A DNA stretch of 64,000 nucleotides, from NCBI GenBank assembly GCA_027484605.1, contig JAIXSR010000034.1:1-64000 (forward strand), read 5' to 3'. The notes beneath the pieces were generated by a model that saw only the letters and a list, made by a program, of their open reading frames with translations, had not been told where the DNA came from and ran no database searches. Below are positions 1 through 64,000 of the stretch, piece after piece (position 1 is the first letter of the stretch; the number at the start of each line of letters is the position of its first letter). A program made the position numbers and the translations under genes. This stretch comes from Hyphomicrobiales bacterium (lineage in GTDB: Bacteria > Pseudomonadota > Alphaproteobacteria > Rhizobiales > Beijerinckiaceae).

Positions 1-122
1 ACACCGAGCTGCTCGAGGATGCCCACGAGGAAGATGAAGCCGAAGAACCCGCCGGTATAGAGCGCATAGATGCGCCCGAGATTGTTGAGGAAGCCGCCCT
101 TGTCGGCCGATGCGTTTGCCAT
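1..122 (-). CDS. Sodium/solute symporter large subunit, N-terminal fragment
   Basis: Only the first 40 codons are in the window; the gene runs off the left edge. The peptide starts MANASADKGGFLNNLGRIY and continues into a hydrophobic, glycine-rich segment (YTGGFFGFIFLVGIL) typical of the first membrane helix of VC_2705-type sodium:solute symporters. The call rests mainly on its position 10 bp downstream of a DUF4212 gene, because DUF4212 small subunits are almost always followed by this large subunit. It probably imports a small organic acid with Na+ at the inner membrane, but the substrate cannot be read from this fragment. Confidence 0.7.
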   Translation of the reverse strand, partial: MANASADKGGFLNNLGRIYALYTGGFFGFIFLVGILEQLG

Positions 123-132
123 GTTGCCCTCC

Positions 133-387
133 TCAGTCGTCTTCGGCGACGCCGGTTTCGCGATCGATCTTGTCCTGCGCCTTGGCGAACCAGAACAGCA
201 TGATCACGAAAATGACGATGGAGCCCTGAGAGGCCATGTAGAAGCCGAGCGGAAACCCGGCGATCTTGATGGCATTCAGTTGCACGACGAACATATGGAT
301 GAAGAAGCTGAAAAAGGCCCACAATCCCATCATGAGGATCATGAGGGACTTTGTTCGAGCCCAATGTTGCTCGGTATCTGGCGTCAT
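133..387 (-). CDS. DUF4212 symporter small subunit
   Basis: This 84-residue protein has two predicted membrane helices (LMILMMGLWAFFSFFIHMFV, and a second in the FYMASQGSIVIFVIMLFWF region) and a short charged C-terminus. Length and layout match the DUF4212 family (sodium/substrate symporter small subunit), which pairs with a VC_2705-type large subunit. I chose the ATG at 387 because AGGGGAGG precedes it at normal spacing and because the conserved MTPDTEQHW-type start fits the family; upstream in-frame codons lack a ribosome site. The large-subunit gene starts 10 bp downstream, so the two form an operon transcribed away from the FadJ-like gene. Confidence 0.85.
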   Translation of the reverse strand: MTPDTEQHWARTKSLMILMMGLWAFFSFFIHMFVVQLNAIKIAGFPLGFYMASQGSIVIFVIMLFWFAKAQDKIDRETGVAEDD

Positions 388-550
388 TCCGCCACCTCCC
401 CTTGTTTCTCTTCCCTGGAACCGGCCGCAGCCGGCATGAGAACCGGCGCGCCCCCGAAGACGCACCTGCCCGGGATTATGAATAACCTGTTAAACACCCC
501 CCGGCTCCCCCTACCTAGGTCTAATGACCAAGAGGAAAAGGGGGCTCCGG

Positions 551-702
551 CAGTGCAAATGCACGAAGGCCGATGTCTTGTGCAGTGCAAACAGACCCTG
601 CCCATGTGGAGCGCGTCAACTATACCCAACTCGACAGGTCTTGCGGCACTTGCTGTGGCGACTTTTATTCTTGTGAGAGTCAACTATTGTGCACTGCAAA
701 AT
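551..702. promoter_or_regulatory. Cluster of TGCA(G/C)TGCAAA-type motifs in divergent intergenic region
   Basis: The 495-bp gap (388-882) between the symporter operon and the FadJ-like gene holds no convincing ORF. It has three related motifs: CAGTGCAAATGCAC at 551-564, TGCAGTGCAAAC at 581-592 and TGTGCACTGCAAAAT at 688-702. The nonamer GTCAACTAT occurs at about 616 and 679. TTTGCAAA-like boxes are known operators of ScfR-family short-chain acyl-CoA regulators in alphaproteobacteria, so a metabolite-responsive regulator is plausible here. The assignment is inference; no regulator gene is adjacent. Confidence 0.4.
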
Positions 703-852
703 AGAACGCCCCGGCCTGCGACAGCGTGCCGCAGGGGGAGGTCATGGGGATCTGCCGCCGCTCACAAAAGATTGTAACTGCTAATTGTTGCATCATCGAT
801 GGACGCGCGCCGAATCCGGAGCCATGGTGATGGAGCACATCCTGTGCGGACG

Positions 853-880
853 CCAAGGTCTGGGGGCCAAGGTCTGGGGG
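853..880. repeat. 14-bp exact tandem duplication just before the fadJ-like start
   Basis: CCAAGGTCTGGGGG occurs twice head to tail (853-866 and 867-880), ending 2 bp before the proposed ATG at 883. The unit is not a multiple of three, so it argues against translation from the further upstream in-frame ATG at 799 being ancestral. The G-run of the second copy lies where the ribosome site should be. Confidence 0.8.
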
Positions 881-882
881 CG

Positions 883-2988
883 ATGGGCGGACAGGTGCAC
901 CGAACCAACATCGACCGGGTCGCGATCCTTGAGATCGACAACCCGCCGGTGAATGCGATGTCCCAGCCGATCCGTCGCGCGCTGGCAGATCATGTCGCGC
1001 GGGCGGATTCCGAGCCCGAGATCGGCGCCATGGTGATCTTGGCGCGCGGAAAGACCTTCGTCACCGGCATAGACCTCACTGAATTGGGCCAGAAGCCCAG
1101 GGATCCCGGCATTGCCGAGGTGGTGGACCGGATCGAGGCGGCGTCCAAGCCCGTTATCGTCGCCTGGCATGGCAACGCGCTCGGGGCCGGCTGCGAGATC
1201 GGGCTGGCCGCGCATCGCCGCGTCATGGGAAGGCATGCGCGGGTCGGCCTGCCGGATATCCGCCTCGGGCTCGTCCCGGGCGCCGGCGGCACCCAGCGCC
1301 TGCCCCGGCTGATCGGCCTGCCCGCCGCTCTGGATCTCATTGCCTCGGGCCGTCTTGTCGATGCCATGGAAGCCTTCGGCCTCGGGCTCTGCGACGAGGT
1401 CACCGATGGCGATATCCGCGAGGCCGCCCTGAAGGCCGCGCGCGCCCTGATCGGCAAGATGCAGCCCCGGCTTTCCCTGCGAGCGCCCAACCCGCCCGAG
1501 CCCGCGGCCTGGGAGGCGATGGTCGAGCGCGTCCGGCGCGAGGCCCGGCAGCGGATCGCGCCGCAACGGGCGATCGAGCTCGTCGGCCAGACACTCACCA
1601 CCCCCTTCGCGATCGGCAGCGCCGCCGAAAGGCGGGCCTTCCTCGAACTCACGGCTTCCGACCAGTCCCGCGCCCTGCGGCACCTGTTTTTCGCCGAACG
1701 CGCCCTGCGCAAGCGGCCGGAACTCGCCGAGATCAAGCCCGGGAGCATCGCGCGCATCGGTCTTGTCGGCTCGGGTTCAGCCGCAACCGGCATCGCCGCC
1801 ATCCTGGCCGAACGCGGCCTCGCCGTCACGCTGGTCGAGACGGCCGAAGGTGGGCTTCAGGCCGCGCGGGAACGGGTCGCCTCCCTGATCGCCCGTGGCA
1901 TCCGCTCCGGCCGCGTGCCCGAATCGGCGAGGCACGAGATTGCCGGCCGGCTCTCCTTCCAGGGCGATCCTGCTGCGCTGGCCGGCTGCGACCTTGTGAT
2001 CGAGGCAATCTTCGACGACCTCGCCCTCAAGCGCGACCTGTTCGAACGGCTGGAGGAGATCCTGCCGCCGCAGGCCCTGCTGGCCAGCGCCTCGCCCATG
2101 ATCGACCATGCCGCCATTGCCGGGCAGCTTTCCCATCCCGGCCGCTACATGGCGATGCATTTCCTCGCCCCTGCCCCGGCCATGCGGATCGTCGAACTCG
2201 GCCGCACCCGCCAGACCCGGCCGGAAACCCTGGCCACCGCCCACGCCCTGCTCGACCGGATCGATCGCATGGCCATTCCCTGCCTCGCGACGGAAGGGCT
2301 GGTCGGCAGCCGGATCGTCACGCGGTTCCGGGCGCAATGCGATTTCCTGCTGGAGGAAGGCGCCCTGCCTGCCGAGATCGACCGCGCGCTCGAGGCCTTC
2401 GGCCTGCCGATCGGCCCCTTCGCCGCGCAGGATCTCGCCGGCCTCGACATTGCCTGGGCCCGCCGCAAGCGGATGGCCGAAACCCGGCAGCCCGGCGAAC
2501 GCGACGTGCCCATTCTCGACCGCCTCTGCGAGCGCGGGCATTTTGGCCAGAAGGTCGGCAAGGGATGGTATCGCTACCGCAACGGCCAGCGCGAGCCGGA
2601 TCCCGAGATCGACGCCTTGATCCGCGCCCATGCCGCCTCGAGCGGGCGCCGGCGGCAGGCCTTCTCGGCGGATGCGATCCAGCTGCGCGTGCTCGCGGCC
2701 ATGGTCAATGAGGGCTGCCGGATGATCGAGGCCGGCATCGTGGCCCGGCCCGCCGAGATCGACCTGCTCATGGTCCATGGCCATGGCTTTCCGGCCTGGC
2801 GCGGCGGCCCCATGCAGGAAGCCGATGCCCGCGGCCTGCGGGTGATCCAGACCGCGATCGAGGCCAGCGCCCAGCGCGATGGCGCGGGTTTCGAGGCCAC
2901 CCGGCTCGTCGCCGAGTTGATCGCCTCCGGCCGGTCCTTAGCTGCGCTCAACCGGCCAGCTGCCGCCGAGGCGTTGCAGCCCGCCTGA
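883..2988 (+). CDS. FadJ-like enoyl-CoA hydratase / 3-hydroxyacyl-CoA dehydrogenase fusion
   Basis: The protein has 701 residues. Residues 1-190 form a crotonase domain (IDNPPVNAM, then GAGCEIGLA, then GLPDIRLGLVPGAGGTQRLP). About residue 290 a Rossmann NAD-binding domain begins (LVGSGSAATG), followed by a C-terminal 3-hydroxyacyl-CoA dehydrogenase region. The family carries out hydration and NAD-dependent oxidation in beta-oxidation. The first crotonase catalytic Glu is present (about 105), while the second, 20 residues on, is Asp. In the dehydrogenase half the usual HFFNP reads HFLAP and the usual N-R motif reads GSRI, so two catalytic Asn positions appear lost. The start at 883 gives the family-typical N-terminus; 799 is an alternative. 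It converges with the Liv operon, leaving 5 bp between stops. Confidence 0.85.
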   Translation: MGGQVHRTNIDRVAILEIDNPPVNAMSQPIRRALADHVARADSEPEIGAMVILARGKTFVTGIDLTELGQKPRDPGIAEVVDRIEAASKPVIVAWHGNALGAGCEIGLAAHRRVMGRHARVGLPDIRLGLVPGAGGTQRLPRLIGLPAALDLIASGRLVDAMEAFGLGLCDEVTDGDIREAALKAARALIGKMQPRLSLRAPNPPEPAAWEAMVERVRREARQRIAPQRAIELVGQTLTTPFAIGSAAERRAFLELTASDQSRALRHLFFAERALRKRPELAEIKPGSIARIGLVGSGSAATGIAAILAERGLAVTLVETAEGGLQAARERVASLIARGIRSGRVPESARHEIAGRLSFQGDPAALAGCDLVIEAIFDDLALKRDLFERLEEILPPQALLASASPMIDHAAIAGQLSHPGRYMAMHFLAPAPAMRIVELGRTRQTRPETLATAHALLDRIDRMAIPCLATEGLVGSRIVTRFRAQCDFLLEEGALPAEIDRALEAFGLPIGPFAAQDLAGLDIAWARRKRMAETRQPGERDVPILDRLCERGHFGQKVGKGWYRYRNGQREPDPEIDALIRAHAASSGRRRQAFSADAIQLRVLAAMVNEGCRMIEAGIVARPAEIDLLMVHGHGFPAWRGGPMQEADARGLRVIQTAIEASAQRDGAGFEATRLVAELIASGRSLAALNRPAAAEALQPA

Positions 2989-2993
2989 GCGCA

Positions 2994-3731
2994 TCACGCG
3001 GCCGGGTCGATCGCGCCGCCGAGGAACAATTGCGCCACGCGCGGATCGTTCAGCACCTGCCGGGCCGGCGCGCTCATCCGCGTCTGGCCGAGTTCGAGCA
3101 CCAGCGCATCATCGGAAATCTCCAGCGCGGACCGGGCATTCTGTTCGACCATGAGGATGGTGACACCCCGGTCGCGCAGGCCGGTGAGGATGGAGAAGGT
3201 CTCCTTGACCATCAGCGGCGAGAGCCCGATCGACGGCTCGTCGATCAGGATCAGCTTCGGGTCGAGCAGCAGGCCGCGCACGATCTCGAGCTGCTTCTGC
3301 TGCCCGCCGGACAGGGTCGATGCCTGCATGTCGGCCTTCTGGCGCAGGATGGGGAAACGGTCGAGCGCCGCCTCGATCCGCGCCGGCATGTCGCGGATCT
3401 CCGGCCCGGCAGCAACGGCCCCGAGTTCGAGATTGTGCCGCACCGAGAGTTCGGGGAAGATGTTCCGGCCCTGCGGCACATAGACAATCCCCGCCTCGAG
3501 CAGCCGGCGCGGCGTCCAGCCGGTGATCTCGGTGCCGTCGAAACGGATATGGCCGGCCCGGAGGTTCAGGAGGCCGAAAATCGCCTTGAACACGGTGGAT
3601 TTGCCGGCTCCGTTCGGGCCGATCACCGTGGTCAGCGTGCCGCGCCGCACCGAAAAGCTGGTGCCGTTGAGGATGGTGATGCGGCCATAGCCGCCGACCA
3701 CGCCGTCGAGGGTGAGGATCGTGTCCCGCAT
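2994..3731 (-). CDS. livF: Branched-chain-type ABC transporter ATPase LivF (system 1)
   Basis: This 245-residue ABC ATPase has Walker A GPNGAGKST, signature LSGGQQKQ, Walker B LILIDEPS and the LivF-typical PQGRNIFPELSV stretch. It would energise a HAAT-family importer together with LivG of the same operon on the cytoplasmic face. The ATG at 3731 is preceded by GGGGAGG; a longer start would add 11 residues overlapping livG. It is the last gene of the SBP-livH-livM-livG-livF operon. The substrate is unknown: HAAT importers take branched amino acids, amides, urea and many carboxylates, and the adjacent FadJ-like gene hints at an acid. Confidence 0.92.
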   Translation of the reverse strand: MRDTILTLDGVVGGYGRITILNGTSFSVRRGTLTTVIGPNGAGKSTVFKAIFGLLNLRAGHIRFDGTEITGWTPRRLLEAGIVYVPQGRNIFPELSVRHNLELGAVAAGPEIRDMPARIEAALDRFPILRQKADMQASTLSGGQQKQLEIVRGLLLDPKLILIDEPSIGLSPLMVKETFSILTGLRDRGVTILMVEQNARSALEISDDALVLELGQTRMSAPARQVLNDPRVAQLFLGGAIDPAA

Positions 3732-3744
3732 GCTGCCTCCCCGC

Positions 3745-4488
3745 TCAATGTCCGAGATAGGCATCGATCACGGCCGGATTGGCCCGGATCTCCGCCGGCG
3801 TGCCGATGGCCAGCACCCGCCCCTCCGCCATCACCACGACGCGGCTGCACAGGCTCATCACGAAATCCATATTGTGCTCGATCACCACGAAGGTCGCGCC
3901 GGCTTCTGCATTCATCGCCCGGAGCCGCTCCTTCAGGTCGCCCAGCATGGTGAGGTTGACCCCGCCGGCCGGCTCGTCGAGCAGGACGAGGCGCGGCCCG
4001 GCCATGAAGGCCATGGCGGCGTCGAGCAGCTTCTGCTGGCCATAGGAGAGCCCGCCGGCCCGGGCATCGGCCAGATGCTGGAGCCGGAAGAAGCCGATCA
4101 TCCGCTCCGCCGCCGCGCCGAGCCCCGCATCCCGCGGGCCGAGCAGCCGCGCGAGCATGCTGCCCTGATGCTCCTGCCCGGCCAGGATCAGGTTTTCCCG
4201 CACGGTCAGTTCGGGGAAGACCTGAAGCAACTGGAACGTGCGGCTGACCCCGCGCCGGTTCAGCGCTTCGGGGGCGAGGCCGGTCACCTCCTCGCCATCG
4301 AGCTTCACCCGTCCTTCCGTGGGCGAGAGCTGCCCGAGAATGCAGTTGAACAGGGTGGACTTGCCACAGCCATTCGGGCCGATGATCCCGAGGATCTCGC
4401 CTTCCTCCACCGCGAAACTCACGCCGTCCACGGCGCGGATGCCGCCGAAATGCTTCTTGAGCCCCTCGACCTCGAGAACCGTCCTCAT
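3745..4488 (-). CDS. livG: Branched-chain-type ABC transporter ATPase LivG (system 1)
   Basis: This 247-residue ABC ATPase has Walker A GPNGCGKST, a LSYGQQKLL signature, Walker B LVLLDEPAGGVN and the LivG C-terminal ending NPAVIDAYLGH. It pairs with LivF to drive transport. The ATG at 4488 overlaps the livM stop by 4 bp (ATGA), a typical translationally coupled junction. There is a 13-bp gap to livF. Confidence 0.92.
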   Translation of the reverse strand: MRTVLEVEGLKKHFGGIRAVDGVSFAVEEGEILGIIGPNGCGKSTLFNCILGQLSPTEGRVKLDGEEVTGLAPEALNRRGVSRTFQLLQVFPELTVRENLILAGQEHQGSMLARLLGPRDAGLGAAAERMIGFFRLQHLADARAGGLSYGQQKLLDAAMAFMAGPRLVLLDEPAGGVNLTMLGDLKERLRAMNAEAGATFVVIEHNMDFVMSLCSRVVVMAEGRVLAIGTPAEIRANPAVIDAYLGH

Positions 4489-5489
4489 GCCGCGCCTCCC
4501 TTGCCCGGACGGCGCAAGGCCAGCCAGCCGCGCTCGACCAGGCCGATCACGCCCTGCGGGCAGGCGATCAGCAGCATCACGACGATGCTTGCAAAGACGA
4601 TGAGATAGATGCCGCCGGTGAAGCGCAGCCATTCCGGCAGCACCACGCCGAGCAGGGCCCCGACAAAGGGCCCGAGCTGGTAGCCGGAGCCGCCCGCCAC
4701 CACCATCAGCAGCAGGAAGAACGAGGCCGAGAGCGCGAAGGGCGAGGGATCGATGAACTCCACCAGCGGCGCATAGAGCGCGCCCGCGAAACCGGCATAG
4801 GCCGAGCCGATCGCGAAGGCGAGCAGGGTATAGGTGCGGATATTGACGCCCAGCGAGGCGGCGCGGATCGGGTTCTCGCGCAAGGCAAGGAAGGCCCGCC
4901 CCCAGGGGCTGCGGATCATCCACCACAGGGCCAGCGCGAGGATCAGCGTGATCACCAGCGTGAAGCGGTGGAAGGCCAGCGCGCCATCGGTCTTCAGGCC
5001 GAAAAAGGTCGGCCGGGGAATGTTCGAGAGGCCGAAAACGCCGCCGGTCAGCCATTGCTCGTTGCGCAGGACCAGCCAGACCAGGGTGGAAAAGGCGAGC
5101 GTGACAAAGGCGAGGTAATGCGCCTTGACCCGCAGGGCCGGGAAGCCCAGCACCAGCCCGAGCGCGAAGCAGCCGGCGCCGGAGAGCAGGAAGGAGGCAT
5201 ACCAGTTCAGCCCGAGCTTGGTTGTCAGCAGCGCGGTCGTATAGGCGCCGATGCCCATGAAGGCCGCCTGCGCGAGGCTTTTCAGCCCGGCATAGCCGAG
5301 CGTGAGGTTGAGCCCCATCACCGCGATGCTCATCACCATCCAGAGGCTCAGCACATAGGTGCCGTAGCGGCCCATGCCGATGGGCACGAACCACAGGATC
5401 GCCGCGCCGAGGACAAGGGTGAGGAACACGCCGTCGATACGGCGCATCAGCCCGCGGGACGGGGTGGTGGCGGAAGCGAGGCTGCTCAT
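4485..5489 (-). CDS. livM: Branched-chain-type ABC transporter permease LivM (system 1)
   Basis: This 334-residue integral membrane protein has roughly nine hydrophobic segments and the LivM hallmark NLTLGYAGLKSLAQAAFMG followed by the cytoplasmic coupling segment with ALRENPIRAASLG. It forms the transmembrane pathway with LivH. The ATG at 5489 overlaps livH by 4 bp, and its stop overlaps livG by 4 bp, so livH-livM-livG are coupled. Confidence 0.92.
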   Translation of the reverse strand: MSSLASATTPSRGLMRRIDGVFLTLVLGAAILWFVPIGMGRYGTYVLSLWMVMSIAVMGLNLTLGYAGLKSLAQAAFMGIGAYTTALLTTKLGLNWYASFLLSGAGCFALGLVLGFPALRVKAHYLAFVTLAFSTLVWLVLRNEQWLTGGVFGLSNIPRPTFFGLKTDGALAFHRFTLVITLILALALWWMIRSPWGRAFLALRENPIRAASLGVNIRTYTLLAFAIGSAYAGFAGALYAPLVEFIDPSPFALSASFFLLLMVVAGGSGYQLGPFVGALLGVVLPEWLRFTGGIYLIVFASIVVMLLIACPQGVIGLVERGWLALRRPGKGGAA

Positions 5490-6364
5490 ACGCGGCGCTC
5501 CTCCGGCCGGCCGAACAGGCCTTCCGGCTTGACGAGGATGATGACGACCAGCAGCACCAGCGGCACGGCCAGCCGGTAGGAGGTCGAGATATAGGCCGCG
5601 GCGAGGCTGTCGATCACGCCGACGATCAGCCCGCCGGCCAGCGCCCCGCGCACCTGGTTGAACCCGCCGACAATCGCAGCGATGAAGGCGAAGAGGCCGA
5701 TCACCTCGCCATTCGAGAATTTGGCCAGATAGATCGGCGAGATCAGCACCGAGGCCAGGGCGGCGAGGCCGGCATTGATCAGGAAGGTCAGCATCACCAT
5801 CTGCGCCACCGGAATGCCGAGGATCAGCGCGACATTCGGGTTCTGCGCCGTGGCCTGCATCTGCCGGCCCAGCCTTGTGCCGGTGACGAACCATTGCAGC
5901 CCGAGAATGGCGAGGCAGGCCACCACGATGATCGCGACATGCTGCAGCGAGATCGATATCCCCGCAAAGGTGATCGTCTCCGCCGGCAGGAACGAGGGAA
6001 AGCGCTGCGCCTCGGCCGAGAAGCCGTCCTTCGCCCCTTCCTTCATCACGATGGAGAGCGCCATCGTGGCAATGGCCAGCGGCAGCACGCCATGCCGGAT
6101 CATCGGATCGACGATCACCTTCTTGAAGCCGAATCCGAACAGCAGGATGAAGGCGACAATCCCGACCAGCACGGCCATGGCCATCGGCAGGCCGAGGAAC
6201 TGCGCCGAGGCCAGCACGAGGATGGCCGGCAGCATCACGAATTCGCCCTGCGCGAAATTGATGGTCTGCGAGGTCTGCCAGACCAAAGTGAAGCCGATGG
6301 CCGCCAGCGCGTAGATCGCGCCGGTCGCAAGCCCGGCAATGAGATAGGCCAGGAATTCCGCCAT
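5486..6364 (-). CDS. livH: Branched-chain-type ABC transporter permease LivH (system 1)
   Basis: This 292-residue membrane protein has the LivH N-terminal pattern GLATGAIYALAAIGFTLVWQ followed by INFAQGEFVML, and ends in ILVKPEGLFG. The ATG at 6364 has AGGAGA eight bases upstream. A 163-bp gap separates it from the binding-protein gene; this gap holds G/C-rich inverted sequence around 6495-6520 that could partly terminate transcription and favour binding-protein expression. Confidence 0.92.
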   Translation of the reverse strand: MAEFLAYLIAGLATGAIYALAAIGFTLVWQTSQTINFAQGEFVMLPAILVLASAQFLGLPMAMAVLVGIVAFILLFGFGFKKVIVDPMIRHGVLPLAIATMALSIVMKEGAKDGFSAEAQRFPSFLPAETITFAGISISLQHVAIIVVACLAILGLQWFVTGTRLGRQMQATAQNPNVALILGIPVAQMVMLTFLINAGLAALASVLISPIYLAKFSNGEVIGLFAFIAAIVGGFNQVRGALAGGLIVGVIDSLAAAYISTSYRLAVPLVLLVVIILVKPEGLFGRPEERRV

Positions 6365-6527
6365 CGGTTTCTCCTGATCGACAAGGAAGGGCAACCGGAG
6401 CCGCGCCCGCAGGGGCTCCGGCTGCCGCGTGACCATGCCGGGCCCTCCTCTTCCCGGGCGGGCGAGGCGGCCGGCGACAGGGCACGGGATCGGGGGGAGA
6501 AAGGGAACCCTCTCCGCCCGCCAGCCT

Positions 6528-7664
6528 TTACGGCTTGAGCTTCGGCAGCGTCTCGGTGATGACCTGCTTGCCGTCCTTCACTTCCGCGAGGAAGCTGATC
6601 CGGTCGAGATCGCCATTCGCCTCGATCGTCGTCTCGATCAGGATGCCCGGCTCTTCCGACGGCTTGATCGTGGCGCCGCGCAGCGTATCGGCAAGACCCT
6701 TCTTGTCGAATTTCTTCTGCTTCTCGGTGCCCCACTTCACCATATACACCGCCATATAGCCCTTCAGGCCGTTATGGTCGGAGGCATAGTTGAACTTCGC
6801 CTGGAACTTCTTGCCGAATTCCTGGAAGGCCGGGACCGGCGCATCGACCGAGAGGCCGACATGGCCCTTGGCGCCGTTCGCGGCATCGCCGGCAAGCTCG
6901 ATCACCTTCGCGCCGAGCAGCGTCGTCTCACCGACCATCGGCTTGTTGACGCCCTGCTGCTTGGCGGCGCGGAGGAAGCGCGCGCTTTCCTCCTCGTTGA
7001 GATAGACGAAGACCGCATCGGCATTGGCGTTCTTGACCTTGATCGCATCGGCGGCGAAATCGGCCTGGCCCTGCTCGGTCGCCACATCGACCGCAACCTT
7101 GATGCCGAGCTTTTCGAGTTCCGGCAGGATCTGGTCGCGGCCGCCCTTGCCGAAATCATTGTTGACCCAGACCACGGCGACGCTGTTCGCCTTGAGGGAA
7201 TTCTTCATATAGGCCGCGATCTTCGGCATCGCCGCCGCCTGGCTCAGCGAGGTCCGGAAGATGTAGGGATTGCCCTGCCGGGTGAAGCCCGCCGCCTCGC
7301 CGCCGACGATCTGGGCGACTTCCGCACGCTGCGAGATCTGCATCGAGGCGCCGATCGGGCCGGAGAAGACCGGGCCGAGCACGGCATAGGTGCCTTCGTC
7401 GATGGCACGCTGCACGGCCGCGCGGGTATTCCCCGGATTGGTCTGGGTGTCGTAATGGACGATCTCGATCTGGCGGCCGAGAATGCCGCCCTTGGCGTTG
7501 ATATCCGCCACGGCGAGATCGACGCCGTTCTTGAAATTGGTGCCTGCGGTCGCACCGGCGCCGGAAAGCTCGATCACGTTGATCAGCTTCACCTTTTCCT
7601 GGGCAGCGACCGGGGCAGCCGAAAGCGCGGCAGCCGCCAGCGTGGCGAGAATCGAAAGACGCAT
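6528..7664 (-). CDS. ABC transporter periplasmic substrate-binding protein (system 1)
   Basis: The protein has 378 residues with a cleavable signal peptide ending near AAPVAAQ, followed by a type I periplasmic-binding-protein fold (LINVIELSGAGATAGTNFKN, VADINAKGGILGRQIEIV). It captures the ligand for the LivHMGF importer. AAGGAGG lies just upstream of the ATG at 7664. It is the promoter-proximal gene of the operon. Ligand identity cannot be inferred from the motif set. Confidence 0.9.
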   Translation of the reverse strand: MRLSILATLAAAALSAAPVAAQEKVKLINVIELSGAGATAGTNFKNGVDLAVADINAKGGILGRQIEIVHYDTQTNPGNTRAAVQRAIDEGTYAVLGPVFSGPIGASMQISQRAEVAQIVGGEAAGFTRQGNPYIFRTSLSQAAAMPKIAAYMKNSLKANSVAVVWVNNDFGKGGRDQILPELEKLGIKVAVDVATEQGQADFAADAIKVKNANADAVFVYLNEEESARFLRAAKQQGVNKPMVGETTLLGAKVIELAGDAANGAKGHVGLSVDAPVPAFQEFGKKFQAKFNYASDHNGLKGYMAVYMVKWGTEKQKKFDKKGLADTLRGATIKPSEEPGILIETTIEANGDLDRISFLAEVKDGKQVITETLPKLKP

Positions 7665-7799
7665 CGTTTCCTCCTTGATGCCGGGCGTCTTGTTGGCGAC
7701 GCCTCGGCCTTTTCCGCCGTCGTTTAAACAATGGACCCGCGCGGCATGCAAGCCGGGTTCGCCCGTCACGGCGTTTGTTCGCAGGAATGACAGACCGGC

Positions 7800-9059
7800 T
7801 CAGGTGTCGGAACCGAACAGGTCGCCCTGGGGAGTGCCAAGGCCAAGCGTTTCGAAGATCTGGGGAATCCTCTCCTTGAGCGCGAAGAAGCCGCGCGTCG
7901 CATGCGGCCAGCAGGCCTCGTCATGGGGCCGGCGGATTTCCACGAGCGCGATACCCTGCCGCGCCAGAACCGGCGCGGCCTCCGCCAGCGCTTCCGCCAC
8001 CGGGCCGACCGGCGCATAGGCCGTGACGATCCGCGTGAGGCCATGCCGCCGCGCCCAGTCGCCGAGGGCGATCGCGGTCAGGCTGGGGAGCCGCGTCGCC
8101 GCGACGCCCCGATGCTGCGCGGCCCGGGCGAGCCCGTCCGCCAGAGCCGCCTCGGTGAAGGCCTTCACCCCCTCGGAAACCGGCAGCGGCGAGCGGCCCT
8201 CGACAGCGCTGGCGCCGGCAATGGCCAAAGGCGAAACGCCCTCCGGAAGAAGGCTCTCGGAATGGAGATCCTCTTCCGTCAGCAGCAGCCCGGCCGGCCC
8301 GCCCCCCGGGCCGGCCAAAGGCGCGCGCAGGCGCTGAGCGGCCGGCAGCGGCGGTTCGTCGAGCGCCGGCGCCTCCTTCGCGAGGCCGCGCGGCGAGAAA
8401 CGCCCGCCCGTGAAGCCGGCAATGTTGTCGGCCCGGGCGAGATAGGTCTTGCCGCGTGTATGCAGCCCGCCCACCCAGCGCCACGAGCAGGTATTCGAGG
8501 CCGGGTCGCCATCCAGCAGGTGCCGGATCATGTAATCCGCCCCCAGTTCCCAGGGCAGGCGCAGGGTGAAGATCCAGATCGAGGCGAACCACATCCGGGC
8601 ATGGTTGTGGAGATAGCCGGTCTCCTCCAGCTCGGCGATCCAGGCATCGAAGGCGTCGATCCCGGTCCTTCCGGCCAGGGCGGCCTCATAGGCCTTGCGG
8701 AACCCGCCTTTCTCGCCCAGCGCCGCCACCTGCCCCGCCAGCGCCTCGCGATAGCGGCGCCAGATCTCCGGGCGTGTTTCGAGATGGCCCTTGAAATAGG
8801 CGCGCCAGAGCACTTCCTGGATGAATTTCTCGGCGGCTGCCGGTGAATGGCGGCCGAGCACGCCCTCGAGCACGTCCTGTTCGGTGACGAGCCGATGGCG
8901 CAGATAGGGCGAGAGCCCCGAGACATTGTCCCGCCGGTCGGGCCCGAAATCGCTGTTGCGGCGATTGGCGTAATCCCGGCCGGCCGAAGGCAGGAAGGCC
9001 CGGAGGCGAAGAAGCCCGGCCGCGCGGCCGGGCTCGAAATGGCGTGACGTGGTCATCAT
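7800..9059 (-). CDS. Photolyase/cryptochrome-like FAD-binding protein, possibly permuted
   Basis: This 419-residue protein starts directly with the helical FAD-binding domain of the photolyase/cryptochrome family (about residues 20-225). Recognisable motifs are FIQEVLWRAYFK, TGYLHNHARMWFAS, LDGDPASNTCSWRWVGG and the KTYLARADNI stretch. The usual N-terminal alpha/beta antenna domain is absent. Instead, residues about 258-419 form an alpha/beta-looking segment (AGLLLTEEDLHSESL, RIVTAYAPVGPVAEAL, then a GIALVEIRRPHDEACWP stretch) that resembles the missing antenna domain placed after the FAD domain. GGGAG precedes the ATG at 9059. Light-driven DNA repair or sensing is expected of the family; activity here is unproven. 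Confidence 0.8.
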   Translation of the reverse strand: MMTTSRHFEPGRAAGLLRLRAFLPSAGRDYANRRNSDFGPDRRDNVSGLSPYLRHRLVTEQDVLEGVLGRHSPAAAEKFIQEVLWRAYFKGHLETRPEIWRRYREALAGQVAALGEKGGFRKAYEAALAGRTGIDAFDAWIAELEETGYLHNHARMWFASIWIFTLRLPWELGADYMIRHLLDGDPASNTCSWRWVGGLHTRGKTYLARADNIAGFTGGRFSPRGLAKEAPALDEPPLPAAQRLRAPLAGPGGGPAGLLLTEEDLHSESLLPEGVSPLAIAGASAVEGRSPLPVSEGVKAFTEAALADGLARAAQHRGVAATRLPSLTAIALGDWARRHGLTRIVTAYAPVGPVAEALAEAAPVLARQGIALVEIRRPHDEACWPHATRGFFALKERIPQIFETLGLGTPQGDLFGSDT

Positions 9060-9104
9060 GATCTCCCGCCGGACTTACGCTCCCGGCAGGCCGGCGGATG
9101 AACC

Positions 9105-9713
9105 TCAGGCGAGGCCTTCCGCCTTGAGCGCCGCCTGCACGGCCGGGCGGGCGGCGACACGGCCCATGAAGGCCTTCAGGCGCGGCCAGGTCTCGAGCGG
9201 GATGCCGACGAAATTCGTCCAGTTGGCCACCACGAAGAGATAGGCATCGGCCACGGTGAAGGCGGCGCTGGTCACATGGTCGCGGCCATCGGCGAAGAGC
9301 GATTCGACATGGTCGAGATGCTTGGCCACGGCCTTGCGGGCAGCCTCCTTCTCCGCGTCGGAACTGGTCGGCACGAAGAGCGGGACGAAGGCCTTGTGCA
9401 GCTCCGAAGCGACGAAGTTCAGGATTTCCTGAACCCGGGCGCGCGCCATCGTGCCCGCCTGCGGCGCGAGTTCGCGCGCCCCTTCCCGGTCGGCGAGGAA
9501 CTGGACGATCGCCGCCCCTTCGGTGATCCGCGTGCCGTCATCCAGTTCAAGCACCGGCACCTGGCCCTTCGGGTTGATGGCGTAGTAGTCGCCACCACCG
9601 GCCAGCATCTTGGTCTTGGTGTCGACACGCTGGAGCGTGACCGGAAGGTTCAGCTCGTTGATCACGATATGGGGCGAGAGCGAGCAGGCGCCGGGCGAGA
9701 AATAGAGTTTCAT
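9105..9713 (-). CDS. Beta-class-like glutathione S-transferase
   Basis: This 202-residue protein has an N-terminal thioredoxin-fold domain (MKLYFSPGACSLSPHIVI, with the beta-class Cys at about position 10, and NPKGQVPVLELDDG) and a C-terminal helical domain ending in AFMGRVAARPAVQAAL. Such enzymes conjugate glutathione to electrophiles or act as glutathione peroxidases in the cytoplasm. AAGGAG sits before the ATG. It is divergent from an HxlR regulator across a 121-bp region with four GGTAAC half-sites, so the regulator probably controls it. Confidence 0.92.
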   Translation of the reverse strand: MKLYFSPGACSLSPHIVINELNLPVTLQRVDTKTKMLAGGGDYYAINPKGQVPVLELDDGTRITEGAAIVQFLADREGARELAPQAGTMARARVQEILNFVASELHKAFVPLFVPTSSDAEKEAARKAVAKHLDHVESLFADGRDHVTSAAFTVADAYLFVVANWTNFVGIPLETWPRLKAFMGRVAARPAVQAALKAEGLA

Positions 9714-9761
9714 CAGCGGTCTCCTTGACGGGATGGGATGGCGCTTTCCTTAGCTGCTCTG

Positions 9762-9822
9762 GTTACCTTTGGAAATCGGATTACTTGTGGTAACTGGCAA
9801 TATCAGGTAACCCACAGGTAAC
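9762..9822. promoter_or_regulatory. Putative HxlR operator region with four GGTAAC/GTTACC boxes
   Basis: The hexamer GGTAAC or its complement occurs at 9762-9767 (GTTACC), 9789-9794, 9806-9811 and 9817-9822 between the divergent gst and hxlR-family genes. TTACTTGTGGTAA at 9781-9793 is also a short inverted repeat. The last box lies only 12 bp from the regulator start, which fits autorepression. Binding is inferred from arrangement only. Confidence 0.55.
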
Positions 9823-9834
9823 AAGGAGACTTCG

Positions 9835-10245
9835 ATGGCCCTCAGGATGCGCAAGAACAAGGTGGCTGCCCCCTTGCCGAATTGCCCGCTGACGGCCTGC
9901 CTGTCGCTGATCGGCGGCGCATGGACGCCGCACATCATCTGGTATCTCTCCGGCGGGCCGCGGCGCTTCTCGGAACTTCGCGCCGACATGACCGGCATTT
10001 CCTCCAAGGTCCTGACCCAGCGCCTGCGCGAACTCGAGGAAAGCGGCGTCGCCAGCCGCACCGTGCTGCCGACATCCCCGCCCTCGGTGGAATATGCCCT
10101 GACCGAACTGGGCCATGACCTCCTCCCCGCCATCCGCTCCATCGTCGAGATCGGCCACAAGCTGAAATCGCACCAGCAGCGCCGGCAGGACACGACGCCG
10201 CCGGAAGAGCCCCGCCCGGCCGGGCCGCGGATCTCCCGCCTCTGA
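9835..10245 (+). CDS. HxlR-family winged-helix transcriptional regulator
   Basis: The protein has 136 residues. An N-terminal Cys (PNCPLTACLSLIGGAWTPHI) is followed by the HxlR winged helix: GGPRRFSELRADMTGISSKV, then LTQRLRELEESGV and a wing with EYALTELGHDLLP. Members respond to electrophiles or quinones, often through the conserved N-terminal Cys, and commonly control a neighbouring detoxification gene. AAGGAGA precedes the ATG. The divergent glutathione transferase is the obvious target. Confidence 0.92.
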   Translation: MALRMRKNKVAAPLPNCPLTACLSLIGGAWTPHIIWYLSGGPRRFSELRADMTGISSKVLTQRLRELEESGVASRTVLPTSPPSVEYALTELGHDLLPAIRSIVEIGHKLKSHQQRRQDTTPPEEPRPAGPRISRL

Positions 10246-10272
10246 GTGCCACCACGCTCGATCTCCATCATT

Positions 10273-10357
10273 TTGTATACTGAAGAATCAGAAAACTTGT
10301 TCGCAACGGCCACATTGCGGAATCCCAAGGCCTGTTCTAGTTGTCTCTGTATACAAC
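10273..10357 (+). promoter_or_regulatory. vanA upstream region with TTGTATAC / GTATACAA operator-like boxes
   Basis: TTGTATAC lies at 10273-10280 and TGTATACAAC at 10348-10357, the second 20 bp before the vanA ATG. TTGTATACAA-like palindromes are typical of FadR-subfamily GntR regulators, and such a gene lies immediately downstream of vanA. Repression of the vanA-gntR-vanB operon by that regulator is the likely arrangement (inference). Confidence 0.5.
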
Positions 10358-10377
10358 TTGAACACAGGAAACGCGCC

Positions 10378-11421
10378 ATGACCGCCTCGTTCCCCCTGAA
10401 TGCCTGGTATGCCGCTGCCTGGGATGTCGAGGTCAAGCGCGCGCTCCTCCCCCGCACGATCTGCGGGAAGAAGATCGTCCTTTACCGCACCGAGGCCGGC
10501 GCGCCGGTGGCCTTGGCCGATGCCTGCTGGCACCGGCTGGTGCCGCTCTCGCGCGGGCATCTGCGCGGCGACGAGGTGGTCTGCGCCTATCACGGGCTGG
10601 TCTTCAACCCGCAGGGTCGCTGCACCTTCATGCCCTCGCAGGAAACGATCAATCCCAGCGCCTGCGTCCGCGCCTACCCTGTCGCGGAGAAGCACCGCTT
10701 CCTCTGGATCTGGCCGGGCGACCCGGCCCTGGCCGATCCGGCGAAGATCCCGGACCTGCACTGGAACCGGGATCCGGACTGGGAGGGCGATGGCAAGCTG
10801 ATCCATGCCCGCTGCGACTATCGCCTGGTGATCGACAACCTGATGGACCTGACCCACGAGACCTTCGTGCATGGCTCCTCGATCGGCAATGCCGCCGTCG
10901 CCGAGGCGCCCTTCGTCACCACCCATGGTGACCGCACCGCCACCGTGACCCGCTGGATGATCGATATCGAGCCGCCGCCCTTCTGGCGCAGCCAGCTGGG
11001 CAAGCCCGGCACTGTCGATCGCTGGCAGATCATCCGCTTCGAGGCGCCGGCCACGATCGTGATCGATGTCGGCGTCGCCCCCACCGGGACAGGCGCGCCG
11101 GAGGGCGATCGCAGCCAGGGCGTCAACGGCATGGTGCTGAACACGATCACCCCGGAAACCGACCGGACCTGCCATTATTTCTGGGCTTTTGCCCGAAATT
11201 ACCGCCGCCATGACCAGGCGCTGACGACCCAGCTCTGCGAGGGGGTCAGCAGCATCTTCCGCGAGGACGAGGCCATTCTCGAGGCGCAGCAGCAGGCCAT
11301 CGACGAGAATCCCGGCCGGATCTTCTACAATCTCAACATCGATTCCGGGTCGATGTGGGCCCGCCGCCTGATCGACCGGATGATCGGCGCGGAACAGCCC
11401 GTGCCGCAGGCAGCGGAGTGA
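10378..11421 (+). CDS. vanA: VanA-like aromatic O-demethylase oxygenase subunit
   Basis: This 347-residue Rieske non-haem iron oxygenase has Rieske ligands at CWH and CAYH (C-x-H ... C-x2-H) and the mononuclear iron site in DNLMDLTHETFVHGS (D..D..H....H). It matches VanA of vanillate monooxygenase in length and motif order. VanA with its reductase VanB converts vanillate to protocatechuate with release of formaldehyde. The Met at 10378 (MTASFPLNAWYAAAW) is the family start. The operon continues with a GntR regulator and vanB. Substrate could also be another methoxybenzoate or a related ring-bearing acid. Confidence 0.87.
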   Translation: MTASFPLNAWYAAAWDVEVKRALLPRTICGKKIVLYRTEAGAPVALADACWHRLVPLSRGHLRGDEVVCAYHGLVFNPQGRCTFMPSQETINPSACVRAYPVAEKHRFLWIWPGDPALADPAKIPDLHWNRDPDWEGDGKLIHARCDYRLVIDNLMDLTHETFVHGSSIGNAAVAEAPFVTTHGDRTATVTRWMIDIEPPPFWRSQLGKPGTVDRWQIIRFEAPATIVIDVGVAPTGTGAPEGDRSQGVNGMVLNTITPETDRTCHYFWAFARNYRRHDQALTTQLCEGVSSIFREDEAILEAQQQAIDENPGRIFYNLNIDSGSMWARRLIDRMIGAEQPVPQAAE

Positions 11422-11425
11422 GCCG

Positions 11426-12214
11426 ATGACCGGAACCGCCCTCCCCGAAGCCGCGATCGAAACCGCCCGCCCGCGCGAGGATCGCGGCCATTCGCAGAGC
11501 GTCCGCGCCCAGCTCGCCCTGCGGGAACTGCTCCTGTCCGGCGAGATCGCACCCGGCGCCCGTCTCTCCGAACTGGCGATCGTCGAGCGGATCGGCGTCT
11601 CGCGGACGCCGGTCCGCGCAGCGCTGACCCACCTTGCCGAGGAGGGCCTTGTCGAGCCGATCCCCTCGGGCGGTTTCGCGGCACGGGCCTTCAGCGAGCA
11701 GGATGTGCGCGATTCCATCGAGCTGCGCGGCACATTGGAAGGCCTTGCCGCCCGCCTCGCGGCCGAGAGGGGCATCAGCGCGCTTGCCGCCCGGACCCTG
11801 CGCGACCTGCTTGCCCGGCTCGATGCGGTGGTAGCCGGCCCGCTCGGCGCGCCGGATGTCTTCGAGCGCTATATCGCGCTCAATGCCGAATGGCACCGCG
11901 AGATCACCGGGCTCGCCGGGAGCCGGGTCATCGAGCGCCAGATCGAGCGCGTCATGGCCCTGCCCTTCGCCTCGCCCAGTGCCTTCGTCATGGCCCAGGC
12001 CCAGACCGAGGAGGCCCGGCGCATCCTCACCCTTGCGCAGGACCAGCACCATGCCGTGGTCGAGGCGATCATCCAGCGCGAGGGCGCGCGGGCCGAGGCG
12101 CTGATGCGCGAGCATTCCCGGCTCGCCAGCCGGAACCTCGCCCATGCTGCCCGTTCGCGGCAGGCCATGGCGCAGGTGGCAGGCGGCGCGCTGATCCGCC
12201 TCCGCCCGGCCTGA
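11426..12214 (+). CDS. GntR (FadR/FCD subfamily) regulator, VanR-like
   Basis: This 262-residue protein has an N-terminal winged helix (LRELLLSGEIAPGARLSELA, IGVSRTPVRAALTHLAEEGL) and a C-terminal all-helical FCD ligand domain with metal-site-type residues (NAEWHREI, QDQHHAVVEAI, MREHSRLASRN). The gene starts 5 bp after vanA with GGAG overlapping the vanA stop region. Its place between vanA and vanB, and the two TTGTATAC boxes before vanA, point to local repression relieved by vanillate or a similar acid. Confidence 0.87.
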   Translation: MTGTALPEAAIETARPREDRGHSQSVRAQLALRELLLSGEIAPGARLSELAIVERIGVSRTPVRAALTHLAEEGLVEPIPSGGFAARAFSEQDVRDSIELRGTLEGLAARLAAERGISALAARTLRDLLARLDAVVAGPLGAPDVFERYIALNAEWHREITGLAGSRVIERQIERVMALPFASPSAFVMAQAQTEEARRILTLAQDQHHAVVEAIIQREGARAEALMREHSRLASRNLAHAARSRQAMAQVAGGALIRLRPA

Positions 12215-12224
12215 GGAGAGCACG

Positions 12225-13202
12225 ATGCGCTTTGCCCTGACCTGGCAGGAAGCCACCCTGCGTGCCGTGAACGACCTCACGCCGGATATCCGCGAATTCC
12301 AGATCGTCCCCGCTGCCGGCTGCCAGAGCTTCCTGCCCGGCGCGCATATCGATCTCGGCCTCACCCTGGGCGGCCTGCCGGAAACGCGCTCCTATTCGCT
12401 GGTCGGCGAGCCCGGCGGCGATCATTACCGCATCGCGGTGAAACGCCGGCCCGACAGCCGCGGCGGCTCGGCCTATCTCTGGAGCCTCGCGCCCGGCGCC
12501 CGCCTCGCCATCACCCAGCCGAAAACCGCTTTCGAGATCGGCTTCTGCCGGCGCGAATACCTGCTCGTCGCCGGCGGCATCGGCATCACGCCGCTGGTCG
12601 GCATGGCCGGGCTGATGCGCCGGCGCGGCAGCCGGGTCCGGCTGCTCTATGCCGCCCGCAAAACGGAGGATCTCGCCTATCTGCACCAGCTGCGTGCCCT
12701 TCTCGGCGACGACCTCGAGATTTTCCTCTCGGAATCCGGCCGGCGGATCGATTTCACCGCCGCCTTTGCCGCGCTCGGGCCGGATGCGCTCTGCGCGCTC
12801 TGCGGCCCGATGCCGATGCTCGAGGATGCGCGCCGGGCCTGGAGCACCGCCGGGCGGCCGATGGCCGATCTGCGCTGGGAGACCTTCGGCACATCCGGCC
12901 ATCTCGCCGCCGAGGCTTTCACCGTCCGGCTGCCCCGGCACAATCTGGAACTGGTCGTTCCGCGCAACCGCACCCTGCTCGACACGCTGGAAGAGGCGGG
13001 GATCGACGTGATCCATGATTGCCGGAAGGGCGAATGCGGCCTCTGCGCGATGGATGTCCTCGCGATTGACGGCCTGATCGACCATCGCGACGTGTTCTTC
13101 TCCGATCACGAAAAGGCCGGGAACCGCCGGCTCTGCGCCTGCGTGTCCCGCGCCAACGGCACGCTCACGCTCGATACGGATTTCCGGCCGGACGTGCTCT
13201 GA
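12225..13202 (+). CDS. vanB: VanB-like ferredoxin-type oxidoreductase subunit
   Basis: This 325-residue class IA oxygenase reductase has an N-terminal flavin-binding barrel (ETRSYSLVGEPGGDHYRIAV), an NAD-binding domain (LLVAGGIGITPLVGMA, LCGPMPMLEDAR) and a C-terminal plant-type 2Fe-2S domain with Cys ligands in CRKGECGLCAMDV and a fourth Cys in RRLCACVS. It passes electrons from NADH to the VanA Rieske centre. It follows the GntR gene by 10 bp. Confidence 0.9.
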   Translation: MRFALTWQEATLRAVNDLTPDIREFQIVPAAGCQSFLPGAHIDLGLTLGGLPETRSYSLVGEPGGDHYRIAVKRRPDSRGGSAYLWSLAPGARLAITQPKTAFEIGFCRREYLLVAGGIGITPLVGMAGLMRRRGSRVRLLYAARKTEDLAYLHQLRALLGDDLEIFLSESGRRIDFTAAFAALGPDALCALCGPMPMLEDARRAWSTAGRPMADLRWETFGTSGHLAAEAFTVRLPRHNLELVVPRNRTLLDTLEEAGIDVIHDCRKGECGLCAMDVLAIDGLIDHRDVFFSDHEKAGNRRLCACVSRANGTLTLDTDFRPDVL

Positions 13203-13234
13203 GGCCCCTCACCCGCCGGCGCGATGCGCCGTCG

Positions 13235-13257
13235 GCCTCTCCCCGGCGGGGAGAGGC
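13235..13257. terminator. Palindromic hairpin between convergent vanB and metE-like genes
   Basis: GCCTCTCCCC and GGGGAGAGGC form a perfect 10-bp stem around a 3-base loop. It lies between two convergent gene ends and is preceded by a second GC-rich inverted repeat (about 13215-13236). There is no T-run, so it may be an intergenic palindromic repeat family that also blocks read-through. Confidence 0.55.
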
Positions 13258-13270
13258 GGGGCGGCGCCCC

Positions 13271-14374
13271 TTACGCGTCCTTCCAGACCTCGGCGGCCAG
13301 CTCGACGATCATCTCGAGCTTCTTCCACTGCTCGTCCTCGGCCAGCGTGTTGCCTTCCTCGGTCGAGGCGAAGCCGCATTGCGGCGAGAGGCAGAGCTGG
13401 TCGAGCGAGACGAATTTCGACGCCTCGTCGATGCGGCGGCGGATATCGTCCTTCGCTTCCAGCACGCCGGTCTTCGAGGTGACAAGGCCGAGCACGACAT
13501 GCTTGCCCTTCGGCAGGAAGCGCAGGGGCTCGAAGCCGCCGGCGCGGTCGCTGTCCCATTCCATGAAGTAGCCATCGACCGGCATGGCATTGAACAGCAC
13601 CTCGGCCACCGGCTCGTAGCCGCCGGAAGCGATGAAGGTCGAGCGGAAATTGCCGCGGCAGAGATGCATGGTGATGGCAAGATCGGCCGGCTTGTTCTCG
13701 AGCGCCTTGCGCACCATGCCGGCATAGATATCCGGCTGCTTCTCCGGATCATCGCCGCGCCCGCGCAGCATCTCGCGCTGGTTGGGATCGCACAGATAGG
13801 CGAAGGAGATGTCGTCGAGCTGCAGGTAGCGGCAGCCGGCATCGTAGAAGGCGCCGACCGCCTTGCCATAGGCCGCGCCGACATCGGCATAGAACGCATC
13901 CATATCGGCATAGATGCCGGGATTCATCATCTTGCGGCCACCGCGATAATGCAGCATCGACGGGCCCGGAATGGTCATTTTCGGCGTGGCGCGGGTATTC
14001 GCCTTGAGGAAGGTGAAATGCTCGATCATCGGATGGCCGGAAAACCCGACCTTGCCGGTGATGCGCAGGGCCTTGGCAATGCCGACCCCGCCCTTGAAAT
14101 TCATGCCGGAATCCGCCTCGACGGAGGCGACGCCGTCGAGCTGCTCGAGGAAGTCGAAATGCCAGAAGGCGCGGCGGAACTCGCCATCGGTCACGCCCTT
14201 GAGGCCAACCGCTTCCTGCTTGGCGATCAGCGCCTTGATCTCGCGATCCTCGATCGCCTTGAGCCCCTCGGCGCCGAGCGTGCCGGCGGCGCGCTCCTCG
14301 CGGGCTTTCCTGAGCGCGGCCGGGCGCAGCAGCGAGCCGACCTGGTCGGCGCGGAATGGCGGTCTTGCAGTCAT
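13271..14374 (-). CDS. MetE C-terminal-domain-like zinc methyltransferase
   Basis: This 367-residue protein covers only the catalytic barrel of cobalamin-independent methionine synthase. It has the FRADQVGSLLRP start, GVTDGEFRR, and likely zinc ligands His and Cys in MHLCRGN, Glu in MEWDSD and Cys in SPQCGF. Stand-alone members include methionine synthase variants and the epoxyalkane:coenzyme M transferase type, all activating a thiol on zinc. It is the last gene after Liv operon 2, 18 bp downstream of livF, in a methoxyaromatic cluster, so a role in C1 handling is possible but unproven. Confidence 0.8.
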   Translation of the reverse strand: MTARPPFRADQVGSLLRPAALRKAREERAAGTLGAEGLKAIEDREIKALIAKQEAVGLKGVTDGEFRRAFWHFDFLEQLDGVASVEADSGMNFKGGVGIAKALRITGKVGFSGHPMIEHFTFLKANTRATPKMTIPGPSMLHYRGGRKMMNPGIYADMDAFYADVGAAYGKAVGAFYDAGCRYLQLDDISFAYLCDPNQREMLRGRGDDPEKQPDIYAGMVRKALENKPADLAITMHLCRGNFRSTFIASGGYEPVAEVLFNAMPVDGYFMEWDSDRAGGFEPLRFLPKGKHVVLGLVTSKTGVLEAKDDIRRRIDEASKFVSLDQLCLSPQCGFASTEEGNTLAEDEQWKKLEMIVELAAEVWKDA

Positions 14375-14392
14375 GATATCCTCCGGGAGGTT

Positions 14393-15127
14393 TCAGGAAT
14401 GGGCGCGCGCACCGGCTTTCCTGCCGGTGACGCCGAGATGGGTTTCGAGCGGGGCCGGATCGGCGATCAGGCTGGCACTCGAGGATTGGTGCACGATGGC
14501 GCCGCGATCGAGGATGATCGCCGCATCGGTGACGCCGAGGATCTTCTGGGCATGCTGCTCGACGATGATGGCCGAAAGCCCCTCGTCCCGGGTGATGCGC
14601 TTCAGCGCGGCCAGCAATTCCTCGATGATGATCGGCGCAAGACCCTCGGTCGGCTCGTCGAGCAGAATGAGCCTGGGGTTCAGCACCAGCGCCCGCGCCA
14701 CGGCCAGCATCTGCTGCTCGCCGCCGGAAAGCTGGTTGCCCATATTGCCGCGCCGCTCCTTGAGCCGCGGGAACATGCGATAGACCGCCTCGACATCCCA
14801 GGGGCCCGGCAAGGCGACGGCGGTGAGATTCTCCTCCACCGTCAGCGACTTGAAGATGTTCCGCTCCTGCGGCACCCAGCCGATCCCGCCACGTGCCCGG
14901 AGGTCGGAGCGGAGCTTCGTGATGTCGCGCCCCTCGAAGCGGATCGTCCCGCCGAGATGGCGTGTTGCCCCGATGATCGTGTTGAGCAGCGTGGTCTTGC
15001 CCGTGCCGTTGCGGCCGAGCACGGCCAGCGAGCGGCCGGCCTCCAGCGTCAGGCTGACATCGTTGATCACCCGCGCCAGGCCATAGCCGGCGGAGAGCTG
15101 CGCAAGCTGGAGAAGCGGCTCAGCCAT
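14393..15127 (-). CDS. livF: Branched-chain-type ABC transporter ATPase LivF (system 2)
   Basis: This 244-residue ABC ATPase has Walker A GRNGTGKTT, PQERNIFKSLTV, signature LSGGEQQML and Walker B LILLDEPTEGLAP. The ATG at 15127 overlaps livG by 8 bp. It is part of a livH-livM-livG-livF set placed between aromatic catabolic genes. Confidence 0.92.
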   Translation of the reverse strand: MAEPLLQLAQLSAGYGLARVINDVSLTLEAGRSLAVLGRNGTGKTTLLNTIIGATRHLGGTIRFEGRDITKLRSDLRARGGIGWVPQERNIFKSLTVEENLTAVALPGPWDVEAVYRMFPRLKERRGNMGNQLSGGEQQMLAVARALVLNPRLILLDEPTEGLAPIIIEELLAALKRITRDEGLSAIIVEQHAQKILGVTDAAIILDRGAIVHQSSSASLIADPAPLETHLGVTGRKAGARAHS

Positions 15128-15872
15128 CGAGGCTCTCCCCGAGATAGACCGCCCGGACACGCGGATCATTGGCGATTTCCGACACCGTGCCCTCGGTGAA
15201 CAGCGCGCCGTTCACCAGCACCGAGATGCGCTCGGCGAAGGAGAAGACGAGGTCCATGTCATGCTCGATCAGCAGCACCGAGACATCGCGCGGCAGGGCG
15301 GCGACAGTGGCCAGCAGGTCATGCCGCTCGGCCTCCGGCACGCCGGCCGCCGGCTCGTCCAGCAGCAGCACGCGCGGCTGGCAGGCAAAGGCCAGCGCGA
15401 TTTCCAGCAGGCGCTGCTTGCCATAGGGCAGGCTCGCGGTCCGCTCCTCCAGCACATCGACCAGCTTGAACCGGGTGGCGATCTCGACGATCTCGTCGAT
15501 CACAACCGATTTGGAGCCGGCCGGACGCCAGAATTCGTAGCCATGGCCCATCCGCTCCGAGACCGCGACGCCCAGGCTCTCCAGCGGCGTCATGCCGGCG
15601 AAGAGCTGGTTGATCTGGAAGGTGCGCACCAGCCCGCGCTTGACGCGCCGTTCCGGCGGCATGGCGGAAATGTCCTCGCCATGCAGGCGGATCGTCCCGG
15701 CACTCGGCTGCAGCACGCCCGTCAGCAGGTTGACGAAGGTGGTCTTGCCGGCCCCGTTCGGCCCGATCAGGGCATGGCGGGCACCCGGCTCGAGGCGGAA
15801 GCTCACATTGTCGGTGGCGACGATGCCGCCGAAGCGCTTCTCCAGGCCGACAGTCTCGAGGGCGGCGCTCAT
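15120..15872 (-). CDS. livG: Branched-chain-type ABC transporter ATPase LivG (system 2)
   Basis: This 250-residue ABC ATPase has Walker A GPNGAGKTT, signature LPYGKQRLLE, Walker B VLLLDEPAAGVP and the LivG-type RTFQINQLFAGMT. The ATG at 15872 lies 1 bp from the livM stop; an upstream TTG (15890) is possible but less likely. Confidence 0.92.
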   Translation of the reverse strand: MSAALETVGLEKRFGGIVATDNVSFRLEPGARHALIGPNGAGKTTFVNLLTGVLQPSAGTIRLHGEDISAMPPERRVKRGLVRTFQINQLFAGMTPLESLGVAVSERMGHGYEFWRPAGSKSVVIDEIVEIATRFKLVDVLEERTASLPYGKQRLLEIALAFACQPRVLLLDEPAAGVPEAERHDLLATVAALPRDVSVLLIEHDMDLVFSFAERISVLVNGALFTEGTVSEIANDPRVRAVYLGESLDG

Positions 15873-15873
15873 C

Positions 15874-16896
15874 TCAATGCCCCCCGACAATCGTGCGCGG
15901 CCGCGGCTCGGGCTTGCCCCGCAGCCGGGCCCAGAGCACCGCGACCCGGTGGTTCATGCGTTCGCGCCCGATCAGCACGAGGATGACGAGGATCAGCCCG
16001 ATCCAGAAGGTCCAGTATTGCGGCGTCCAGTTCGAGATCACGTCCTGGAGGACCTTGAACACGATGGCCCCGGCAAAACCGCCATAGAGATAGCCCGTGC
16101 CGCCGATCACCAGCATCAGCAGCACATCGGCCGAGCGGTGCAGGGCAATCACATCGAGCGAGACGAACTGCGTTGTCTGCGCCAGCAGCGCCCCCGCCGC
16201 GCCGGCATAGGCCGCCGCCAGCGTATAGACCGCGATCAGCCGCCGGTTGACGGGAATGCCGATCGCCCGCGCCCGGAGCGGGTTGTCGCGGATCGTCCGC
16301 AGCGACAGGCCGAAAGGCGAGACGACGATCCGCCGCGCCAGCAGGAACAGCAGGAACGTGACGACCAGCGAATAGACATAGGCCGTGCGGCCATAGAGGT
16401 CGAACTCGAACAGGCCCAGCACGGGGCCCATCATCACGCCCTGCAGGCCATCCGCACCGCCGGTCAGCCAGGTCATCTTGTTCGCGATCTCGCCGAGGAC
16501 GAGCGCGACGCCGAGCGTCACCATCAGCCGGGCAAGATCCACTCCGCGCAGGACGAGGAAGCTCGTGATGAAGCCCAGCGCGCCGGAGGCCAGGGTGGCG
16601 AGGATCAGCCCGGTCAGCGGGTCGCCGATCACCCGGATGGCGAAGATCCCGGCGAAATAGGCGCCGAAGCCGAAAAACGCGGCATGGCCGAGCGAGGCGA
16701 TGCCGGCATAGCCGAGGATCAGGTCAAGCGACATCGCGAAGAGCGCCGTGATGATGATCTCGTTGAGGATGAGGTGATGGCTCGGCAGCAGCCAGATCGC
16801 GCCGAAGGCCACCAGCCAGAACGCGAATTCCAGCGGCTTCCAGCGGCTTGTCTCGGCGAGGTGGCGCGTCGCGATTTCGGTGGGTGTGCCTGGCAT
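15874..16896 (-). CDS. livM: Branched-chain-type ABC transporter permease LivM (system 2)
   Basis: This 340-residue polytopic membrane protein has the LivM hallmark DLILGYAGIASLGHAAFFG and the coupling region TIRDNPLRARAIGIPV. It has a long hydrophilic N-terminal tail before the first helix. It lies 13 bp after livH and 1 bp before livG. Confidence 0.92.
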   Translation of the reverse strand: MPGTPTEIATRHLAETSRWKPLEFAFWLVAFGAIWLLPSHHLILNEIIITALFAMSLDLILGYAGIASLGHAAFFGFGAYFAGIFAIRVIGDPLTGLILATLASGALGFITSFLVLRGVDLARLMVTLGVALVLGEIANKMTWLTGGADGLQGVMMGPVLGLFEFDLYGRTAYVYSLVVTFLLFLLARRIVVSPFGLSLRTIRDNPLRARAIGIPVNRRLIAVYTLAAAYAGAAGALLAQTTQFVSLDVIALHRSADVLLMLVIGGTGYLYGGFAGAIVFKVLQDVISNWTPQYWTFWIGLILVILVLIGRERMNHRVAVLWARLRGKPEPRPRTIVGGH

Positions 16897-16909
16897 CGGT
16901 CCGGTTCCG

Positions 16910-17764
16910 TTATCGGGCTTTGACGAACAGCCCTTGCGGGCGGAAGACCAGCACCACGATCATCACGGTGTAGATCACGAAGGCGCCGAGGCTCGGCACA
17001 TAGTATTTCCCGGCCACATCGGCGATGCCGAGCAGAAGCGAGGCAAAGAACGGCCCCGTCAGGCTGCTCGTGCCGCCGACCGTGACCACGATCATGAAAT
17101 AGATCAGGAATTTCAGCGGGAAGGTCGGATCGAGCCCGAGGATCTCCGCTCCCAGCGCCCCGCCAAGGCCGGCCAGGCCGGAGCCGAAGGCGAAGGTCAC
17201 CGCGAAGACCAGGGCGGTGTTGATCCCGAGGCCGCGCGCCACGCGCGGGTCATCCACCGCGGCCCGGAGCTGCGAGCCGAACCGCGTCCGCGTCAGGATG
17301 AGCTGCAGGGCCACAACCAGCACACTGCAGACCGCGATGATGAAGCTGCGATAGAGCCCGACCTGCACGCCGAACACATCGACCCGGCCCCGCAGCCAGG
17401 ACGGCAGCTGGATGAGCTGCGGCTGCGAACCCATAACGTAATCCACGGCGGCAATGGCCATGAAGACGAGCCCAATCGTGAAGAGCACCTGGTCGAGATG
17501 GTTGCGGGCGTAGAGCCGCTGGTAGAGCGTCCGCTCCATCACAAGCCCCAGAGCAGCCGGCACGAGGAAGGCGAAAGGCAGCGTGAGCAGGAACGGCACG
17601 CCGAGACGGTTCATCAGGATCGCGGTGACATAGCCCCCGACCATGGCGAAGACGCCATGCGCCAGATTGACGAAATTCATCAGGCCGAGCGTGATCGACA
17701 GGCCGCAGGCCAGGACGAACAGCACCATGCCATAGGCAATGCCGTCAAACAGGATGGTCAGCAC
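16910..17764 (-). CDS. livH: Branched-chain-type ABC transporter permease LivH (system 2)
   Basis: This 284-residue membrane protein has the LivH pattern FDGIAYGMVLFVLACGLSIT and MNFVNLAHGVFAMVGGY, ending VFRPQGLFVKAR. The start is a GTG at 17764 with GGGGGAT upstream; no in-frame ATG gives the full first helix. A 107-bp gap with two strong hairpins separates it from the binding-protein gene. Confidence 0.9.
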   Translation of the reverse strand: MLTILFDGIAYGMVLFVLACGLSITLGLMNFVNLAHGVFAMVGGYVTAILMNRLGVPFLLTLPFAFLVPAALGLVMERTLYQRLYARNHLDQVLFTIGLVFMAIAAVDYVMGSQPQLIQLPSWLRGRVDVFGVQVGLYRSFIIAVCSVLVVALQLILTRTRFGSQLRAAVDDPRVARGLGINTALVFAVTFAFGSGLAGLGGALGAEILGLDPTFPLKFLIYFMIVVTVGGTSSLTGPFFASLLLGIADVAGKYYVPSLGAFVIYTVMIVVLVFRPQGLFVKAR

Positions 17765-17792
17765 GCGAGATCCCCCGGGATGCGCAAGAACC

Positions 17793-17847
17793 GGGCGCCG
17801 TGCTGGCGCCCTGAAGGCAAGGAACCGGGCGCCGTATGGGCGCCCGG
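17793..17847 (-). terminator. Two tandem GGGCGCC hairpins between SBP and livH genes (system 2)
   Basis: GGGCGCC-GTGCT-GGCGCCC (17793-17811) and CCGGGCGCC-GTATG-GGCGCCCGG (17825-17847) are near-identical inverted repeats in tandem. Placed after the binding-protein gene and before the permease genes, they fit partial termination or 3'-end mRNA stabilisation, which would give more binding protein than permease. Confidence 0.6.
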
Positions 17848-17871
17848 TGATGGAAGCCGGTCCTTGGCCGC

Positions 17872-19038
17872 TTACTTGGCCTTGGACGGATCCTTGACGT
17901 TCGGGATGGTGGCGAACTCGATGTTGAAGAGCTCGTTGCCGACCTTCTCGACCTTGCGGATATAGACGTTCTGGATGATGTCGCGGGTGTCCTTGTCGAT
18001 CGACATCGGGCCGCGCGGGCTGTTCCAGGCCAGGCCCTTCATGGCCTCGACAAGGGCTTCGCCGCCGGCGCCATTGGTCTTCTTCAGGCCTTCATAGAGG
18101 GCATGCATGCCGTCATAGCCGCCGACGGCCATGAAGTTCGGGCGCAGGCCGTTATTGGCCTTCTTGAAGGCTTCGACGAAGGCCTTGTTCTCCGGGCTGT
18201 CATGGGCGGCGGAATAGTGATGCGCCGTCACCACGCCAAGCGCGACATCGCCGATCGTGTTGAGAATGTCGTCATCGGTCACGTCGCCGGTGCCGATCAG
18301 CTTGATGCCGCTCTTGTCGAGGCCACGCTCGACGAACTGCTTCATGAATTGCGAGCCGACGCCCGACGGCACGAAGACGAGCAGCGCATCCGGTTTCGAA
18401 TCCGCCACCTTCTGCAGGAACGGCGAGAAATCGGGGTTGGCCAGCGGCACGCGGAGATTCTCCACCTGACCGCCATTGGCCTTGAACACATCCGAGAACC
18501 ACTTCTCGACGTCATGGCCCGGGCCGTAATCCGTCACCACGGTGACGACGCGCTTCATGCCCTGCTTGGCCACCCATTCGCCGAACGGGCCGGCAATCTG
18601 CGGCACGACCTGGCTGGTGCGGACGATGAAGGGCGAGCGCTCGGTGATGATCCCCGTCGCCGCCGACATCACGACCATCGGTGTCTTGGATTGCGTGGCC
18701 AGCGGCGCGGTGGCCAGGGCCAGCGGCGTGAGGCCGAAACCGGCAATCGCCGTCACCTTGTCGTTGACGATGAGTTCCTGCGCGATGCGGCGCGTGACAT
18801 CGGCGACGCCGGTATCGTCCTTGATGATCAGCTCGACCTTCTTGCCGGCGATCGTCGTGCCCTTCTGCGCCATGTAGAGCTGGGCTGCGGCGGCGATCTG
18901 CTTGCCGGTCGAGGTGAAGGGGCCGGTCATCGGCAGGATCAGCCCGATCTTGATCGCGTCCTGCGCCAGGGCCGTGCCCGCCATCAGCGCGAGGCCCATC
19001 GCCACCGCGCCTGCCTTCAGGAAATTCCGTCTGCTCAT
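17872..19038 (-). CDS. ABC transporter periplasmic substrate-binding protein (system 2)
   Basis: This 388-residue protein has a twin-arginine-like leader (MSRRNFLKAGAVAMG) ending near ALAQD and a type I binding-protein fold (KIGLILPMTGPFTSTGKQ). It is the first gene of the system-2 transporter and follows the ligB-yciI genes on the same strand by 66 bp. Position between VanAB and LigAB suggests an aromatic or aliphatic acid ligand, for example a methoxybenzoate (inference). Confidence 0.9.
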   Translation of the reverse strand: MSRRNFLKAGAVAMGLALMAGTALAQDAIKIGLILPMTGPFTSTGKQIAAAAQLYMAQKGTTIAGKKVELIIKDDTGVADVTRRIAQELIVNDKVTAIAGFGLTPLALATAPLATQSKTPMVVMSAATGIITERSPFIVRTSQVVPQIAGPFGEWVAKQGMKRVVTVVTDYGPGHDVEKWFSDVFKANGGQVENLRVPLANPDFSPFLQKVADSKPDALLVFVPSGVGSQFMKQFVERGLDKSGIKLIGTGDVTDDDILNTIGDVALGVVTAHHYSAAHDSPENKAFVEAFKKANNGLRPNFMAVGGYDGMHALYEGLKKTNGAGGEALVEAMKGLAWNSPRGPMSIDKDTRDIIQNVYIRKVEKVGNELFNIEFATIPNVKDPSKAK

Positions 19039-19104
19039 GTTGTCCTCCCTTGGAACGTCTTTGCCCGGTACCGGTTTCGCCCGGCACCGGATTGTCTTGG
19101 GTTG

Positions 19105-19434
19105 TCAGCCGCTTGCGGCCGTTACCGGCGTCATCGGATCGATCCGGTGCGCCTGGAATGTCGTGGCGAGGGCCGTCACCGCGATATCCGCGACGATCCC
19201 GGCCTGGGCATAGGGATCCGCCTCGGCGAAGGCGATGACATCCTCGCGGCTCCGCGCCTCGATGACGCCGAAATTTCCGAGCGGGGATTGCCCGTCATCG
19301 GCCGTGAGCGCCGAGCCGATCAGCACGCGCACCCGCCCGCCCCCGCTGAGCACATGCGCGCGATGCCGGTCGCGGATCGCGGCGCGCTCGGCATCCTTGC
19401 CCGGATGATGGCGGCAGATCATCAGCCAGTGCAT
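19105..19434 (-). CDS. YciI-like protein
   Basis: The protein has 109 residues and begins MHWLMICRHHPGKDAERAAIR, with a conserved His-Asp type pattern and VLIGSALTADDGQSPLGNFG, which match the YciI family (ferredoxin-like alpha+beta fold). YciI-like proteins often sit in aromatic catabolic operons as putative lactone isomerases or hydrolases. Its start is 2 bp from the ligB stop, so it is translated with ligAB. Precise reaction unknown. Confidence 0.8.
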   Translation of the reverse strand: MHWLMICRHHPGKDAERAAIRDRHRAHVLSGGGRVRVLIGSALTADDGQSPLGNFGVIEARSREDVIAFAEADPYAQAGIVADIAVTALATTFQAHRIDPMTPVTAASG

Positions 19435-19435
19435 G

Positions 19436-20284
19436 TCACGCCGCCCTGTTCTCGAGCACCAGCATGCCGGCACCGGTCATCGAGGCGGGCACGTAATAAT
19501 GGCTGTGCCGTACCACCACCTCGGGGTCCATCGCCCCGCGCATGACGAGCCACATCATCAGTTCCGCCCCCTCGCTGCCGAAGAGCCGCACGTAATCCTC
19601 GCGGCTCAGCGCCGCCAGCCGGCCCGGATTGGCCGCGATATCGCGCAGGAACTCGCGATCCGCCTCGGGATTGGTGAAACCCGCCCGCGCGCCCTGCAAC
19701 TGGTGCGAAAGGCCGCCGGTACCGATGACCACCACGCGTTCGTCGCCGGGGAAGCTCTCGATCGCCCGGCGCAGCACCTGGCCGAGTTCGTAGCAACGGC
19801 TCGGCAACGGGATCGGATACTGGATGACATTGACGAAGACCGGCACGACCCTGACCGGCCAGGCCTTGTCCGGCTTGCCGAAGAACAGCTCCATCGGCAC
19901 CTGGATGCCGTGATCGACCTCGATCTCCTGCACGATCATCGGATCGAACCGGTTCTCGACCATCCGGTCGATGATGTGCCAGCCCAGCTCGGCATGGCCC
20001 TCGAAGGACGGAATGGCGCGCGGGCCCCAGCCCTCGTCGATCGGGTCATAGCGCCCGGCGCAGCCGATCGCGAAGGTCGGGACCTTGTCGAGGAAGAAGG
20101 AATTGCCGTGATCGTTGAACACCACCACCGCGACATCGGGCTTGTTGGCCACGACCCAGTCACGGCCGGGCCCGATCCCGTCGAAGAAGGGTTTCCAGTC
20201 ATCGGTCTGGGTCAGGCCCTTGTCCATCGCCGCGCCGATCGACGGCACATGCGAGGAACCGAGCCCGCCGATCAGCTTCGCCAT
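19436..20284 (-). CDS. ligB: LigB-like extradiol dioxygenase catalytic (beta) subunit
   Basis: This 282-residue class III extradiol dioxygenase aligns throughout with protocatechuate 4,5-dioxygenase LigB. Iron ligands are visible as His in SSHVPS, His in FNDHGNS and Glu in GSEGAELMMW; the catalytic His is in GTGGLSHQLQG. It opens a dihydroxybenzoate ring between C4 and C5 using O2. The ATG at 20284 has GGGAG upstream; a GTG two codons earlier is an alternative. It follows ligA by 33 bp. Gallate or 3-O-methylgallate are alternative substrates in this family. Confidence 0.9.
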   Translation of the reverse strand: MAKLIGGLGSSHVPSIGAAMDKGLTQTDDWKPFFDGIGPGRDWVVANKPDVAVVVFNDHGNSFFLDKVPTFAIGCAGRYDPIDEGWGPRAIPSFEGHAELGWHIIDRMVENRFDPMIVQEIEVDHGIQVPMELFFGKPDKAWPVRVVPVFVNVIQYPIPLPSRCYELGQVLRRAIESFPGDERVVVIGTGGLSHQLQGARAGFTNPEADREFLRDIAANPGRLAALSREDYVRLFGSEGAELMMWLVMRGAMDPEVVVRHSHYYVPASMTGAGMLVLENRAA

Positions 20285-20317
20285 GCGCACACTCCCGTCA
20301 TGTCACTGCCCGGCATC

Positions 20318-20668
20318 TCACGGGCCTCCTGCCGGCTTCTTGCCCAGCCGCTCGCGGAGGAAGGTCTCGTGATCCATCCCGGCCTGATGGGCGCCGATCT
20401 CGGTCATCCGGGCCGGCGAAATCGCCGAAATCTTGAGGATATAAAAGACGTTGCCGCCCAGCCGGACCATGTCCTGCCAATCCCGCGCCATCACCGCCCG
20501 CTTCTCCTCGGCGGAGAGGCCGAACCGGTCGAGATAGGCTTCCTCATCCTTCCGGAAGGCCTCGCGATTGGCCGGATCGACGAGCCCCATCGCCATCTTG
20601 TTGAGGCGATAGCCGCGCAGCTGGCGGGAGCGGTCGAAAAGCGGGGTTTCGGGGATGCGGTCTTCCAT
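20318..20668 (-). CDS. ligA: LigA-like extradiol dioxygenase alpha subunit
   Basis: This 116-residue protein matches the small subunit of protocatechuate 4,5-dioxygenase (LNKMAMGLVDPANREAF, DWQDMVRLGGNVFYILKIS). The small helical subunit caps the LigB active site. The ATG at 20668 has GGAGG seven bases upstream and overlaps the hydrolase stop (TGATG), so the genes are coupled. Confidence 0.92.
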   Translation of the reverse strand: MEDRIPETPLFDRSRQLRGYRLNKMAMGLVDPANREAFRKDEEAYLDRFGLSAEEKRAVMARDWQDMVRLGGNVFYILKISAISPARMTEIGAHQAGMDHETFLRERLGKKPAGGP

Positions 20669-21387
20669 CACGCCGCCTCCGCCCGGTCGAAGCCGAACCA
20701 GGCCATGAGCACCCGCGTCACCGCTTCCGGCCGCTCGACCGAAACGAAATGCCCGGCATCCTCGATCACCGCGAGTTCCGCCCCGGGAATGGCCGCCGCC
20801 AGTTCCTCGTGCTGGGCCAGGGTGCTCCAGCGATCCTGGCGGCCGACCATGACCAGCACCGGGCAGCGTATCCCCGCCAGAACCGGCCGCGCATCGGGCC
20901 GCGAGAGCAAGGCGCGGATCTGGGCTTCATGCTGGTCCGGCGTGGCGCGTTTCACCATGGCGGTCAGCGGGCCGATCAGCGCGGGATCCTGCTCGCGATC
21001 GGCATGGAGCATGGGCGGCAGCCAGCGTGCCGCCAGCGCGCCCATGCCTTCGGCATGGGCGAGATCGATCAGCGGCTTGCGCATCTCGGGCTCGTTCTCG
21101 CGGGCCGGCGTCGCGCCGGTATCCATCAGGCAGAGGCGCCGGACGCGCTCCGGCTGCAGGCGGATGGCCTGGAAGGCCGCGCGCCCGCCCATCGAGAACC
21201 CGACAAGCGAGACCGGCCCCTCGAACAGCCCCAGCGCATGCCGGGCCATGCCCTCGATGGAATCCTGGCCGAGGAAATCCGCCACCTTCACATCGGCATG
21301 GCGCGACAAGGCCGCGATCTGGTGCGTGAAAACGCTGCCATCGCAGAGGAGCCCCGGCATCAGCACGATCTGTTCGCGCATGTCCAT
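20668..21387 (-). CDS. Alpha/beta hydrolase in ring-cleavage operon
   Basis: This 239-residue alpha/beta-hydrolase has a nucleophile elbow GFSMGG, an acid residue in VLVMVGRQDRWS and a catalytic His in EDAGHFVSVE. It is translationally coupled to ligA. The classical LigAB pathway does not need an esterase of this type (its lactonase LigI is an amidohydrolase), so this may hydrolyse an ester or lactone intermediate or supply the aromatic acid from an ester. The start at 21387 is the best-fitting ATG but has only a weak ribosome site. Confidence 0.8.
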   Translation of the reverse strand: MDMREQIVLMPGLLCDGSVFTHQIAALSRHADVKVADFLGQDSIEGMARHALGLFEGPVSLVGFSMGGRAAFQAIRLQPERVRRLCLMDTGATPARENEPEMRKPLIDLAHAEGMGALAARWLPPMLHADREQDPALIGPLTAMVKRATPDQHEAQIRALLSRPDARPVLAGIRCPVLVMVGRQDRWSTLAQHEELAAAIPGAELAVIEDAGHFVSVERPEAVTRVLMAWFGFDRAEAA

Positions 21388-21668
21388 CCCATCATTCCCG
21401 GCCGGTCGAATGCCGGCCTTGTTGTCCTTCATCCGCCTCGGCCAGGGCCGGAGACGGAAATGCCCGGCGAATGTCGAGCCGCCAGGCCGCTCTGGCAAGG
21501 GCCCGCCCCGCCGCACCGGGCCACTTCCCGCATTCCCGGGGTCGCGGCCGCATTTGTTCGCAGGGAGAACCGCCGCCCGGCCTGTGCCGGCCCGGCAGGG
21601 AAAGCCCCAGCCTGCACGCCATTCCTGCGGGGAAGCGTTCAATGAATCCAGTGATTGTTTTGGAGGCT

Positions 21669-22601
21669 TTAGTGAATCTCATGCACAAGCGGTGGCGCCG
21701 TCGCCTCGCCATCGCGGCGGAACCTCTGGGCCACCAGCTTCAGCAGGTATTCGCCTGCCGGCGAGAGCGGGTTGGCGCGGTTGCTGACCACCCCGACAAT
21801 GCGCGAGACGCTGGGATTGACGATCGGCACCGCCTTCAGGCCCGGCGCGCCGGCAAGGTCGATCGCGAGGCGCGGCACCACGGTCAGCGCCACGCCGGCC
21901 GTGACCAGGCTGACGGCTGTGGCCACATGCTGGACCTCGTAGCGCCAGGTCATGAATTCGCGCCGCGAGCCGAGCGCATCGTCGATGATCGCCCGGTTCG
22001 CGGCCTGCGGGCTGATCCGCACCAGCGGCACGCCCTCGAGTTCGGCCCAGCTGACCTGCACCCGCGCCGCGAGCGGATGCGTCGCCTGGCAGAGCAGCAC
22101 ATAGGGCTCGCGCAGCAGGGGCCGCATGTCGAGATCCCAGCGATTGGCCGAGATGATCGTGATGCCGAATTCCGCCTCGCCCTTCTGCACGAAATCCGCG
22201 ATCTGCCCGGCCGCCGCATCCTGGATATGCACCGTGATATCCGGATAGGTGGCGGAGAATTCCTGCAGGATCGGCGGCAGGTAATAGGTGGCGATGGTCG
22301 GCAGGCAGCCGATGGTCAGCCGTGCCTGCCGCTCGCGCCCCTGCCGGCGCAGGGCATCATAGGACGCGGCCAGCGCATCGATCATCTGCCGGGCACGCGG
22401 AAGCAATTCGAGGCCCGCCGGCGTCAGCGTCACCTGCCGCGTGGTGCGGGTGAAGAGCTTGATGCCGAGATCGTCCTCGAGCTTGCGCATCCGGTGTGAC
22501 AGCGCGGTCTGCGACAGGTTGAGATGGGCCGCAGCACCATGGAAGCTGCCGCGCTCGGCGATGCTGAGAAAGGCTTCCAGCCCGAGAAAGTCGATCCGCA
22601 T
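21669..22601 (-). CDS. LysR-family transcriptional regulator
   Basis: This 310-residue LTTR has an N-terminal winged helix (LEAFLSIAERGSFHGAAAHL, SQTALSHRMRKLEDDLGIKL) and a C-terminal periplasmic-binding-like effector domain (LTIGCLPTIATYYLPPIL). It lies 281 bp upstream of the hydrolase-ligAB operon on the same strand; that gap shows no ORF and probably holds the operon promoter. Aromatic-acid responsive activation is a reasonable guess. Confidence 0.9.
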   Translation of the reverse strand: MRIDFLGLEAFLSIAERGSFHGAAAHLNLSQTALSHRMRKLEDDLGIKLFTRTTRQVTLTPAGLELLPRARQMIDALAASYDALRRQGRERQARLTIGCLPTIATYYLPPILQEFSATYPDITVHIQDAAAGQIADFVQKGEAEFGITIISANRWDLDMRPLLREPYVLLCQATHPLAARVQVSWAELEGVPLVRISPQAANRAIIDDALGSRREFMTWRYEVQHVATAVSLVTAGVALTVVPRLAIDLAGAPGLKAVPIVNPSVSRIVGVVSNRANPLSPAGEYLLKLVAQRFRRDGEATAPPLVHEIH

Positions 22602-22665
22602 GAAAGCCGGCCCTTCTGATGCCTGATTGCTGAAATCAGTGCATCAGTTCGACCCGGCGATCAAT

Positions 22666-22755
22666 GCCGGCAATCAGGGCAGCGGCAGGGTGCCCTGGTC
22701 CTCGAAATAGGCCGGCAATCAGGGCAGCGGCAGGCTGCCCTGGTCCTCGAAATAG
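22666..22755. repeat. 45-bp tandem duplication of the gntR 3' end
   Basis: Positions 22666-22710 and 22711-22755 are tandem copies of 45 bp differing at one base (22690 G, 22735 C). The copy nearer the gene encodes the last residues YFEDQGSLPLP and the stop; the other copy is the same tail repeated beyond the stop codon. It looks like a recent slippage or unequal-crossover duplication. Confidence 0.9.
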
Positions 22756-23432
22756 GCCGGATGGGCTGCGGCCAGCCGCGGGATGGCCGAGAGGATCTCG
22801 CGCACATGGAGCCGCATCGCGGCCTCGGCCGCGACCGGGTCACGCGCCCGCAGGGCCGCGACAATCTGGCGATGCTGCTCGATCAGCACGGGGTAGGGCG
22901 AGGCCTCGGGCAGGCTGAGATGACGGACCCGATCGGTCTGGGTGCGGGCAGCCTCGACCACGCGGACGGCATAGTCGCAATCCACGCAATCCGCGATGGC
23001 GCGGTGGAACGCCTCGTCGAGTTCGGTGAAGGCCACATTGTCGAGCCGGTTCGCGGCCTGCACCTGGCCAGCGATCAGCGCCGTGAGCCGGTCGAGCCCC
23101 GCCGCGTCGATCCGCCCCGCCGCCTCGCGCACCACGGCGCATTCGATCGCCTCGCGCACGAAGCGGGCATTGAGCACTTCCTTGACCGAAATCTTCGTCA
23201 CATAGGTACCGCGGCTCGGCAGCACCTGCACGAGACCGGCCTCGGCCAGCTTGATGAAGGCTTCCCGGACCGGCTGCCGGCTGACCCCGTAAAGCAGCGC
23301 GATCTCCTTTTCCGAAAGCGGCTGCCCCGGCTCGAGCTTCAGCTCGATGATGGCCTGCCGCAACCGGTTGATGATCTGCGGCACGATCGGCTCGGCCAGC
23401 CGGAGCGCGGCACTCTCGTTCAGTCCTGGCAT
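22719..23432 (-). CDS. GntR (FadR/FCD subfamily) regulator, probable hexuronate regulator
   Basis: This 237-residue regulator has a winged helix (IIELKLEPGQPLSEKEIALL, GVSRQPVREAFIKLAEAGL) and an FCD domain with likely metal-binding His/Asp residues (FTELDEAFHRAI, LIEQHRQIVAAL, MRLHVREIL). The ATG at 23432 has a strong GGAGG at good spacing. It is divergent from TRAP transporter and uxuA genes and resembles the UxuR/ExuR type in context. The 136-bp divergent region contains overlapping palindromes. Confidence 0.88.
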   Translation of the reverse strand: MPGLNESAALRLAEPIVPQIINRLRQAIIELKLEPGQPLSEKEIALLYGVSRQPVREAFIKLAEAGLVQVLPSRGTYVTKISVKEVLNARFVREAIECAVVREAAGRIDAAGLDRLTALIAGQVQAANRLDNVAFTELDEAFHRAIADCVDCDYAVRVVEAARTQTDRVRHLSLPEASPYPVLIEQHRQIVAALRARDPVAAEAAMRLHVREILSAIPRLAAAHPAYFEDQGSLPLP

Positions 23433-23494
23433 CGCTTCCCTCCCCCGCACTGCAGGTAGCGCGCACCCTTGCGGTCGGCTACGGAATGTGCACT

Positions 23495-23515
23495 ATACCG
23501 GTATGGTGCCATACC
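23495..23515. promoter_or_regulatory. Overlapping palindromes, probable GntR operator upstream of dctP
   Basis: ATACCGGTAT (23495-23504) is a perfect palindrome and overlaps GGTATGG-TG-CCATACC (23500-23515), which has 7-bp arms. TGGTATACCA-like sites are typical of FadR-subfamily regulators. It lies about 53 bp upstream of dctP and 63 bp upstream of gntR, suited to control both. Confidence 0.65.
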
Positions 23516-23567
23516 TCAAGCATGAAGGTGCAGGGTGGGACAACCAGAAAACGGGAAGGAAAACACC

Positions 23568-24566
23568 ATGGTGAAGGCAGAAGGTTCCACCTTTTCGCGC
23601 CGCGGCACCGTTGCCCTGGCGGCGGCGACCCTCGCATTCCTCGGGCTGACGGCCACGGCCTCGGCCCAGCATCAGCTCAACATCAATACCGCCCTCTCCA
23701 CCGAGGACCCGATCTACAAGGGCCTCGAGCGCATGCGCGACAAGGTGGCGGAACGCTCGAAGGGCACGCTGACGATTCGCATCTTCCCGGGCTCGCAGCT
23801 CGGCAAGGACGAGGACGTGCTCGAACAGGCCCGCGCCGGCGCGAATGTCGCCGTCGTGGTCGATGGCGGCCGCCTCGCCGTCTTCGTCAAGGAATTCGGC
23901 ATTCTCAGCGCGCCCTATCTCGCCTCGGGCTTCGACGGCATCCGCAAGGTCGTGACCTCGCCGCTTTTCGCCGAATGGGAAGCCAAGCTGAAGGCCACGT
24001 CCGGCCATCAGGTTCTCTCGTTCAACTGGTGGCAGGGTGACCGCCATCTCCTGACCAACAAGCCGATCAAGGTCCCAGCCGATCTCGCCGGCATCCGCAT
24101 GCGCACGCCCGGCGCGCCCGTCTGGATGGAGACGATCCGCGCCATGGGCGCCACCCCGACCGCGATGGGCTGGGGCGAGGTCTATCCGGCCCTCCAGCAG
24201 AAGGTGATCGACGCCGCCGAGGCGCAGCATCCGGCCACCCATGGCGCGCGGCTCTACGAGGTGACGAAGCATCTCACCAAGACGAGCCATTTCAACCTGA
24301 TCACCGGCATCGTCACCAGCGGCGCCTGGTTCGACAAGCTGCCGGCTGACCTGCAGAAGATCCTGCGCGAGGAATCCCTCGCTGCCGGCGATTTCGCCTC
24401 CCGCGCCACCGAGGAATCGCTCTCGAAATTCGAGGCCGACTTCAAGGCGAAGGGCATGACGGTGGCGGAAGTCGACCGCACGCCCTTCATCGAGGCGACC
24501 AAGGGCGTCTATGACAAGCTCGGCTACGGAGAACTCCGCACCAAGGTCGAGGCGCTGCTGAAGTAA
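23568..24566 (+). CDS. dctP: TRAP transporter solute-binding protein DctP
   Basis: This 332-residue protein has a signal peptide (FSRRGTVALAAATLAFLG ... ASAQ) and the DctP fold (NTALSTEDPIYKGLERMRDK, GKDEDVLEQARAGA). The carboxylate-binding Arg lies in GIRMRTPGAPVWMETIRAMG. It binds an organic acid in the periplasm and delivers it to DctQM. The ATG at 23568 has GGAAGGA upstream. UxuA in the same operon suggests a hexuronate such as glucuronate or galacturonate. Confidence 0.93.
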   Translation: MVKAEGSTFSRRGTVALAAATLAFLGLTATASAQHQLNINTALSTEDPIYKGLERMRDKVAERSKGTLTIRIFPGSQLGKDEDVLEQARAGANVAVVVDGGRLAVFVKEFGILSAPYLASGFDGIRKVVTSPLFAEWEAKLKATSGHQVLSFNWWQGDRHLLTNKPIKVPADLAGIRMRTPGAPVWMETIRAMGATPTAMGWGEVYPALQQKVIDAAEAQHPATHGARLYEVTKHLTKTSHFNLITGIVTSGAWFDKLPADLQKILREESLAAGDFASRATEESLSKFEADFKAKGMTVAEVDRTPFIEATKGVYDKLGYGELRTKVEALLK

Positions 24567-24576
24567 GCGCGGTTCA

Positions 24577-24603
24577 GGCCGGGCGGCATTCCGCGGCCCG
24601 GCC
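24577..24603 (+). terminator. Hairpin between dctP and dctQ
   Basis: GGCCGGGC (24577-24584) pairs with GCCCGGCC (24596-24603) around an 11-base loop, followed by CTTTCC. It probably attenuates transcription into dctQM or protects the dctP message, giving more binding protein. Confidence 0.5.
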
Positions 24604-24659
24604 CTTTCCATCGGGTTTTGAAAACACGGAAATCACCGGATTTCCGCAAGGGGGGCGTC

Positions 24660-25172
24660 ATGCCGGCATGGTATGTGCGGTTGGAAGATATCGTGTCGAA
24701 ATTCCTGCTCGCCGCGATCACGGTCCTGGTCCTGATCGCGGCGGTCTCGCGCACGATCGGCCATCCCGTCATCTGGTCGGATGACATGGCACAGTTGCTC
24801 TTCGTCTGGCTCTGCGTCTTCGGCGCCACCCGCGCGATGCGGCTCAAGGCGCATATGGCGGTCGACTATGCGGTGAAATGGCTGCCGCGCACCCCGCGCT
24901 GGCTGCTGGAACTGTTCAATGCCGCGTTGATCCTCGGCTTCCTGATCACCCTCGCGATCTCGGGCTACAAGCTCACCATGCTGAACTGGCAGCGCGTCTA
25001 CGGCGACAGCGGCATCTCCTATGCCTGGGTGACCATCGCGATCCCCGTCGGCAGCTTCCTGATGAGCCTCGAGATCATCCTCCACGTCTTCCGCTCGTTC
25101 CGCGACCGGTCCTTCGTCTTCTTCCCGGAAAAGCCGAACGATCTCGAACGCGCGCATAGCCAGCTCGGATAA
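24660..25172 (+). CDS. dctQ: TRAP transporter small membrane subunit DctQ
   Basis: This 170-residue protein has four predicted helices and the DctQ pattern VIWSDDMAQLLFVWLCVFGA, then a HMAVDYAVKWLP stretch. It joins DctM in the Na+-driven TRAP complex. The ATG at 24660 is preceded by AAGGGGGG. Confidence 0.9.
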   Translation: MPAWYVRLEDIVSKFLLAAITVLVLIAAVSRTIGHPVIWSDDMAQLLFVWLCVFGATRAMRLKAHMAVDYAVKWLPRTPRWLLELFNAALILGFLITLAISGYKLTMLNWQRVYGDSGISYAWVTIAIPVGSFLMSLEIILHVFRSFRDRSFVFFPEKPNDLERAHSQLG

Positions 25173-25177
25173 CGGCC

Positions 25178-26455
25178 ATGCTGCTCATCACCGTCCTCTT
25201 CTTCGCGCTGATGTTTCTCGGCATGCCGGTCTCGCTGGCCATCGGCATTTCCGGCTTCAGCTTCTTCCTGCTCAGCGGCACGGTGCCGGTCAGCATCGCC
25301 GTCCAGCAGATCGCCACGCAATCGCAGAGCTTCCCCCTGCTCGCCGTGCCCTTCTTCGTGCTGGCCGGCCACATGATGAACAAGACCGGCATCACCCAGC
25401 GCCTGATCGCTTGCTCGAACGTGCTGGTGAGCTGGATGTCGGGCGGGCTCGCCCAGGTCTGCATCCTGCTCTCCACCATGATGGGCGGGATTTCCGGCTC
25501 TGCCGTCGCCGATGCCGCGATGGAAGCCCGGATGCTCGGCCCGGAAATGATCCGCCGCGGCTATTCGAAGGGTTTCACCTGCTCGGCCATCGCGGTCGGC
25601 TCGCTGATCACCGCGACGATCCCGCCCAGCCTCGGGCTGATCCTCTACGGCTATATCGGCAATGTCTCGATCGGCCGGCTCTTCCTCGCCGGAATCATTC
25701 CGGGCCTGATGATGATGGTCGGGCTGATGGCCGTGGTCTGGTACATTTCCCGCAAGCGCGGCTACCAGCCGGCGGCGGCCGAAAAGCCGAAGGCACGCGA
25801 GGTCTGGCGGGCCGTCGTCGATGCCAAATGGGCGCTGCTCTTCCCGGTCGCCCTGCTGGTCGGCATCCGCGCCGGCGTCTTCACCCCGTCCGAGATCGGC
25901 GCCTTCGCCGTCTTCTACGCCGTCGTCATCGGCGCTGTGCTGCACAAGGAACTGACCTGGAAGGGCTTCGAGGAAGCCCTGTCCGAAGGGGTGCTCGATG
26001 TCGGCATCATCATGTTCGTCATCCTGATGTCCGGCCCGCTCGGCTATGCGATCATCTTCGAGCAGACCCCGCAGGCCATGGCGCAATGGATGCTTAGCCT
26101 GTCGAGCAACCCCACCGTGATCGTCCTGCTGATCCTGCTCCTGCTGCTCATCCTCGGCACGGCGCTCGAAAGCACGGTGATGGTGCTGCTGCTGACGCCG
26201 ATCTTCGTGCCCATCATCACCAAGCTCGGTGTCGACCCCGTGCATTTCGGCATCGTCATGATGTCAGTCGTCACCCTCGGCTCGATGACGCCGCCGGTGG
26301 GGCCGGCCATGTTCGCCTGCTGCTCCATCCTCGATACGTCGATGGAGGAATACACGGTCGAGTGCCTGCCCTTCATCGCGATGATCTGCTTCGTGATCAT
26401 GCTGCTGGTCTTCATGCCCGGCGTCGTGCTGTTCCTCCCCAACCTGCTGATGTAA
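25178..26455 (+). CDS. dctM: TRAP transporter large membrane subunit DctM
   Basis: This 425-residue, very hydrophobic protein has about twelve helices and DctM landmarks: MPVSLAIGISGFSFF, PLLAVPFFVLAGHMM, GGISGSAVADAAM and TATIPPSLGLILYG. It is the translocation channel. It starts 5 bp after dctQ. Confidence 0.93.
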   Translation: MLLITVLFFALMFLGMPVSLAIGISGFSFFLLSGTVPVSIAVQQIATQSQSFPLLAVPFFVLAGHMMNKTGITQRLIACSNVLVSWMSGGLAQVCILLSTMMGGISGSAVADAAMEARMLGPEMIRRGYSKGFTCSAIAVGSLITATIPPSLGLILYGYIGNVSIGRLFLAGIIPGLMMMVGLMAVVWYISRKRGYQPAAAEKPKAREVWRAVVDAKWALLFPVALLVGIRAGVFTPSEIGAFAVFYAVVIGAVLHKELTWKGFEEALSEGVLDVGIIMFVILMSGPLGYAIIFEQTPQAMAQWMLSLSSNPTVIVLLILLLLLILGTALESTVMVLLLTPIFVPIITKLGVDPVHFGIVMMSVVTLGSMTPPVGPAMFACCSILDTSMEEYTVECLPFIAMICFVIMLLVFMPGVVLFLPNLLM

Positions 26456-26471
26456 CGGGAGGAACGGGGCG

Positions 26472-27665
26472 ATGTTGCAAAGCTGGCGCTGGTTCGGCCC
26501 GGGCGATGCCGTCACGCTTGCCGCCGCAAGGCAGGCCGGGGCGACAGGCATCGTCACCTCGCTGCACCATATCCCCTATGGCGAGATCTGGAGCCCCGAG
26601 GAAATCGCGAAGCGGCAGGCCGAGGTGGCAGCCCCCGGCTTCGGCCTGCACTGGGCCGTGGTCGAGAGCCTGCCCGTGCACGAGCGGATCCGCATCGGCG
26701 AGGGCCCGCTCGAACCGCTTTTCGCCCATTACCGGGACTCCCTGAGGAATCTCGCGGCGGCCGGGATCCGGACGATCTGCTACAATTTCATGCCCGTGCT
26801 GGACTGGACCCGCACCCAGATGGATGCGGAACTGCCCGGTGGCGCAAGGGCGCTCCGCTTCAACCTGCATGAATATGTCGCCTTCGACTGGCTGATGCTC
26901 GGCCGGCCCGGCGCCGACGAGGGCTGCAGCGCCGATGTGCTCGCCCGCGCAAAGGCCTGGCATGAAGCCGCCTCGGAAAGCGACAAGGCCCGCCTCCTCG
27001 CCAACATCATGGCCGGCCTGCCCGGCGCCTATGACCGCTACGACATTCCCGGCCTGCGCCGCATGCTCGACCGCTATCGCGGCATCGGCCATGGCGAATT
27101 GCAGGGCAACCTGCGCCGCTTCCTCGAGGCGGTGGTGCCGGCAGCCGAGGATCTCGGCATGCGGCTCTGCATCCATCCGGATGATCCACCCCGTCCGGTC
27201 TTCGGCCTGCCGCGCATCGTATCCTGCGCCGGGGATCTCGCCGATATCCTCGCCATGGTCGATTCCCCGGCCAATGGCCTGACACTCTGCTCCGGCTCGC
27301 TGGGTGCCAACCCGGCCAATGACGTGCCGGCCATCGCCCGGCAATTCGCCAGCCGGATCTGGTTCGCGCATCTGCGCAACGTGAAGAAGGACCCGGACGG
27401 CTCCTTCATGGAGGCCGAGCATCTGGGCGGCGATACCGACATGGTCGCCCTGATCGCCGCCCTGCTCGACGAGGAGGCCCGCCGGCGCGCGGCCGGCGAG
27501 GATTTCGCCGAAATCCCGATGCGCCCGGATCATGGTCACGAGATCCTCGACGATATCGGACGGGCCAGCCATCCCGGCTACCCGTTCATCGGCCGGCTCC
27601 GCGGCCTCGCGGAGCTGCGCGGCGTGATGACCGCCCTGTCCCATGCGCGGGGGCGAACGGGCTGA
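26472..27665 (+). CDS. uxuA: Mannonate dehydratase UxuA
   Basis: This 397-residue protein has the UxuA start MLQSWRWFGPGDAVTLAAAR and later motifs MRLCIHPDDPPRPVFGLPRI, LCSGSLGANPANDV, FAHLRNV and a metal-site MRPDHGHEIL. It dehydrates D-mannonate to 2-keto-3-deoxygluconate in the hexuronate pathway. It lies 16 bp after dctM, tying the transporter to hexuronates. UxaC and UxuB are not in the window and must lie elsewhere if the pathway is complete. Confidence 0.95.
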   Translation: MLQSWRWFGPGDAVTLAAARQAGATGIVTSLHHIPYGEIWSPEEIAKRQAEVAAPGFGLHWAVVESLPVHERIRIGEGPLEPLFAHYRDSLRNLAAAGIRTICYNFMPVLDWTRTQMDAELPGGARALRFNLHEYVAFDWLMLGRPGADEGCSADVLARAKAWHEAASESDKARLLANIMAGLPGAYDRYDIPGLRRMLDRYRGIGHGELQGNLRRFLEAVVPAAEDLGMRLCIHPDDPPRPVFGLPRIVSCAGDLADILAMVDSPANGLTLCSGSLGANPANDVPAIARQFASRIWFAHLRNVKKDPDGSFMEAEHLGGDTDMVALIAALLDEEARRRAAGEDFAEIPMRPDHGHEILDDIGRASHPGYPFIGRLRGLAELRGVMTALSHARGRTG

Positions 27666-27732
27666 GGGCGACATCGCGCGGGCTTGACCCGGCCATCCGG
27701 TTGGCGCGAAAGCAGGGGGCAACGCCGACCGG

Positions 27733-28692
27733 ATGGACCCGCAGATGCCCGCCAGCCCCGCACCGCGCCTGCCCTTCCTCGACAAGGCCCGCGGCATCGC
27801 CCTCGCGGCCATGGTGGTCTACCATTTCGTCTGGGACCTTTCCTTTCTCGGGCTGATCGACCCCGCCATCCGCGATACCCTGCTCTGGACCAGCTTTGCC
27901 CGGCTCATCGCCGCGAGCTTCCTGATCCTCGCCGGGGTCGGGCTGGTCCTCGCCCATGGGCAAGCGTTCGACCGGGCGAAATTCCTCCGGCGGCTCGCAC
28001 GGGTCGCGGGGGCAGCCCTGCTCGTCACCGGCGGAACCTGGCTCGTCTTCCCCGATGCCTTCGTCTTTTTCGGCATCCTCCATGCCATCGCGCTCGGCAG
28101 CGTGCTCGCCCTGCCCTTCCTGCGCCTGCCCTTCTGGCTCACCCTGCTGGCCGCAGGCGCGGTCTGGCTGCTGCCCTTCCTCGTGCAGAGCCCGGCCATG
28201 GCAGCGCCGGCCCTGATCTGGATCGGCCTCGGCGACCGCCTGCCCAACTCGACCGATTTCGTGCCGCTCTTCCCGTGGTTCGGCTTCCTGCTGCTGGGTG
28301 TCGCGCTGGCGCGCCTCGTCGACTGGACGCGCTTTGCCGGCCCCGAACCCGCGACCCGGCCCGGCCGGCTGCTGGTGATGGCTGGCCGGCGCAGCCTGCT
28401 GGTCTATCTCCTCCACCAGCCGCTGCTCTTCGGCACCCTCTGGCTTGTCGCACTGGTGGCGGTGAAGCAGCCCGATCCGGAGGCGCGGCCCTTCCTCGCC
28501 GCCTGCCGCGCGCAATGCGAGGCCAACGGCGCCGATGCGCCCACCTGCACCCGCCTCTGCCAATGCGCCGTCGACGCCACCCGCAGCGAGGGCCTCTGGG
28601 CCAGCCTGCTGCGCGACCAGCTCAATGACAGCCAGCGTTCCCGCGTCGAGGCGATCAGCCGCCGCTGCGCCGAGATGTCGACCCTGCGCTGA
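27733..28692 (+). CDS. DUF1624 (heparan-alpha-glucosaminide acetyltransferase-like) membrane protein
   Basis: This 319-residue polytopic protein has the DUF1624 opening LPFLDKARGIALAAMVVYHF and WDLSFLGLID, with some eight helices and HQPLLFGTLW near the end. The family resembles membrane acyltransferases. After the last helix is a soluble tail with an unusual Cys-rich run (CRAQCEANGADAPTCTRLCQ). Function unknown; it is 68 bp downstream of uxuA and may or may not be in that operon. Confidence 0.85.
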   Translation: MDPQMPASPAPRLPFLDKARGIALAAMVVYHFVWDLSFLGLIDPAIRDTLLWTSFARLIAASFLILAGVGLVLAHGQAFDRAKFLRRLARVAGAALLVTGGTWLVFPDAFVFFGILHAIALGSVLALPFLRLPFWLTLLAAGAVWLLPFLVQSPAMAAPALIWIGLGDRLPNSTDFVPLFPWFGFLLLGVALARLVDWTRFAGPEPATRPGRLLVMAGRRSLLVYLLHQPLLFGTLWLVALVAVKQPDPEARPFLAACRAQCEANGADAPTCTRLCQCAVDATRSEGLWASLLRDQLNDSQRSRVEAISRRCAEMSTLR

Positions 28693-28762
28693 GGCTTTGG
28701 CTTTTGGCCTGCGCACGGCATAGTGGCGGAACCGGCGCAGGGCGTACCGGACGGAAGGGACG

Positions 28763-29689
28763 ATGAATTTCCAGCAATTGCGGATCATCCGCGAAACCGT
28801 GCGGCGCCGCTTCAACCTGACCGAGGTGGCGCATCACCTCGCCACCTCGCAATCCGGGGTGTCGAAGCACATCAAGGATCTCGAGGACGAACTCGGCGTC
28901 GCGCTCTTCGTGCGGCGCGGCAAACGCCTGCTCGACCTGACGGAGCCCGGCCGCGAGATCGTGGCGATGGCCGAGCGGATCCTGACCGATGCCGGCAACA
29001 TCAAGCGCATCGCCGAGCAGATGGCGCAGGCCGATCACGGGCAGCTGACCATTGCCACCACCCATATGCAGGCGCGCTATGCCCTGCCGCGCGTTGTCGC
29101 CGGCTTCCGCACGCGGTTTCCGAATGTCCAGCTGGTGCTGCACCAGTCAAGCCCGCCGGAAATCGCGTCCATGCTTGTCGAGGGGCGCGCCGATATCGGC
29201 ATCGCCACCGAGACCATCGGCCGCGTGCCGGAACTGGTCGCCTTTCCCTATTACCGCTGGCACCATGCGGTGGTCGTGCCCAGGGGCCATCCGCTGGAAT
29301 CGGCCGGTCCGCTGAGCCTCGCTTCCATCGCGGCCTATCCGCTCATCACCTATCATCAGGGCTTTACCGGCCGGCCGGCCATCGACCGCGCCTTCGAAGC
29401 CGCCGGCGAACGCCCGTCCATCGTGATGGAGGCCATCGATGCCGATGTCATCAAGGCCTATGTCGAGCTGGGCCTCGGGATCGGGATCGTTGCGGCGCAG
29501 GTCTTCGAGCCCGCGCGCGATACCGGGCTGACCCTGCTCGAAAGCAGCCATCTCTTCGAGGAAATGACCTCGCATATTGCGCTCAAGCGCGGCCGCTTCC
29601 TGCGCGGCTTCGCCTATCGCTTCATCGAGGACTGCCATCCCGGCCTGACCGAGGCCGTCATCCGCGAAGGCACGGAAGCCGTGCGCTGA
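28763..29689 (+). CDS. CysB-like LysR regulator
   Basis: This 308-residue LTTR has the CysB/Cbl opening MNFQQLRIIRETVRRRFNLT, a winged helix with SQSGVSKHIKDLEDELGVAL, and an effector domain with the CysB-type ATTHMQARYALPRVVAGFR stretch. CysB family proteins sense O-acetylserine or sulphate status and activate sulphur assimilation. No sulphur genes adjoin it here, so its targets are elsewhere. Confidence 0.9.
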   Translation: MNFQQLRIIRETVRRRFNLTEVAHHLATSQSGVSKHIKDLEDELGVALFVRRGKRLLDLTEPGREIVAMAERILTDAGNIKRIAEQMAQADHGQLTIATTHMQARYALPRVVAGFRTRFPNVQLVLHQSSPPEIASMLVEGRADIGIATETIGRVPELVAFPYYRWHHAVVVPRGHPLESAGPLSLASIAAYPLITYHQGFTGRPAIDRAFEAAGERPSIVMEAIDADVIKAYVELGLGIGIVAAQVFEPARDTGLTLLESSHLFEEMTSHIALKRGRFLRGFAYRFIEDCHPGLTEAVIREGTEAVR

Positions 29690-29707
29690 GGCCGGGACGC
29701 CCCGATT

Positions 29708-30928
29708 TCAGGGCGCCGGGCAATCCCCAGCGAAGCTGTCCGCATGCCCCTCGGCGATCCGGCGGTCGGTGACAAGCTGGTATTGCCCCTGCGGATCGCG
29801 CTTCACCGAGAGAAGCCACCAATCCTGCACGGGGTGCCGGTTGCGGCCGAAGCGGAACATCCCGCGCGGCGAGGCAATCTCGACCTCGCCGAGATGGCGG
29901 GCAATGATCTCCGGATCATCCGTCTGCCCGCCGGCCCGGAGGATGGCCGCCGCCAATGCCTGCCCGGCATCGAAGCCCTGCATGGCATAGAGGGTCGGCA
30001 CCCGGTTGTAGCGGCTCTGCCATTCCTGGACGAAGCGCCGGTTGGCGGGATTGCCGAAATCGCGGTTCCAGTGCGCGGTGACGAACAGCCCCGCAGCCGA
30101 GGAACCGGCAACGGCAAGCATCCGGTGGTCAAGCGCGCTGGAGGGCAGCACCACGGCGATCTGCTCTGACAGCCTGGCCTCATGGAAGCCCCGCAGGAAG
30201 GCCACGCCGATGCTGCCGGGCAGGAATTGCAGGATGACATCCGGCCTTGCCTCGCGGATCTTCTGCAAGTCCTGGCTGAAATCGACCTGCCCGAAATGCG
30301 CGATGCTCTCGCCGACGATCTGTCCGCCGAAATGCTGCCGGAAACTCTCGACTGCATCGAGTCCGGCCTGGAAACTGGCCGAGATGAGATAGGCCCGGCG
30401 GAACCCCCGGCCGGCAGCGAATTTCGCGGCGATCTCCGGCATGCTGTCGTTATGATAGGAGGTGACGAAATAGCGCGGATGGCAGGTGCGGCCCGACAGG
30501 TCCTTCGGCGCCGCATTCGGGCTGACGAACAGCGCCCCGGCCTGAAGCAGCTCCGGCACGACCAGCACCGCGATATTCGTCGAGACCACCCCGGTGAAGA
30601 GCCGCACACCCTCGTTCCGCAGCAGGTCGCGCGCCTGGGCGAGGCCTTTCTCGGGCACGATCGCATCATCCCGGACGAGGACCTCGGCGATCTCCCGGCC
30701 ATGGGCCTTGCCGGCAATCGACAGCGCCATCAGGAAGCCGTCGCGGATATCCGTCCCGATATAGGCGCTCTGGCCGGAAAGGGAGGTGACAAGCCCTATG
30801 CGCGGACGGGCTGTCCCGCCCGCGGGCTGGGCATGAGCCAGCCCGGGCAGAAGCAGCACGCCGATCGCGAGCAGGAGAGCGGCCAGGCCTGGCCGGCCGC
30901 TGCCCGGCGCGGGTTTCCGCCGGTTCAT
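29708..30928 (-). CDS. Orphan type I periplasmic substrate-binding protein
   Basis: This 406-residue protein has a signal peptide (LALLLAIGVLLLPGLAHAQ-like segment) and a LivK-like fold (RIGLVTSLSGQSAYIGTDIR, VVSTNIAVLVVPELLQAG, GFDAGQALAAAIL). No ABC permease or ATPase is adjacent. Its ATG overlaps the stop of the GGDEF-EAL gene by 4 bp, so the two are co-translated. It probably acts as a periplasmic ligand sensor feeding the c-di-GMP enzyme (inference). Confidence 0.85.
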   Translation of the reverse strand: MNRRKPAPGSGRPGLAALLLAIGVLLLPGLAHAQPAGGTARPRIGLVTSLSGQSAYIGTDIRDGFLMALSIAGKAHGREIAEVLVRDDAIVPEKGLAQARDLLRNEGVRLFTGVVSTNIAVLVVPELLQAGALFVSPNAAPKDLSGRTCHPRYFVTSYHNDSMPEIAAKFAAGRGFRRAYLISASFQAGLDAVESFRQHFGGQIVGESIAHFGQVDFSQDLQKIREARPDVILQFLPGSIGVAFLRGFHEARLSEQIAVVLPSSALDHRMLAVAGSSAAGLFVTAHWNRDFGNPANRRFVQEWQSRYNRVPTLYAMQGFDAGQALAAAILRAGGQTDDPEIIARHLGEVEIASPRGMFRFGRNRHPVQDWWLLSVKRDPQGQYQLVTDRRIAEGHADSFAGDCPAP

Positions 30929-32946
30929 TTCTGGAATTCCCATGCCAGGGCGGGCGCTGCCGCCGACGCTTCGGCCAGCCGGTTCCGGGACCGGGGCGGA
31001 CCATCGTCGCCGCCCTGGCCTTGCGGGCCATCCGGCGGGAACAATGTCCGGATCTCCGAGGCCGGAGCCGGCCGCCCGAGCAAGAATCCCTGCATATGGG
31101 TGCAACCCAATGCAAGGAGCAGGACACGCTGCGCCTCGGTCTCCACGCCTTCCACCGTCACGGTCAGGTTGAGCGCGCGGCCCAGCCCGATGATCGCCTT
31201 GGTGATCTCCCAGGAGGGATTGGCCGGGCTGGTGAGGTTGCGGACAAGCGCCTTGTCGATCTTCAGCACGTCGAGCGGCAGCGAGGAGAGATAGCTCAGG
31301 CTGGAATAGCCGGTACCGAAATCATCGAGCGCGATCTTCACGCCCCATTCGCGCAGCTGCCGCAATTGCTGCATGACCTGGTCGGTTTCCTTGATCAGCG
31401 TGCCTTCGGTGATCTCGAGGCAGAGCCGATGCGGTTCCAGCCCGGCCTCGTCCAGAGCGGTCCGGACCCGGTCCGGCAGGGCGCCGCTGCGGAACTGGAT
31501 CGTCGAGATATTGACGGAGACCCGGAAATGCGCCGGCCAGTTCCGGGCCTCTCTGCAGGCGGCGAAAAGGGCCCAGTCGCCCAGCGCCTCGATCAGGCCG
31601 ATCGATTCCGCGATGGGAATGAAGCTGAGCGGCGGGATTGGTTCGCCTTGCGGGTCTTTCAGCCGGAGCAGTGCCTCGAAACCGCAGATCTCGCTGGTGG
31701 AAGCCTCGAAGAGCGGCTGGAAATTCAGTTCGAACTGGCCGAGATCGACAGCCTCCCGCAACCGCGCCTCGAGGGCCAGCCGGGCCAGCCGCGCCTCGTC
31801 CATCGGGGCGGTGAACATGACGGCCTGGCTGCGGCCGCCATTCTTGGCGGCATAGAGCGCCGTATCGGCCGCCCGCAGGATGTCACGCAGGGTATCGCCG
31901 TCGACCGGTGCCTCGGCCGAGCCGACGGAGCCGCCGATCTCGATATGGTAGCCCTCGAGCAGGAAAGGCCGCGAGAGTTCCGCCACGATGGCATCGGCGA
32001 TTGATCGCGGATCGCATTCCGGCGCCTGCGACCGGGCATGCACGACGGCGAATTCGTCGCCGCCGAGGCGGGCCACGATCGCCTTCGGCCCGGCGGCCTG
32101 AAGGATCCGGCTTCCGACTTCCTGGAGGAGCAGGTCGCCGATTCCGTGGCCCCGGACGTCATTGACCTGCTTGAACCGGTCGAGATCGACGAGATGGATG
32201 TAGAACGCCTCCTTCCGGAGGATCATGGCCTCGATCCGGTTGGTGAAGGCAAAGCGGTTCAGCAGGCCGGTCAGCGCATCATATTGCGCCATCCGCGCGA
32301 TCTTCCGGTCTGCCTTCTGGCGCATGCGCATCTGCCAGAGGGCAGAGAGCAGCGGCAGGGCAAAGACCAGCGCCGACATGCCGCCGATCTTCAGGGAGAG
32401 GTCGCGGATCTGACGCGAATGATGCTGGTAGGTCAGGCTCTGGCTGATCGAGGCGACAGCGACGCCGACCGCATTCCCCCCGATCACGATCGGCATGGTG
32501 ACGGTGGAAATGACATCCTGCTCTCCGCCCGCCTCGGAAAAGCGGATCTCGACAACCGGCTGGCGGCTGGCCAGCCATTGCTCGACCGACGGCCCCGGCA
32601 CCTGGAGGGCGCCGGTCGTCGCCAGCCCGAAATCGAGCGCATCCGATTCGAAGCGGCCCGCGCCTTCCCGATCATGGAGCGCATAGCGGAACAGCGTCCC
32701 GACCCGGGGTGTGTTGGCGAGAAAACTCGTCGTCCGCGTTGTCGGCAGGTCACCGGCGAGGAATTCCGGCAGCGCATCGGTTGATGCGACAAGGAAAGAG
32801 ATGAAGCTTTCCGTCTGTTCCACCGCCTCCTTCGACAGGATCTGGCGGATCGTCATATTGGAAATCAGGATGGAACCGAACATCATCGTGGCGATGGAAG
32901 CAACCATCATGGCCAGATACATGCGAACGCCACGCCACCCTGACAC
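30925..32946 (-). CDS. Membrane GGDEF-EAL c-di-GMP turnover protein
   Basis: The protein has about 673 residues. An N-terminal helix (YLAMMVASIATMMFGSILIS), a periplasmic sensor of about 160 residues and a second helix (GGMSALVFALPLLSALW) are followed by GGDEF (YDALTGLLNRFAF, ARLGGDEFAVV) and EAL (GFEALLRLKD, DDFGTGYSSLSYL, VEGVETEAQ) domains. Both catalytic motifs look intact; no RxxD inhibitory site precedes GGDEF. The start is uncertain: GTG at 32946 after AAGGCGGG, or ATG at 32922. The overlapping downstream gene codes for a periplasmic binding protein. Confidence 0.88.
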   Translation of the reverse strand: MSGWRGVRMYLAMMVASIATMMFGSILISNMTIRQILSKEAVEQTESFISFLVASTDALPEFLAGDLPTTRTTSFLANTPRVGTLFRYALHDREGAGRFESDALDFGLATTGALQVPGPSVEQWLASRQPVVEIRFSEAGGEQDVISTVTMPIVIGGNAVGVAVASISQSLTYQHHSRQIRDLSLKIGGMSALVFALPLLSALWQMRMRQKADRKIARMAQYDALTGLLNRFAFTNRIEAMILRKEAFYIHLVDLDRFKQVNDVRGHGIGDLLLQEVGSRILQAAGPKAIVARLGGDEFAVVHARSQAPECDPRSIADAIVAELSRPFLLEGYHIEIGGSVGSAEAPVDGDTLRDILRAADTALYAAKNGGRSQAVMFTAPMDEARLARLALEARLREAVDLGQFELNFQPLFEASTSEICGFEALLRLKDPQGEPIPPLSFIPIAESIGLIEALGDWALFAACREARNWPAHFRVSVNISTIQFRSGALPDRVRTALDEAGLEPHRLCLEITEGTLIKETDQVMQQLRQLREWGVKIALDDFGTGYSSLSYLSSLPLDVLKIDKALVRNLTSPANPSWEITKAIIGLGRALNLTVTVEGVETEAQRVLLLALGCTHMQGFLLGRPAPASEIRTLFPPDGPQGQGGDDGPPRSRNRLAEASAAAPALAWEFQK

Positions 32947-33160
32947 GGTCAGTTTCCCGCCTTGTGTAAAATTTGACGAGAATTGATATAAAATACATCT
33001 GTAAACAAAACTTGCGCCGGATAGCGCGGTTTTTCGCCTATCGCGGATTTCCACAATCTCAAAAACATATTAAAATCATAGACTTCCGAGCCTCTGGTTG
33101 ACCGGACGAATTGTTGGCCTACCCTCTGGCATTAGGAATTGGCCTGCGGAACGGTTTTTG

Positions 33161-33580
33161 ATGAACGCCCTTGTGCCCTCCGACGATACACGCAGCGATG
33201 TCTGGTTCGTCTATGACGGCGAATGCCCGCTCTGCACGCGCGCCGCGCAGGCCCTGCGGATCCGGAAGGCCGTCGGCACCCTGCATCTGGTCGATGCCCG
33301 GAGCGAAGGCGCGCACCCGCTCGTGCACGAGATCAACCGCCGCGGCCTCGATCTGGACGAGGGCATGGTTCTCGCCTTTGGCGGCCAGTTCTATCACGGT
33401 GCCGATGCCCTGCAGATGATGGCGCTGCTCGGCTCGGGCCAGGGCTGGTTCAACCGGATGAATGCCGCCCTCTTCCGCAAGCCTGCCATCGCCCGCCTCG
33501 CCTACCCGGCCATGCGCGGCGTCAGGAACCTGCTCGTGCGGGTGCGCGGCGCCGGCCGGATCAACAATCTCAGCCGCTAG
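33161..33580 (+). CDS. DCC-family (DUF393) thiol-disulfide protein
   Basis: This 139-residue protein has the family hallmark FVYDGECPLCTRAAQALR (D-G-x-C-x2-C) and a C-terminal GVRNLLVRVRGAGRINNLSR stretch. DCC proteins have a thioredoxin-like fold and unknown redox role. The ATG at 33161 has a weak ribosome site. It is the last chromosomal gene before the integrative element, 28 bp from the left repeat. Confidence 0.88.
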   Translation: MNALVPSDDTRSDVWFVYDGECPLCTRAAQALRIRKAVGTLHLVDARSEGAHPLVHEINRRGLDLDEGMVLAFGGQFYHGADALQMMALLGSGQGWFNRMNAALFRKPAIARLAYPAMRGVRNLLVRVRGAGRINNLSR

Positions 33581-33607
33581 CGGGAAGGACGGGAAGGCCA
33601 GGAGGGG

Positions 33608-33628
33608 AGTGGTGGGGGAAGCAGGACC
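33608..33628. other. Left attachment repeat (displaced tRNA-Tyr 3' end)
   Basis: This 21-bp stretch (core GTGGTGGGGGAAGCAGG) is identical to 46219-46239 and corresponds to the CCA end, acceptor strand and start of the T-arm of tRNA-Tyr. It marks the left junction of the element. Confidence 0.88.
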
Positions 33629-33690
33629 CTGTTGAGCACCCCCCTCAAGCCTATGATATCAAACGATTTCAATGCCTTACCAGCTTGTTT

Positions 33691-33713
33691 GGGGTACGCA
33701 AATGGGGTACGCA
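33691..33713. repeat. Left arm-type repeats GGGGTACGCA x2
   Basis: GGGGTACGCA occurs at 33691-33700 and 33704-33713, 21 bp before the integrase ATG. The same pair, with similar spacing, is at the right end (46137-46159). They fit integrase or excisionase arm-binding sites and may also regulate the integrase promoter. Confidence 0.75.
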
Positions 33714-33734
33714 GCGGGGACTTGGAGGTGATTC

Positions 33735-35078
33735 ATGCCCCGCAAAAGTCAGTTTCTCGAACTCCATCGCGGGCAATATCGCGTTGTCGTCTCGGTGCCG
33801 CGAGATCTCCATCCCCTGCTTGGCACGAAGCTGAAACGCCCTCTGGGAACCGATAGCCTCACCACCGCTGAAGCCTTGAAATGGCCCATCGTGGCCGAAC
33901 TGAAGCGCCAGATCGACGAGGCCCGCAGAGGCCGTGCCACTGACCCTCTTCGCCAAGAAGCAACGCAGTACCGGGAGGCGCTCGCAAAGGCCCGCACCGA
34001 TAACGAAGCAGAGACCTTGAGATATGCGCTGGCCATCCGGGCGGAGCAGATTGCGGGGAAGCCGGTGGCGGTTGAAAGATTCGGGAACGAGGAGCATCCC
34101 ATCCTTGATCCGCACCGCGCCCAGCAAGCCAAGCAGTTTGCCGATATGGCGCAGGGCCTCGCAACGCCGCTTGATGCCTATCTCAATGCCTTCCATGCTG
34201 AGAACCTTCGTTCGGCCGGCGTCAAGGCCGATGATCTCCGCGCCTTGGAGATGCTGGCAGAATGGTGCCGGAAGGCTGCCATCTCCCCCTTTATCGAGGC
34301 CATAGATCCGCGTACGGCCGGGCGCTTTGTCAGTGAGGCCCTGTTCCCCGGCAAGGCGCGGAAGACCGTGAACAAGTATGTCTCCTCGCTCTCGGCCTAT
34401 TGGCGCTGGATGATCAAGAAGGGCTACCTTGAGGCCAACCCATGGCGCGAGAAGTCGCTACCGAAGGCCCGGCAGGCGGAGGACGAAGCCGAACGCGCCT
34501 TTACCGACGAGGAGGTCCTGAAGCTCCTCAATGGCAAGCCTACGGGCTATCTGGGCCCGCTCATGCAGATTGCCGCACTCACGGGGGCGAGGATCGACGC
34601 GATTGCCAGCCTCAAGGTGAGGGATACCAAGGATGGCATGTTCCGCTTCAAACCCCAGAAGCGCGAGGCCGGCCACCGACTTGTGCCAATCCACTCCGCC
34701 CTGCTGCCAACAATCATCAACCTGACTGAGGGCAAGGGCGAGGAGGAAGACCTCTTCCCCGAACTCCCGCCCCCGCCTCCCGGCTCCGAACGGCATCGCT
34801 CCAACCCGGCCGTGCAGCGCTTCGGGACCTACCGTAAGGGCTTGGGGATTGATGACCGGGTGGCGGGCAAACGAAGCTCCCGCGTCACGTTCCACTCGTT
34901 CCGCCGCTGGTTCATCACGAAGGCTGAACAGGCGGGCATCGCCCCGCATATCATCGCCAGCGTTGTGGGCCACAAGCGGCAGGGCATGACCTTGGGGCTC
35001 TACTCTGGGGGACCCTCGCGGGAGCAGCTCACGGAGTGCGTGGAGGCGGTGAGATTGCCGGAGAGCGTGAAGCTATAA
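33735..35078 (+). CDS. int: Tyrosine recombinase (DUF6538-type integrase) of the element
   Basis: This 447-residue integrase has an N-terminal arm domain like DUF6538 (FLELHRGQYRVVVSVPRDLH), a central SAM-like core-binding region and a C-terminal catalytic domain. The Arg I site is in LTGARIDAIASL, the H-x-x-R is in FHSFRRWF, the second His is in VVGHKRQG and the Tyr nucleophile is in LGLYSGG. It should catalyse insertion into and excision from tRNA-Tyr. GGAGGTGATTC precedes the ATG. It reads inward from the left repeat. Confidence 0.93.
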   Translation: MPRKSQFLELHRGQYRVVVSVPRDLHPLLGTKLKRPLGTDSLTTAEALKWPIVAELKRQIDEARRGRATDPLRQEATQYREALAKARTDNEAETLRYALAIRAEQIAGKPVAVERFGNEEHPILDPHRAQQAKQFADMAQGLATPLDAYLNAFHAENLRSAGVKADDLRALEMLAEWCRKAAISPFIEAIDPRTAGRFVSEALFPGKARKTVNKYVSSLSAYWRWMIKKGYLEANPWREKSLPKARQAEDEAERAFTDEEVLKLLNGKPTGYLGPLMQIAALTGARIDAIASLKVRDTKDGMFRFKPQKREAGHRLVPIHSALLPTIINLTEGKGEEEDLFPELPPPPPGSERHRSNPAVQRFGTYRKGLGIDDRVAGKRSSRVTFHSFRRWFITKAEQAGIAPHIIASVVGHKRQGMTLGLYSGGPSREQLTECVEAVRLPESVKL

Positions 35079-35198
35079 GGAGCCGGGCGACCTTTCGCGA
35101 GGGGTCATACATGCGAGAGGCTACCCACGTGCCAACGGCGGCGGATTCCCCCCATGCCACCCGCGCAATTGCCACAGCTGTTCTCCAAGCTAGTCTAG

Positions 35199-35719
35199 CT
35201 ACTTATCAACTTGCAGACTCAGGTCAGCACGGATGACATTCTCTGCACGGTAGCTGAACCGCGGATCGACAATCGGAGAGAACCGGCTGAATGTGTCGAC
35301 GACGGTGAGGACCCTGATCTTCTTCCCCGTCGCCAGCTGGTCATGAACGAAGTCCATCGCCCCGACCTCGTTCGGCCGAACTGCTGGCGCCCGGTCATCG
35401 CGGAGCTTCGCCTTAACACGTCGCTTTGGCGTCTTGTTGCGCAATTGAAGACCCAGCTCATTGTAAATCCAACGGACCTTCTTCCGATTGATAACCCAAC
35501 CCTCACGTCGGAGAACAACGTGGACGCGTCAATATCGGTACCGCACGCAGGTTGAGCAGATCTCCTTGATCCAGGATTCAAGGCCGGCCTGATCGAGGCG
35601 CCGCGACCGGTAGTGGCAGGTGGAGCGCTCGACCTCAAGAGCCTCGCAGGCCCTCCGGATCGACACATCCCATTCCACACAGATCACATCGACAAGCTTG
35701 CGCTGGCGATCAGGCCTCA
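35199..35719 (-). pseudogene. IS3-family transposase OrfB remnant
   Basis: Reading the minus strand in the -1 frame after orfA gives an IS3-family OrfB N-terminus (SIRRACEALEVERSTCHYRS, REGWVINRKKVRWIYNELGL) and the start of the integrase core (MDFVHDQLATGKKIRVLTVV, DTFSRFSPIVDPRFSYRAEN). An in-frame TGA at 35529-35531 interrupts it where CGA (Arg) is expected, and the gene is cut off shortly after the first catalytic Asp region, losing the rest of the DDE core. It cannot code for an active transposase. Confidence 0.85.
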
Positions 35720-35725
35720 GATTTT

Positions 35726-35983
35726 TCAGCGAATGACGTCCTGGAGCATCTCCTTGCCAAGGGAGAGGTCCGCGACCAGCTTTCGTAATTTGCTGTTCTC
35801 ATCCTCGAGCAGCTTCAAGCGCCGCATCTCGGTCGGCAGCAGACCTTCGTACTTCTTCTTCCAGTTGAAGTACGTCGCCTGGCCGATCCCTGCCTTCCGG
35901 CAGATATCCGCCACGGGCACGCCATCCGCCCCTTGCTTCAAAATGAACGCCTTCTGGGCTTCCGAAAACTTGCTCGCCTTCAT
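35726..35983 (-). CDS. IS3-family transposase OrfA (of a decayed copy)
   Basis: This 85-residue OrfA has a helix-turn-helix (FSEAQKAFILKQGADGVPVA, CRKAGIGQATYFNWKKKYEG) and a leucine-zipper-like end (LKLLEDENSKLRKLVADLSL). The TGA ending it stands where a CGA codon would continue RKI, so it is probably two or three codons short. It precedes the OrfB remnant in the usual IS3 arrangement. The presumed IS terminus lies about 36030-36060 (CCGCCAAACTGGACC on the minus strand). Confidence 0.85.
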   Translation of the reverse strand: MKASKFSEAQKAFILKQGADGVPVADICRKAGIGQATYFNWKKKYEGLLPTEMRRLKLLEDENSKLRKLVADLSLGKEMLQDVIR

Positions 35984-36098
35984 GGTTTTCCGCTCCTCCC
36001 AGCCATGGGACAATGGCACGGAAAACTCTAACCAAAAACGGTCCAGTTTGGCGGTAGCAGATCAAATGAACTACATTCTATGTTATCCGCTGAATGAT

Positions 36099-36857
36099 TC
36101 AAAATTCTTGTGACATCGATATTTTAATGCGAACAGAAGCGCAAATGCGTTTATAATTTTCACCTTTTCGAGAAGCAGCAATAACCAAAAGTTGCAGTTT
36201 GCTAAATTTAACAGACCTTCCCTGACGAGATAGCTGCCGAGTTAAGATAGCAAGCAGAGACTTCCCGCGCAAAATACGTCCAAATTCTAAAAAAATTTCG
36301 TCAAAAAAATCAGTGGGAAAGTCCTCACCTGGATTTAAGACTATTGAACTTTTATAAAATTCTTCGTCATCTAATACTTTTCCAGGATGAGTTCGAAATT
36401 CACTCGATTGGCCGTTAAGGTGCTTGTAAACTGCTATCGCATACCAGCCACAAAACTTTTTTAGCTCAGTAAAAAAGGCCTTTCTTTCGTTTTCATCTAA
36501 AATACTAATCAGATCACCATCATTAAATAAGTCGTTTTCGATAGAATACCCGTCGGTTGTGATTATTTCCTTTAATTGTTCATCTTCAGGAATTCCAGTG
36601 TGAACCCACAAATCCTTATCAACAACAAATGCGCAAGGAATCTTTAATTTATGCGCCCGCACCCTCCGTTGGATTTCCAAAACAGAGGTTTTATTGCCTG
36701 CAGGCAACACGTCGACACCAATATCTTTTAAATCTTCTTCCATTTTTCTATAGAATATAATATCGTTTGGGCCCTCCACCAGCACGGTAGGAAGGCTAGT
36801 CCTTTTTAATACTTCAAACAATTCCTCAGTAGTCGGCCTTGCGTTTTTGTGAACCAT
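36099..36857 (-). CDS. ariB: DUF4435 TOPRIM-like effector, AriB-like (PARIS)
   Basis: This 252-residue DUF4435 protein has TOPRIM-type features: Glu28 in TVLVEGPNDIIFYRKM, then VLPAGNKTSVLEIQRRV, the acidic CAFVVDKDLW and TDGYSIENDLF. In the PARIS anti-phage system a DUF4435 protein (AriB) is released by its ATPase partner AriA on sensing a phage anti-restriction protein and then cleaves host tRNA. It lies 2 bp downstream of the ATPase gene, the PARIS order. The coding sequence is AT-rich and uses codons unlike the chromosome, a sign of recent transfer. Confidence 0.82.
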   Translation of the reverse strand: MVHKNARPTTEELFEVLKRTSLPTVLVEGPNDIIFYRKMEEDLKDIGVDVLPAGNKTSVLEIQRRVRAHKLKIPCAFVVDKDLWVHTGIPEDEQLKEIITTDGYSIENDLFNDGDLISILDENERKAFFTELKKFCGWYAIAVYKHLNGQSSEFRTHPGKVLDDEEFYKSSIVLNPGEDFPTDFFDEIFLEFGRILRGKSLLAILTRQLSRQGRSVKFSKLQLLVIAASRKGENYKRICASVRIKISMSQEF

Positions 36858-36859
36858 AT

Positions 36860-37972
36860 TTAATCACCCCGATCTAGGCCGATAACAATTTCTTTTTCGG
36901 GGTACTTGCTGTAAATAAATGGGGAGTGAGTCGCAAAAATAAATTGATTGCTAGAGTTTTGGGATTGCAGAATAGCATACAATTGTCTTTGCCAATCAAC
37001 GTGAAGGCTCAATTCTGGCTCGTCGATTAATATAACAGAATTAGAGAAAAACGCATTATAACAAATAAAACTTAACATCTGCTTTTCACCAGCGGAGAGT
37101 TTGTCACTGTTCACCGCAGCTGCGGCATCTCCAAAACTTAATCTTCTGCCAAAAGAAATTCCAGAATGATGGAACAGTGTCTCGACAAGCGCTCGAATAG
37201 CATCGAGAGGCTTCATTGTTTTCTTCGTAAATTCCTCAATTTTCTCAATCTCAGCCCGCGTTGTAGAGAGTACGGAATTGGCCTTTGCTGCCGAGTTCGT
37301 TGAGCTTTGGTATTGTTTGATTGTTTCAATTACGCTTCGTGTAACTTCCTGCTGAAAATTGTTTATTTCCTCAGAAAAAGAGGCATAACGCCTCAATAGC
37401 AACCCAACAATATCTTGAGTAGAAATTGCTGATACGAATATGTGCTCCCTATTGGTCAAAGTCCGCGAAATAGACGAGATGACATCATCTACATCTTTGC
37501 TCCCGGTGGCCCAAGATGGCCCCCTGGAGCGAGGCGTGCTCTCGGTTCGCAGCGAAAATCCGCCCTCAATTCGACGAAAAGTTGGAAAGAAAATTGAGCT
37601 GCCAAGCTCTATAAGATATGGCTTTACCTGATCTTCAGCTGACTCGTTAAAGGACTCATCACCGTCATCGCTTCCATCATCTTCGAATTTAAAAGACTCC
37701 CCATTTCTATCAAAAAAAACTCGGCAAAATACACTTCCTGTCCTTATTACAGTACACGTATAAAGATCTGTTTCTATAGTACAGGACTTGAATACAATCT
37801 CACGTAATGCATGAATAATATTGCCGCTCATAATGAACCAAGCAAGTTTCATTATTGTTGTTTTTCCGGATCCGTTACGCCCCGTCAAAATATTTAGGTC
37901 GGGATTCAAGTCATAGCTGACTTCACCCGATCGGCCAGATAGACCTACAACGGAAATTCTTTTAAGGATCAT
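36860..37972 (-). CDS. ariA: AAA_15/ABC-like ATPase, AriA-like (PARIS)
   Basis: This 370-residue RecF/OLD-type ATPase has Walker A GRNGSGKTT at residues 31-39, a central coiled-coil-like region (SVIETIKQYQSSTNSAAKAN), signature KLSAGEKQMLSF, Walker B SVILIDEPELSLHVDW and an H-loop FATHSPFIYS. It would be the sensor/scaffold ATPase of the PARIS pair. The gene is AT-rich like its partner. Other ATPase-TOPRIM defence pairs exist, but DUF4435 as partner favours PARIS. Confidence 0.82.
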   Translation of the reverse strand: MILKRISVVGLSGRSGEVSYDLNPDLNILTGRNGSGKTTIMKLAWFIMSGNIIHALREIVFKSCTIETDLYTCTVIRTGSVFCRVFFDRNGESFKFEDDGSDDGDESFNESAEDQVKPYLIELGSSIFFPTFRRIEGGFSLRTESTPRSRGPSWATGSKDVDDVISSISRTLTNREHIFVSAISTQDIVGLLLRRYASFSEEINNFQQEVTRSVIETIKQYQSSTNSAAKANSVLSTTRAEIEKIEEFTKKTMKPLDAIRALVETLFHHSGISFGRRLSFGDAAAAVNSDKLSAGEKQMLSFICYNAFFSNSVILIDEPELSLHVDWQRQLYAILQSQNSSNQFIFATHSPFIYSKYPEKEIVIGLDRGD

Positions 37973-38505
37973 TAGATGAGTACCGCTCCGGAAACTGCAG
38001 TCGTTAAATAATAGCCATATTATATCACCTCATAGATAGATAGAGCAATCTTGCCGCGTAGTTCGGCTGCACATGGGTCGCTCCTTTAAAGCCGGTGGGT
38101 GGTTTCGCAAGGCCATCGCGTTCTGTTCTCGATCTCAGCTTAACTCACGGCTTGCGGCGCAGACGTAAAATCTCCAGATCTGCGACACTAATGGCTTCGA
38201 GGTCATTTGGCGAAATGGGACAAGGGTTGTTCACGGCGAGAGGTCACTCGCCTGAGTGCCTTCCCATCGTTAGTTACGTGTAAATGTCCCTGCCCCCCGC
38301 CCCTTGCCGCGCTTTTTCGCCGTGCAGCGCTCCATCTCGCAGGGATGTCAAAGATCTTTGCTTGCGCTCTAAGGTGCCCAATAGACCTAGCCCCATTGGG
38401 CGCGTCCATCACGCGGTTTGATTGCGCCCAAATGAATGGTATTGCTTTTTGGACGCTCACGACTCACAATGTTTAGGAGTTAATTGGACACTGCGAGAAC
38501 TGACG
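37973..38505. other. Non-coding gap between AriA-like gene and serine recombinase
   Basis: This 533-bp stretch holds no credible gene. Its left 100 bp is AT-rich and should contain the ariAB promoter (CATATTATATCACC region); the rest returns to mid-high GC. The part next to the recombinase could contain its recombination site, but I see no clear inverted repeat pair. Confidence 0.5.
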
Positions 38506-39075
38506 ATGCTGATTGGGTATGCGAGAACATCCACCTTTGAACAGATTGCCGGATTCGAGGCTCAACTCCGCGAGCTGGCCAGCGCGGGATGCGAGAAGAT
38601 ATTCCAAGAGAGAGTATCGTCAGTTGAACCGAGGGCTCAACTGGAAACCGCTTTGGAGTTTTGCCGAGAGGGCGACACGCTTGTTGTCTCGAAGCTGGAC
38701 CGGCTAGCGCGGTCAAACGTTCACTTGTGGGAGATCGTTCGGAGGCTGGACGAGAAAGGCGTTCGGCTACGGGTACTGAACCTAGGTGGAGATGCGGTGG
38801 ATACAGGGGGAGCGGCCGGGCGGCTCATGCTGAATATCTTTTCCTCCTTTGCGCAGTTCGAACGCGAAATGATGTTGGAACGACAACGCGAGGGCATCGC
38901 CAAGGCAAAAGCCGCGGGGAAATACAGAGGTAGAGCGCCTACTGCGTCATTGAAGGCAGAGGAAGCCCGAAGGCTCCACATGGATGGCAAGACGCCCACC
39001 GAGATCGCAAGGGTACTTGGGATAGGCAGAGGAAGTGTTTACCGAGCGATAGCTGGAACACAGGCCCAGCCATAG
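38506..39075 (+). CDS. Serine recombinase, resolvase/invertase family
   Basis: This 189-residue small serine recombinase has the nucleophile Ser9 in IGYARTSTFEQ, conserved VSKLDRLARS, the motif GRLMLNIFSSFAQFERE(M) and a C-terminal helix-turn-helix (TPTEIARVLGIGRGSVYRAI). Such proteins resolve cointegrates or invert segments at a nearby site. The ATG at 38506 (MLIGYAR) is the family start. It may derive from a transposon lost around it. Confidence 0.93.
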   Translation: MLIGYARTSTFEQIAGFEAQLRELASAGCEKIFQERVSSVEPRAQLETALEFCREGDTLVVSKLDRLARSNVHLWEIVRRLDEKGVRLRVLNLGGDAVDTGGAAGRLMLNIFSSFAQFEREMMLERQREGIAKAKAAGKYRGRAPTASLKAEEARRLHMDGKTPTEIARVLGIGRGSVYRAIAGTQAQP

Positions 39076-39461
39076 ACGAGCTGGCAACCCCAGGAAAAAC
39101 GCCGTCGGGTTAACGTCCGCACTGTGCTGCACTGCTTGCATTTTAGCTTAGCGCTCCAATGTCAGAGTGCGGACCGCCCTGCAATGCTCAAGCCCTAGGG
39201 GAGACGGCCAAATGCACTCGGCTTAGCACTCCAGGGAGATCCGTCTCCAAGTGTGTGCAGACATTGAGCCACCTGGGGCATCCAACAGTGAGCGCCTACC
39301 CCAACCTAAGGGGCAATCCAGGAAACCATGTGGAGGCCGCAAGTAGAGCACTAGCAACCGCACACCGACCCCCACATCAAACAACCCTTTAGCTGTGATC
39401 GAGGTAATGCCCAATCAACGACCCCAAGACAGAAACTAAGATAGAACTCAAGGTAGCCCAG

Positions 39462-39576
39462 AGGGAAGACCGGAGGGAAGACCGGAGGGAAGACCAGTAG
39501 GAAGTTCAGGATGGAGGTTCAGGATGGAGGTTCAGGGGGAAGATCAGAGGGAAGTTCAGGGGAAATATCAGAGGGC
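39462..39576. repeat. Short purine-rich tandem repeats
   Basis: Within the 665-bp gene-free gap 39076-39740, AGGGAAGACCGG is repeated about three times (12-bp period), followed by AGGTTCAGGATGG copies (13-bp period) and degenerate AGATCAGAGGGAAGTTCAGGG units. The tract is strongly purine-biased on the plus strand. It lies about 165 bp before the RNase H-like gene. The rest of the gap shows no gene. Confidence 0.8.
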
Positions 39577-39740
39577 ATATGATAGTCAAAACCACCCATC
39601 AAAATACGAACAAGACCGATACGTAATTCCATAATGCTTATTCCGAAGAGAAATTTTTTAATTTGTAGTTGACGACGCCTCATACTTCTGATTTATGCGC
39701 GTCGCGGTCAATCCGACCGAGTTCTAATGCAAGGAGACCA

Positions 39741-40259
39741 ATGAACAATCATTGGAACTACCAACCAAAGCCGCCGCATTTTGCGAAATCGGGCAATTTC
39801 ACCGCGCATATCAGCGGTAGCGGCTCCCGCACTGACCTGTCTGCAGCAGCTGTGTCAGTCATTCAGATGGAAGGGCCGGACATCAAGTATGAGGCCATTT
39901 TCGTGAGCAGGGATGGAAGCACGTCGCCGAGGGCGCATCACGCCGCTGTAGTTGGCGCTCTTGAGGCAGTACCTTATGGAGCTGCCTTGGAGATCTGCAC
40001 CGTTGACGAAAACACGGCCTATCTCCTTCAAAATGACCTCGCTGGTTGGGAGGCGAACGGTTGGCGAAAGGCCGATGGCTCAATCCCCGCCAATCTGGAT
40101 ATTCTCAAAAGGATATCTGACACGATCCGCGAGAAGGGCCTGAAGGTCACGGTAAAGCTAGTCCGTGATCGGAAGTCGATTGATGGACTAACTATCGAAG
40201 CCTTGAAGAAGAAGGCCAATGAGCGTCGAAAGCAGGAAAGCTTGGAGCGTGCTGCATAA
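39741..40259 (+). CDS. RNase H-like fold protein with degenerate active site
   Basis: The 172-residue product aligns by eye with RNase HI: HHAAVVGALEAVPYGAALEI then TVDENTAYLLQNDLAGWEA and GWRKADGSIPANLDILKRIS parallel the RNase HI MELMAAIVALEAL, DSQYVRQGI and GWKTADKKPVKNVDLW segments. The first catalytic Asp region reads ISGSGS and the helix Glu is His66/67; Asp89 is kept. It is therefore probably a binding or structural protein rather than a nuclease, unless active in another way. AAGGAGA precedes the ATG at 39741. It overlaps the next gene by 41 bp. Confidence 0.65.
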   Translation: MNNHWNYQPKPPHFAKSGNFTAHISGSGSRTDLSAAAVSVIQMEGPDIKYEAIFVSRDGSTSPRAHHAAVVGALEAVPYGAALEICTVDENTAYLLQNDLAGWEANGWRKADGSIPANLDILKRISDTIREKGLKVTVKLVRDRKSIDGLTIEALKKKANERRKQESLERAA

Positions 40260-41019
40260 GGCAGGCAATAGCCTTGAAGCCCCAGGGGTTCATCCCCCGG
40301 GGCACTCTTCATGCACCATCCCCGGCTGTGGACGCACCACGGCAAAAGCAGCCGGGACCGGCTTTGCGGAGCATCATTGCCGCTACCATGTGCAGTTCAA
40401 GGCGCGGCACGGCTCGCACTGGTGCCCGACCTATCGCGCGGCAGAGCTGAAGCCATACGTCACCGTCGCGAAGGGCTGGCTGCGGAACCATCGCCAGCAT
40501 CCCACCGTCGCGATGGCTCTGGCTTGGCTTGAAGGCCTCCTCGCGAATGCAGGCCGGGCGGAGATGGCGCAGAACATCAAGCGCTGGCCGGCAGCGGACA
40601 GGGCCAAGGTTGCCTTTGCACGGCTTCGCGAGGCCGGCGTTGAGGCGGAGCGGGTCTTGGCGATTTACCTCGCGGTCTCAGCCCTGATCGAGGATGATCG
40701 CGGGAGCCACCGGGTCCGTGAGTTCAAAAATGTTCAGGTCGCAAAGGCCCTTCACCGGCTGGCCTCGGGAACGCACAAAAGCTGGGAGTTCGATACCGGC
40801 AGAGGCGTGGTGCCAGTGCGGATGGACGTATACCCGAAATCCTCGGGCCTCGTGCTTCGCGTCATGGGAGAGGCCATCGAGGAATGCGCCGGCAACGTGA
40901 GCGACATCGCCTTAGAGCCGATCCTCGCGGCCAAGCAAGAGCGCTATGGCCTCCATGTCTCGCATCTGCCGGGCTGGGAGCCGCTCTGGAAGCGCCAGAC
41001 GAAAGGGCCTGAAGCGTGA
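40219..41019 (+). CDS. Putative zinc-finger DNA-binding protein of unknown function
   Basis: This 266-residue protein has an N-terminal C-x4-C-x16-C-x2-H cluster (C32, C37, C54, H57; CTIPGCGR and HHCRYH), resembling short zinc fingers found with phage and mobile-element proteins. The remainder is helical with no motif I recognise. The start overlaps the RNase H-like gene and the stop overlaps the polymerase-like gene by 4 bp, so the three are a coupled operon. A DNA- or RNA-recognition role in replication of the element is possible (inference). Confidence 0.7.
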   Translation: MSVESRKAWSVLHKAGNSLEAPGVHPPGHSSCTIPGCGRTTAKAAGTGFAEHHCRYHVQFKARHGSHWCPTYRAAELKPYVTVAKGWLRNHRQHPTVAMALAWLEGLLANAGRAEMAQNIKRWPAADRAKVAFARLREAGVEAERVLAIYLAVSALIEDDRGSHRVREFKNVQVAKALHRLASGTHKSWEFDTGRGVVPVRMDVYPKSSGLVLRVMGEAIEECAGNVSDIALEPILAAKQERYGLHVSHLPGWEPLWKRQTKGPEA

Positions 41020-42431
41020 CAAGGCGGATCACTCAAGCGGCTGATCAGGCGGCAGGGGGAGCGTCAGCACAGGTCGAAGCCCCTTCGCCCCTACCGCGAG
41101 GCCGGAAGCTTCAGGCTGGGCCGCGAGATATCCTCTTTGATCCGCAGAAGCGAGCGGCATCGCCCGCGCTCAAGGCCAGCATCAAGGCCCTTGCGGGCTA
41201 TCTGGAGGCCCAGGAACGGCAATGCGGTCTCAGGGTGAGGCGACGTAGCCCGGCACAGAGAACGGCCTTCCTACTCGCTCTAGAGGCGCTTGCCTGCAAC
41301 CTCGCTTGGCTGCTGATGGCCGCTCCGGGCCGCCCTATGGCCATGCCGCGCGATAACAACCTGATGCGCGGGAAGAGCCGCTATAAGCCGGAGGTCTATG
41401 GCTCTGCCTTTGTCGAGACGCTCACGATCATGGCCCATCCTCAGGTCGGGCTGATTGACGATGCTCAGCGCGGCTACCGCGTTGGACAAAATCGCCAAGC
41501 TTCACTTGTCCTTCCCCTCCCCGCTTTTGAAGAACACGTCCCCGTTTCTTCGCTCACATGGGAGAGCTTCACTCGCCTGCCGCCGCGCGAGGTGCTGATC
41601 CTGAAGAGCGCCAAGGATGCCGAAGGCGATGCCAGCCAAATTGACTATTGCGACACCGACCGGCTTCGGACGATGCGCAATGAGGTCATCCGCCTCAACA
41701 AGCGCCTAGAGGCTCTGCCGATCATCCTTGAGCGGCCTTCAGGCGAACCGCTGCTTGATCACGATGGCCTGCCGGTTGATCCGACAAGGCGAGCCCTCAG
41801 GCGCATCTTCAACAATGGGAGCTGGTATGATGGCGGGCGGCTCTTCGATGGCTTCTGGGAGACGATGCCTCGCGAGATGCGCTTCAGGCATCTGCGCCTT
41901 TCCTCCAAGGATCACCCCGAAGGCGAGGCTATCGCCAATGTGGATTTCGAGCAGCTCTTCCCGCACCTCGCCTATCACAAGGCCCGCATCGCTCCGCCTG
42001 AACGTGACCTTTATGACCTTGAAGGCGATGGCCAGAACCGGAAGGGTTGGAAGCAGCTGCTCAATGCCCAGCTCTTCGCCAAGGGCCGCCTGAAGGCATG
42101 GCCGCGCGATTGCCGCGAAGCGTTCGACAAGCCGCCGGCCTTCAAGGAGGCTTGTGCCCTGCTGGAGGAGCGGCATCGCCCCATTGCGCATCTCTTCGGA
42201 ACGGGCATCGGGTTCCACCTGATGTTCCAAGAGAGTTCCGCCCTGATTGTGGCGCTAGGGTACCTTCACGAAGAAGGCATTCCCGCCCTGCCGCTCCATG
42301 ACAGTGTTCTCGTCCCCCGATCCCAAGCGGAGAGGGCGAAGATGCTGCTTCAAGCTGCCTTAGAGCGCTGCATCGAGAAGTCTCGCGCGGCAGTCTCCAT
42401 CAACTACGGCTATGATATACAAAAGGAATAG
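41016..42431 (+). CDS. Family-A-polymerase-like palm-domain protein
   Basis: The 471-residue product is not a known annotated enzyme to me, but residues 258-455 carry a polymerase palm order: a lead-in RRIFNNGSWYDGGRLFDGFW (about 262-281); motif A ANVDFEQLFPHLAY with Asp310; a motif-B-like KQLLNAQLFAKG (K346, N350); and motif C LPLHDSVLVP with His428-Asp429-Ser430. Motif C ends in HDS, as in T7-type RNA polymerases, whereas PolA has HDE. No exonuclease domain is seen. Being co-transcribed with RNase H-like and zinc-finger genes suggests a replication or nucleic-acid synthesis role for the element. Confidence 0.65.
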   Translation: MTRRITQAADQAAGGASAQVEAPSPLPRGRKLQAGPRDILFDPQKRAASPALKASIKALAGYLEAQERQCGLRVRRRSPAQRTAFLLALEALACNLAWLLMAAPGRPMAMPRDNNLMRGKSRYKPEVYGSAFVETLTIMAHPQVGLIDDAQRGYRVGQNRQASLVLPLPAFEEHVPVSSLTWESFTRLPPREVLILKSAKDAEGDASQIDYCDTDRLRTMRNEVIRLNKRLEALPIILERPSGEPLLDHDGLPVDPTRRALRRIFNNGSWYDGGRLFDGFWETMPREMRFRHLRLSSKDHPEGEAIANVDFEQLFPHLAYHKARIAPPERDLYDLEGDGQNRKGWKQLLNAQLFAKGRLKAWPRDCREAFDKPPAFKEACALLEERHRPIAHLFGTGIGFHLMFQESSALIVALGYLHEEGIPALPLHDSVLVPRSQAERAKMLLQAALERCIEKSRAAVSINYGYDIQKE

Positions 42432-42988
42432 GCGCTTAGCTGTCTGCTAAAGGCCTCCAGTGTCTTCCTCTAGGCTGGTTGGCTCTCGGCCTACGACGCT
42501 TTAAGGACGGGCTTCGAGCGGAAGGTGGAGCGAGTGGATCAATCCTCGCCCTGTCGGCTCTATGCCCCGGCTTGGAGGGAACCCTTGAAGCTCCCAGAGC
42601 CGCCTAGCGCCCCTAAAGCCATCTCAAAGCCCGCTCCCCTTCCAGTCCCCTCTTGCACCCCGATCACTCTGAGCACCAACCTCAAGCCTGCCTTCAATCC
42701 TCTCCTCAGGCCCCGACCACGGCATCAGGCCAGCACGAGGCGGGGCTTAAGGCTGTGCTCAACCGGACCGACTTGGGGAGACCTCAGATAGCGCAATGCC
42801 CCCCAAAGCTCTATCCGAGGCAGGACAGGGGGAGAGGGAGGGAGAGTAGGAATGGCCTTAGCTGCTTCAAAGCAAGGCCAGCATGATGCAAAGGCTTCCG
42901 CCTCTTTAATCCCCCGCTTCGCCACATTTAGCGGACCGAACCGCCCAGCAATTTTGCACGGACCGATGCATCGAAAAAGGCGGCCTGT
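42432..42988. other. Non-coding gap after polymerase-like gene
   Basis: A 557-bp stretch between the polymerase-like gene and the convergent SH3-like gene. It contains C-rich, proline-codon-like sequence without a family match or good ribosome site. I see no clear terminator, repeat or gene here. Confidence 0.5.
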
Positions 42989-43399
42989 TCAGAAATTGCG
43001 TGTCCGTCCCGATGGCGCTTGTGGCTCGGGATTGTTGACGCGCTCCAAATATGACGCATTCACCCAGCCAAAGACGATGTTTCCCGAAACAGAAAGCATG
43101 ATGAAGCACCACGTTTTGGCTGACGTTCGCCCCTTTGTGAAGGCATCAAGCCGCGACCAGACGGAATCGGGAATACCATCAAAGACACATTCCACAATCC
43201 GGATACCCCGCGTCCCCGGCGCCAGGCGGTGAACGATGTCAGATGCGGTGGTTCCCGGCCATTTCCTGATGTTCAACGTATCGTCGGGTGCCACTCGAAC
43301 GACCTGCCATTCTCCCGGCTGGACCGCAAAGCCTTGGCAAGGGAAAAAGCACATGGCGAAGGCTAGGGATGCGAACAAAATGCCTAGACGTCCGTTCAT
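42989..43399 (-). CDS. Exported SH3-like domain protein
   Basis: This 136-residue protein has a signal peptide (GRLGILFASLAFAMCFFP ... GFA) and then a bacterial SH3-like domain (VRVAPDDTLNIRKWPGTTAS, HRLAPGTRGIRIVEC, GWVNASYLERV). These domains bind peptidoglycan or cell-wall peptides. It is divergent from the exported protease gene; the 166-bp region between them should hold both promoters. The two may act together in the periplasm. Confidence 0.78.
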   Translation of the reverse strand: MNGRLGILFASLAFAMCFFPCQGFAVQPGEWQVVRVAPDDTLNIRKWPGTTASDIVHRLAPGTRGIRIVECVFDGIPDSVWSRLDAFTKGRTSAKTWCFIMLSVSGNIVFGWVNASYLERVNNPEPQAPSGRTRNF

Positions 43400-43565
43400 C
43401 ACCAGCCCACCGCATGAAACAATTGCTTCCCGACAATACCGTTGTGGCAAACGGTGTCGAGAGGTCTGAAAAAGACAAGGCACTGCCTGCAGTACGAGCA
43501 CTATAGCGCCTTCCGTTTCAAAACTCACGATGTTAACCTCTCTTTAAGCGTGAGTGAGGTGGCTG

Positions 43566-45059
43566 ATGCGCAAGCTTCTTTCTGTGATCTTCATTCTGGT
43601 TTCAGCTTGGGTGGCCTTGCCAGTTCATGCCCAGGAGGATGATCGCCGCCTCCATGAGTTCTATTCCTCGCTTGATCTGGAGATTCGGGTTTGGCTCCAG
43701 CGCGGGCTGATCTGGACTGATCATTATGTCGGTATCGCGGATGGCAATTTCGGTGGTCGATCCATCGACGCTGTTCGGAGCTTTCAGCGGAGCATCAACC
43801 AGGTGCCTAACGGCATCATGACGCGTGAGCAGCTGCGCCGGCTTTCCGCGGAAGCCGATCGGATCGAAAGCGCATTCGGCTATCGGCTCCACCATGACCC
43901 CGCGACCGGGGCAACGATTGGGCTCCCGGGCAAGTTCGTGTCCCAAGTCACCAACCTTCGCCGAGGGACGCAATTCGCCTCCAGCAACGGCGAGGTGGAT
44001 ATGGTCACGATCCGCATTCCGCTGGCCGAGCGGAGTTTGGCAGACCTTTATCGCATCCATACGCGCAAGGCTGGCCGCTCTGTTGAGTACTCGGTCTTCC
44101 GAGGCGATTGGTTCGTCGTCACCGGAAAGGAAGACGGCAAGCACTTCTACGTCCGTGCCCATAGCTGGGGCGAGGATATCCGGGGGTTTGCCATCAGCTA
44201 TCATGCGAACCTACAACAGGTCTTTGGTCGCCTGACCACGGCCATGTCCAGCGACTTCAAGCCCGACTCCAGCACAAGGAGCGTTGCCGAGAGCCGCATG
44301 GACTGGGGGAGCTTCAGTGCCCGCTTTGGCGGACCTCCCGCGCCCGCCCCCGCTCCAGCCCCCAGCATCGCAGCAGCGCCTCCAGTCCAATCTCAGTCAC
44401 CATCTGGGGTAGGCGGGCCGAGTGAACCGCCGAAGGGCAACATCACGACCGGTAGCGGCTTCCTCGTCTCATCCTCCGGCCATTTCCTGACGAATGCCCA
44501 TGTCGTGGAATCCTGCCGGCAAGTCAGCGTCGGCATGTTTGGCAACGCCCGGCTGATCGATCGGGACGCAACCAATGACCTCGCGCTTCTGAAAGTCGAC
44601 GCCGCTGTTCCGGCGAAGCCACTCGCCTTTTCCGAAATCGGCCCCCGCTTGGGCGAAGAGGTGATTGCCCTTGGCTATCCGCTCCAGACCATCCTCCAGA
44701 ACGGCTTGAACGTGACGAAGGGGGACGTTTCCTCACTCGCCGGCATGGGGGGAGACTCGCGCTTCCTTCAGTTCACAGCGGCAATCCAGCCGGGGAATTC
44801 TGGCGGCCCCTTGGTGAGCAAGCGCGGCGCGGTCCTTGGCGTAGTGACCTCCAAGCTTAATGCCATGAAGGTCGCGTCAGCGGTGGGTGACGTGCCGCAA
44901 TCCGTCAATTTCGCCATCCAGCCCCAATTGGCAGAGCTGTACCTCCGCCGCCATGGCATAGGCGTCACCCGACCGGAGCCGATGGATAAGACCCCCGAGG
45001 CCCATGAGATCATCGCCAAAATCCGCGATGCCGTGAACATCGTGATTTGCACGCAGTGA
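43566..45059 (+). CDS. Exported trypsin-like serine protease with peptidoglycan-binding-like domain
   Basis: The protein has 497 residues. A signal peptide (LLSVIFILVSAWVALPVHA) is followed by a peptidoglycan-binding-like repeat (ADGNFGGRSIDAVRSFQRSI, GIMTREQL), a middle domain of about 130 residues, a Pro/Ala linker and a C-terminal trypsin-2 domain. The catalytic triad is visible: His in FLTNAHVVE, Asp in RDATNDLALLKVD, Ser in QPGNSGGPLV. No PDZ domain follows. The ATG at 43566 has GAGGTGG upstream. It resembles periplasmic envelope proteases. Confidence 0.85.
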   Translation: MRKLLSVIFILVSAWVALPVHAQEDDRRLHEFYSSLDLEIRVWLQRGLIWTDHYVGIADGNFGGRSIDAVRSFQRSINQVPNGIMTREQLRRLSAEADRIESAFGYRLHHDPATGATIGLPGKFVSQVTNLRRGTQFASSNGEVDMVTIRIPLAERSLADLYRIHTRKAGRSVEYSVFRGDWFVVTGKEDGKHFYVRAHSWGEDIRGFAISYHANLQQVFGRLTTAMSSDFKPDSSTRSVAESRMDWGSFSARFGGPPAPAPAPAPSIAAAPPVQSQSPSGVGGPSEPPKGNITTGSGFLVSSSGHFLTNAHVVESCRQVSVGMFGNARLIDRDATNDLALLKVDAAVPAKPLAFSEIGPRLGEEVIALGYPLQTILQNGLNVTKGDVSSLAGMGGDSRFLQFTAAIQPGNSGGPLVSKRGAVLGVVTSKLNAMKVASAVGDVPQSVNFAIQPQLAELYLRRHGIGVTRPEPMDKTPEAHEIIAKIRDAVNIVICTQ

Positions 45060-45074
45060 CCTGCGCTGCCGGGA

Positions 45075-46052
45075 TTACGGTCCGGCCTTTGCCGCCTTGA
45101 TGAGTTCCCGTTGCGCCCTGAGGATCTTGCGCAAACCCTTGAGGTCGGATGGGTCAACCATTCGGTGAATCATGCGGTGGCAGTTGCTGCAAAGGACAGT
45201 GAAGTCCTTTTCGATATCGAGAGCCGTCGGCTTGCCCTCCTCAAGAGCATGAAGCGGGCGCAGATGATGTGCCTCGATAAACCCTTCTCCGAGGGCGCCG
45301 TAACGCTTCGCGAAATCAAGACCACAAGCCCGGCATGTTGTGCCGTGGAGGCGTTTTGCTTTCTTCGCGGCGGTTGGGTTTCTCTCGATCCGAAGGTGGC
45401 GCCCATATTGGCGCATTTCGAGGACTTCGCCGCCCTGCTCTTTGGGGGCTTCCTCAACTAGATCAACGGGAGGTCCACGGAAAAGAAGCGCTCGATAGGC
45501 CCGGACCATGTCTGTGAGGTCGCTCAGAATCGACTTCTCGTCCGGCCATTGCGAAAGCGAATAGGTAACCCCGAGGATATGGCCCGCTTCGTAATCCTTT
45601 GGGAGTTGACGCGAAGAGCCCAGATCAATCGCGCCGATCGGAAACCGCGGCATCCAGTCTCTTAGCTTCAGCCTGGCCTCTTTGGATCGCCCGAGTAAAG
45701 CCTCCGGGGCCGTTGCCCCAAACTCCCGGCGAACGGCTGTGGTGCCTTGATTGAGCGAGAGAGCAACTGTGCCGGCGGGAACGTTGAAAAGATAGACCGC
45801 ATAAATGCCCCTTTGGGCAGTATCGGTCTCAGAGGCATCAAAGACCGCGAGCCAGGGAACATCCGCCCATTGCCCCTGCCCCGGGCTCCCAGTGACCGTA
45901 AGGTTGGGCTGCTGGGCTTGTAGCGCCTCTATCAGGCCCTTCGGCAATGTTGACCGAATGAAGTTCGCTAGCGGATGACCGGTAAAGGGTTCACCGCGAG
46001 CCGCGCCATACTCCAAAAGCACGCGCCGAAGTCCGTCTGCAATCATCACCAT
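45075..46052 (-). CDS. DUF3578 (McrB-N-like)-HNH type IV restriction endonuclease
   Basis: The protein has 325 residues. The N-terminal half matches the DUF3578 domain (GSPGQGQWADVPWLAVFDAS, GIYAVYLFNV, VALSLNQGTT), which recognises modified DNA in McrB-type enzymes. The C-terminus is an HNH nuclease with zinc Cys pairs (CRACGLDF, CSNCHRMIH) and the catalytic EAHHLRPL. Such fusions cut phage DNA with modified bases. It converges with the protease gene (15-bp gap) and its start is 85 bp from the right-end repeats. The ATG at 46052 has GAGG upstream. Confidence 0.87.
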   Translation of the reverse strand: MVMIADGLRRVLLEYGAARGEPFTGHPLANFIRSTLPKGLIEALQAQQPNLTVTGSPGQGQWADVPWLAVFDASETDTAQRGIYAVYLFNVPAGTVALSLNQGTTAVRREFGATAPEALLGRSKEARLKLRDWMPRFPIGAIDLGSSRQLPKDYEAGHILGVTYSLSQWPDEKSILSDLTDMVRAYRALLFRGPPVDLVEEAPKEQGGEVLEMRQYGRHLRIERNPTAAKKAKRLHGTTCRACGLDFAKRYGALGEGFIEAHHLRPLHALEEGKPTALDIEKDFTVLCSNCHRMIHRMVDPSDLKGLRKILRAQRELIKAAKAGP

Positions 46053-46136
46053 TCGCCTCGCCAATCCGCCGATTAGCAAAGTCTAATGTTCAGATGGGAA
46101 AGTCAAAGCGCGGGTTGGCGGTTTCCAGACTGTCCT

Positions 46137-46170
46137 GGGGTACGCAGCTGGGGTACGCACTGGGGACGCA
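46137..46170. repeat. Right arm-type repeats GGGGTACGCA x2 plus a variant
   Basis: GGGGTACGCA occurs at 46137-46146 and 46150-46159, with GGGGACGCA at 46162-46170. The unit and spacing mirror the left end (33691-33713), both in the same orientation. Likely integrase arm sites. Confidence 0.75.
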
Positions 46171-46218
46171 GAGGCCAAAAACTGACCTCTAAGTCATTGA
46201 AAAATAAGGATGAAAAAA

Positions 46219-46239
46219 GAGTGGTGGGGGAAGCAGGAC
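46219..46239. other. Right attachment repeat within tRNA-Tyr
   Basis: This 21-bp direct repeat is identical to 33608-33628. It covers the tRNA-Tyr CCA, acceptor 3' strand and first T-arm bases, so insertion restored a full tRNA. Confidence 0.88.
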
Positions 46240-46306
46240 TCGAACCTGCGAAGGCTTAGCCAGCGGATTTACAGTCCGCCCCCTTTGCCGCTCGGGACAT
46301 TCCCCC
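46222..46306 (-). tRNA. tRNA-Tyr (GTA)
   Basis: This 85-nt class II tRNA has acceptor GGGGGAA pairing with TTCCCCC, anticodon GTA (46270-46272 on the plus strand as TAC) in a CGGACTGTAAATCCG stem-loop, a long variable arm, a T-arm GCAGG-TTCGAAC-CTGC and an encoded CCA. It is the integration site of the element on its left. Confidence 0.97.
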
Positions 46307-46520
46307 ACGAACGCGATACCGGGTTTCCGGAGCGCGAGGCCGCGTTATGATCAAGCCGCCCCGGCCTGTCAACGAAAGAAAGCGGCCTGTCCGTCATTAA
46401 TTTGGCGAGGTGGAGGCTGCGCCAGCGGGTGCTGCGCGGCCGGCAATCGACAAGCCGGCGCGAAACGCCTATCCCGGCAGGCCACAGGCGGAATCCGGGG
46501 CTCCCGGGGAAGGACAGGAC

Positions 46521-47378
46521 ATGAAATCCCCCTATCGGCATGGCGGCCAGAAGGATGAAGGCAAGCGATCGGCCCCGGCTGCGGGCGGCGAAACTGCGGC
46601 ACCGAAGCGGTTCAAGGACAAGTCCCGCTTCGTGGCCAAGCCGAAGAAGGAAAAGCCGCGTCCGCCCGAGGATTGCGATGTGCTCTACGGCATCCACAGC
46701 GTCCATGAGGCCCTGGCCAACCCGGCCCGCAAACATCATCGCCTGCTCGCCACGGAGAACGGCCTGCTGCGCCTCAGCGAGGACCTGACGCTGCCGATCC
46801 AGGCGGAAGTGGTTAAGCCGGACGCGATCAACGCCCTGCTGCCGCCCGACGCCGTGCACCAGGGCGTCTATCTCGAAACTTTCCGCCTGCCCCTGCTGCG
46901 GCTCGAGGCGATGCCGCAGGACCGGATCATCGTCGCGCTCGACCAGGTGACGGATCCGCACAATGTCGGCGCGATCCTGCGCAGCGCCGCCGCCTTCGGC
47001 GTGGGCGCGCTGCTCACGACCTTCCGGAACAGCCCGGATGTCAGCGGCGTCCTCGCCAAGGCGGCATCCGGCGCGCTCGAGCATGTGCCCATCGTCGGGG
47101 TGACCAATCTCGGCCGGGCGCTGGCGAGCCTGCAGGAGGAAGGGTTCCTGCTGGTCGGGCTCGACTCCGAAGCCCCGGAGGAATTCCACGACCTGCCGCT
47201 GCGCATGCCGCTCGTCCTGGTGCTCGGGGCCGAGGGCAAGGGCCTGCGCCAGTCGACGCGCACGCTGTGCAACCATCTGGCCCGGCTGGACCTGCCCGGC
47301 GCCATCCGGAGCCTCAATGTCTCGAATGCCGCCGCGATCAGCCTCTATGCGGTCTCGCGCGGGCTGAAGGGCAGCTGA
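46521..47378 (+). CDS. rlmB: 23S rRNA (guanosine-2'-O-)-methyltransferase RlmB (SpoU/TrmH family)
   Basis: This 285-residue protein has a basic, disordered N-terminus of about 50 residues, a substrate-binding domain (DVLYGIHSVHEALANPARKH) and a SPOUT methyltransferase domain: motif 1 LDQVTDPHNVGAILRSAAAF, motif 2 LVLVLGAEGKGLRQ, motif 3 LPGAIRSLNVSNAAAISLYA. It methylates a 23S rRNA guanosine (G2251 in E. coli) with SAM. The ATG at 46521 follows GGACAGGAC. It is adjacent to tRNA-Tyr, divergently transcribed. Confidence 0.93.
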   Translation: MKSPYRHGGQKDEGKRSAPAAGGETAAPKRFKDKSRFVAKPKKEKPRPPEDCDVLYGIHSVHEALANPARKHHRLLATENGLLRLSEDLTLPIQAEVVKPDAINALLPPDAVHQGVYLETFRLPLLRLEAMPQDRIIVALDQVTDPHNVGAILRSAAAFGVGALLTTFRNSPDVSGVLAKAASGALEHVPIVGVTNLGRALASLQEEGFLLVGLDSEAPEEFHDLPLRMPLVLVLGAEGKGLRQSTRTLCNHLARLDLPGAIRSLNVSNAAAISLYAVSRGLKGS

Positions 47379-47467
47379 GGCTTCGCCCTGCCGGCATCCC
47401 CGCGAGGGGCCGGCAAGTATCCGTTCTCCTTGCAACTATCCGTTCTCCTTGCCTGCCGCAAACGAGA

Positions 47468-47491
47468 AACCCCGCCGTTTCCGGCGGGGTT
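47468..47491 (-). terminator. Intrinsic terminator for the MFS gene (possibly bidirectional)
   Basis: AACCCCGCC (47468-47476) and GGCGGGGTT (47483-47491) form a 9-bp stem with a 6-base loop. Read on the minus strand it is followed by TTCTCGTTT. It lies between the convergent rlmB and MFS genes and could end both transcripts. Confidence 0.8.
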
Positions 47492-47536
47492 CCAGGGAAG
47501 GTCGTCGGGAGGGACAACCCTGGGGTTGTCGAACCC

Positions 47537-49216
47537 TTAGCGGTTCTCGACCGTGTAGATGTCGCGGTCCTTGGTTTCCTTCACGAAGAACAGGCCGATC
47601 ACGAAGGTGCCGAGCGCCACGACGACCGGATACCAGAGGCCGTAATAGATATCGCCGGTTGCCGCGACCATCGCGAAGGAGGTCGGGGGCAGGAAGCCGC
47701 CGAACCAGCCATTGCCGATATGGTAGGGCAGCGACATCGCGGTGTAGCGGATGCGGGTCGGGAAGAACTCGACCAGCGCCGCCGCGATCGGGCCATAGAC
47801 GGCCGTCACGTAGAGCACCATGACCGTGAGGATGGCGATCACGCTCCAGGCCTGCATGGAAGCCGGGATGACGCCGTTGAGCTTGACGATGGAGGGATCG
47901 CCCGCCTTCGGATAGCCCGCCTCGACAGCCGCCGCCGTCAGGGCCGTGATGTTGGCCGGGATGGTCGCGGCGATCGCCACGTCCTTGCCTGCCACCACAA
48001 CCTTGGCCGTGCTGCCGGCCGGGGCCGGGGTGAAGTCATACTTCACGGCGGCGCGGGCCAGGGCCACGCGGGCCACGTCGCACGGCGCGGTGAAGGTGCG
48101 GATGCCGACAGGGTCGATCACGTTGCCGCACGAGGCGGGGTCGGCAACGACCTGCACCTTGATGGTCTTGATCGCCTGGTCGAGCTTCGGGTTGGCCACC
48201 TGCGTCATCGCCTGGAAGAGCGGGAAGAAGGTGAGCGCCGCCACGAGGCAGCCGCCGAGGATGACCGGCTTGCGGCCAATCCGGTCCGACAGCGAGCCGA
48301 AGAAGATGAAGCCGCCGGTACCGAGGATGAGCGACCAGGCCACCAGCACGTTGGCGGTGAACAGGTCGACCTTCAGGATGCTCTGCAGGAAGAACAGGGC
48401 ATAGAACTGGCCGGTATACCAGACCACGGCCTGGCCGGCGACGAGGCCGAGCAGCGCGATGATCACGACCTTGAGGTTCTTCCACTCGCCGAAGGCTTCC
48501 GAGAGCGGCGCCTTGGACTGGGTGCCTTCTTCCTTCATCTTCTTGAAGGCCGGGCTTTCCTGCATCTGCAGGCGGATCCAGACCGAGATGCCGAGGAGGA
48601 AGATCGAGCCGAGGAAGGGAATGCGCCAGCCGTAATCGGCGAAGTCCTTCTCGCCGAGATACAGGCGCAGCGACAGGATGACGACCAGCGAGAGCAGCAG
48701 GCCGAGCGTCGCCGTGGTCTGGATCCACGAGGTGTAGAAGCCGCGGCGGCCGACCGGCGCGTGTTCGGCGACATAGACGGCCGCGCCGCCATATTCACCG
48801 CCAAGCGCGAGGCCCTGCAGCATGCGAAGCGCGATCAGGATGACCGGAGCAACCCAGCCGATCGTCGAATAGGACGGCAGCAGGCCGACCGCGAAGGTCG
48901 AGATGCCCATGATCAGGATGGTGACGAGGAAGGTCTGCTTGCGGCCGATCAGATCGCCGAGGCGGCCGAAGAACAGCGCGCCGAACGGGCGCACGAGGAA
49001 GCCCGCCGCGAACGCCAGCAGCGCGAAGACATTCCGCGTCGACTGGTCGAAGGACGAGAAGAACTGCGCGCCGATCATGACGGCCAGCGCGCCGTAGAGG
49101 TAGAAATCATACCATTCGAAAACGGTACCGAGCGAAGAGGCCAGGATGACCTTCTTCTCTTCCTTCGTCATCGGCCGGACGTCGCGACCGGCCTGGACGG
49201 CTTGTGCCTGTGCCAT
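47537..49216 (-). CDS. MFS transporter, metabolite:H+ symporter (MHS) type, with large loop insert
   Basis: This 559-residue protein has MHS-family signatures: GTVFEWYDFYLYGALAVMIG, RPFGALFFGRLGDLIGRKQT and LQGLALGGEYGGAAVYVAEH. Typical MHS members are about 430-450 residues; the excess is a soluble insert of about 120 residues (ADPASCGNVIDPVGIRTFTA onward) in the C-terminal half, with two Cys that could bond, placed between helices. It imports an organic acid or osmolyte with protons. CAGGAG precedes the ATG at 49216. Confidence 0.9.
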   Translation of the reverse strand: MAQAQAVQAGRDVRPMTKEEKKVILASSLGTVFEWYDFYLYGALAVMIGAQFFSSFDQSTRNVFALLAFAAGFLVRPFGALFFGRLGDLIGRKQTFLVTILIMGISTFAVGLLPSYSTIGWVAPVILIALRMLQGLALGGEYGGAAVYVAEHAPVGRRGFYTSWIQTTATLGLLLSLVVILSLRLYLGEKDFADYGWRIPFLGSIFLLGISVWIRLQMQESPAFKKMKEEGTQSKAPLSEAFGEWKNLKVVIIALLGLVAGQAVVWYTGQFYALFFLQSILKVDLFTANVLVAWSLILGTGGFIFFGSLSDRIGRKPVILGGCLVAALTFFPLFQAMTQVANPKLDQAIKTIKVQVVADPASCGNVIDPVGIRTFTAPCDVARVALARAAVKYDFTPAPAGSTAKVVVAGKDVAIAATIPANITALTAAAVEAGYPKAGDPSIVKLNGVIPASMQAWSVIAILTVMVLYVTAVYGPIAAALVEFFPTRIRYTAMSLPYHIGNGWFGGFLPPTSFAMVAATGDIYYGLWYPVVVALGTFVIGLFFVKETKDRDIYTVENR

Positions 49217-49631
49217 GGGCGTTCTCCTGAACTTGTGCGGCATCGAATTCAGGGCCGGTCAGGCAAAAAGCCGCCCTGCCCCGGACGAGCCGGAACTGGC
49301 GGGGTCTTGCTGATGCAGGCGACCCGGTTCGATGTTGTCATTGAAGCGGCGGCCATGCGCCCCCACTGCGCCGTCTATAGGCTTCACGAGATCTTAACCC
49401 CAGCGGGCAATTCGGCTGATAGACGAAGGTCGGGAGTCTTTGGTTGCAACCGATGGGCAAGCCCCGCGTTTTACGCCCGACCGCGACGTCTCGAGGCCTC
49501 AAGCGGCAGGTCCGGGTGCCGCACACGGCAGGGCCGGCACTGTCGATGCGCCGCAGAAACCGCCGGCCGCCACTCCTCGCGCGCGCAAAGACGTTGCCAG
49601 CGCGGGCCAAATCGGGAATAGGAGGAGCCGA
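49217..49631. other. Intergenic region between MFS gene and tRNA-Thr
   Basis: A 415-bp stretch without a convincing gene. It must carry the promoters for the MFS gene (minus) and tRNA-Thr (plus). Apart from short GC-rich self-complementary pieces I see no distinct site. Confidence 0.5.
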
Positions 49632-49706
<75 letters not shown>

Positions 49707-49871
49707 AATGCGTCTTCATTCGTCCGAAGGACTTCAACGGCGTTTACACGCGCTGTCACTCTGGCCCGGCAGTTCGCATCTGCCATCTGCATCGTCGCAA
49801 CCATCAGCGTCCGGCCCGCAACCAAGCCCCGGGCAAGAGACGAGATGATGCGGGTCGAAGGACCCGGAGCT

Positions 49872-50160
49872 TCATGCCTTGAGGAAAGGCTGCTTGTAGC
49901 CGGAAAGGGCTGTCGAGCCGCCGGTATGCAGGAAGACAATGTCCTCGTTGCTGGCGAACGTGCCCTTGCGGATATGGTCGATCATCCCGGCCATGGCCTT
50001 GCCGCTATAGACCGGATCGAGGAGGATGCCTCCGTCCGCGCCAGCAGGGTCAGGGCATCGACCATGCCGGGCGCCGGCGGCCATAGCCCGGGCCGACATA
50101 GCCATCATCCGCGAAGACATGCTCGCGCCGGACCGCATGGACGGGAATGGCTGCTGTGCT
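49872..50160 (-). pseudogene. Decayed D-cysteine desulfhydrase / ACC deaminase family gene, 3' end
   Basis: The minus strand encodes the C-terminal part of a PLP tryptophan-synthase-beta-like enzyme in broken frames: [12 protein letters not shown], then after a frame change [20 protein letters not shown] and [17 protein letters not shown]. The rest of the gene, including the PLP lysine, is missing upstream. The frames do not join, so it is not functional. Confidence 0.8.
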
Positions 50161-50208
50161 TGCCTTTCGCCCCGGTAAAGGCATGATCGACCGGCAAGGG
50201 AGATGGTC

Positions 50209-50643
50209 ATGGCACGGGTTCCGCCCCTGACGCGTCGGCAAGGGCTGGCAGCCACGGCCTGCCTGTTCGGGCTGTTCGATCGGCCGCAAGAGGCACAGGC
50301 GCAGAATGAAGTCTTTGCCGCCGCCGCAGCCCGCCAGCGCGATGCCGCTGTCGCAGCCGGAGACCAGCCCTATGGTGCCGTCATCGTGCTGGATGGCCGG
50401 ATCATCGGAATCGGCCCGAGCCGCGTGATCACGGACCGGAACCCGGATGCCCATGCCGAGCGCGTGGCCCTGTGGGATGCCCAGCGCCAGACAGGCCGCG
50501 AGGACCTGTCCGGCGCGGTGATCTTCGCCACGTCCCTGCCCTGCCCGATCTGCCAGCGGGCGCTGGCCAGGGCCAGGATTTCCGGCATGCGTGTCGGCCC
50601 CGAAAGCCGCGACCAGGGGGCACCGCGAGGGGCATTGCCCTGA
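50209..50643 (+). CDS. Exported CMP/dCMP-deaminase-like zinc protein
   Basis: This 144-residue protein has a Tat-like leader ([17 protein letters not shown]) and a deaminase domain: [20 protein letters not shown], zinc His and catalytic Glu in DAHAERVAL, and zinc Cys pair in [13 protein letters not shown]. The C-terminus after RISGMRVG looks truncated and diverges from the family. Such nucleoside/guanine deaminase-like enzymes are normally cytoplasmic, but a Tat-exported subgroup exists. It is flanked by two decayed PLP-enzyme fragments. Start 50209 has AAGGGAG upstream. Confidence 0.75.
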
Positions 50644-50649
50644 CCCCGC

Positions 50650-50828
50650 CGGTACGGCTCCAAGGGATCATCCTCGAACCGGTCGATGGCGGGCGGGGCA
50701 TGATCGACCTCATCCGTCCGGGCACCTCCGGCCGCAACGACGGCCTTGTCTTGCTGCACTCGGCCGACAGGCCCCTCGCCCCGAAGGCACGAAGCGCCCG
50801 GCCGTGCCCGCCCGCGGCAAAGGCTTGA
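50650..50828 (+). pseudogene. Second decayed desulfhydrase/ACC-deaminase-like fragment
   Basis: The plus strand encodes LQGIILEPVDGGRGMIDLIR and GRNDGLVLLHSADRPL, which match the family's C-terminal [20 protein letters not shown] and ENVVFLHTGG segments with deletions. It has no upstream coding part. It is related in sequence to the fragment at 49872-50160 but in opposite orientation. Confidence 0.65.
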
Positions 50829-50942
50829 CGGTCATCCCTCATTGTCATACCCCGTTGCGCAAGGGGTTATCCGCGAAGACCCCGTGAGGCCGAGGCCCAA
50901 CATTCGCGTCCAATGTCCCCGCAGGAAAAGGGATGGACGCTC

Positions 50943-51779
50943 ATGGCCCTGCCAACCGAAATCACGGTTTCCCAACTCGCCCGCCTGATCGGCACACCGG
51001 AAACACCGGTCGTGATCGATGTCCGCATTGACGAGGATTTCGCGGTTGATCCGCGCATGATCCCCGGTTCATCGCGGCGCGCCTTCCGCACCTGCCAGGA
51101 ATGGGCGCCGGCTTATGCCGGCAAGCGTGTCGCTGTCTCCTGCCAGAAGGGTCTCAAGCTCAGCCAGGGCGTTGCCGCCCTGCTGCGCCATGCCGGGGCC
51201 GATGCCGTTTCCCTGGAGGGGGGCTTCGAGGCATGGATCACCGCCAGCCAGCTTCTGCTCAAGGAAGGCGATGCCCTTCGCCGTGATGCGCAGGGGCGCT
51301 CCCTCTGGGTGACCCGGGCCCGGCCGAAAATCGACCGCATCGCCTGCCCCTGGCTGATCCGTCGCTTTGTCGATCCCGGCGCCGTGTTCCTCTATGTCGC
51401 GGCTTCCGAAGTGGAAGCCGTGGCCGATCGCTTCGGCGCGATGCCCTTCGATGTCGATGGCGTGTTCTGGAGCCATCGCGGGCCGGTTGGCAGCGCGGAG
51501 CATACCTGCACCTTCGATACGATGCTGGCGGAATTCGGACTGTCCTCGCCCGCGCTCGAAAGGCTTGCGGTGATTGTCCGGGCAGCGGATACGGCCCGGC
51601 CTGACCTTGCGCCACAGGCCGCCGGTTTCCTTGCAGCCTCCCTCGGGCTTTCCCGCATGTTCAGCGACGACCTTGCCCAGCTCGATGCCGCCATGCTGCT
51701 CTATGATGCCATGTACCGCTGGTGCAGGGACGGAACGGAAGAAACCCATAACTGGCCCAACCCCGGCAGGAAGGCGTGA
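50943..51779 (+). CDS. chrB: ChrB-type chromate resistance regulator with rhodanese domain
   Basis: This 278-residue protein has an N-terminal rhodanese-like domain (VVIDVRIDEDFAVDPRMIPG, active-site loop CQKGLKLSQG) and a ChrB C-terminal domain (TRARPKIDRIACPWLIRRFV, SAEHTCTFDTMLAEF, DAAMLLYDAMYRWC). ChrB acts in chromate sensing or resistance. The ATG at 50943 has AGGGA upstream; 50913 is a longer alternative. It directly precedes chrA. Confidence 0.9.
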   Translation: MALPTEITVSQLARLIGTPETPVVIDVRIDEDFAVDPRMIPGSSRRAFRTCQEWAPAYAGKRVAVSCQKGLKLSQGVAALLRHAGADAVSLEGGFEAWITASQLLLKEGDALRRDAQGRSLWVTRARPKIDRIACPWLIRRFVDPGAVFLYVAASEVEAVADRFGAMPFDVDGVFWSHRGPVGSAEHTCTFDTMLAEFGLSSPALERLAVIVRAADTARPDLAPQAAGFLAASLGLSRMFSDDLAQLDAAMLLYDAMYRWCRDGTEETHNWPNPGRKA

Positions 51780-51781
51780 CC

Positions 51782-53194
51782 ATGACCGATGCTCCCGCTC
51801 AAGATGTTTCCCCGTCCGGAACACCGGCCTTCGCGGAGCCCCCGACCTTCCGCGAGGCGCTCGCGGTCTGGGCAAGGATCGGGCTGCTGAGCTTCGGCGG
51901 TCCCGCCGGCCAGATCGCGCTCATGCATCGCATGCTCGTCGAGGAGAGGCGCTGGGTCTCCGAGAAGCGCTTTCTCGGCGCCCTCAACTATTGCATGCTC
52001 CTGCCCGGACCCGAGGCCCAGCAGCTGGCCATCTATATCGGCTGGCTGCTGCACGGGCTCCGCGGCGGAATCGTCGCGGGGACGCTCTTCGTCCTGCCGG
52101 GATTCCTCGTCATCCTGGCCCTGTCCACAGCCTATGCCCTGTTCCAGAACACCGCCTGGCTCGGCGCGTTGTTCTTCGGGCTCAAGGCAGCCGTCCTGGC
52201 CGTGGTGATCGAGGCGGTCATCCGCGTCGGCAGGCGCGCGCTGAAAAACCAGGCGATGATCGCCCTGGCGGGGCTCTCTTTCGTGGCGATTTTCGCCTTC
52301 AACGCGCCCTTTCCGCTGATCGTGCTGGCCGCCGGACTGATCGGATGGCTGGGCTCGCGCGTCAGGCCCGACCTCTTCGCCGCCGGCGGCCATGGCGGCG
52401 GGAAAAGCGATGCGCCGATCGATCGGATCCTCGATACCGCCCCCCCGAAGACGGATCTCGGCTGGTTGAGGGCGGTCAAGGTGATCGCCATCTGCGGCGC
52501 GCTCTGGATCACGCCGGTGCTGCTGGCGGGGCTCCTCTTCGGCTGGGGTAGCGTCTTCATGCCGATCGCGGCCTTCTTCTCGAAAATGGCGGTCGTCACC
52601 TTCGGTGGTGCCTATGCCGTATTGGCCTATGTGGCCCAGCAGGCGGTCGAGACCTACCAATGGCTGAAGCCCGGCGAAATGCTGGACGGGCTCGCTTTGG
52701 CCGAAACCACGCCCGGGCCCTTGATCCTCGTGCTGGTCTATGTCGGCTTCCTCGCCGCCTTCCGCGATCCCGGCCTGCTCTCGCCCCTGGCAGCCGGGCT
52801 GCTTGGCGCGACCCTTACCACCTGGGTGACCTTCGTGCCCTGTTTCCTCTGGATCTTCCTCGGCGCCCCCCATATCGAGCGCCTCTCCGGCAACCGGGCG
52901 ATCTCGGCAGCCCTGACGGCCGTGACGGCCTCGGTTGTCGGGGTGATCCTCAATCTCGCCGTCTGGTTCGGCCTTCATACCCTGTTCGCACGGGTGAGCA
53001 CGTTGCGGGCGGGCCCGCTCGACATGGCCTGGCCGGATGTGACGAGCCTCGATCCTGCCGCTGCCCTGCTGTCGCTGGTCGCGGTTCTCGCGCTCTTCCG
53101 GTTCAAGCTGGGCATGATCCCGACGCTCGCGCTCTGCGGGGCGCTCGGTTTCGCGTGGCGCGCCCTGCCCGGCATGATGGGCGCTGCGCCCTGA
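51782..53194 (+). CDS. chrA: Chromate transporter ChrA
   Basis: This 470-residue protein is a two-domain CHR transporter: the first half has LLSFGGPAGQIALMHRMLVE and CMLLPGPEAQQLAIYIGWLL, and the second half repeats the pattern with VVTFGGAYAVLAYVAQQAV and AETTPGPLILVLVYVGF. It exports chromate from the cytoplasm. The ATG at 51782 lies 2 bp after the chrB stop; a GTG at 51776 overlaps it. Confidence 0.95.
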   Translation: MTDAPAQDVSPSGTPAFAEPPTFREALAVWARIGLLSFGGPAGQIALMHRMLVEERRWVSEKRFLGALNYCMLLPGPEAQQLAIYIGWLLHGLRGGIVAGTLFVLPGFLVILALSTAYALFQNTAWLGALFFGLKAAVLAVVIEAVIRVGRRALKNQAMIALAGLSFVAIFAFNAPFPLIVLAAGLIGWLGSRVRPDLFAAGGHGGGKSDAPIDRILDTAPPKTDLGWLRAVKVIAICGALWITPVLLAGLLFGWGSVFMPIAAFFSKMAVVTFGGAYAVLAYVAQQAVETYQWLKPGEMLDGLALAETTPGPLILVLVYVGFLAAFRDPGLLSPLAAGLLGATLTTWVTFVPCFLWIFLGAPHIERLSGNRAISAALTAVTASVVGVILNLAVWFGLHTLFARVSTLRAGPLDMAWPDVTSLDPAAALLSLVAVLALFRFKLGMIPTLALCGALGFAWRALPGMMGAAP

Positions 53195-53262
53195 AGAAGC
53201 CGCTCCGGAGGGGCTGCTTGGGTGCCGGCATCCGGAAGGCGCAACATAACGGGCGCCCGACC

Positions 53263-53286
53263 CATGATCGTCCCCGGACGATCATG
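53263..53286. terminator. Long palindrome between convergent chrA and acyl-CoA ligase genes
   Basis: CATGATCGTCC and GGACGATCATG are perfect 11-bp arms around a CC spacer. It lies 69 bp after chrA and 5 bp from the end of the opposing gene. A bidirectional terminator without a T-run, or a dyad-binding site, would fit. Confidence 0.55.
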
Positions 53287-53291
53287 GAGGG

Positions 53292-54851
53292 TCACGCACC
53301 CTTGGCATTCCCGCGCCGGTAATCGTCCCGGATCTGGCGCTTCAGCAGTTTGCCCGTGGGCGAACGGGGAAATTCCTTCCGGAAATCAACGGTTCGCGGG
53401 CATTTGATGGCCGAAAGCCGCTTCCGGCAGAACGCGACGAGTTCGCTCGAGAGATCCTCGTTCGGTTCCTGCCCGTCGACGAGCTGGACCACCGCCTTGA
53501 CCTCCTCGCCGAATTCCTCGTTCGGAATGCCGATGACGGCAGCATCGAGGACGGCCTCATGCTGCAGGAGCAGGTTCTCGACCTCCTGCGGATAGATGTT
53601 AACGCCGCCGGAAATGATGACAAAGGACTTGCGGTCCGTCAGGTAAAGATAGCCCTCCTCGTCGAGGCGCCCGATATCGCCAAGGCTTGTCCAGCCCCGC
53701 GCGTTCCGGCTCGATCGGGTCTTGGCGGGGTCATTATGGTACTCGAACTGGTGGCCGTTTTCGAAAAAGACCTCGCCCTCGGCGCCGACCGGCAATTCCG
53801 CGCCGGTCTCGTCGCAGATATGGATGACGCCGAGCTTGGCGCGCCCGACCGAACCGACATGCCCGAGCCATTCCTCGGTCGTCAGGGCAGTGAAACCGTT
53901 ATTCTCGGTGCCGGCATAGTATTCGTGGATGATCGGCCCCCACCATTCGATCATCCGGTGCTTGACATCCACAGGACAGGGCGCGGCAGCATGAACCGCC
54001 ATTGTCATGGAGCCGAGCGCATAGCGCCGGCGCGTCTCTTCCGGCAGTTTCAGCAGCCGGACGAACATGGTCGGCACCCATTGGCTATGGGTGATCCGCT
54101 CGGATTCGATCAGGGAAAGGGCGGTTTCCGCATCGAATTTCGGCATGATCACCGCCGAACCGCCGGTTCGGATGGTCACCATCGTGTGCCGCAGCGGCGC
54201 GGCATGATAGAGCGGCGCCGGGCAGAGATAGCGGGTTCCCGGGCCATAGCCGAACAAGCCCGAGAGAAGCTCGATCAGCATGGACGGGGCACCGACCGGC
54301 TGGTCGGGCAAGGCCCATTTCACGCCCTTGGGCCGCCCTGTCGTGCCCGACGAATAGAGCATGTCGAGCCCTTGTGATTCATCGGCGATCGGCGTGGTCG
54401 GGGCGCTTGCGGCCAGGGCGGCGAAATCCGGCATGCCCGCCTCGCCCTGCCCGATCACCATGATGGGGCATCGGTGCCGAAGGGCCGTGGCGAAGCTCTG
54501 GATCCGGTCGACCAGGGCATCCGAAACCAGCACCAGCGATGCGCCGCAATCCTCGATGATATGCTGGATCTCGTCATTGGCCAGATGGGTGCTGGCGGTT
54601 GTGTAATAGAGCCCCGTCCGGTCGGCCGCGAAGCAGATCTCGAGGAATTCGCGGCGGTTCTCCATCAGCATGACGATATGGTCGCCGCGCCGGAGCCCGA
54701 GGTCACGGAACACATGCGCGGCCTGGTTCGCCCGTGCCTCGAGCTGCCCGAACGTGACAGACTCGCCGCTCGTGCTGATCCGGAAGGCGATGTCGCCGGG
54801 TCGCTCCAGCGCATGGCGACGCGGATGGAAGGGCGGAAGATCAGCTGTCAT
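53292..54851 (-). CDS. AMP-binding acyl-CoA synthetase
   Basis: This 519-residue ANL-family ligase has the P-loop MLYSSGTTGRPKGVKW, the A5-type EYYAGTE, SLGDIGRLDEEGYLYLTDR, and the catalytic Lys in PTGKLLKRQI. It activates a carboxylic acid to its CoA thioester with ATP. Its start overlaps the oxidoreductase gene by 11 bp. With the acyl-CoA dehydrogenase and Liv operon 3 it forms a catabolic unit for an imported acid, possibly medium-chain, branched or aromatic. Confidence 0.93.
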   Translation of the reverse strand: MTADLPPFHPRRHALERPGDIAFRISTSGESVTFGQLEARANQAAHVFRDLGLRRGDHIVMLMENRREFLEICFAADRTGLYYTTASTHLANDEIQHIIEDCGASLVLVSDALVDRIQSFATALRHRCPIMVIGQGEAGMPDFAALAASAPTTPIADESQGLDMLYSSGTTGRPKGVKWALPDQPVGAPSMLIELLSGLFGYGPGTRYLCPAPLYHAAPLRHTMVTIRTGGSAVIMPKFDAETALSLIESERITHSQWVPTMFVRLLKLPEETRRRYALGSMTMAVHAAAPCPVDVKHRMIEWWGPIIHEYYAGTENNGFTALTTEEWLGHVGSVGRAKLGVIHICDETGAELPVGAEGEVFFENGHQFEYHNDPAKTRSSRNARGWTSLGDIGRLDEEGYLYLTDRKSFVIISGGVNIYPQEVENLLLQHEAVLDAAVIGIPNEEFGEEVKAVVQLVDGQEPNEDLSSELVAFCRKRLSAIKCPRTVDFRKEFPRSPTGKLLKRQIRDDYRRGNAKGA

Positions 54852-55872
54852 GGGCGTCGAACCGGATGATGGTCTTGCCGATCCCGGAAGGCCTCGCCGT
54901 CTCGTCGAGTGCGGCCTTGAGATCGGCGAAAGCGAATGTCTTCCCGATGACCGGGCGGAGCTGGTGCTGCGCCATGGCCCTCAGCATCGCCTCGAACCCG
55001 TCGCGATGGCCGACCGTGACACCCTGCAACCGGACCTGGCGCGTCACGATGGCGCCGAGCGGCAAGGCCGGTGCGAGGCCGGAAAGAACGCCGATCAGCG
55101 CGATGGTTCCGCCGATGCGGATGCACTTGATCGACTGGCCAAGCGTGGCCTCTCCGCCCAGTTCGACGATCGTGTCGAAGCCGCCCCGATCGGCGGCAAT
55201 GTCCCGGGCGGGGCGTGACCATTCCGGAACCGTCCGGTAGTTGATCGTCGCATCGGCACCGAGTGCCCTCGCCTGCTCCAGCTTGGCATCGCTGGAGGAA
55301 ATCACGGTCACGCGGGCGCCATGCAGCTTGGCGAAGGCGAGCGCGAACAGGGCGACGCCCCCCGTCCCCTGGATCAGCACATGGTCGCCGGGTCGCGTGG
55401 CCGCATGGATCGAGATGGCGCTCCAGGCGGTCACGGCGGCGCAGGGCAAGGTGGCCGCTTCTTCGTGCGTCAGGTAATCCGGAACGCGGACCACGCCGTC
55501 TTCCGACAGGCAGACGCGATCGGCCATGACGCCGTCCAGCGGCCCGCCAAGGGCGGTGGCGAAGCGCTCGGCCGAAGGCTCGCCCGCGATCCAGCCCTGG
55601 AAATAGGTCGGGCAGACCCGATCGCCGATCTTCACCCGCGTCACGCCCTCGCCGAGGCCGATCACGGTGCCGACTCCGTCCGAAACCGGAATCAGCGGCA
55701 GTTCCCCGGTCGCCCGGCCATAACCGCGCAGGGGGACGATCAGGTCGCGCGCATTGAGCGAGGCTGCCTGCATGCGGATCAGGACCTGCCCTGCCTGCGG
55801 AACCGGTTCCGGTCGCTCGGCCACGGTCAGGTGGTCGAAGCTCCAGCCCCCGTCGATCTGGAAAACGCGCAT
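54841..55872 (-). CDS. Zinc-free MDR / quinone-oxidoreductase-like NAD(P)H dehydrogenase
   Basis: This 343-residue medium-chain reductase has GroES-like N-terminal (GQVLIRMQAASLNARDLIVP, SDGVGTVIGLGEGV) and Rossmann domains (HVLIQGTGGVALFALAFAKL). The classic structural zinc Cys quartet of alcohol dehydrogenases is absent, so it is a quinone- or enoyl-reductase type using NADPH. It overlaps the ligase gene by 11 bp and follows the acyl-CoA dehydrogenase gene by 20 bp. Confidence 0.88.
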   Translation of the reverse strand: MRVFQIDGGWSFDHLTVAERPEPVPQAGQVLIRMQAASLNARDLIVPLRGYGRATGELPLIPVSDGVGTVIGLGEGVTRVKIGDRVCPTYFQGWIAGEPSAERFATALGGPLDGVMADRVCLSEDGVVRVPDYLTHEEAATLPCAAVTAWSAISIHAATRPGDHVLIQGTGGVALFALAFAKLHGARVTVISSSDAKLEQARALGADATINYRTVPEWSRPARDIAADRGGFDTIVELGGEATLGQSIKCIRIGGTIALIGVLSGLAPALPLGAIVTRQVRLQGVTVGHRDGFEAMLRAMAQHQLRPVIGKTFAFADLKAALDETARPSGIGKTIIRFDAHDS

Positions 55873-55892
55873 GCGCCGGTCCCTTCCCGATT

Positions 55893-57032
55893 TCACAAGT
55901 TGATGGGTGTCGGATCCCAGCGCCCGAGCCGGTCCAGCAGCATGGCGGTGCTGCCATCCGTCAGCGCGGCGATCTGGGCGGCGCCGACATGGCGCGCGAA
56001 GGGATAGGTTTCGCGCAGGCCCTCGGCCCCCATGGCATGCAGGAGGGCCGGCAATTCGCGCTGGGCAAGGCCGACCGCATTCACCTTGGCCGCGGCAGCG
56101 AGATACCGGACATCACCACCCGCTTCCGTGGCGGCGAGAGCGGCCTCGACAAGGGCCCAGGCCGCCGCGAGCGCCGTCGCGCATGCCGCCAGCTTCTCGC
56201 GCCAGCTGGCATGCTGGTTCAACGGTTTGCCGAAGGTCTGGCGTGTTTCGCCATAGGCCTGGACAATCCGCAGGGCCGCCGAGACCATCGCGCAGTTCAT
56301 CGCCGCGACATAGATCCGCGCGCCGTTGATCTCCTCGAGAATGGCCTTGAACGCCGTCCCGGCCGGCAGCAGGAGGCGCGATTCCGGAACGAAGCAGCGG
56401 TTCAGCCGGAACCCGCCCGTGCCGATGCTGGTCTGCGACAAGGCGGAATCCATCGCATAGGGTTCGCAGGCCGGATCGGTCAGGTCGACCAGGAAGGCGG
56501 CGATGCCCGCGCCCTGGCCCGGTTCAGCACCTTGTGCATAGACAATCGAATGCCGGGCATGGCGGGCATTGACGATCCAGCTCTTCTCGCCCTCGAGCAC
56601 CCAGCCGCCGGTTGCCCTTTCGGCCCGGCATTGCATGGCGGCAGCATCCGAACCGGCGCCGGGCTCGGTCAGCGCGGTGCAGGCACTGGCCCTGCCGGCC
56701 AGCAGGTCCGGAAGCAGGCTTTGCGCCAGCGCCTCCGGGGCCGAGAGGGCGATGCGCTTGGCCACGTTATGCGTGTTGACCAGCGCCATGGCGAGGCCGA
56801 AATCCACCGCCGCAAGGATGGCGCAGGCCTCGACCTTGGCCCGGAACCCGAGGGCGAGCCCGCCAAACGCGGCCGGCACCTCGATCCGCGTCAGGCCGAT
56901 CCCGGCCGCGCGCGTGAAGATGGCCGGATCCACCGCCCGGCCCCGCGCCCATGCCGGCGCCTCGGGGGCAACCACATCCCGCGCGAAAGCCCGGACACCG
57001 GCAAGGAAAAGTCCGGTGGCCTCATCCGCCAT
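55893..57032 (-). CDS. Acyl-CoA dehydrogenase
   Basis: This 379-residue flavoprotein has ACAD signatures ACTALTEPGAGSDAAAMQCR, GWVLEGEKSWIVNARHA and the C-terminal RIVQAYGETRQTFGKPLNQH. It dehydrogenates an acyl-CoA at the alpha-beta bond and passes electrons to ETF. The C-terminal FAD/catalytic segment (GAEGLRETYPFARHVGAAQI) is divergent from straight-chain enzymes, suggesting an unusual substrate. It overlaps livM of system 3 by 11 bp. Confidence 0.9.
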   Translation of the reverse strand: MADEATGLFLAGVRAFARDVVAPEAPAWARGRAVDPAIFTRAAGIGLTRIEVPAAFGGLALGFRAKVEACAILAAVDFGLAMALVNTHNVAKRIALSAPEALAQSLLPDLLAGRASACTALTEPGAGSDAAAMQCRAERATGGWVLEGEKSWIVNARHARHSIVYAQGAEPGQGAGIAAFLVDLTDPACEPYAMDSALSQTSIGTGGFRLNRCFVPESRLLLPAGTAFKAILEEINGARIYVAAMNCAMVSAALRIVQAYGETRQTFGKPLNQHASWREKLAACATALAAAWALVEAALAATEAGGDVRYLAAAAKVNAVGLAQRELPALLHAMGAEGLRETYPFARHVGAAQIAALTDGSTAMLLDRLGRWDPTPINL

Positions 57033-57969
57033 GGCGGGCCTCCCGGCGCATGATCCGGGCAAAGGCGGCCTTGGCGATCCCGACAATGCCGATCGGCATG
57101 AAGATCGTCGCCAGCACGAGGATCAGGCCGTAGAGGATCAGCCGGAAACTGTCCGCGAAGCGCAGCAGTTCCGGCAGGAAGACAACGAGGAAGGCCCCGA
57201 TGGCCGGCCCGGCAATCGTGCCCGATCCACCGAGGATGACCGCGAGAATGGCATCGAGCGACTGGGCGACACCGAAGATCTCGGGGTTGATGAAGCCCTG
57301 GAAATGGGCATAGAGCGCGCCGCCGAGCCCGGCATACATGGCCGAGACCACGAAGGCGAAGAGCTTGTATTTCCAGGCCGCGATGCCGACCGCCGCGACG
57401 AGATCCTCGTTCTGGCGGATGGCGAGCAGGATCTCCCCGACGCGCGAGCGGCTGATCAGCGCGGCGAGCAGCGTCAGCGAGGCCGCCAGCACGAGCGCAA
57501 GATAGTAGAAGGCCTCGCGGCTTCCGCCCCAGGGCTTCGGAATGTTGGAAATCCCGGCCTCGCCCTTGGTCAGCTCGGAATAGTTCACCAGGACAATCAC
57601 GATGATCAGGTTGAAGGCCAGCGTGACAATGGCGAAGTAATGGCCCTTGACGCGGAGGCTCGGATAGCCGGTCGCCAGGGCAAACAGGGCCGTGATCAGC
57701 GGGGCCATGGCGATGGTGGCCCAGAGCGGCCATTGGAAATGAAGCCCGATCAGGGTGGAGCCATAGGCGCCGATCCCCATGAAGCCGGCCTGCACGATCG
57801 AGACATAGCCGGTAAAGCCCTGGATCAGATTCTGCCCCTGCGCGACAACCACCCAGATCAGGGCGAGAATGCTGAGATGGAGATAGTATTTCACCGTCAG
57901 CAGCTGCGGCAGCAGAGCCAGCACCGCCAGGGCAAGCAACCAGGGAAGAAGGGGAAGGAACCTTTTCAT
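57022..57969 (-). CDS. livM: Branched-chain-type ABC transporter permease LivM (system 3)
   Basis: This 315-residue polytopic protein has the LivM hallmark NLIQGFTGYVSIVQAGFMG and coupling segment AIRQNEDLVAAVGIAAW. It overlaps livH by 4 bp upstream and the acyl-CoA dehydrogenase gene by 11 bp downstream. Confidence 0.92.
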   Translation of the reverse strand: MKRFLPLLPWLLALAVLALLPQLLTVKYYLHLSILALIWVVVAQGQNLIQGFTGYVSIVQAGFMGIGAYGSTLIGLHFQWPLWATIAMAPLITALFALATGYPSLRVKGHYFAIVTLAFNLIIVIVLVNYSELTKGEAGISNIPKPWGGSREAFYYLALVLAASLTLLAALISRSRVGEILLAIRQNEDLVAAVGIAAWKYKLFAFVVSAMYAGLGGALYAHFQGFINPEIFGVAQSLDAILAVILGGSGTIAGPAIGAFLVVFLPELLRFADSFRLILYGLILVLATIFMPIGIVGIAKAAFARIMRREARHGG

Positions 57970-58829
57970 GGCGCGCGCCCCAGCAGGCCCTGCGGCCGGA
58001 TCAGGAGGACGAGGATCATCACCACGAAGGCAATGACATCCTTGTAGGCCGAGGAGATGAAGCCCGCGGCGATGGATTCGGTGATCCCGAGCACGGTTCC
58101 GCCGAGGATGGCGCCGGGAAACGAGCCGAGGCCGCCGAGGATCAGCACGGCAAAGCCCTTGACGACCAGCCCTTCGCCGATGCCCGGGGCGATGGCGAAC
58201 AAGGCGCCGACCATGATGCCGGCCGCCACGCCGAGCGCGGTCGACATGCCGAACACGATCAGCGGAATGGTCCGGACATTGACCCCCATCAGGATGGCCG
58301 CGTCGCGGTTCTCGGCAACGGCGCGGATGGCCTGCCCGGTCTTTGTCCGCTCGACGAAGATCATCATCGCGATCACGAGGACGATGGCGGCGACGATCAC
58401 GTAGAGCCGCAATTCCGGAACGGTGATCCCGCCCAGCCGGAAGACGCGGCTCAACCCGGTCGGAATGACGACCTGCTCATGGCCGAACAGCTGGAGATTG
58501 AGGCCCTCGACCATCATGGTGAGGCCGAGGGCAACAATGAAGGCGTTGATGTGGTTGGCATTCCGAACGGGGCGATAGGCGAGCATCTCGACCAGCAGCC
58601 CGAGCAGGATGCCGGAAGCCAGCGCGACCGGGATCGCCGCCAGCACCGGCATACCCTGCGCGGTCACCAGGAAATAGGTGAGATAGCCACCCGACATCGA
58701 GATCGAGCCATGGGCAAAATGGGCAATCCCGAGAATGCCGAAAACGGTGGTCAGGCCGAGGGCGATCAGCACATAGACGCCGCCGATCGCCAGACCGTTG
58801 ATCGTCTGCTGGAGGATTTCGATCAGCAT
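57966..58829 (-). CDS. livH: Branched-chain-type ABC transporter permease LivH (system 3)
   Basis: This 287-residue polytopic protein has the LivH pattern INGLAIGGVYVLIALGLTTV and GIAHFAHGSISMSGGY, and ends LIRPQGLLGRAP. It follows the binding-protein gene by 16 bp. The operon order here (livG, livF, SBP, livH, livM, then enzymes) differs from systems 1 and 2. Confidence 0.92.
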   Translation of the reverse strand: MLIEILQQTINGLAIGGVYVLIALGLTTVFGILGIAHFAHGSISMSGGYLTYFLVTAQGMPVLAAIPVALASGILLGLLVEMLAYRPVRNANHINAFIVALGLTMMVEGLNLQLFGHEQVVIPTGLSRVFRLGGITVPELRLYVIVAAIVLVIAMMIFVERTKTGQAIRAVAENRDAAILMGVNVRTIPLIVFGMSTALGVAAGIMVGALFAIAPGIGEGLVVKGFAVLILGGLGSFPGAILGGTVLGITESIAAGFISSAYKDVIAFVVMILVLLIRPQGLLGRAP

Positions 58830-58845
58830 CGGCCTGCCCGATCCG

Positions 58846-60060
58846 TCAGTTCAGCGTGCTGAGGAACTGCGAATAGGCCTTCGAATCCGACGGAAGATCC
58901 TCGACGAAGACCCATTTGCCCTTCTGCCACTGGAAGGCACCGTTGGAGGTGTAGGCTTGCCCGTTGACGTCGAACATCTTTCCGTCGACCGGCTGATACT
59001 GCATGACCACCTGCGGCGGAACGGCGAGATTGCGCAGCGCCTTGGCGACGGCTTCCGTATTGTCCACCGTGCCGGCGGCCTCGATCGCCGCCTTCAGGGC
59101 ATAGAGCTGGTCATAGGCGTAGGGCGAGCTGGGCGAAGGCGAGGCATTGTACTTCTTGGTGTAGTTCGCATGGTAGGCGATGCCGTTCTTGCTGGCGGAA
59201 AGCAGCGTCAGCTCGGTGGGCCGGAGATCCCAGACACCTTCCATCTGTTCCGAGGTCGTGACGCGCAGGAACTGTTCCTCGCTGCCGCTGGTGAAGCCGT
59301 AGCGCGGAATGTTCATGCCCAGCTCGACTGCCTGGCGATAGACGAAGGCGGCGGGCTCGACATAGCCGACGACGAGGATGGCATCGGGGTTGAGCCCGCG
59401 GATCTTCGTCAGCTGCGGGGTCATGTCGCGATCCTTGAGCGAGAAGACCTCGCGGGCGATGATCTCGCCGCCGGTCTTCTTGATCTCGCGTTCGACGGAA
59501 TCGACATACTGGGCATAGAAGCCGACATCGAGCGCACCGAGCACGGCGATGCGCTTCTGGCCCTTCCGCGCGATGAAGGTACCGGCCGCCTGGCCGGTAT
59601 AATCCGCCGGCGGACGCGTGCGGACGAGATTGGGGATCTTCTTGGTCGTGATCGAGCGTTCGGCGGCATTGCCGACCAGCATCACGGCCTTCTCGTTGCC
59701 GATGAAGGACGCGACCGCGCTGGTCGAGCCCGAGCAGCAGAAGCCGAGGATGTATTTCACGCCGTCCCGGTCGATCAGCTTGCGCACGGCATTCGTGGCT
59801 TCGGTCGGGTTGGCCTTGTCATCATAGGCGATGACATCGATCTTGTAGACATCCGGACCGACCTTGATGCCGCCGGCCGCGTTGATCTCCTCGGCCGCCA
59901 TCTTGACGGCATTGGCCTGCGGCAGGCCGTAGACGGCGCCGCCCCCGGTGAGGGCATCGGCAACCCCGACGGTCAGCTTCTTTTCCGCCGCCAGGGAGGC
60001 CCCGGCGACAAGGGTCATCGCCAGAGCGGCGCAGGCACGCGTAAACTTGTGATTGGGCAT
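58846..60060 (-). CDS. ABC transporter periplasmic substrate-binding protein (system 3)
   Basis: This 404-residue protein has a signal peptide ending near GASLAAEKK and a type I binding-protein fold (LTVGVADALTGGGAVYGLPQ, AAEEINAAGGIKVG). It carries an adjacent Cys pair (ILGFCCSGSTSAVAS) in the ligand-cleft region, where other members have single small residues. It is expected to bind the acid later handled by the ligase and acyl-CoA dehydrogenase. Confidence 0.9.
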   Translation of the reverse strand: MPNHKFTRACAALAMTLVAGASLAAEKKLTVGVADALTGGGAVYGLPQANAVKMAAEEINAAGGIKVGPDVYKIDVIAYDDKANPTEATNAVRKLIDRDGVKYILGFCCSGSTSAVASFIGNEKAVMLVGNAAERSITTKKIPNLVRTRPPADYTGQAAGTFIARKGQKRIAVLGALDVGFYAQYVDSVEREIKKTGGEIIAREVFSLKDRDMTPQLTKIRGLNPDAILVVGYVEPAAFVYRQAVELGMNIPRYGFTSGSEEQFLRVTTSEQMEGVWDLRPTELTLLSASKNGIAYHANYTKKYNASPSPSSPYAYDQLYALKAAIEAAGTVDNTEAVAKALRNLAVPPQVVMQYQPVDGKMFDVNGQAYTSNGAFQWQKGKWVFVEDLPSDSKAYSQFLSTLN

Positions 60061-60087
60061 GGTTTCCTCCGTTTTGTTTCTTGTCGG

Positions 60088-60789
60088 TCAGTGACCGAGA
60101 TAGGCACGCATCACATCCGGGTGGTTCTTGAGGTCTTTGGCGGCGCCTTCCATCACGATCCGCCCGGCTTCGAAAAGGTAGGCCCGGTCCGCAAGGCCCA
60201 GAGCCATCATGGAATTCTGCTCGACCAGCAGGATCGTCATGCCCATCGCCTTGATCCGGGCGAGGGTCTCGAACACGCTGGCGACGATCTTCGGGGCCAG
60301 GCCGAGAGAGGGCTCGTCGAACAGGCATATCCGCGGCCGGGCCATCAGCGCCCGCGCGATCGCGAGCATCTCCTGCTCGCCGCCGGAGAGTTTCCCCGCA
60401 GCCTGGGATTGCCGTTCCCGCAGGATGGGGAACATGTCCATCATGCGCGAGAGATCGGCCTCCTGTTCCGGATCGTTCCGGGTATAGGCCCCCATCCGGA
60501 GGTTCTGGATCACGCTCATCTGCGGGAAGACCTGCCGGCCTTCCGGGCACATGGTGATGCCGGCGCGGACAATCGCATGGCCGCTCGCCCGGGTGATGTC
60601 GCGGCCTTCGAAGGAAATCGCGCCGCCCGATGCCGGCACGAGACCGCAGATCGCCTTGAGCGTCGAGGATTTTCCGGCCCCGTTCGCGCCGATCAGCGCC
60701 ACGCATTCCCCTGCAGCGACATCCAGGCTGACGCCATGCACCACCTCGATACCGCCATAGCTGACCTTGAGATCGCGGACATTCAGCAT
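60088..60789 (-). CDS. livF: Branched-chain-type ABC transporter ATPase LivF (system 3)
   Basis: This 233-residue ABC ATPase has Walker A GANGAGKSS, CPEGRQVFPQMSV, signature LSGGEQEML and Walker B ICLFDEPSLGLAP, ending PDVMRAYLGH. The ATG at 60789 lies 1 bp from the livG stop. Confidence 0.92.
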   Translation of the reverse strand: MLNVRDLKVSYGGIEVVHGVSLDVAAGECVALIGANGAGKSSTLKAICGLVPASGGAISFEGRDITRASGHAIVRAGITMCPEGRQVFPQMSVIQNLRMGAYTRNDPEQEADLSRMMDMFPILRERQSQAAGKLSGGEQEMLAIARALMARPRICLFDEPSLGLAPKIVASVFETLARIKAMGMTILLVEQNSMMALGLADRAYLFEAGRIVMEGAAKDLKNHPDVMRAYLGH

Positions 60790-60790
60790 G

Positions 60791-61558
60791 TCAGGCCGCC
60801 TCGCCGAGATAGGCATCGATGACGGCAGGGTTGGCGCGGATCTCGGCCGGGCTCCCCTCGGCGATCTTCGCCCCGAAATTCAGCACGACGATGCGGTCGC
60901 ACAGGGCCATGATCAGCGCCATGTGATGCTCGATGATCACCACCGCGATGCCCCGCTGGCGGATGCCGCGGATCAGCTCGGCCAGTTCCTGCCGCTCGTG
61001 TTCGACAAGCCCGGCGGCCGGCTCGTCGACGAGCAGGATCCGCGGGCGGGCCGCCAGGGCCGTGGCAATCATCAGGAAGCGCTGCTGGCCGGAAGAAAGG
61101 CTGGCGACCGCGCGTTCCGCGACCTTGTGCAGCGCGCAGAGATGGAGCACGTCATCCACCTGCCGGTTGATATCCGCCTGTTCGCGCCGCCAGGCGCCGA
61201 AGGGCAGGATCGAGGCAAAGGGATTGATCTCGCGGATCGTGTGGCAGCCCATCGCGACATGCTGCCGGACCGTGAATTCCGGAAAGACCCGTGCCGTCTG
61301 GAAGGTGCGGCTGAGGCCCATCGCGACGCGCCGCGCTTCGGGCAGGGCTTCGATGGCCTCGCCGCCCAGCAGGATGGAACCCGCCGTCGGAGGGAACACG
61401 CCAGACAGGACATTGACCGTGGTCGATTTGCCCGATCCGTTCGGCCCGATCAGCCCGAGGATCTCGCCGGCGGAAACCGCGAAGGAAAGGTCCCGGACGG
61501 CCCTGACACCGCCGAAGCTCTTGGAGAGCGTTTCCACGCGAAGGATCGTATCGGCCAT
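60791..61558 (-). CDS. livG: Branched-chain-type ABC transporter ATPase LivG (system 3)
   Basis: This 255-residue ABC ATPase has Walker A GPNGSGKST, RTFQTARVFPEFTV, signature LSSGQQRFL and Walker B ILLVDEPAAGLVE, ending NPAVIDAYLGEAA. It is the first gene of the operon, 137 bp from the divergent LysR gene. Confidence 0.92.
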   Translation of the reverse strand: MADTILRVETLSKSFGGVRAVRDLSFAVSAGEILGLIGPNGSGKSTTVNVLSGVFPPTAGSILLGGEAIEALPEARRVAMGLSRTFQTARVFPEFTVRQHVAMGCHTIREINPFASILPFGAWRREQADINRQVDDVLHLCALHKVAERAVASLSSGQQRFLMIATALAARPRILLVDEPAAGLVEHERQELAELIRGIRQRGIAVVIIEHHMALIMALCDRIVVLNFGAKIAEGSPAEIRANPAVIDAYLGEAA

Positions 61559-61621
61559 GATGCGTTTCCACCCGAGGCGATTTCGGCAGAAGTCTAAGCG
61601 GGGCCGACGCGCGAGGGGTAA

Positions 61622-61635
61622 CGCAAAGATTTGCG
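61622..61635. promoter_or_regulatory. Palindrome CGCAAA-GA-TTTGCG in divergent livG/lysR region
   Basis: A perfect 6-bp-arm inverted repeat lies 64 bp upstream of the livG start and 61 bp upstream of lysR. LysR regulators bind interrupted dyads in such divergent promoters, so this is the best candidate operator for system 3 and its catabolic genes. Confidence 0.5.
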
Positions 61636-61695
61636 CTAGATATTCAATTTTTCGATGATACTCTGGCGCCAGAACAGAAGCCTGCAAGGCCGCCG

Positions 61696-62586
61696 ATGGT
61701 CCGGATCCGGAATATCAATTCGATCTATGTCTTTGACAGCGTTGCACGTTTTGGCAGCGTGACGAAAGCGGCCCATCATTCCGGCAGCACCCAGAGCTCC
61801 GTCAGCTACCATATCAAGAAACTCGAAGCGGATCTCGGCGTCGTTCTTTTCCGGCGCACGGCCCACGGGCTTGAACTGACCGAGGACGGGGCGCAGCTGG
61901 CCAGCCATGTCGATGCCGGACTCCGCCAGATCGGCAAGGGGATCGAAAGGGTCGCGCAGCGCCAGTCGGTCGTGCGGGTTGCCCTTGTGCCGATGTTCGC
62001 CAGCCGGCTGGTCTCGGCCCATATCAGCCGCCTCCAGCAATCCTGCCCGGATGTGGAGGTCGTGCTGCTCAACCACAACAATTCCTTTGTCGATTTCCCG
62101 GACCCGCGCAGCTTCGCCGATTTCGGCATCCAGTGGGGCCGCGGCGGCTGGTCGAAATTCCATGCCGTCCGGCTGTGGGACGAACGGCTGGTGGCCGTCT
62201 GCAGTCCGGATTACAAGGCGCGGCTGGCCATCGCGCAGCCCTCGGATGTCCATCGCTGCACGCTTCTGCATGTCGATGACAAGCGGATGTGGGCGGAATG
62301 GATGGAACGATGCGGAACCAGCCTGCGCGCCGAACAGCCGAGCATGACGCTCGAGGACCGGCATTTCCAGCTGAGCTCGACGATCAACGGCCTCGGGATC
62401 TCGCTCTTCGCCGAATGGCTGGTCCGGGGCGAACTCGCCTCCGGCGCCCTTGTCAATCCATTCGGCCAATCCTACCCGACCAGCTTCAGCTATCACCTTG
62501 TCACGCCGAAGGGCCCGCCCCTCGCCCCGAGCGCGAAGCGGGTGCGCGACTGGTTTCTCAAGCTGGCCGTCGAGACCGGGCGCTAG
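61696..62586 (+). CDS. LysR-family regulator (GcvA-like), divergent from Liv operon 3
   Basis: This 296-residue LTTR has the winged helix IYVFDSVARFGSVTKAAHHS and STQSSVSYHIKKLEADLGVV and a GcvA-type effector domain (FADFGIQWGRGGWSKFHAVR, HRCTLLHVDD). It is divergent from the transporter/catabolic operon and likely activates it in response to the imported acid or its CoA ester. Confidence 0.9.
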   Translation: MVRIRNINSIYVFDSVARFGSVTKAAHHSGSTQSSVSYHIKKLEADLGVVLFRRTAHGLELTEDGAQLASHVDAGLRQIGKGIERVAQRQSVVRVALVPMFASRLVSAHISRLQQSCPDVEVVLLNHNNSFVDFPDPRSFADFGIQWGRGGWSKFHAVRLWDERLVAVCSPDYKARLAIAQPSDVHRCTLLHVDDKRMWAEWMERCGTSLRAEQPSMTLEDRHFQLSSTINGLGISLFAEWLVRGELASGALVNPFGQSYPTSFSYHLVTPKGPPLAPSAKRVRDWFLKLAVETGR

Positions 62587-62662
62587 CCGGTACGGATTTC
62601 GGCGCGAGCGCGTCGTTCCCGCCCCTGAAAGGCCGGCGGCCCGTCCCGGACGGATGGTCCGG

Positions 62663-64000
62663 TCATGCCGCTTTCGGCCCCCGCAGCACGAGATAGATGG
62701 CGGGGATGACCAGCACCGTCAGCAAGGTCGAGGAGGCAAGCCCGAACAGGAGAGAGATCGCCAGCCCCTGGAAGATCGGGTCGGTCAGGATCGTGATCGC
62801 CCCGATCATCGCCGCCAGCGCGGTCAGCAGGATGGGCTTGAAGCGGATCGCTCCGGCTTCGAGCAGCGTTTCGACCAGGGGAACATCCGGCCGTCGGGCA
62901 TGGCGGATGAAATCCACCAGCAGGATCGAGTTCCGCACGATGATCCCGGCCAGGGCGATGAAGCCGATCATGGATGTGGCCGAGAACGGCGCCCCGAAAG
63001 CCCAATGCCCGAAGAGGATGCCGATGAAGGTGAGCGGGATGGGCGTCAGGATCACCAGCGGCACCTTGAACGAGCCGAACTGGGCGACGACGAGGATATA
63101 GATGGCGAGCAGCGCCACGGCGAAAGCCGCACCCATGTCGCGGAACGTGACCCAGGTGACTTCCCATTCGCCTTCCCAGAGCAGGACCGGCCTGGAGAGA
63201 TCATCCGGCTGGCCATGCAGGCGGATGGCGGGCTTCGGCAGGCTGCCCCAATCCGCCCTGTCGATGGCGCGCTGGACGGCGAGCATCCCGTAGAGCGGCG
63301 CCTCGAAGCTGCCGGCCAGTTCGGCCGTCACCATCTCGGCCGGGCGGCCATTGCGCCGGAAGACCGGGAAGGAGGCGGATTCGGTGACAATGCGCGTCAC
63401 ATCGCCCAGTTCGACCGTGGATCGATCCCCCGGCAGCAGGTTGGCCGGGACGGGAATGGCGAGCGCCTGCTCGTCAAGCACCATGCCGGCCTTGCCGAGC
63501 CCGAGCCGGATGGGAATGGGCTGCCGACCCTGGCCGCGATGCGAGTAACCCACGACCTGCCCGCCATAATAGAGGCGGATCGTCTCGTAGATGTCGCGCT
63601 GCTCGACCCTGAAGAACTCGAGCTGGTCCTCGGCGATGGCAAGGCGGCGCTGTTCCGCACGAATGCCGAAACTGTCATCCACATCGACGATGAAGGGCAC
63701 GCTCCGGAAGATCTCGCCGAGCTTCACCGCCACGGCGCGGCGCGTTTCCGGGTCGGGGCCGTAGATCTCGGCGAGCAGGGTTGCGAGAACCGGCGGGCCC
63801 GGCGGCGGTTCGACCACTTTCACGCGGGCGCCATCCGGCAGTCCGGCCTGCATGATCCGCATGCGCAGATCCAGCGCAAGGGCATGGCTGGCGCGGTTCC
63901 GTTCGGATCTGGGCTTCAGGTTGACTTGCAGATCGCCCATCTGCGGCTCGGAACGCAGGTAGGAATGGCGCACGAGCCCGTTGAAGTTGAACGGCGCCGC
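62663..64000 (-). CDS. RND efflux transporter permease, C-terminal part
   Basis: This is the 3' part of an AcrB/HAE-type RND pump; the gene continues beyond the right edge. The visible 446 residues include a periplasmic docking/porter region (VVEPPPGPPVLATLLAEIYG, DIYETIRLYYGGQVVGY) and the second membrane half (FAVALLAIYILVVAQFGSF, SMIGFIALAGIIVRNSILLV, GLASSTLLTVLVIPAIYLV). The DPIFQGLAISLLFGL helix matches the RND family. It exports drugs, solvents or metals using proton flux. Confidence 0.92.
   Translation of the reverse strand, partial: AAPFNFNGLVRHSYLRSEPQMGDLQVNLKPRSERNRASHALALDLRMRIMQAGLPDGARVKVVEPPPGPPVLATLLAEIYGPDPETRRAVAVKLGEIFRSVPFIVDVDDSFGIRAEQRRLAIAEDQLEFFRVEQRDIYETIRLYYGGQVVGYSHRGQGRQPIPIRLGLGKAGMVLDEQALAIPVPANLLPGDRSTVELGDVTRIVTESASFPVFRRNGRPAEMVTAELAGSFEAPLYGMLAVQRAIDRADWGSLPKPAIRLHGQPDDLSRPVLLWEGEWEVTWVTFRDMGAAFAVALLAIYILVVAQFGSFKVPLVILTPIPLTFIGILFGHWAFGAPFSATSMIGFIALAGIIVRNSILLVDFIRHARRPDVPLVETLLEAGAIRFKPILLTALAAMIGAITILTDPIFQGLAISLLFGLASSTLLTVLVIPAIYLVLRGPKAA

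Follow-up and report, generated by a model that had tools for sequence, protein, structure and literature searches.

Here, we provide computational evidence that the window, by which we mean the whole 64,000-nucleotide stretch of DNA analysed, holds a 12.6-kb integrative element in a tRNA-Tyr gene and that this element encodes a family-A polymerase of the TV-Pol/divPolA2 type (Table 1). On balance, this polymerase is probably the replication enzyme of the element, and its most likely role would be that of the element's own primase-polymerase. The proposal builds on computed palm and fingers motifs, predicted fold, family membership, element ends, empty sites and neighbouring genes, from which we infer polymerase activity, sugar choice, a partnership with the adjoining protein C3 and replication of an excised circle. 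Polymerases of this kind are already in print; what is new here is a bounded element for which empty sites and sister elements are known, and a link between phage divPolA2 and bacterial elements.

Table 1. Features of the integrative element and its polymerase, in window coordinates
Feature	Positions	Strand	Basis
Left att repeat, exact 21-bp copy of the tRNA-Tyr 3' end	33607..33627	+	exact repeat; same left end in the sister element of G012, adjoining the conserved left flank
Tyrosine integrase, 447 aa	33735..35078	+	Phage_integrase and DUF6538, Pfam 7.4e-09 and 2.9e-08
AriB-like protein (DUF4435 / OLD-like TOPRIM), putative PARIS-like cargo	36099..36857	-	PADLOC AriB 4.4e-10; Pfam DUF4435 1.5e-07
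AriA-like AAA ATPase, putative PARIS-like cargo	36860..37972	-	PADLOC AriA 5.9e-28, PtuA 3e-25; Pfam AAA_21 2.4e-19
Small serine recombinase, resolvase type	38422..39075	+	Pfam Resolvase 6.3e-38 from residue 31; homologues in 24/27 bounded elements
RNase H-like protein	39669..40259	+	phrog_531 1.4e-07; RNase HI profile 4.3e-06 and alignment
Partner protein C3	40219..41019	+	alignments A5 and A6; model pLDDT 88.4
TV-Pol/divPolA2-type family-A polymerase, 471 aa, GTG start	41016..42431	+	ORF, alignment, phrog_4756, model, Foldseek, hhalign
R275 of the GGR motif	41838..41840	+	73/73 rows
D310, motif A catalytic Asp	41943..41945	+	73/73 rows
R342-x-x-x-K346, fingers motif B	42039..42053	+	73/73 rows
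H428-D429-S430, motif C	42297..42305	+	H and D in 73/73 rows; third residue variable
Right att repeat, in the tRNA-Tyr 3' end (gene 46222-46306, minus strand)	46219..46239	+	repeat; empty sites

The polymerase frame put forward in a preliminary description of this DNA is real, being open as described on the plus strand from its GTG start. Motif positions were set by alignments and hhalign register. The main alignment, A4, holds 73 rows, the window protein and 72 relatives, drawn from 90 sequences (the window and 89 loci); 17 loci were omitted as near-duplicates, as short or cut ORFs or, in some cases, by choice, and L124 was trimmed at its start. The more diverse alignment A1 comprises 33 of 37 collected ORFs (L008, L022, L024 and L036, short or broken, were omitted), while 19 Pol I sequences and 11 phage divPolA2 rows form alignments A8 and A7, respectively. 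Six residues, R275, D310, R342, K346, H428 and D429, are invariant in A4 (73/73, window included) and in A1 (33/33, save R342 with 32/33), which places the polymerase motifs far above chance. Asp310 of motif A and His428-Asp429-Ser430 of motif C lie where they had been placed at the outset. The string proposed as motif B does begin at K346, but the arginine had been missed, the real motif being the R342/K346 RxxxK pair. Similarly, the lead-in that had been called unusual is present, but it is a conserved block ahead of motif A, with R263, F/Y265, G273-G274-R275, L/F276 and F/Y277 each in 73/73 rows of A4, and in hhalign this block aligns with the T-G-R-L motif of Pol I. D331, present in 72/73 rows of A4, may on our reading be the fingers Asp meant in the TV-Pol paper.

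The position five residues after D310, a steric-gate Glu in 19/19 Pol I sequences, holds no Glu in any of the 73 rows of A4, and the position four residues after K346, Phe in 19/19 Pol I sequences, is N, S, Q, A, G or L throughout (73/73). With the steric-gate Glu and the F762-position aromatic both absent (0/73), the motifs do not settle the choice of sugar. The HDE that ends motif C in all 19 Pol I sequences of A8 occurs in 0/73 rows of A4; the third position is taken by A (40 rows), S (15), G (11) or C (7). Because this residue varies within the family, HDS is useless as a mark of RNA polymerases, the hint that had initially been drawn from it. Exceptions among the phage rows (A7, n = 11), two with a Glu at the steric-gate position, two with a motif C ending in E and two with Phe in place of the motif C His, indicate that these traits vary across the wider family. 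Measured against a 91%-identical relative in locus L040, dN/dS is 0.216 for the polymerase gene and 0.155 for neighbouring C3, which points to constraint on both genes.

A comparison of the predicted structure with Pol I had been suggested in the preliminary description. The AlphaFold2 model built with A4 (mean pLDDT 91.3, pTM 0.87; residues 1-34 of low confidence) matched Pol I structures first among 86 Foldseek matches in the PDB at E <= 0.001 (best E 9.8e-06). The best 50 of the 86 are A-family DNA polymerases or fragments of them, with whole-length TM scores that are low, about 0.2-0.3. In BFVD, the 11 top-ranked matches are viral proteins 400-450 aa long (TM 0.45-0.65), most of them without a name in the table and one, from a Rheinheimera Barba phage, named 'DNA polymerase'; rank 33 is annotated as RNA polymerase (E 6.5e-04). 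At the profile level, hhalign aligned A1 with Pol I at probability 77 and E 2e-05, the GR, motif A and HD positions of the two being in line, and gave a weak match for the narrower A4 (probability 2.8). The polymerase palm of the family-A kind that had been claimed is thus supported. The window protein matched no Pfam family at E 1, and thus not DNA_pol_A, in keeping with the earlier observation that it has no recognised exonuclease. DNA_pol_A and helix-turn-helix families are absent among the 25 Pfam families listed for the 73 A4 rows, and NCBIfam and PDB sequence searches with the window protein gave nothing usable. A winged-helix reading of residues 79-167 was discarded, having been drawn solely from the predicted helix and strand order of the AlphaFold model.

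The window protein matches a single PHROG family, phrog_4756, of unknown function (E 1.6e-10), as do 73/73 rows of A4. The published divPolA2 representative AUR84708 matches the same family at 1.8e-91, and hhalign joins A4 with the 11 phage divPolA2 rows of A7 at probability 100 and E 2.7e-42; direct BLASTP of the window protein against AUR84708 reached E 0.005 only. Judged by profile, the window polymerase groups with phage divPolA2 and is not a new subfamily, and judged by predicted anatomy and context it matches the TV-Pol family (PMC2579912). Since all 73 rows match phrog_4756 and the features and neighbourhood fit TV-Pol as defined in 2008, the initial view of an unrecognised protein, possibly of a new subfamily, had to be given up. 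Microcystis phage Ma-LMM01, one named TV-Pol carrier, gave no match at E 1 with the A4 or A1 profiles, so that identity with TV-Pol rests on features and context. A literature search on divPolA2 returned just Yutin et al. 2024 and its preprint, and among the matches listed from one literature library no title linked divPolA2 to tRNA-bracketed elements. A 2026 survey of bacterial DNA polymerases names PolA1, PolA2, PolA3 and PolA1-like enzymes (PMC12926913).

Polymerase matches were found in 9/61 genomes of the host's relatives and in 21/385 (single protein) or 31/385 (A4 profile) class genomes, own genome counted in each case, as well as in 3 plasmid and 2 phage records. A scan of genome contigs found 401 relatives, the best 80 of which were kept; the viral-contig scan found nine, and none with the single window protein as query. 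In a quick tree of 111 rows, the window polymerase stands with 11 other alphaproteobacterial rows (support 99), while 10/11 phage rows group separately, together with two class genomes (support 96), and the eleventh, which has a long branch, is placed on the side of the bacteria. Relatives of divPolA2 are common in Vibrio phages, ICP1 included, and in Rheinheimera barbaviruses (281 and 266 records for two queries). The rhodobacteracean HTCC2083 carries two copies of the polymerase gene (L098 and L099), far apart on one scaffold.

That the polymerase is carried by an integrative element, as had been supposed, is borne out by att repeats at tRNA-Tyr, an integrase gene and empty sites. The tyrosine integrase gene lies just inside the left att copy. 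In three congeneric genomes (G002, G013, G015) the site is empty: the sequences that in the window lie near 29.69 kb and at the tRNA (46.22 kb) are only 72-93 bp apart there. The same tRNA in G012 is occupied by a 9.5-kb sister element with an integrase of 90% amino acid identity to that of the window, its own divergent AriA/AriB-like pair, a serine recombinase, the polymerase and, by reading of the ORF, a C3 homologue. A 2.7-kb remnant at this tRNA in G009 still has an open polymerase frame of 444 aa. The true start of the serine recombinase in the window is probably downstream of 38422.

Other segments around the element were also recorded. Between the conserved left flank and the element, the window has 3.9 kb with a GGDEF-EAL gene (29690-33606), a segment absent from the tRNA-Tyr region of G002, G012, G013 and G015. 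Beside the right att, genes for a trypsin-like protease with a peptidoglycan-binding domain and for an MrcB_N-HNH protein (43554-46079) are probable cargo. Three-copy repeats with a GGGGTACG core adjoin the right att in the window (46135-46171) and in L181 and also occur near att in L113; they are perhaps integrase arm sites. Upstream of the RNase H-like gene lies a 12-nt tandem array of 9.6 copies (39459-39575). Its reading as an iteron-like origin was rejected because TRF over 91 loci revealed no rise of such arrays near the polymerase, and the array is therefore not used as evidence.

Similar elements were sought in 92 loci (89 fetched, the window and its two sisters), all chosen for holding the polymerase and some of them close relatives of each other, e.g., L111 and L121. 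A tRNA is in reach in 46/92 loci, giving 54 tRNAs in total. For 31/54 an exact repeat (at least 15 bp) was found across the polymerase from the tRNA, and for 2 it was found elsewhere. Subtracting the window and its sisters leaves a far-side repeat at 28/48 tRNAs in 27 loci, against 1 elsewhere. The spans range from 7 to 14 kb, with 2.7 kb for the remnant. Of the 27 bounded elements, 24 have a serine recombinase, 23 a tyrosine integrase, 20 C3 and 4 type I restriction genes; within 6 kb of the polymerase in 95 loci, C3 was found in 45 and the recombinase and integrase clusters in 56 each. The window's integrase family occurs in 60/385 class genomes, mostly away from the polymerase (besides the window, G082, G255, G269, G310 and G399 have it at <=5 kb from a polymerase match, as judged by eye), and is thus not specific to these elements. 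The 105 other proteins of the elements matched 75 Pfam families, and among the first 25 of these are restriction-modification, TIR, AAA_21, reverse transcriptase, HNH and RNase H families. The first 25 of 104 PHROG families include helicase (2), polymerase (2) and DNA polymerase (1), the helicase PHROG being matched by 2/105 proteins, and no capsid or terminase is among the named families in these 25.

The stop codon of C3 overlaps the polymerase start by 4 bp. Four residues of C3, C32, C37, C54 and H57, are invariant in alignments A5 and A6 (28/28 and 30/30 rows), and from these residues we infer that C3 may bind zinc. The 2008 TV-Pol supplement names TV-PolN and C3RHD domains (PMC2579912). 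The C3 model is mostly helical; assignment to a known fold was rejected, as the PDB fold search gave no match at E 0.001, and so was the idea of a detached polymerase N-terminal domain (hhalign probability 0.2). C3 occurs in 2/385 class genomes, the own genome and G436, whereas the polymerase is matched in 31/385, G436 not among them. C3 is therefore a marker of a sub-lineage and neither a general nor an exclusive partner. The RNase H-like protein appears to have other residues in place of its three catalytic acids, with an Asp one place off in the third, so that it may bind rather than cut RNA-DNA hybrids. Divergent RNase H-like copies lie upstream in five loci, window included (the weakest, 0.0055, in L048). 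The copies found with the RNase HI profile begin 1343-1376 bp ahead of the start of the polymerase in four loci (the window, L048, L092 and L123) and at a shorter distance in L112. A true RNase HI is near the polymerase in five other loci, four of which built the profile. As the gene was found in a minority of loci only, it was rejected as a shared core gene.

It is attractive to propose that the tyrosine integrase would excise the element to form a circle, on which the polymerase would start and extend DNA synthesis as a primase-polymerase, by analogy with CCPol-MP in vitro. The Cys3His partner C3 would probably hold or recognise the template for the polymerase, the serine recombinase might resolve multimers, RNA-DNA hybrids may be the substrate or the ligand of the RNase H-like protein, and the AriA/AriB-like and other defence genes would be exchangeable cargo. 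Pfam recognised no helicase or primase in the ten window-element ORFs tested, which counts against a replicase, D5-type helicases being a frequent companion of TV-Pol and CCPol (PMC2579912, PMC7581432). Further points against it are the lack of iteron-like enrichment near the gene in 91 loci, the weak match of A4 to Pol I, the missing ribose-excluding residues and the loose ties of C3 and of the integrase family to the polymerase. A more specific version of the proposal, which we regard as quite unlikely, is that polymerase and C3 form a sugar-permissive A-family primase-polymerase that starts with ribonucleotides and continues with DNA, the RNase H-like protein handling the hybrids; it is suggested by the loss of both ribose-excluding residues of Pol I. 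If true, small defence-carrying elements would possess a replication system with one active site, exchanged with large tailed phages. The bounded element, empty sites, sister and remnant in one genus offer a compact natural system for testing the primase-polymerase prediction.

The polymerase could instead serve in repair, gap-filling or counter-defence, as cargo and not as the replicase of the element. We consider this fairly unlikely. In phages, divPolA2 is indeed described as supplementary to a normal replicase, with a gene neighbourhood that varies (PMC11348598), and the elements bear restriction, TIR, AriA/AriB-like and other defence-type genes. However, the polymerase is often paired with a serine recombinase and C3, and among the sister elements at one tRNA site it is kept while the cargo changes; the 2.7-kb remnant in G009 still has it.

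Another reading, which we also find unlikely, is a single-subunit RNA polymerase of the T7 or mitochondrial kind, with a role in transcribing the element or in making RNA primers. All of the best 50 fold matches in the PDB are DNA polymerases, and no promoter-recognition domain was recognised in the window protein. At K346+8, the position of T7 Y639, only 47/73 rows of A4 have F or Y, and hhalign of A4 against a single T7 RNAP sequence gave no match (probability 0.5), a lone sequence being a weak test. Loss of polymerase activity, leaving a DNA-binding or structural protein, would fit the absence of two Pol I features, the fingers aromatic at K+4 and the Glu of motif A, from 73/73 rows. Yet the same 73 rows all retain both metal-binding Asp residues, the RxxxK pair and the GGR Arg, and dN/dS is 0.216, so that this reading is very improbable. 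The preferred reading is still that of a replication enzyme, and it can be set beside several known systems.

TV-Pols were described by Iyer, Abhiman and Aravind in 2008 as proteins of 400-600 aa with a minimal A-family palm, a beta-hairpin Arg and no nuclease, with RxxxK and a conserved Asp in the fingers, and were predicted to be primase-polymerases (PMC2579912). The window protein is alike in its 471 aa, its lack of a nuclease domain and the conservation of R275, D310, D429, R342 and K346 in 73/73 rows. One TV-Pol subset has a gamma-delta resolvase, lambda-type integrase or transposase nearby, often amid restriction-modification operons (PMC2579912); correspondingly, serine recombinases and tyrosine integrases are present in 24/27 and 23/27 bounded elements, and both are in the window element. 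The window element differs in that no D5 helicase was recognised among its ten ORFs. In 2020, the authors of the CCPol study stated that, to their knowledge, no other TV-Pol member had been characterised biochemically (PMC7581432).

The divPolA2 proteins of tailed phages are described as having an active palm and an unfamiliar N-terminal domain and as lacking an exonuclease and a normal thumb; whether they act as repair DNA polymerase or as RNA polymerase was left open by Yutin et al. 2024 (PMC11348598). They share phrog_4756, the profile match at E 2.7e-42 and the absence of an exonuclease with the window polymerase. Yet the window gene resides in a bacterial integrative element, whereas divPolA2 is a spare polymerase of large phages, and 10/11 phage rows are apart from the bacterial rows in the tree. 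Joining phage divPolA2 with a bacterial element family, whose members also bear PARIS-like, restriction and TIR-type genes, widens the question of DNA or RNA polymerase.

CCPol-MP of SCC elements is the precedent: together with a small partner, its A-family polymerase works as a DNA primase (PMC7581432, PMC10061031). Like CCPol-MP and the PolA-SSB primases of SCC and other Bacillota elements, as these are portrayed in the literature, the window polymerase is an exonuclease-free A-family enzyme with a small partner alongside, in a recombinase-bearing element. CCPol, however, is reported to keep the ribose-excluding E710 and F762 (PMC7581432), both of which the window family lacks in 73/73 rows, and its partner is portrayed as an OB-fold SSB in a complex without a zinc domain; C3, by contrast, is predicted to be mostly helical and has a Cys3His set. 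With DNA polymerase I (PF00476) the window protein shares the GR motif, motif A, RxxxK and HD, and it differs in having no Pfam match, exonucleases, HDE, steric gate or K+4 aromatic. Pipolins, as described, are likewise integrative elements that encode their own polymerase; the pipolin enzyme, piPolB, belongs to family B and that of the window to family A.
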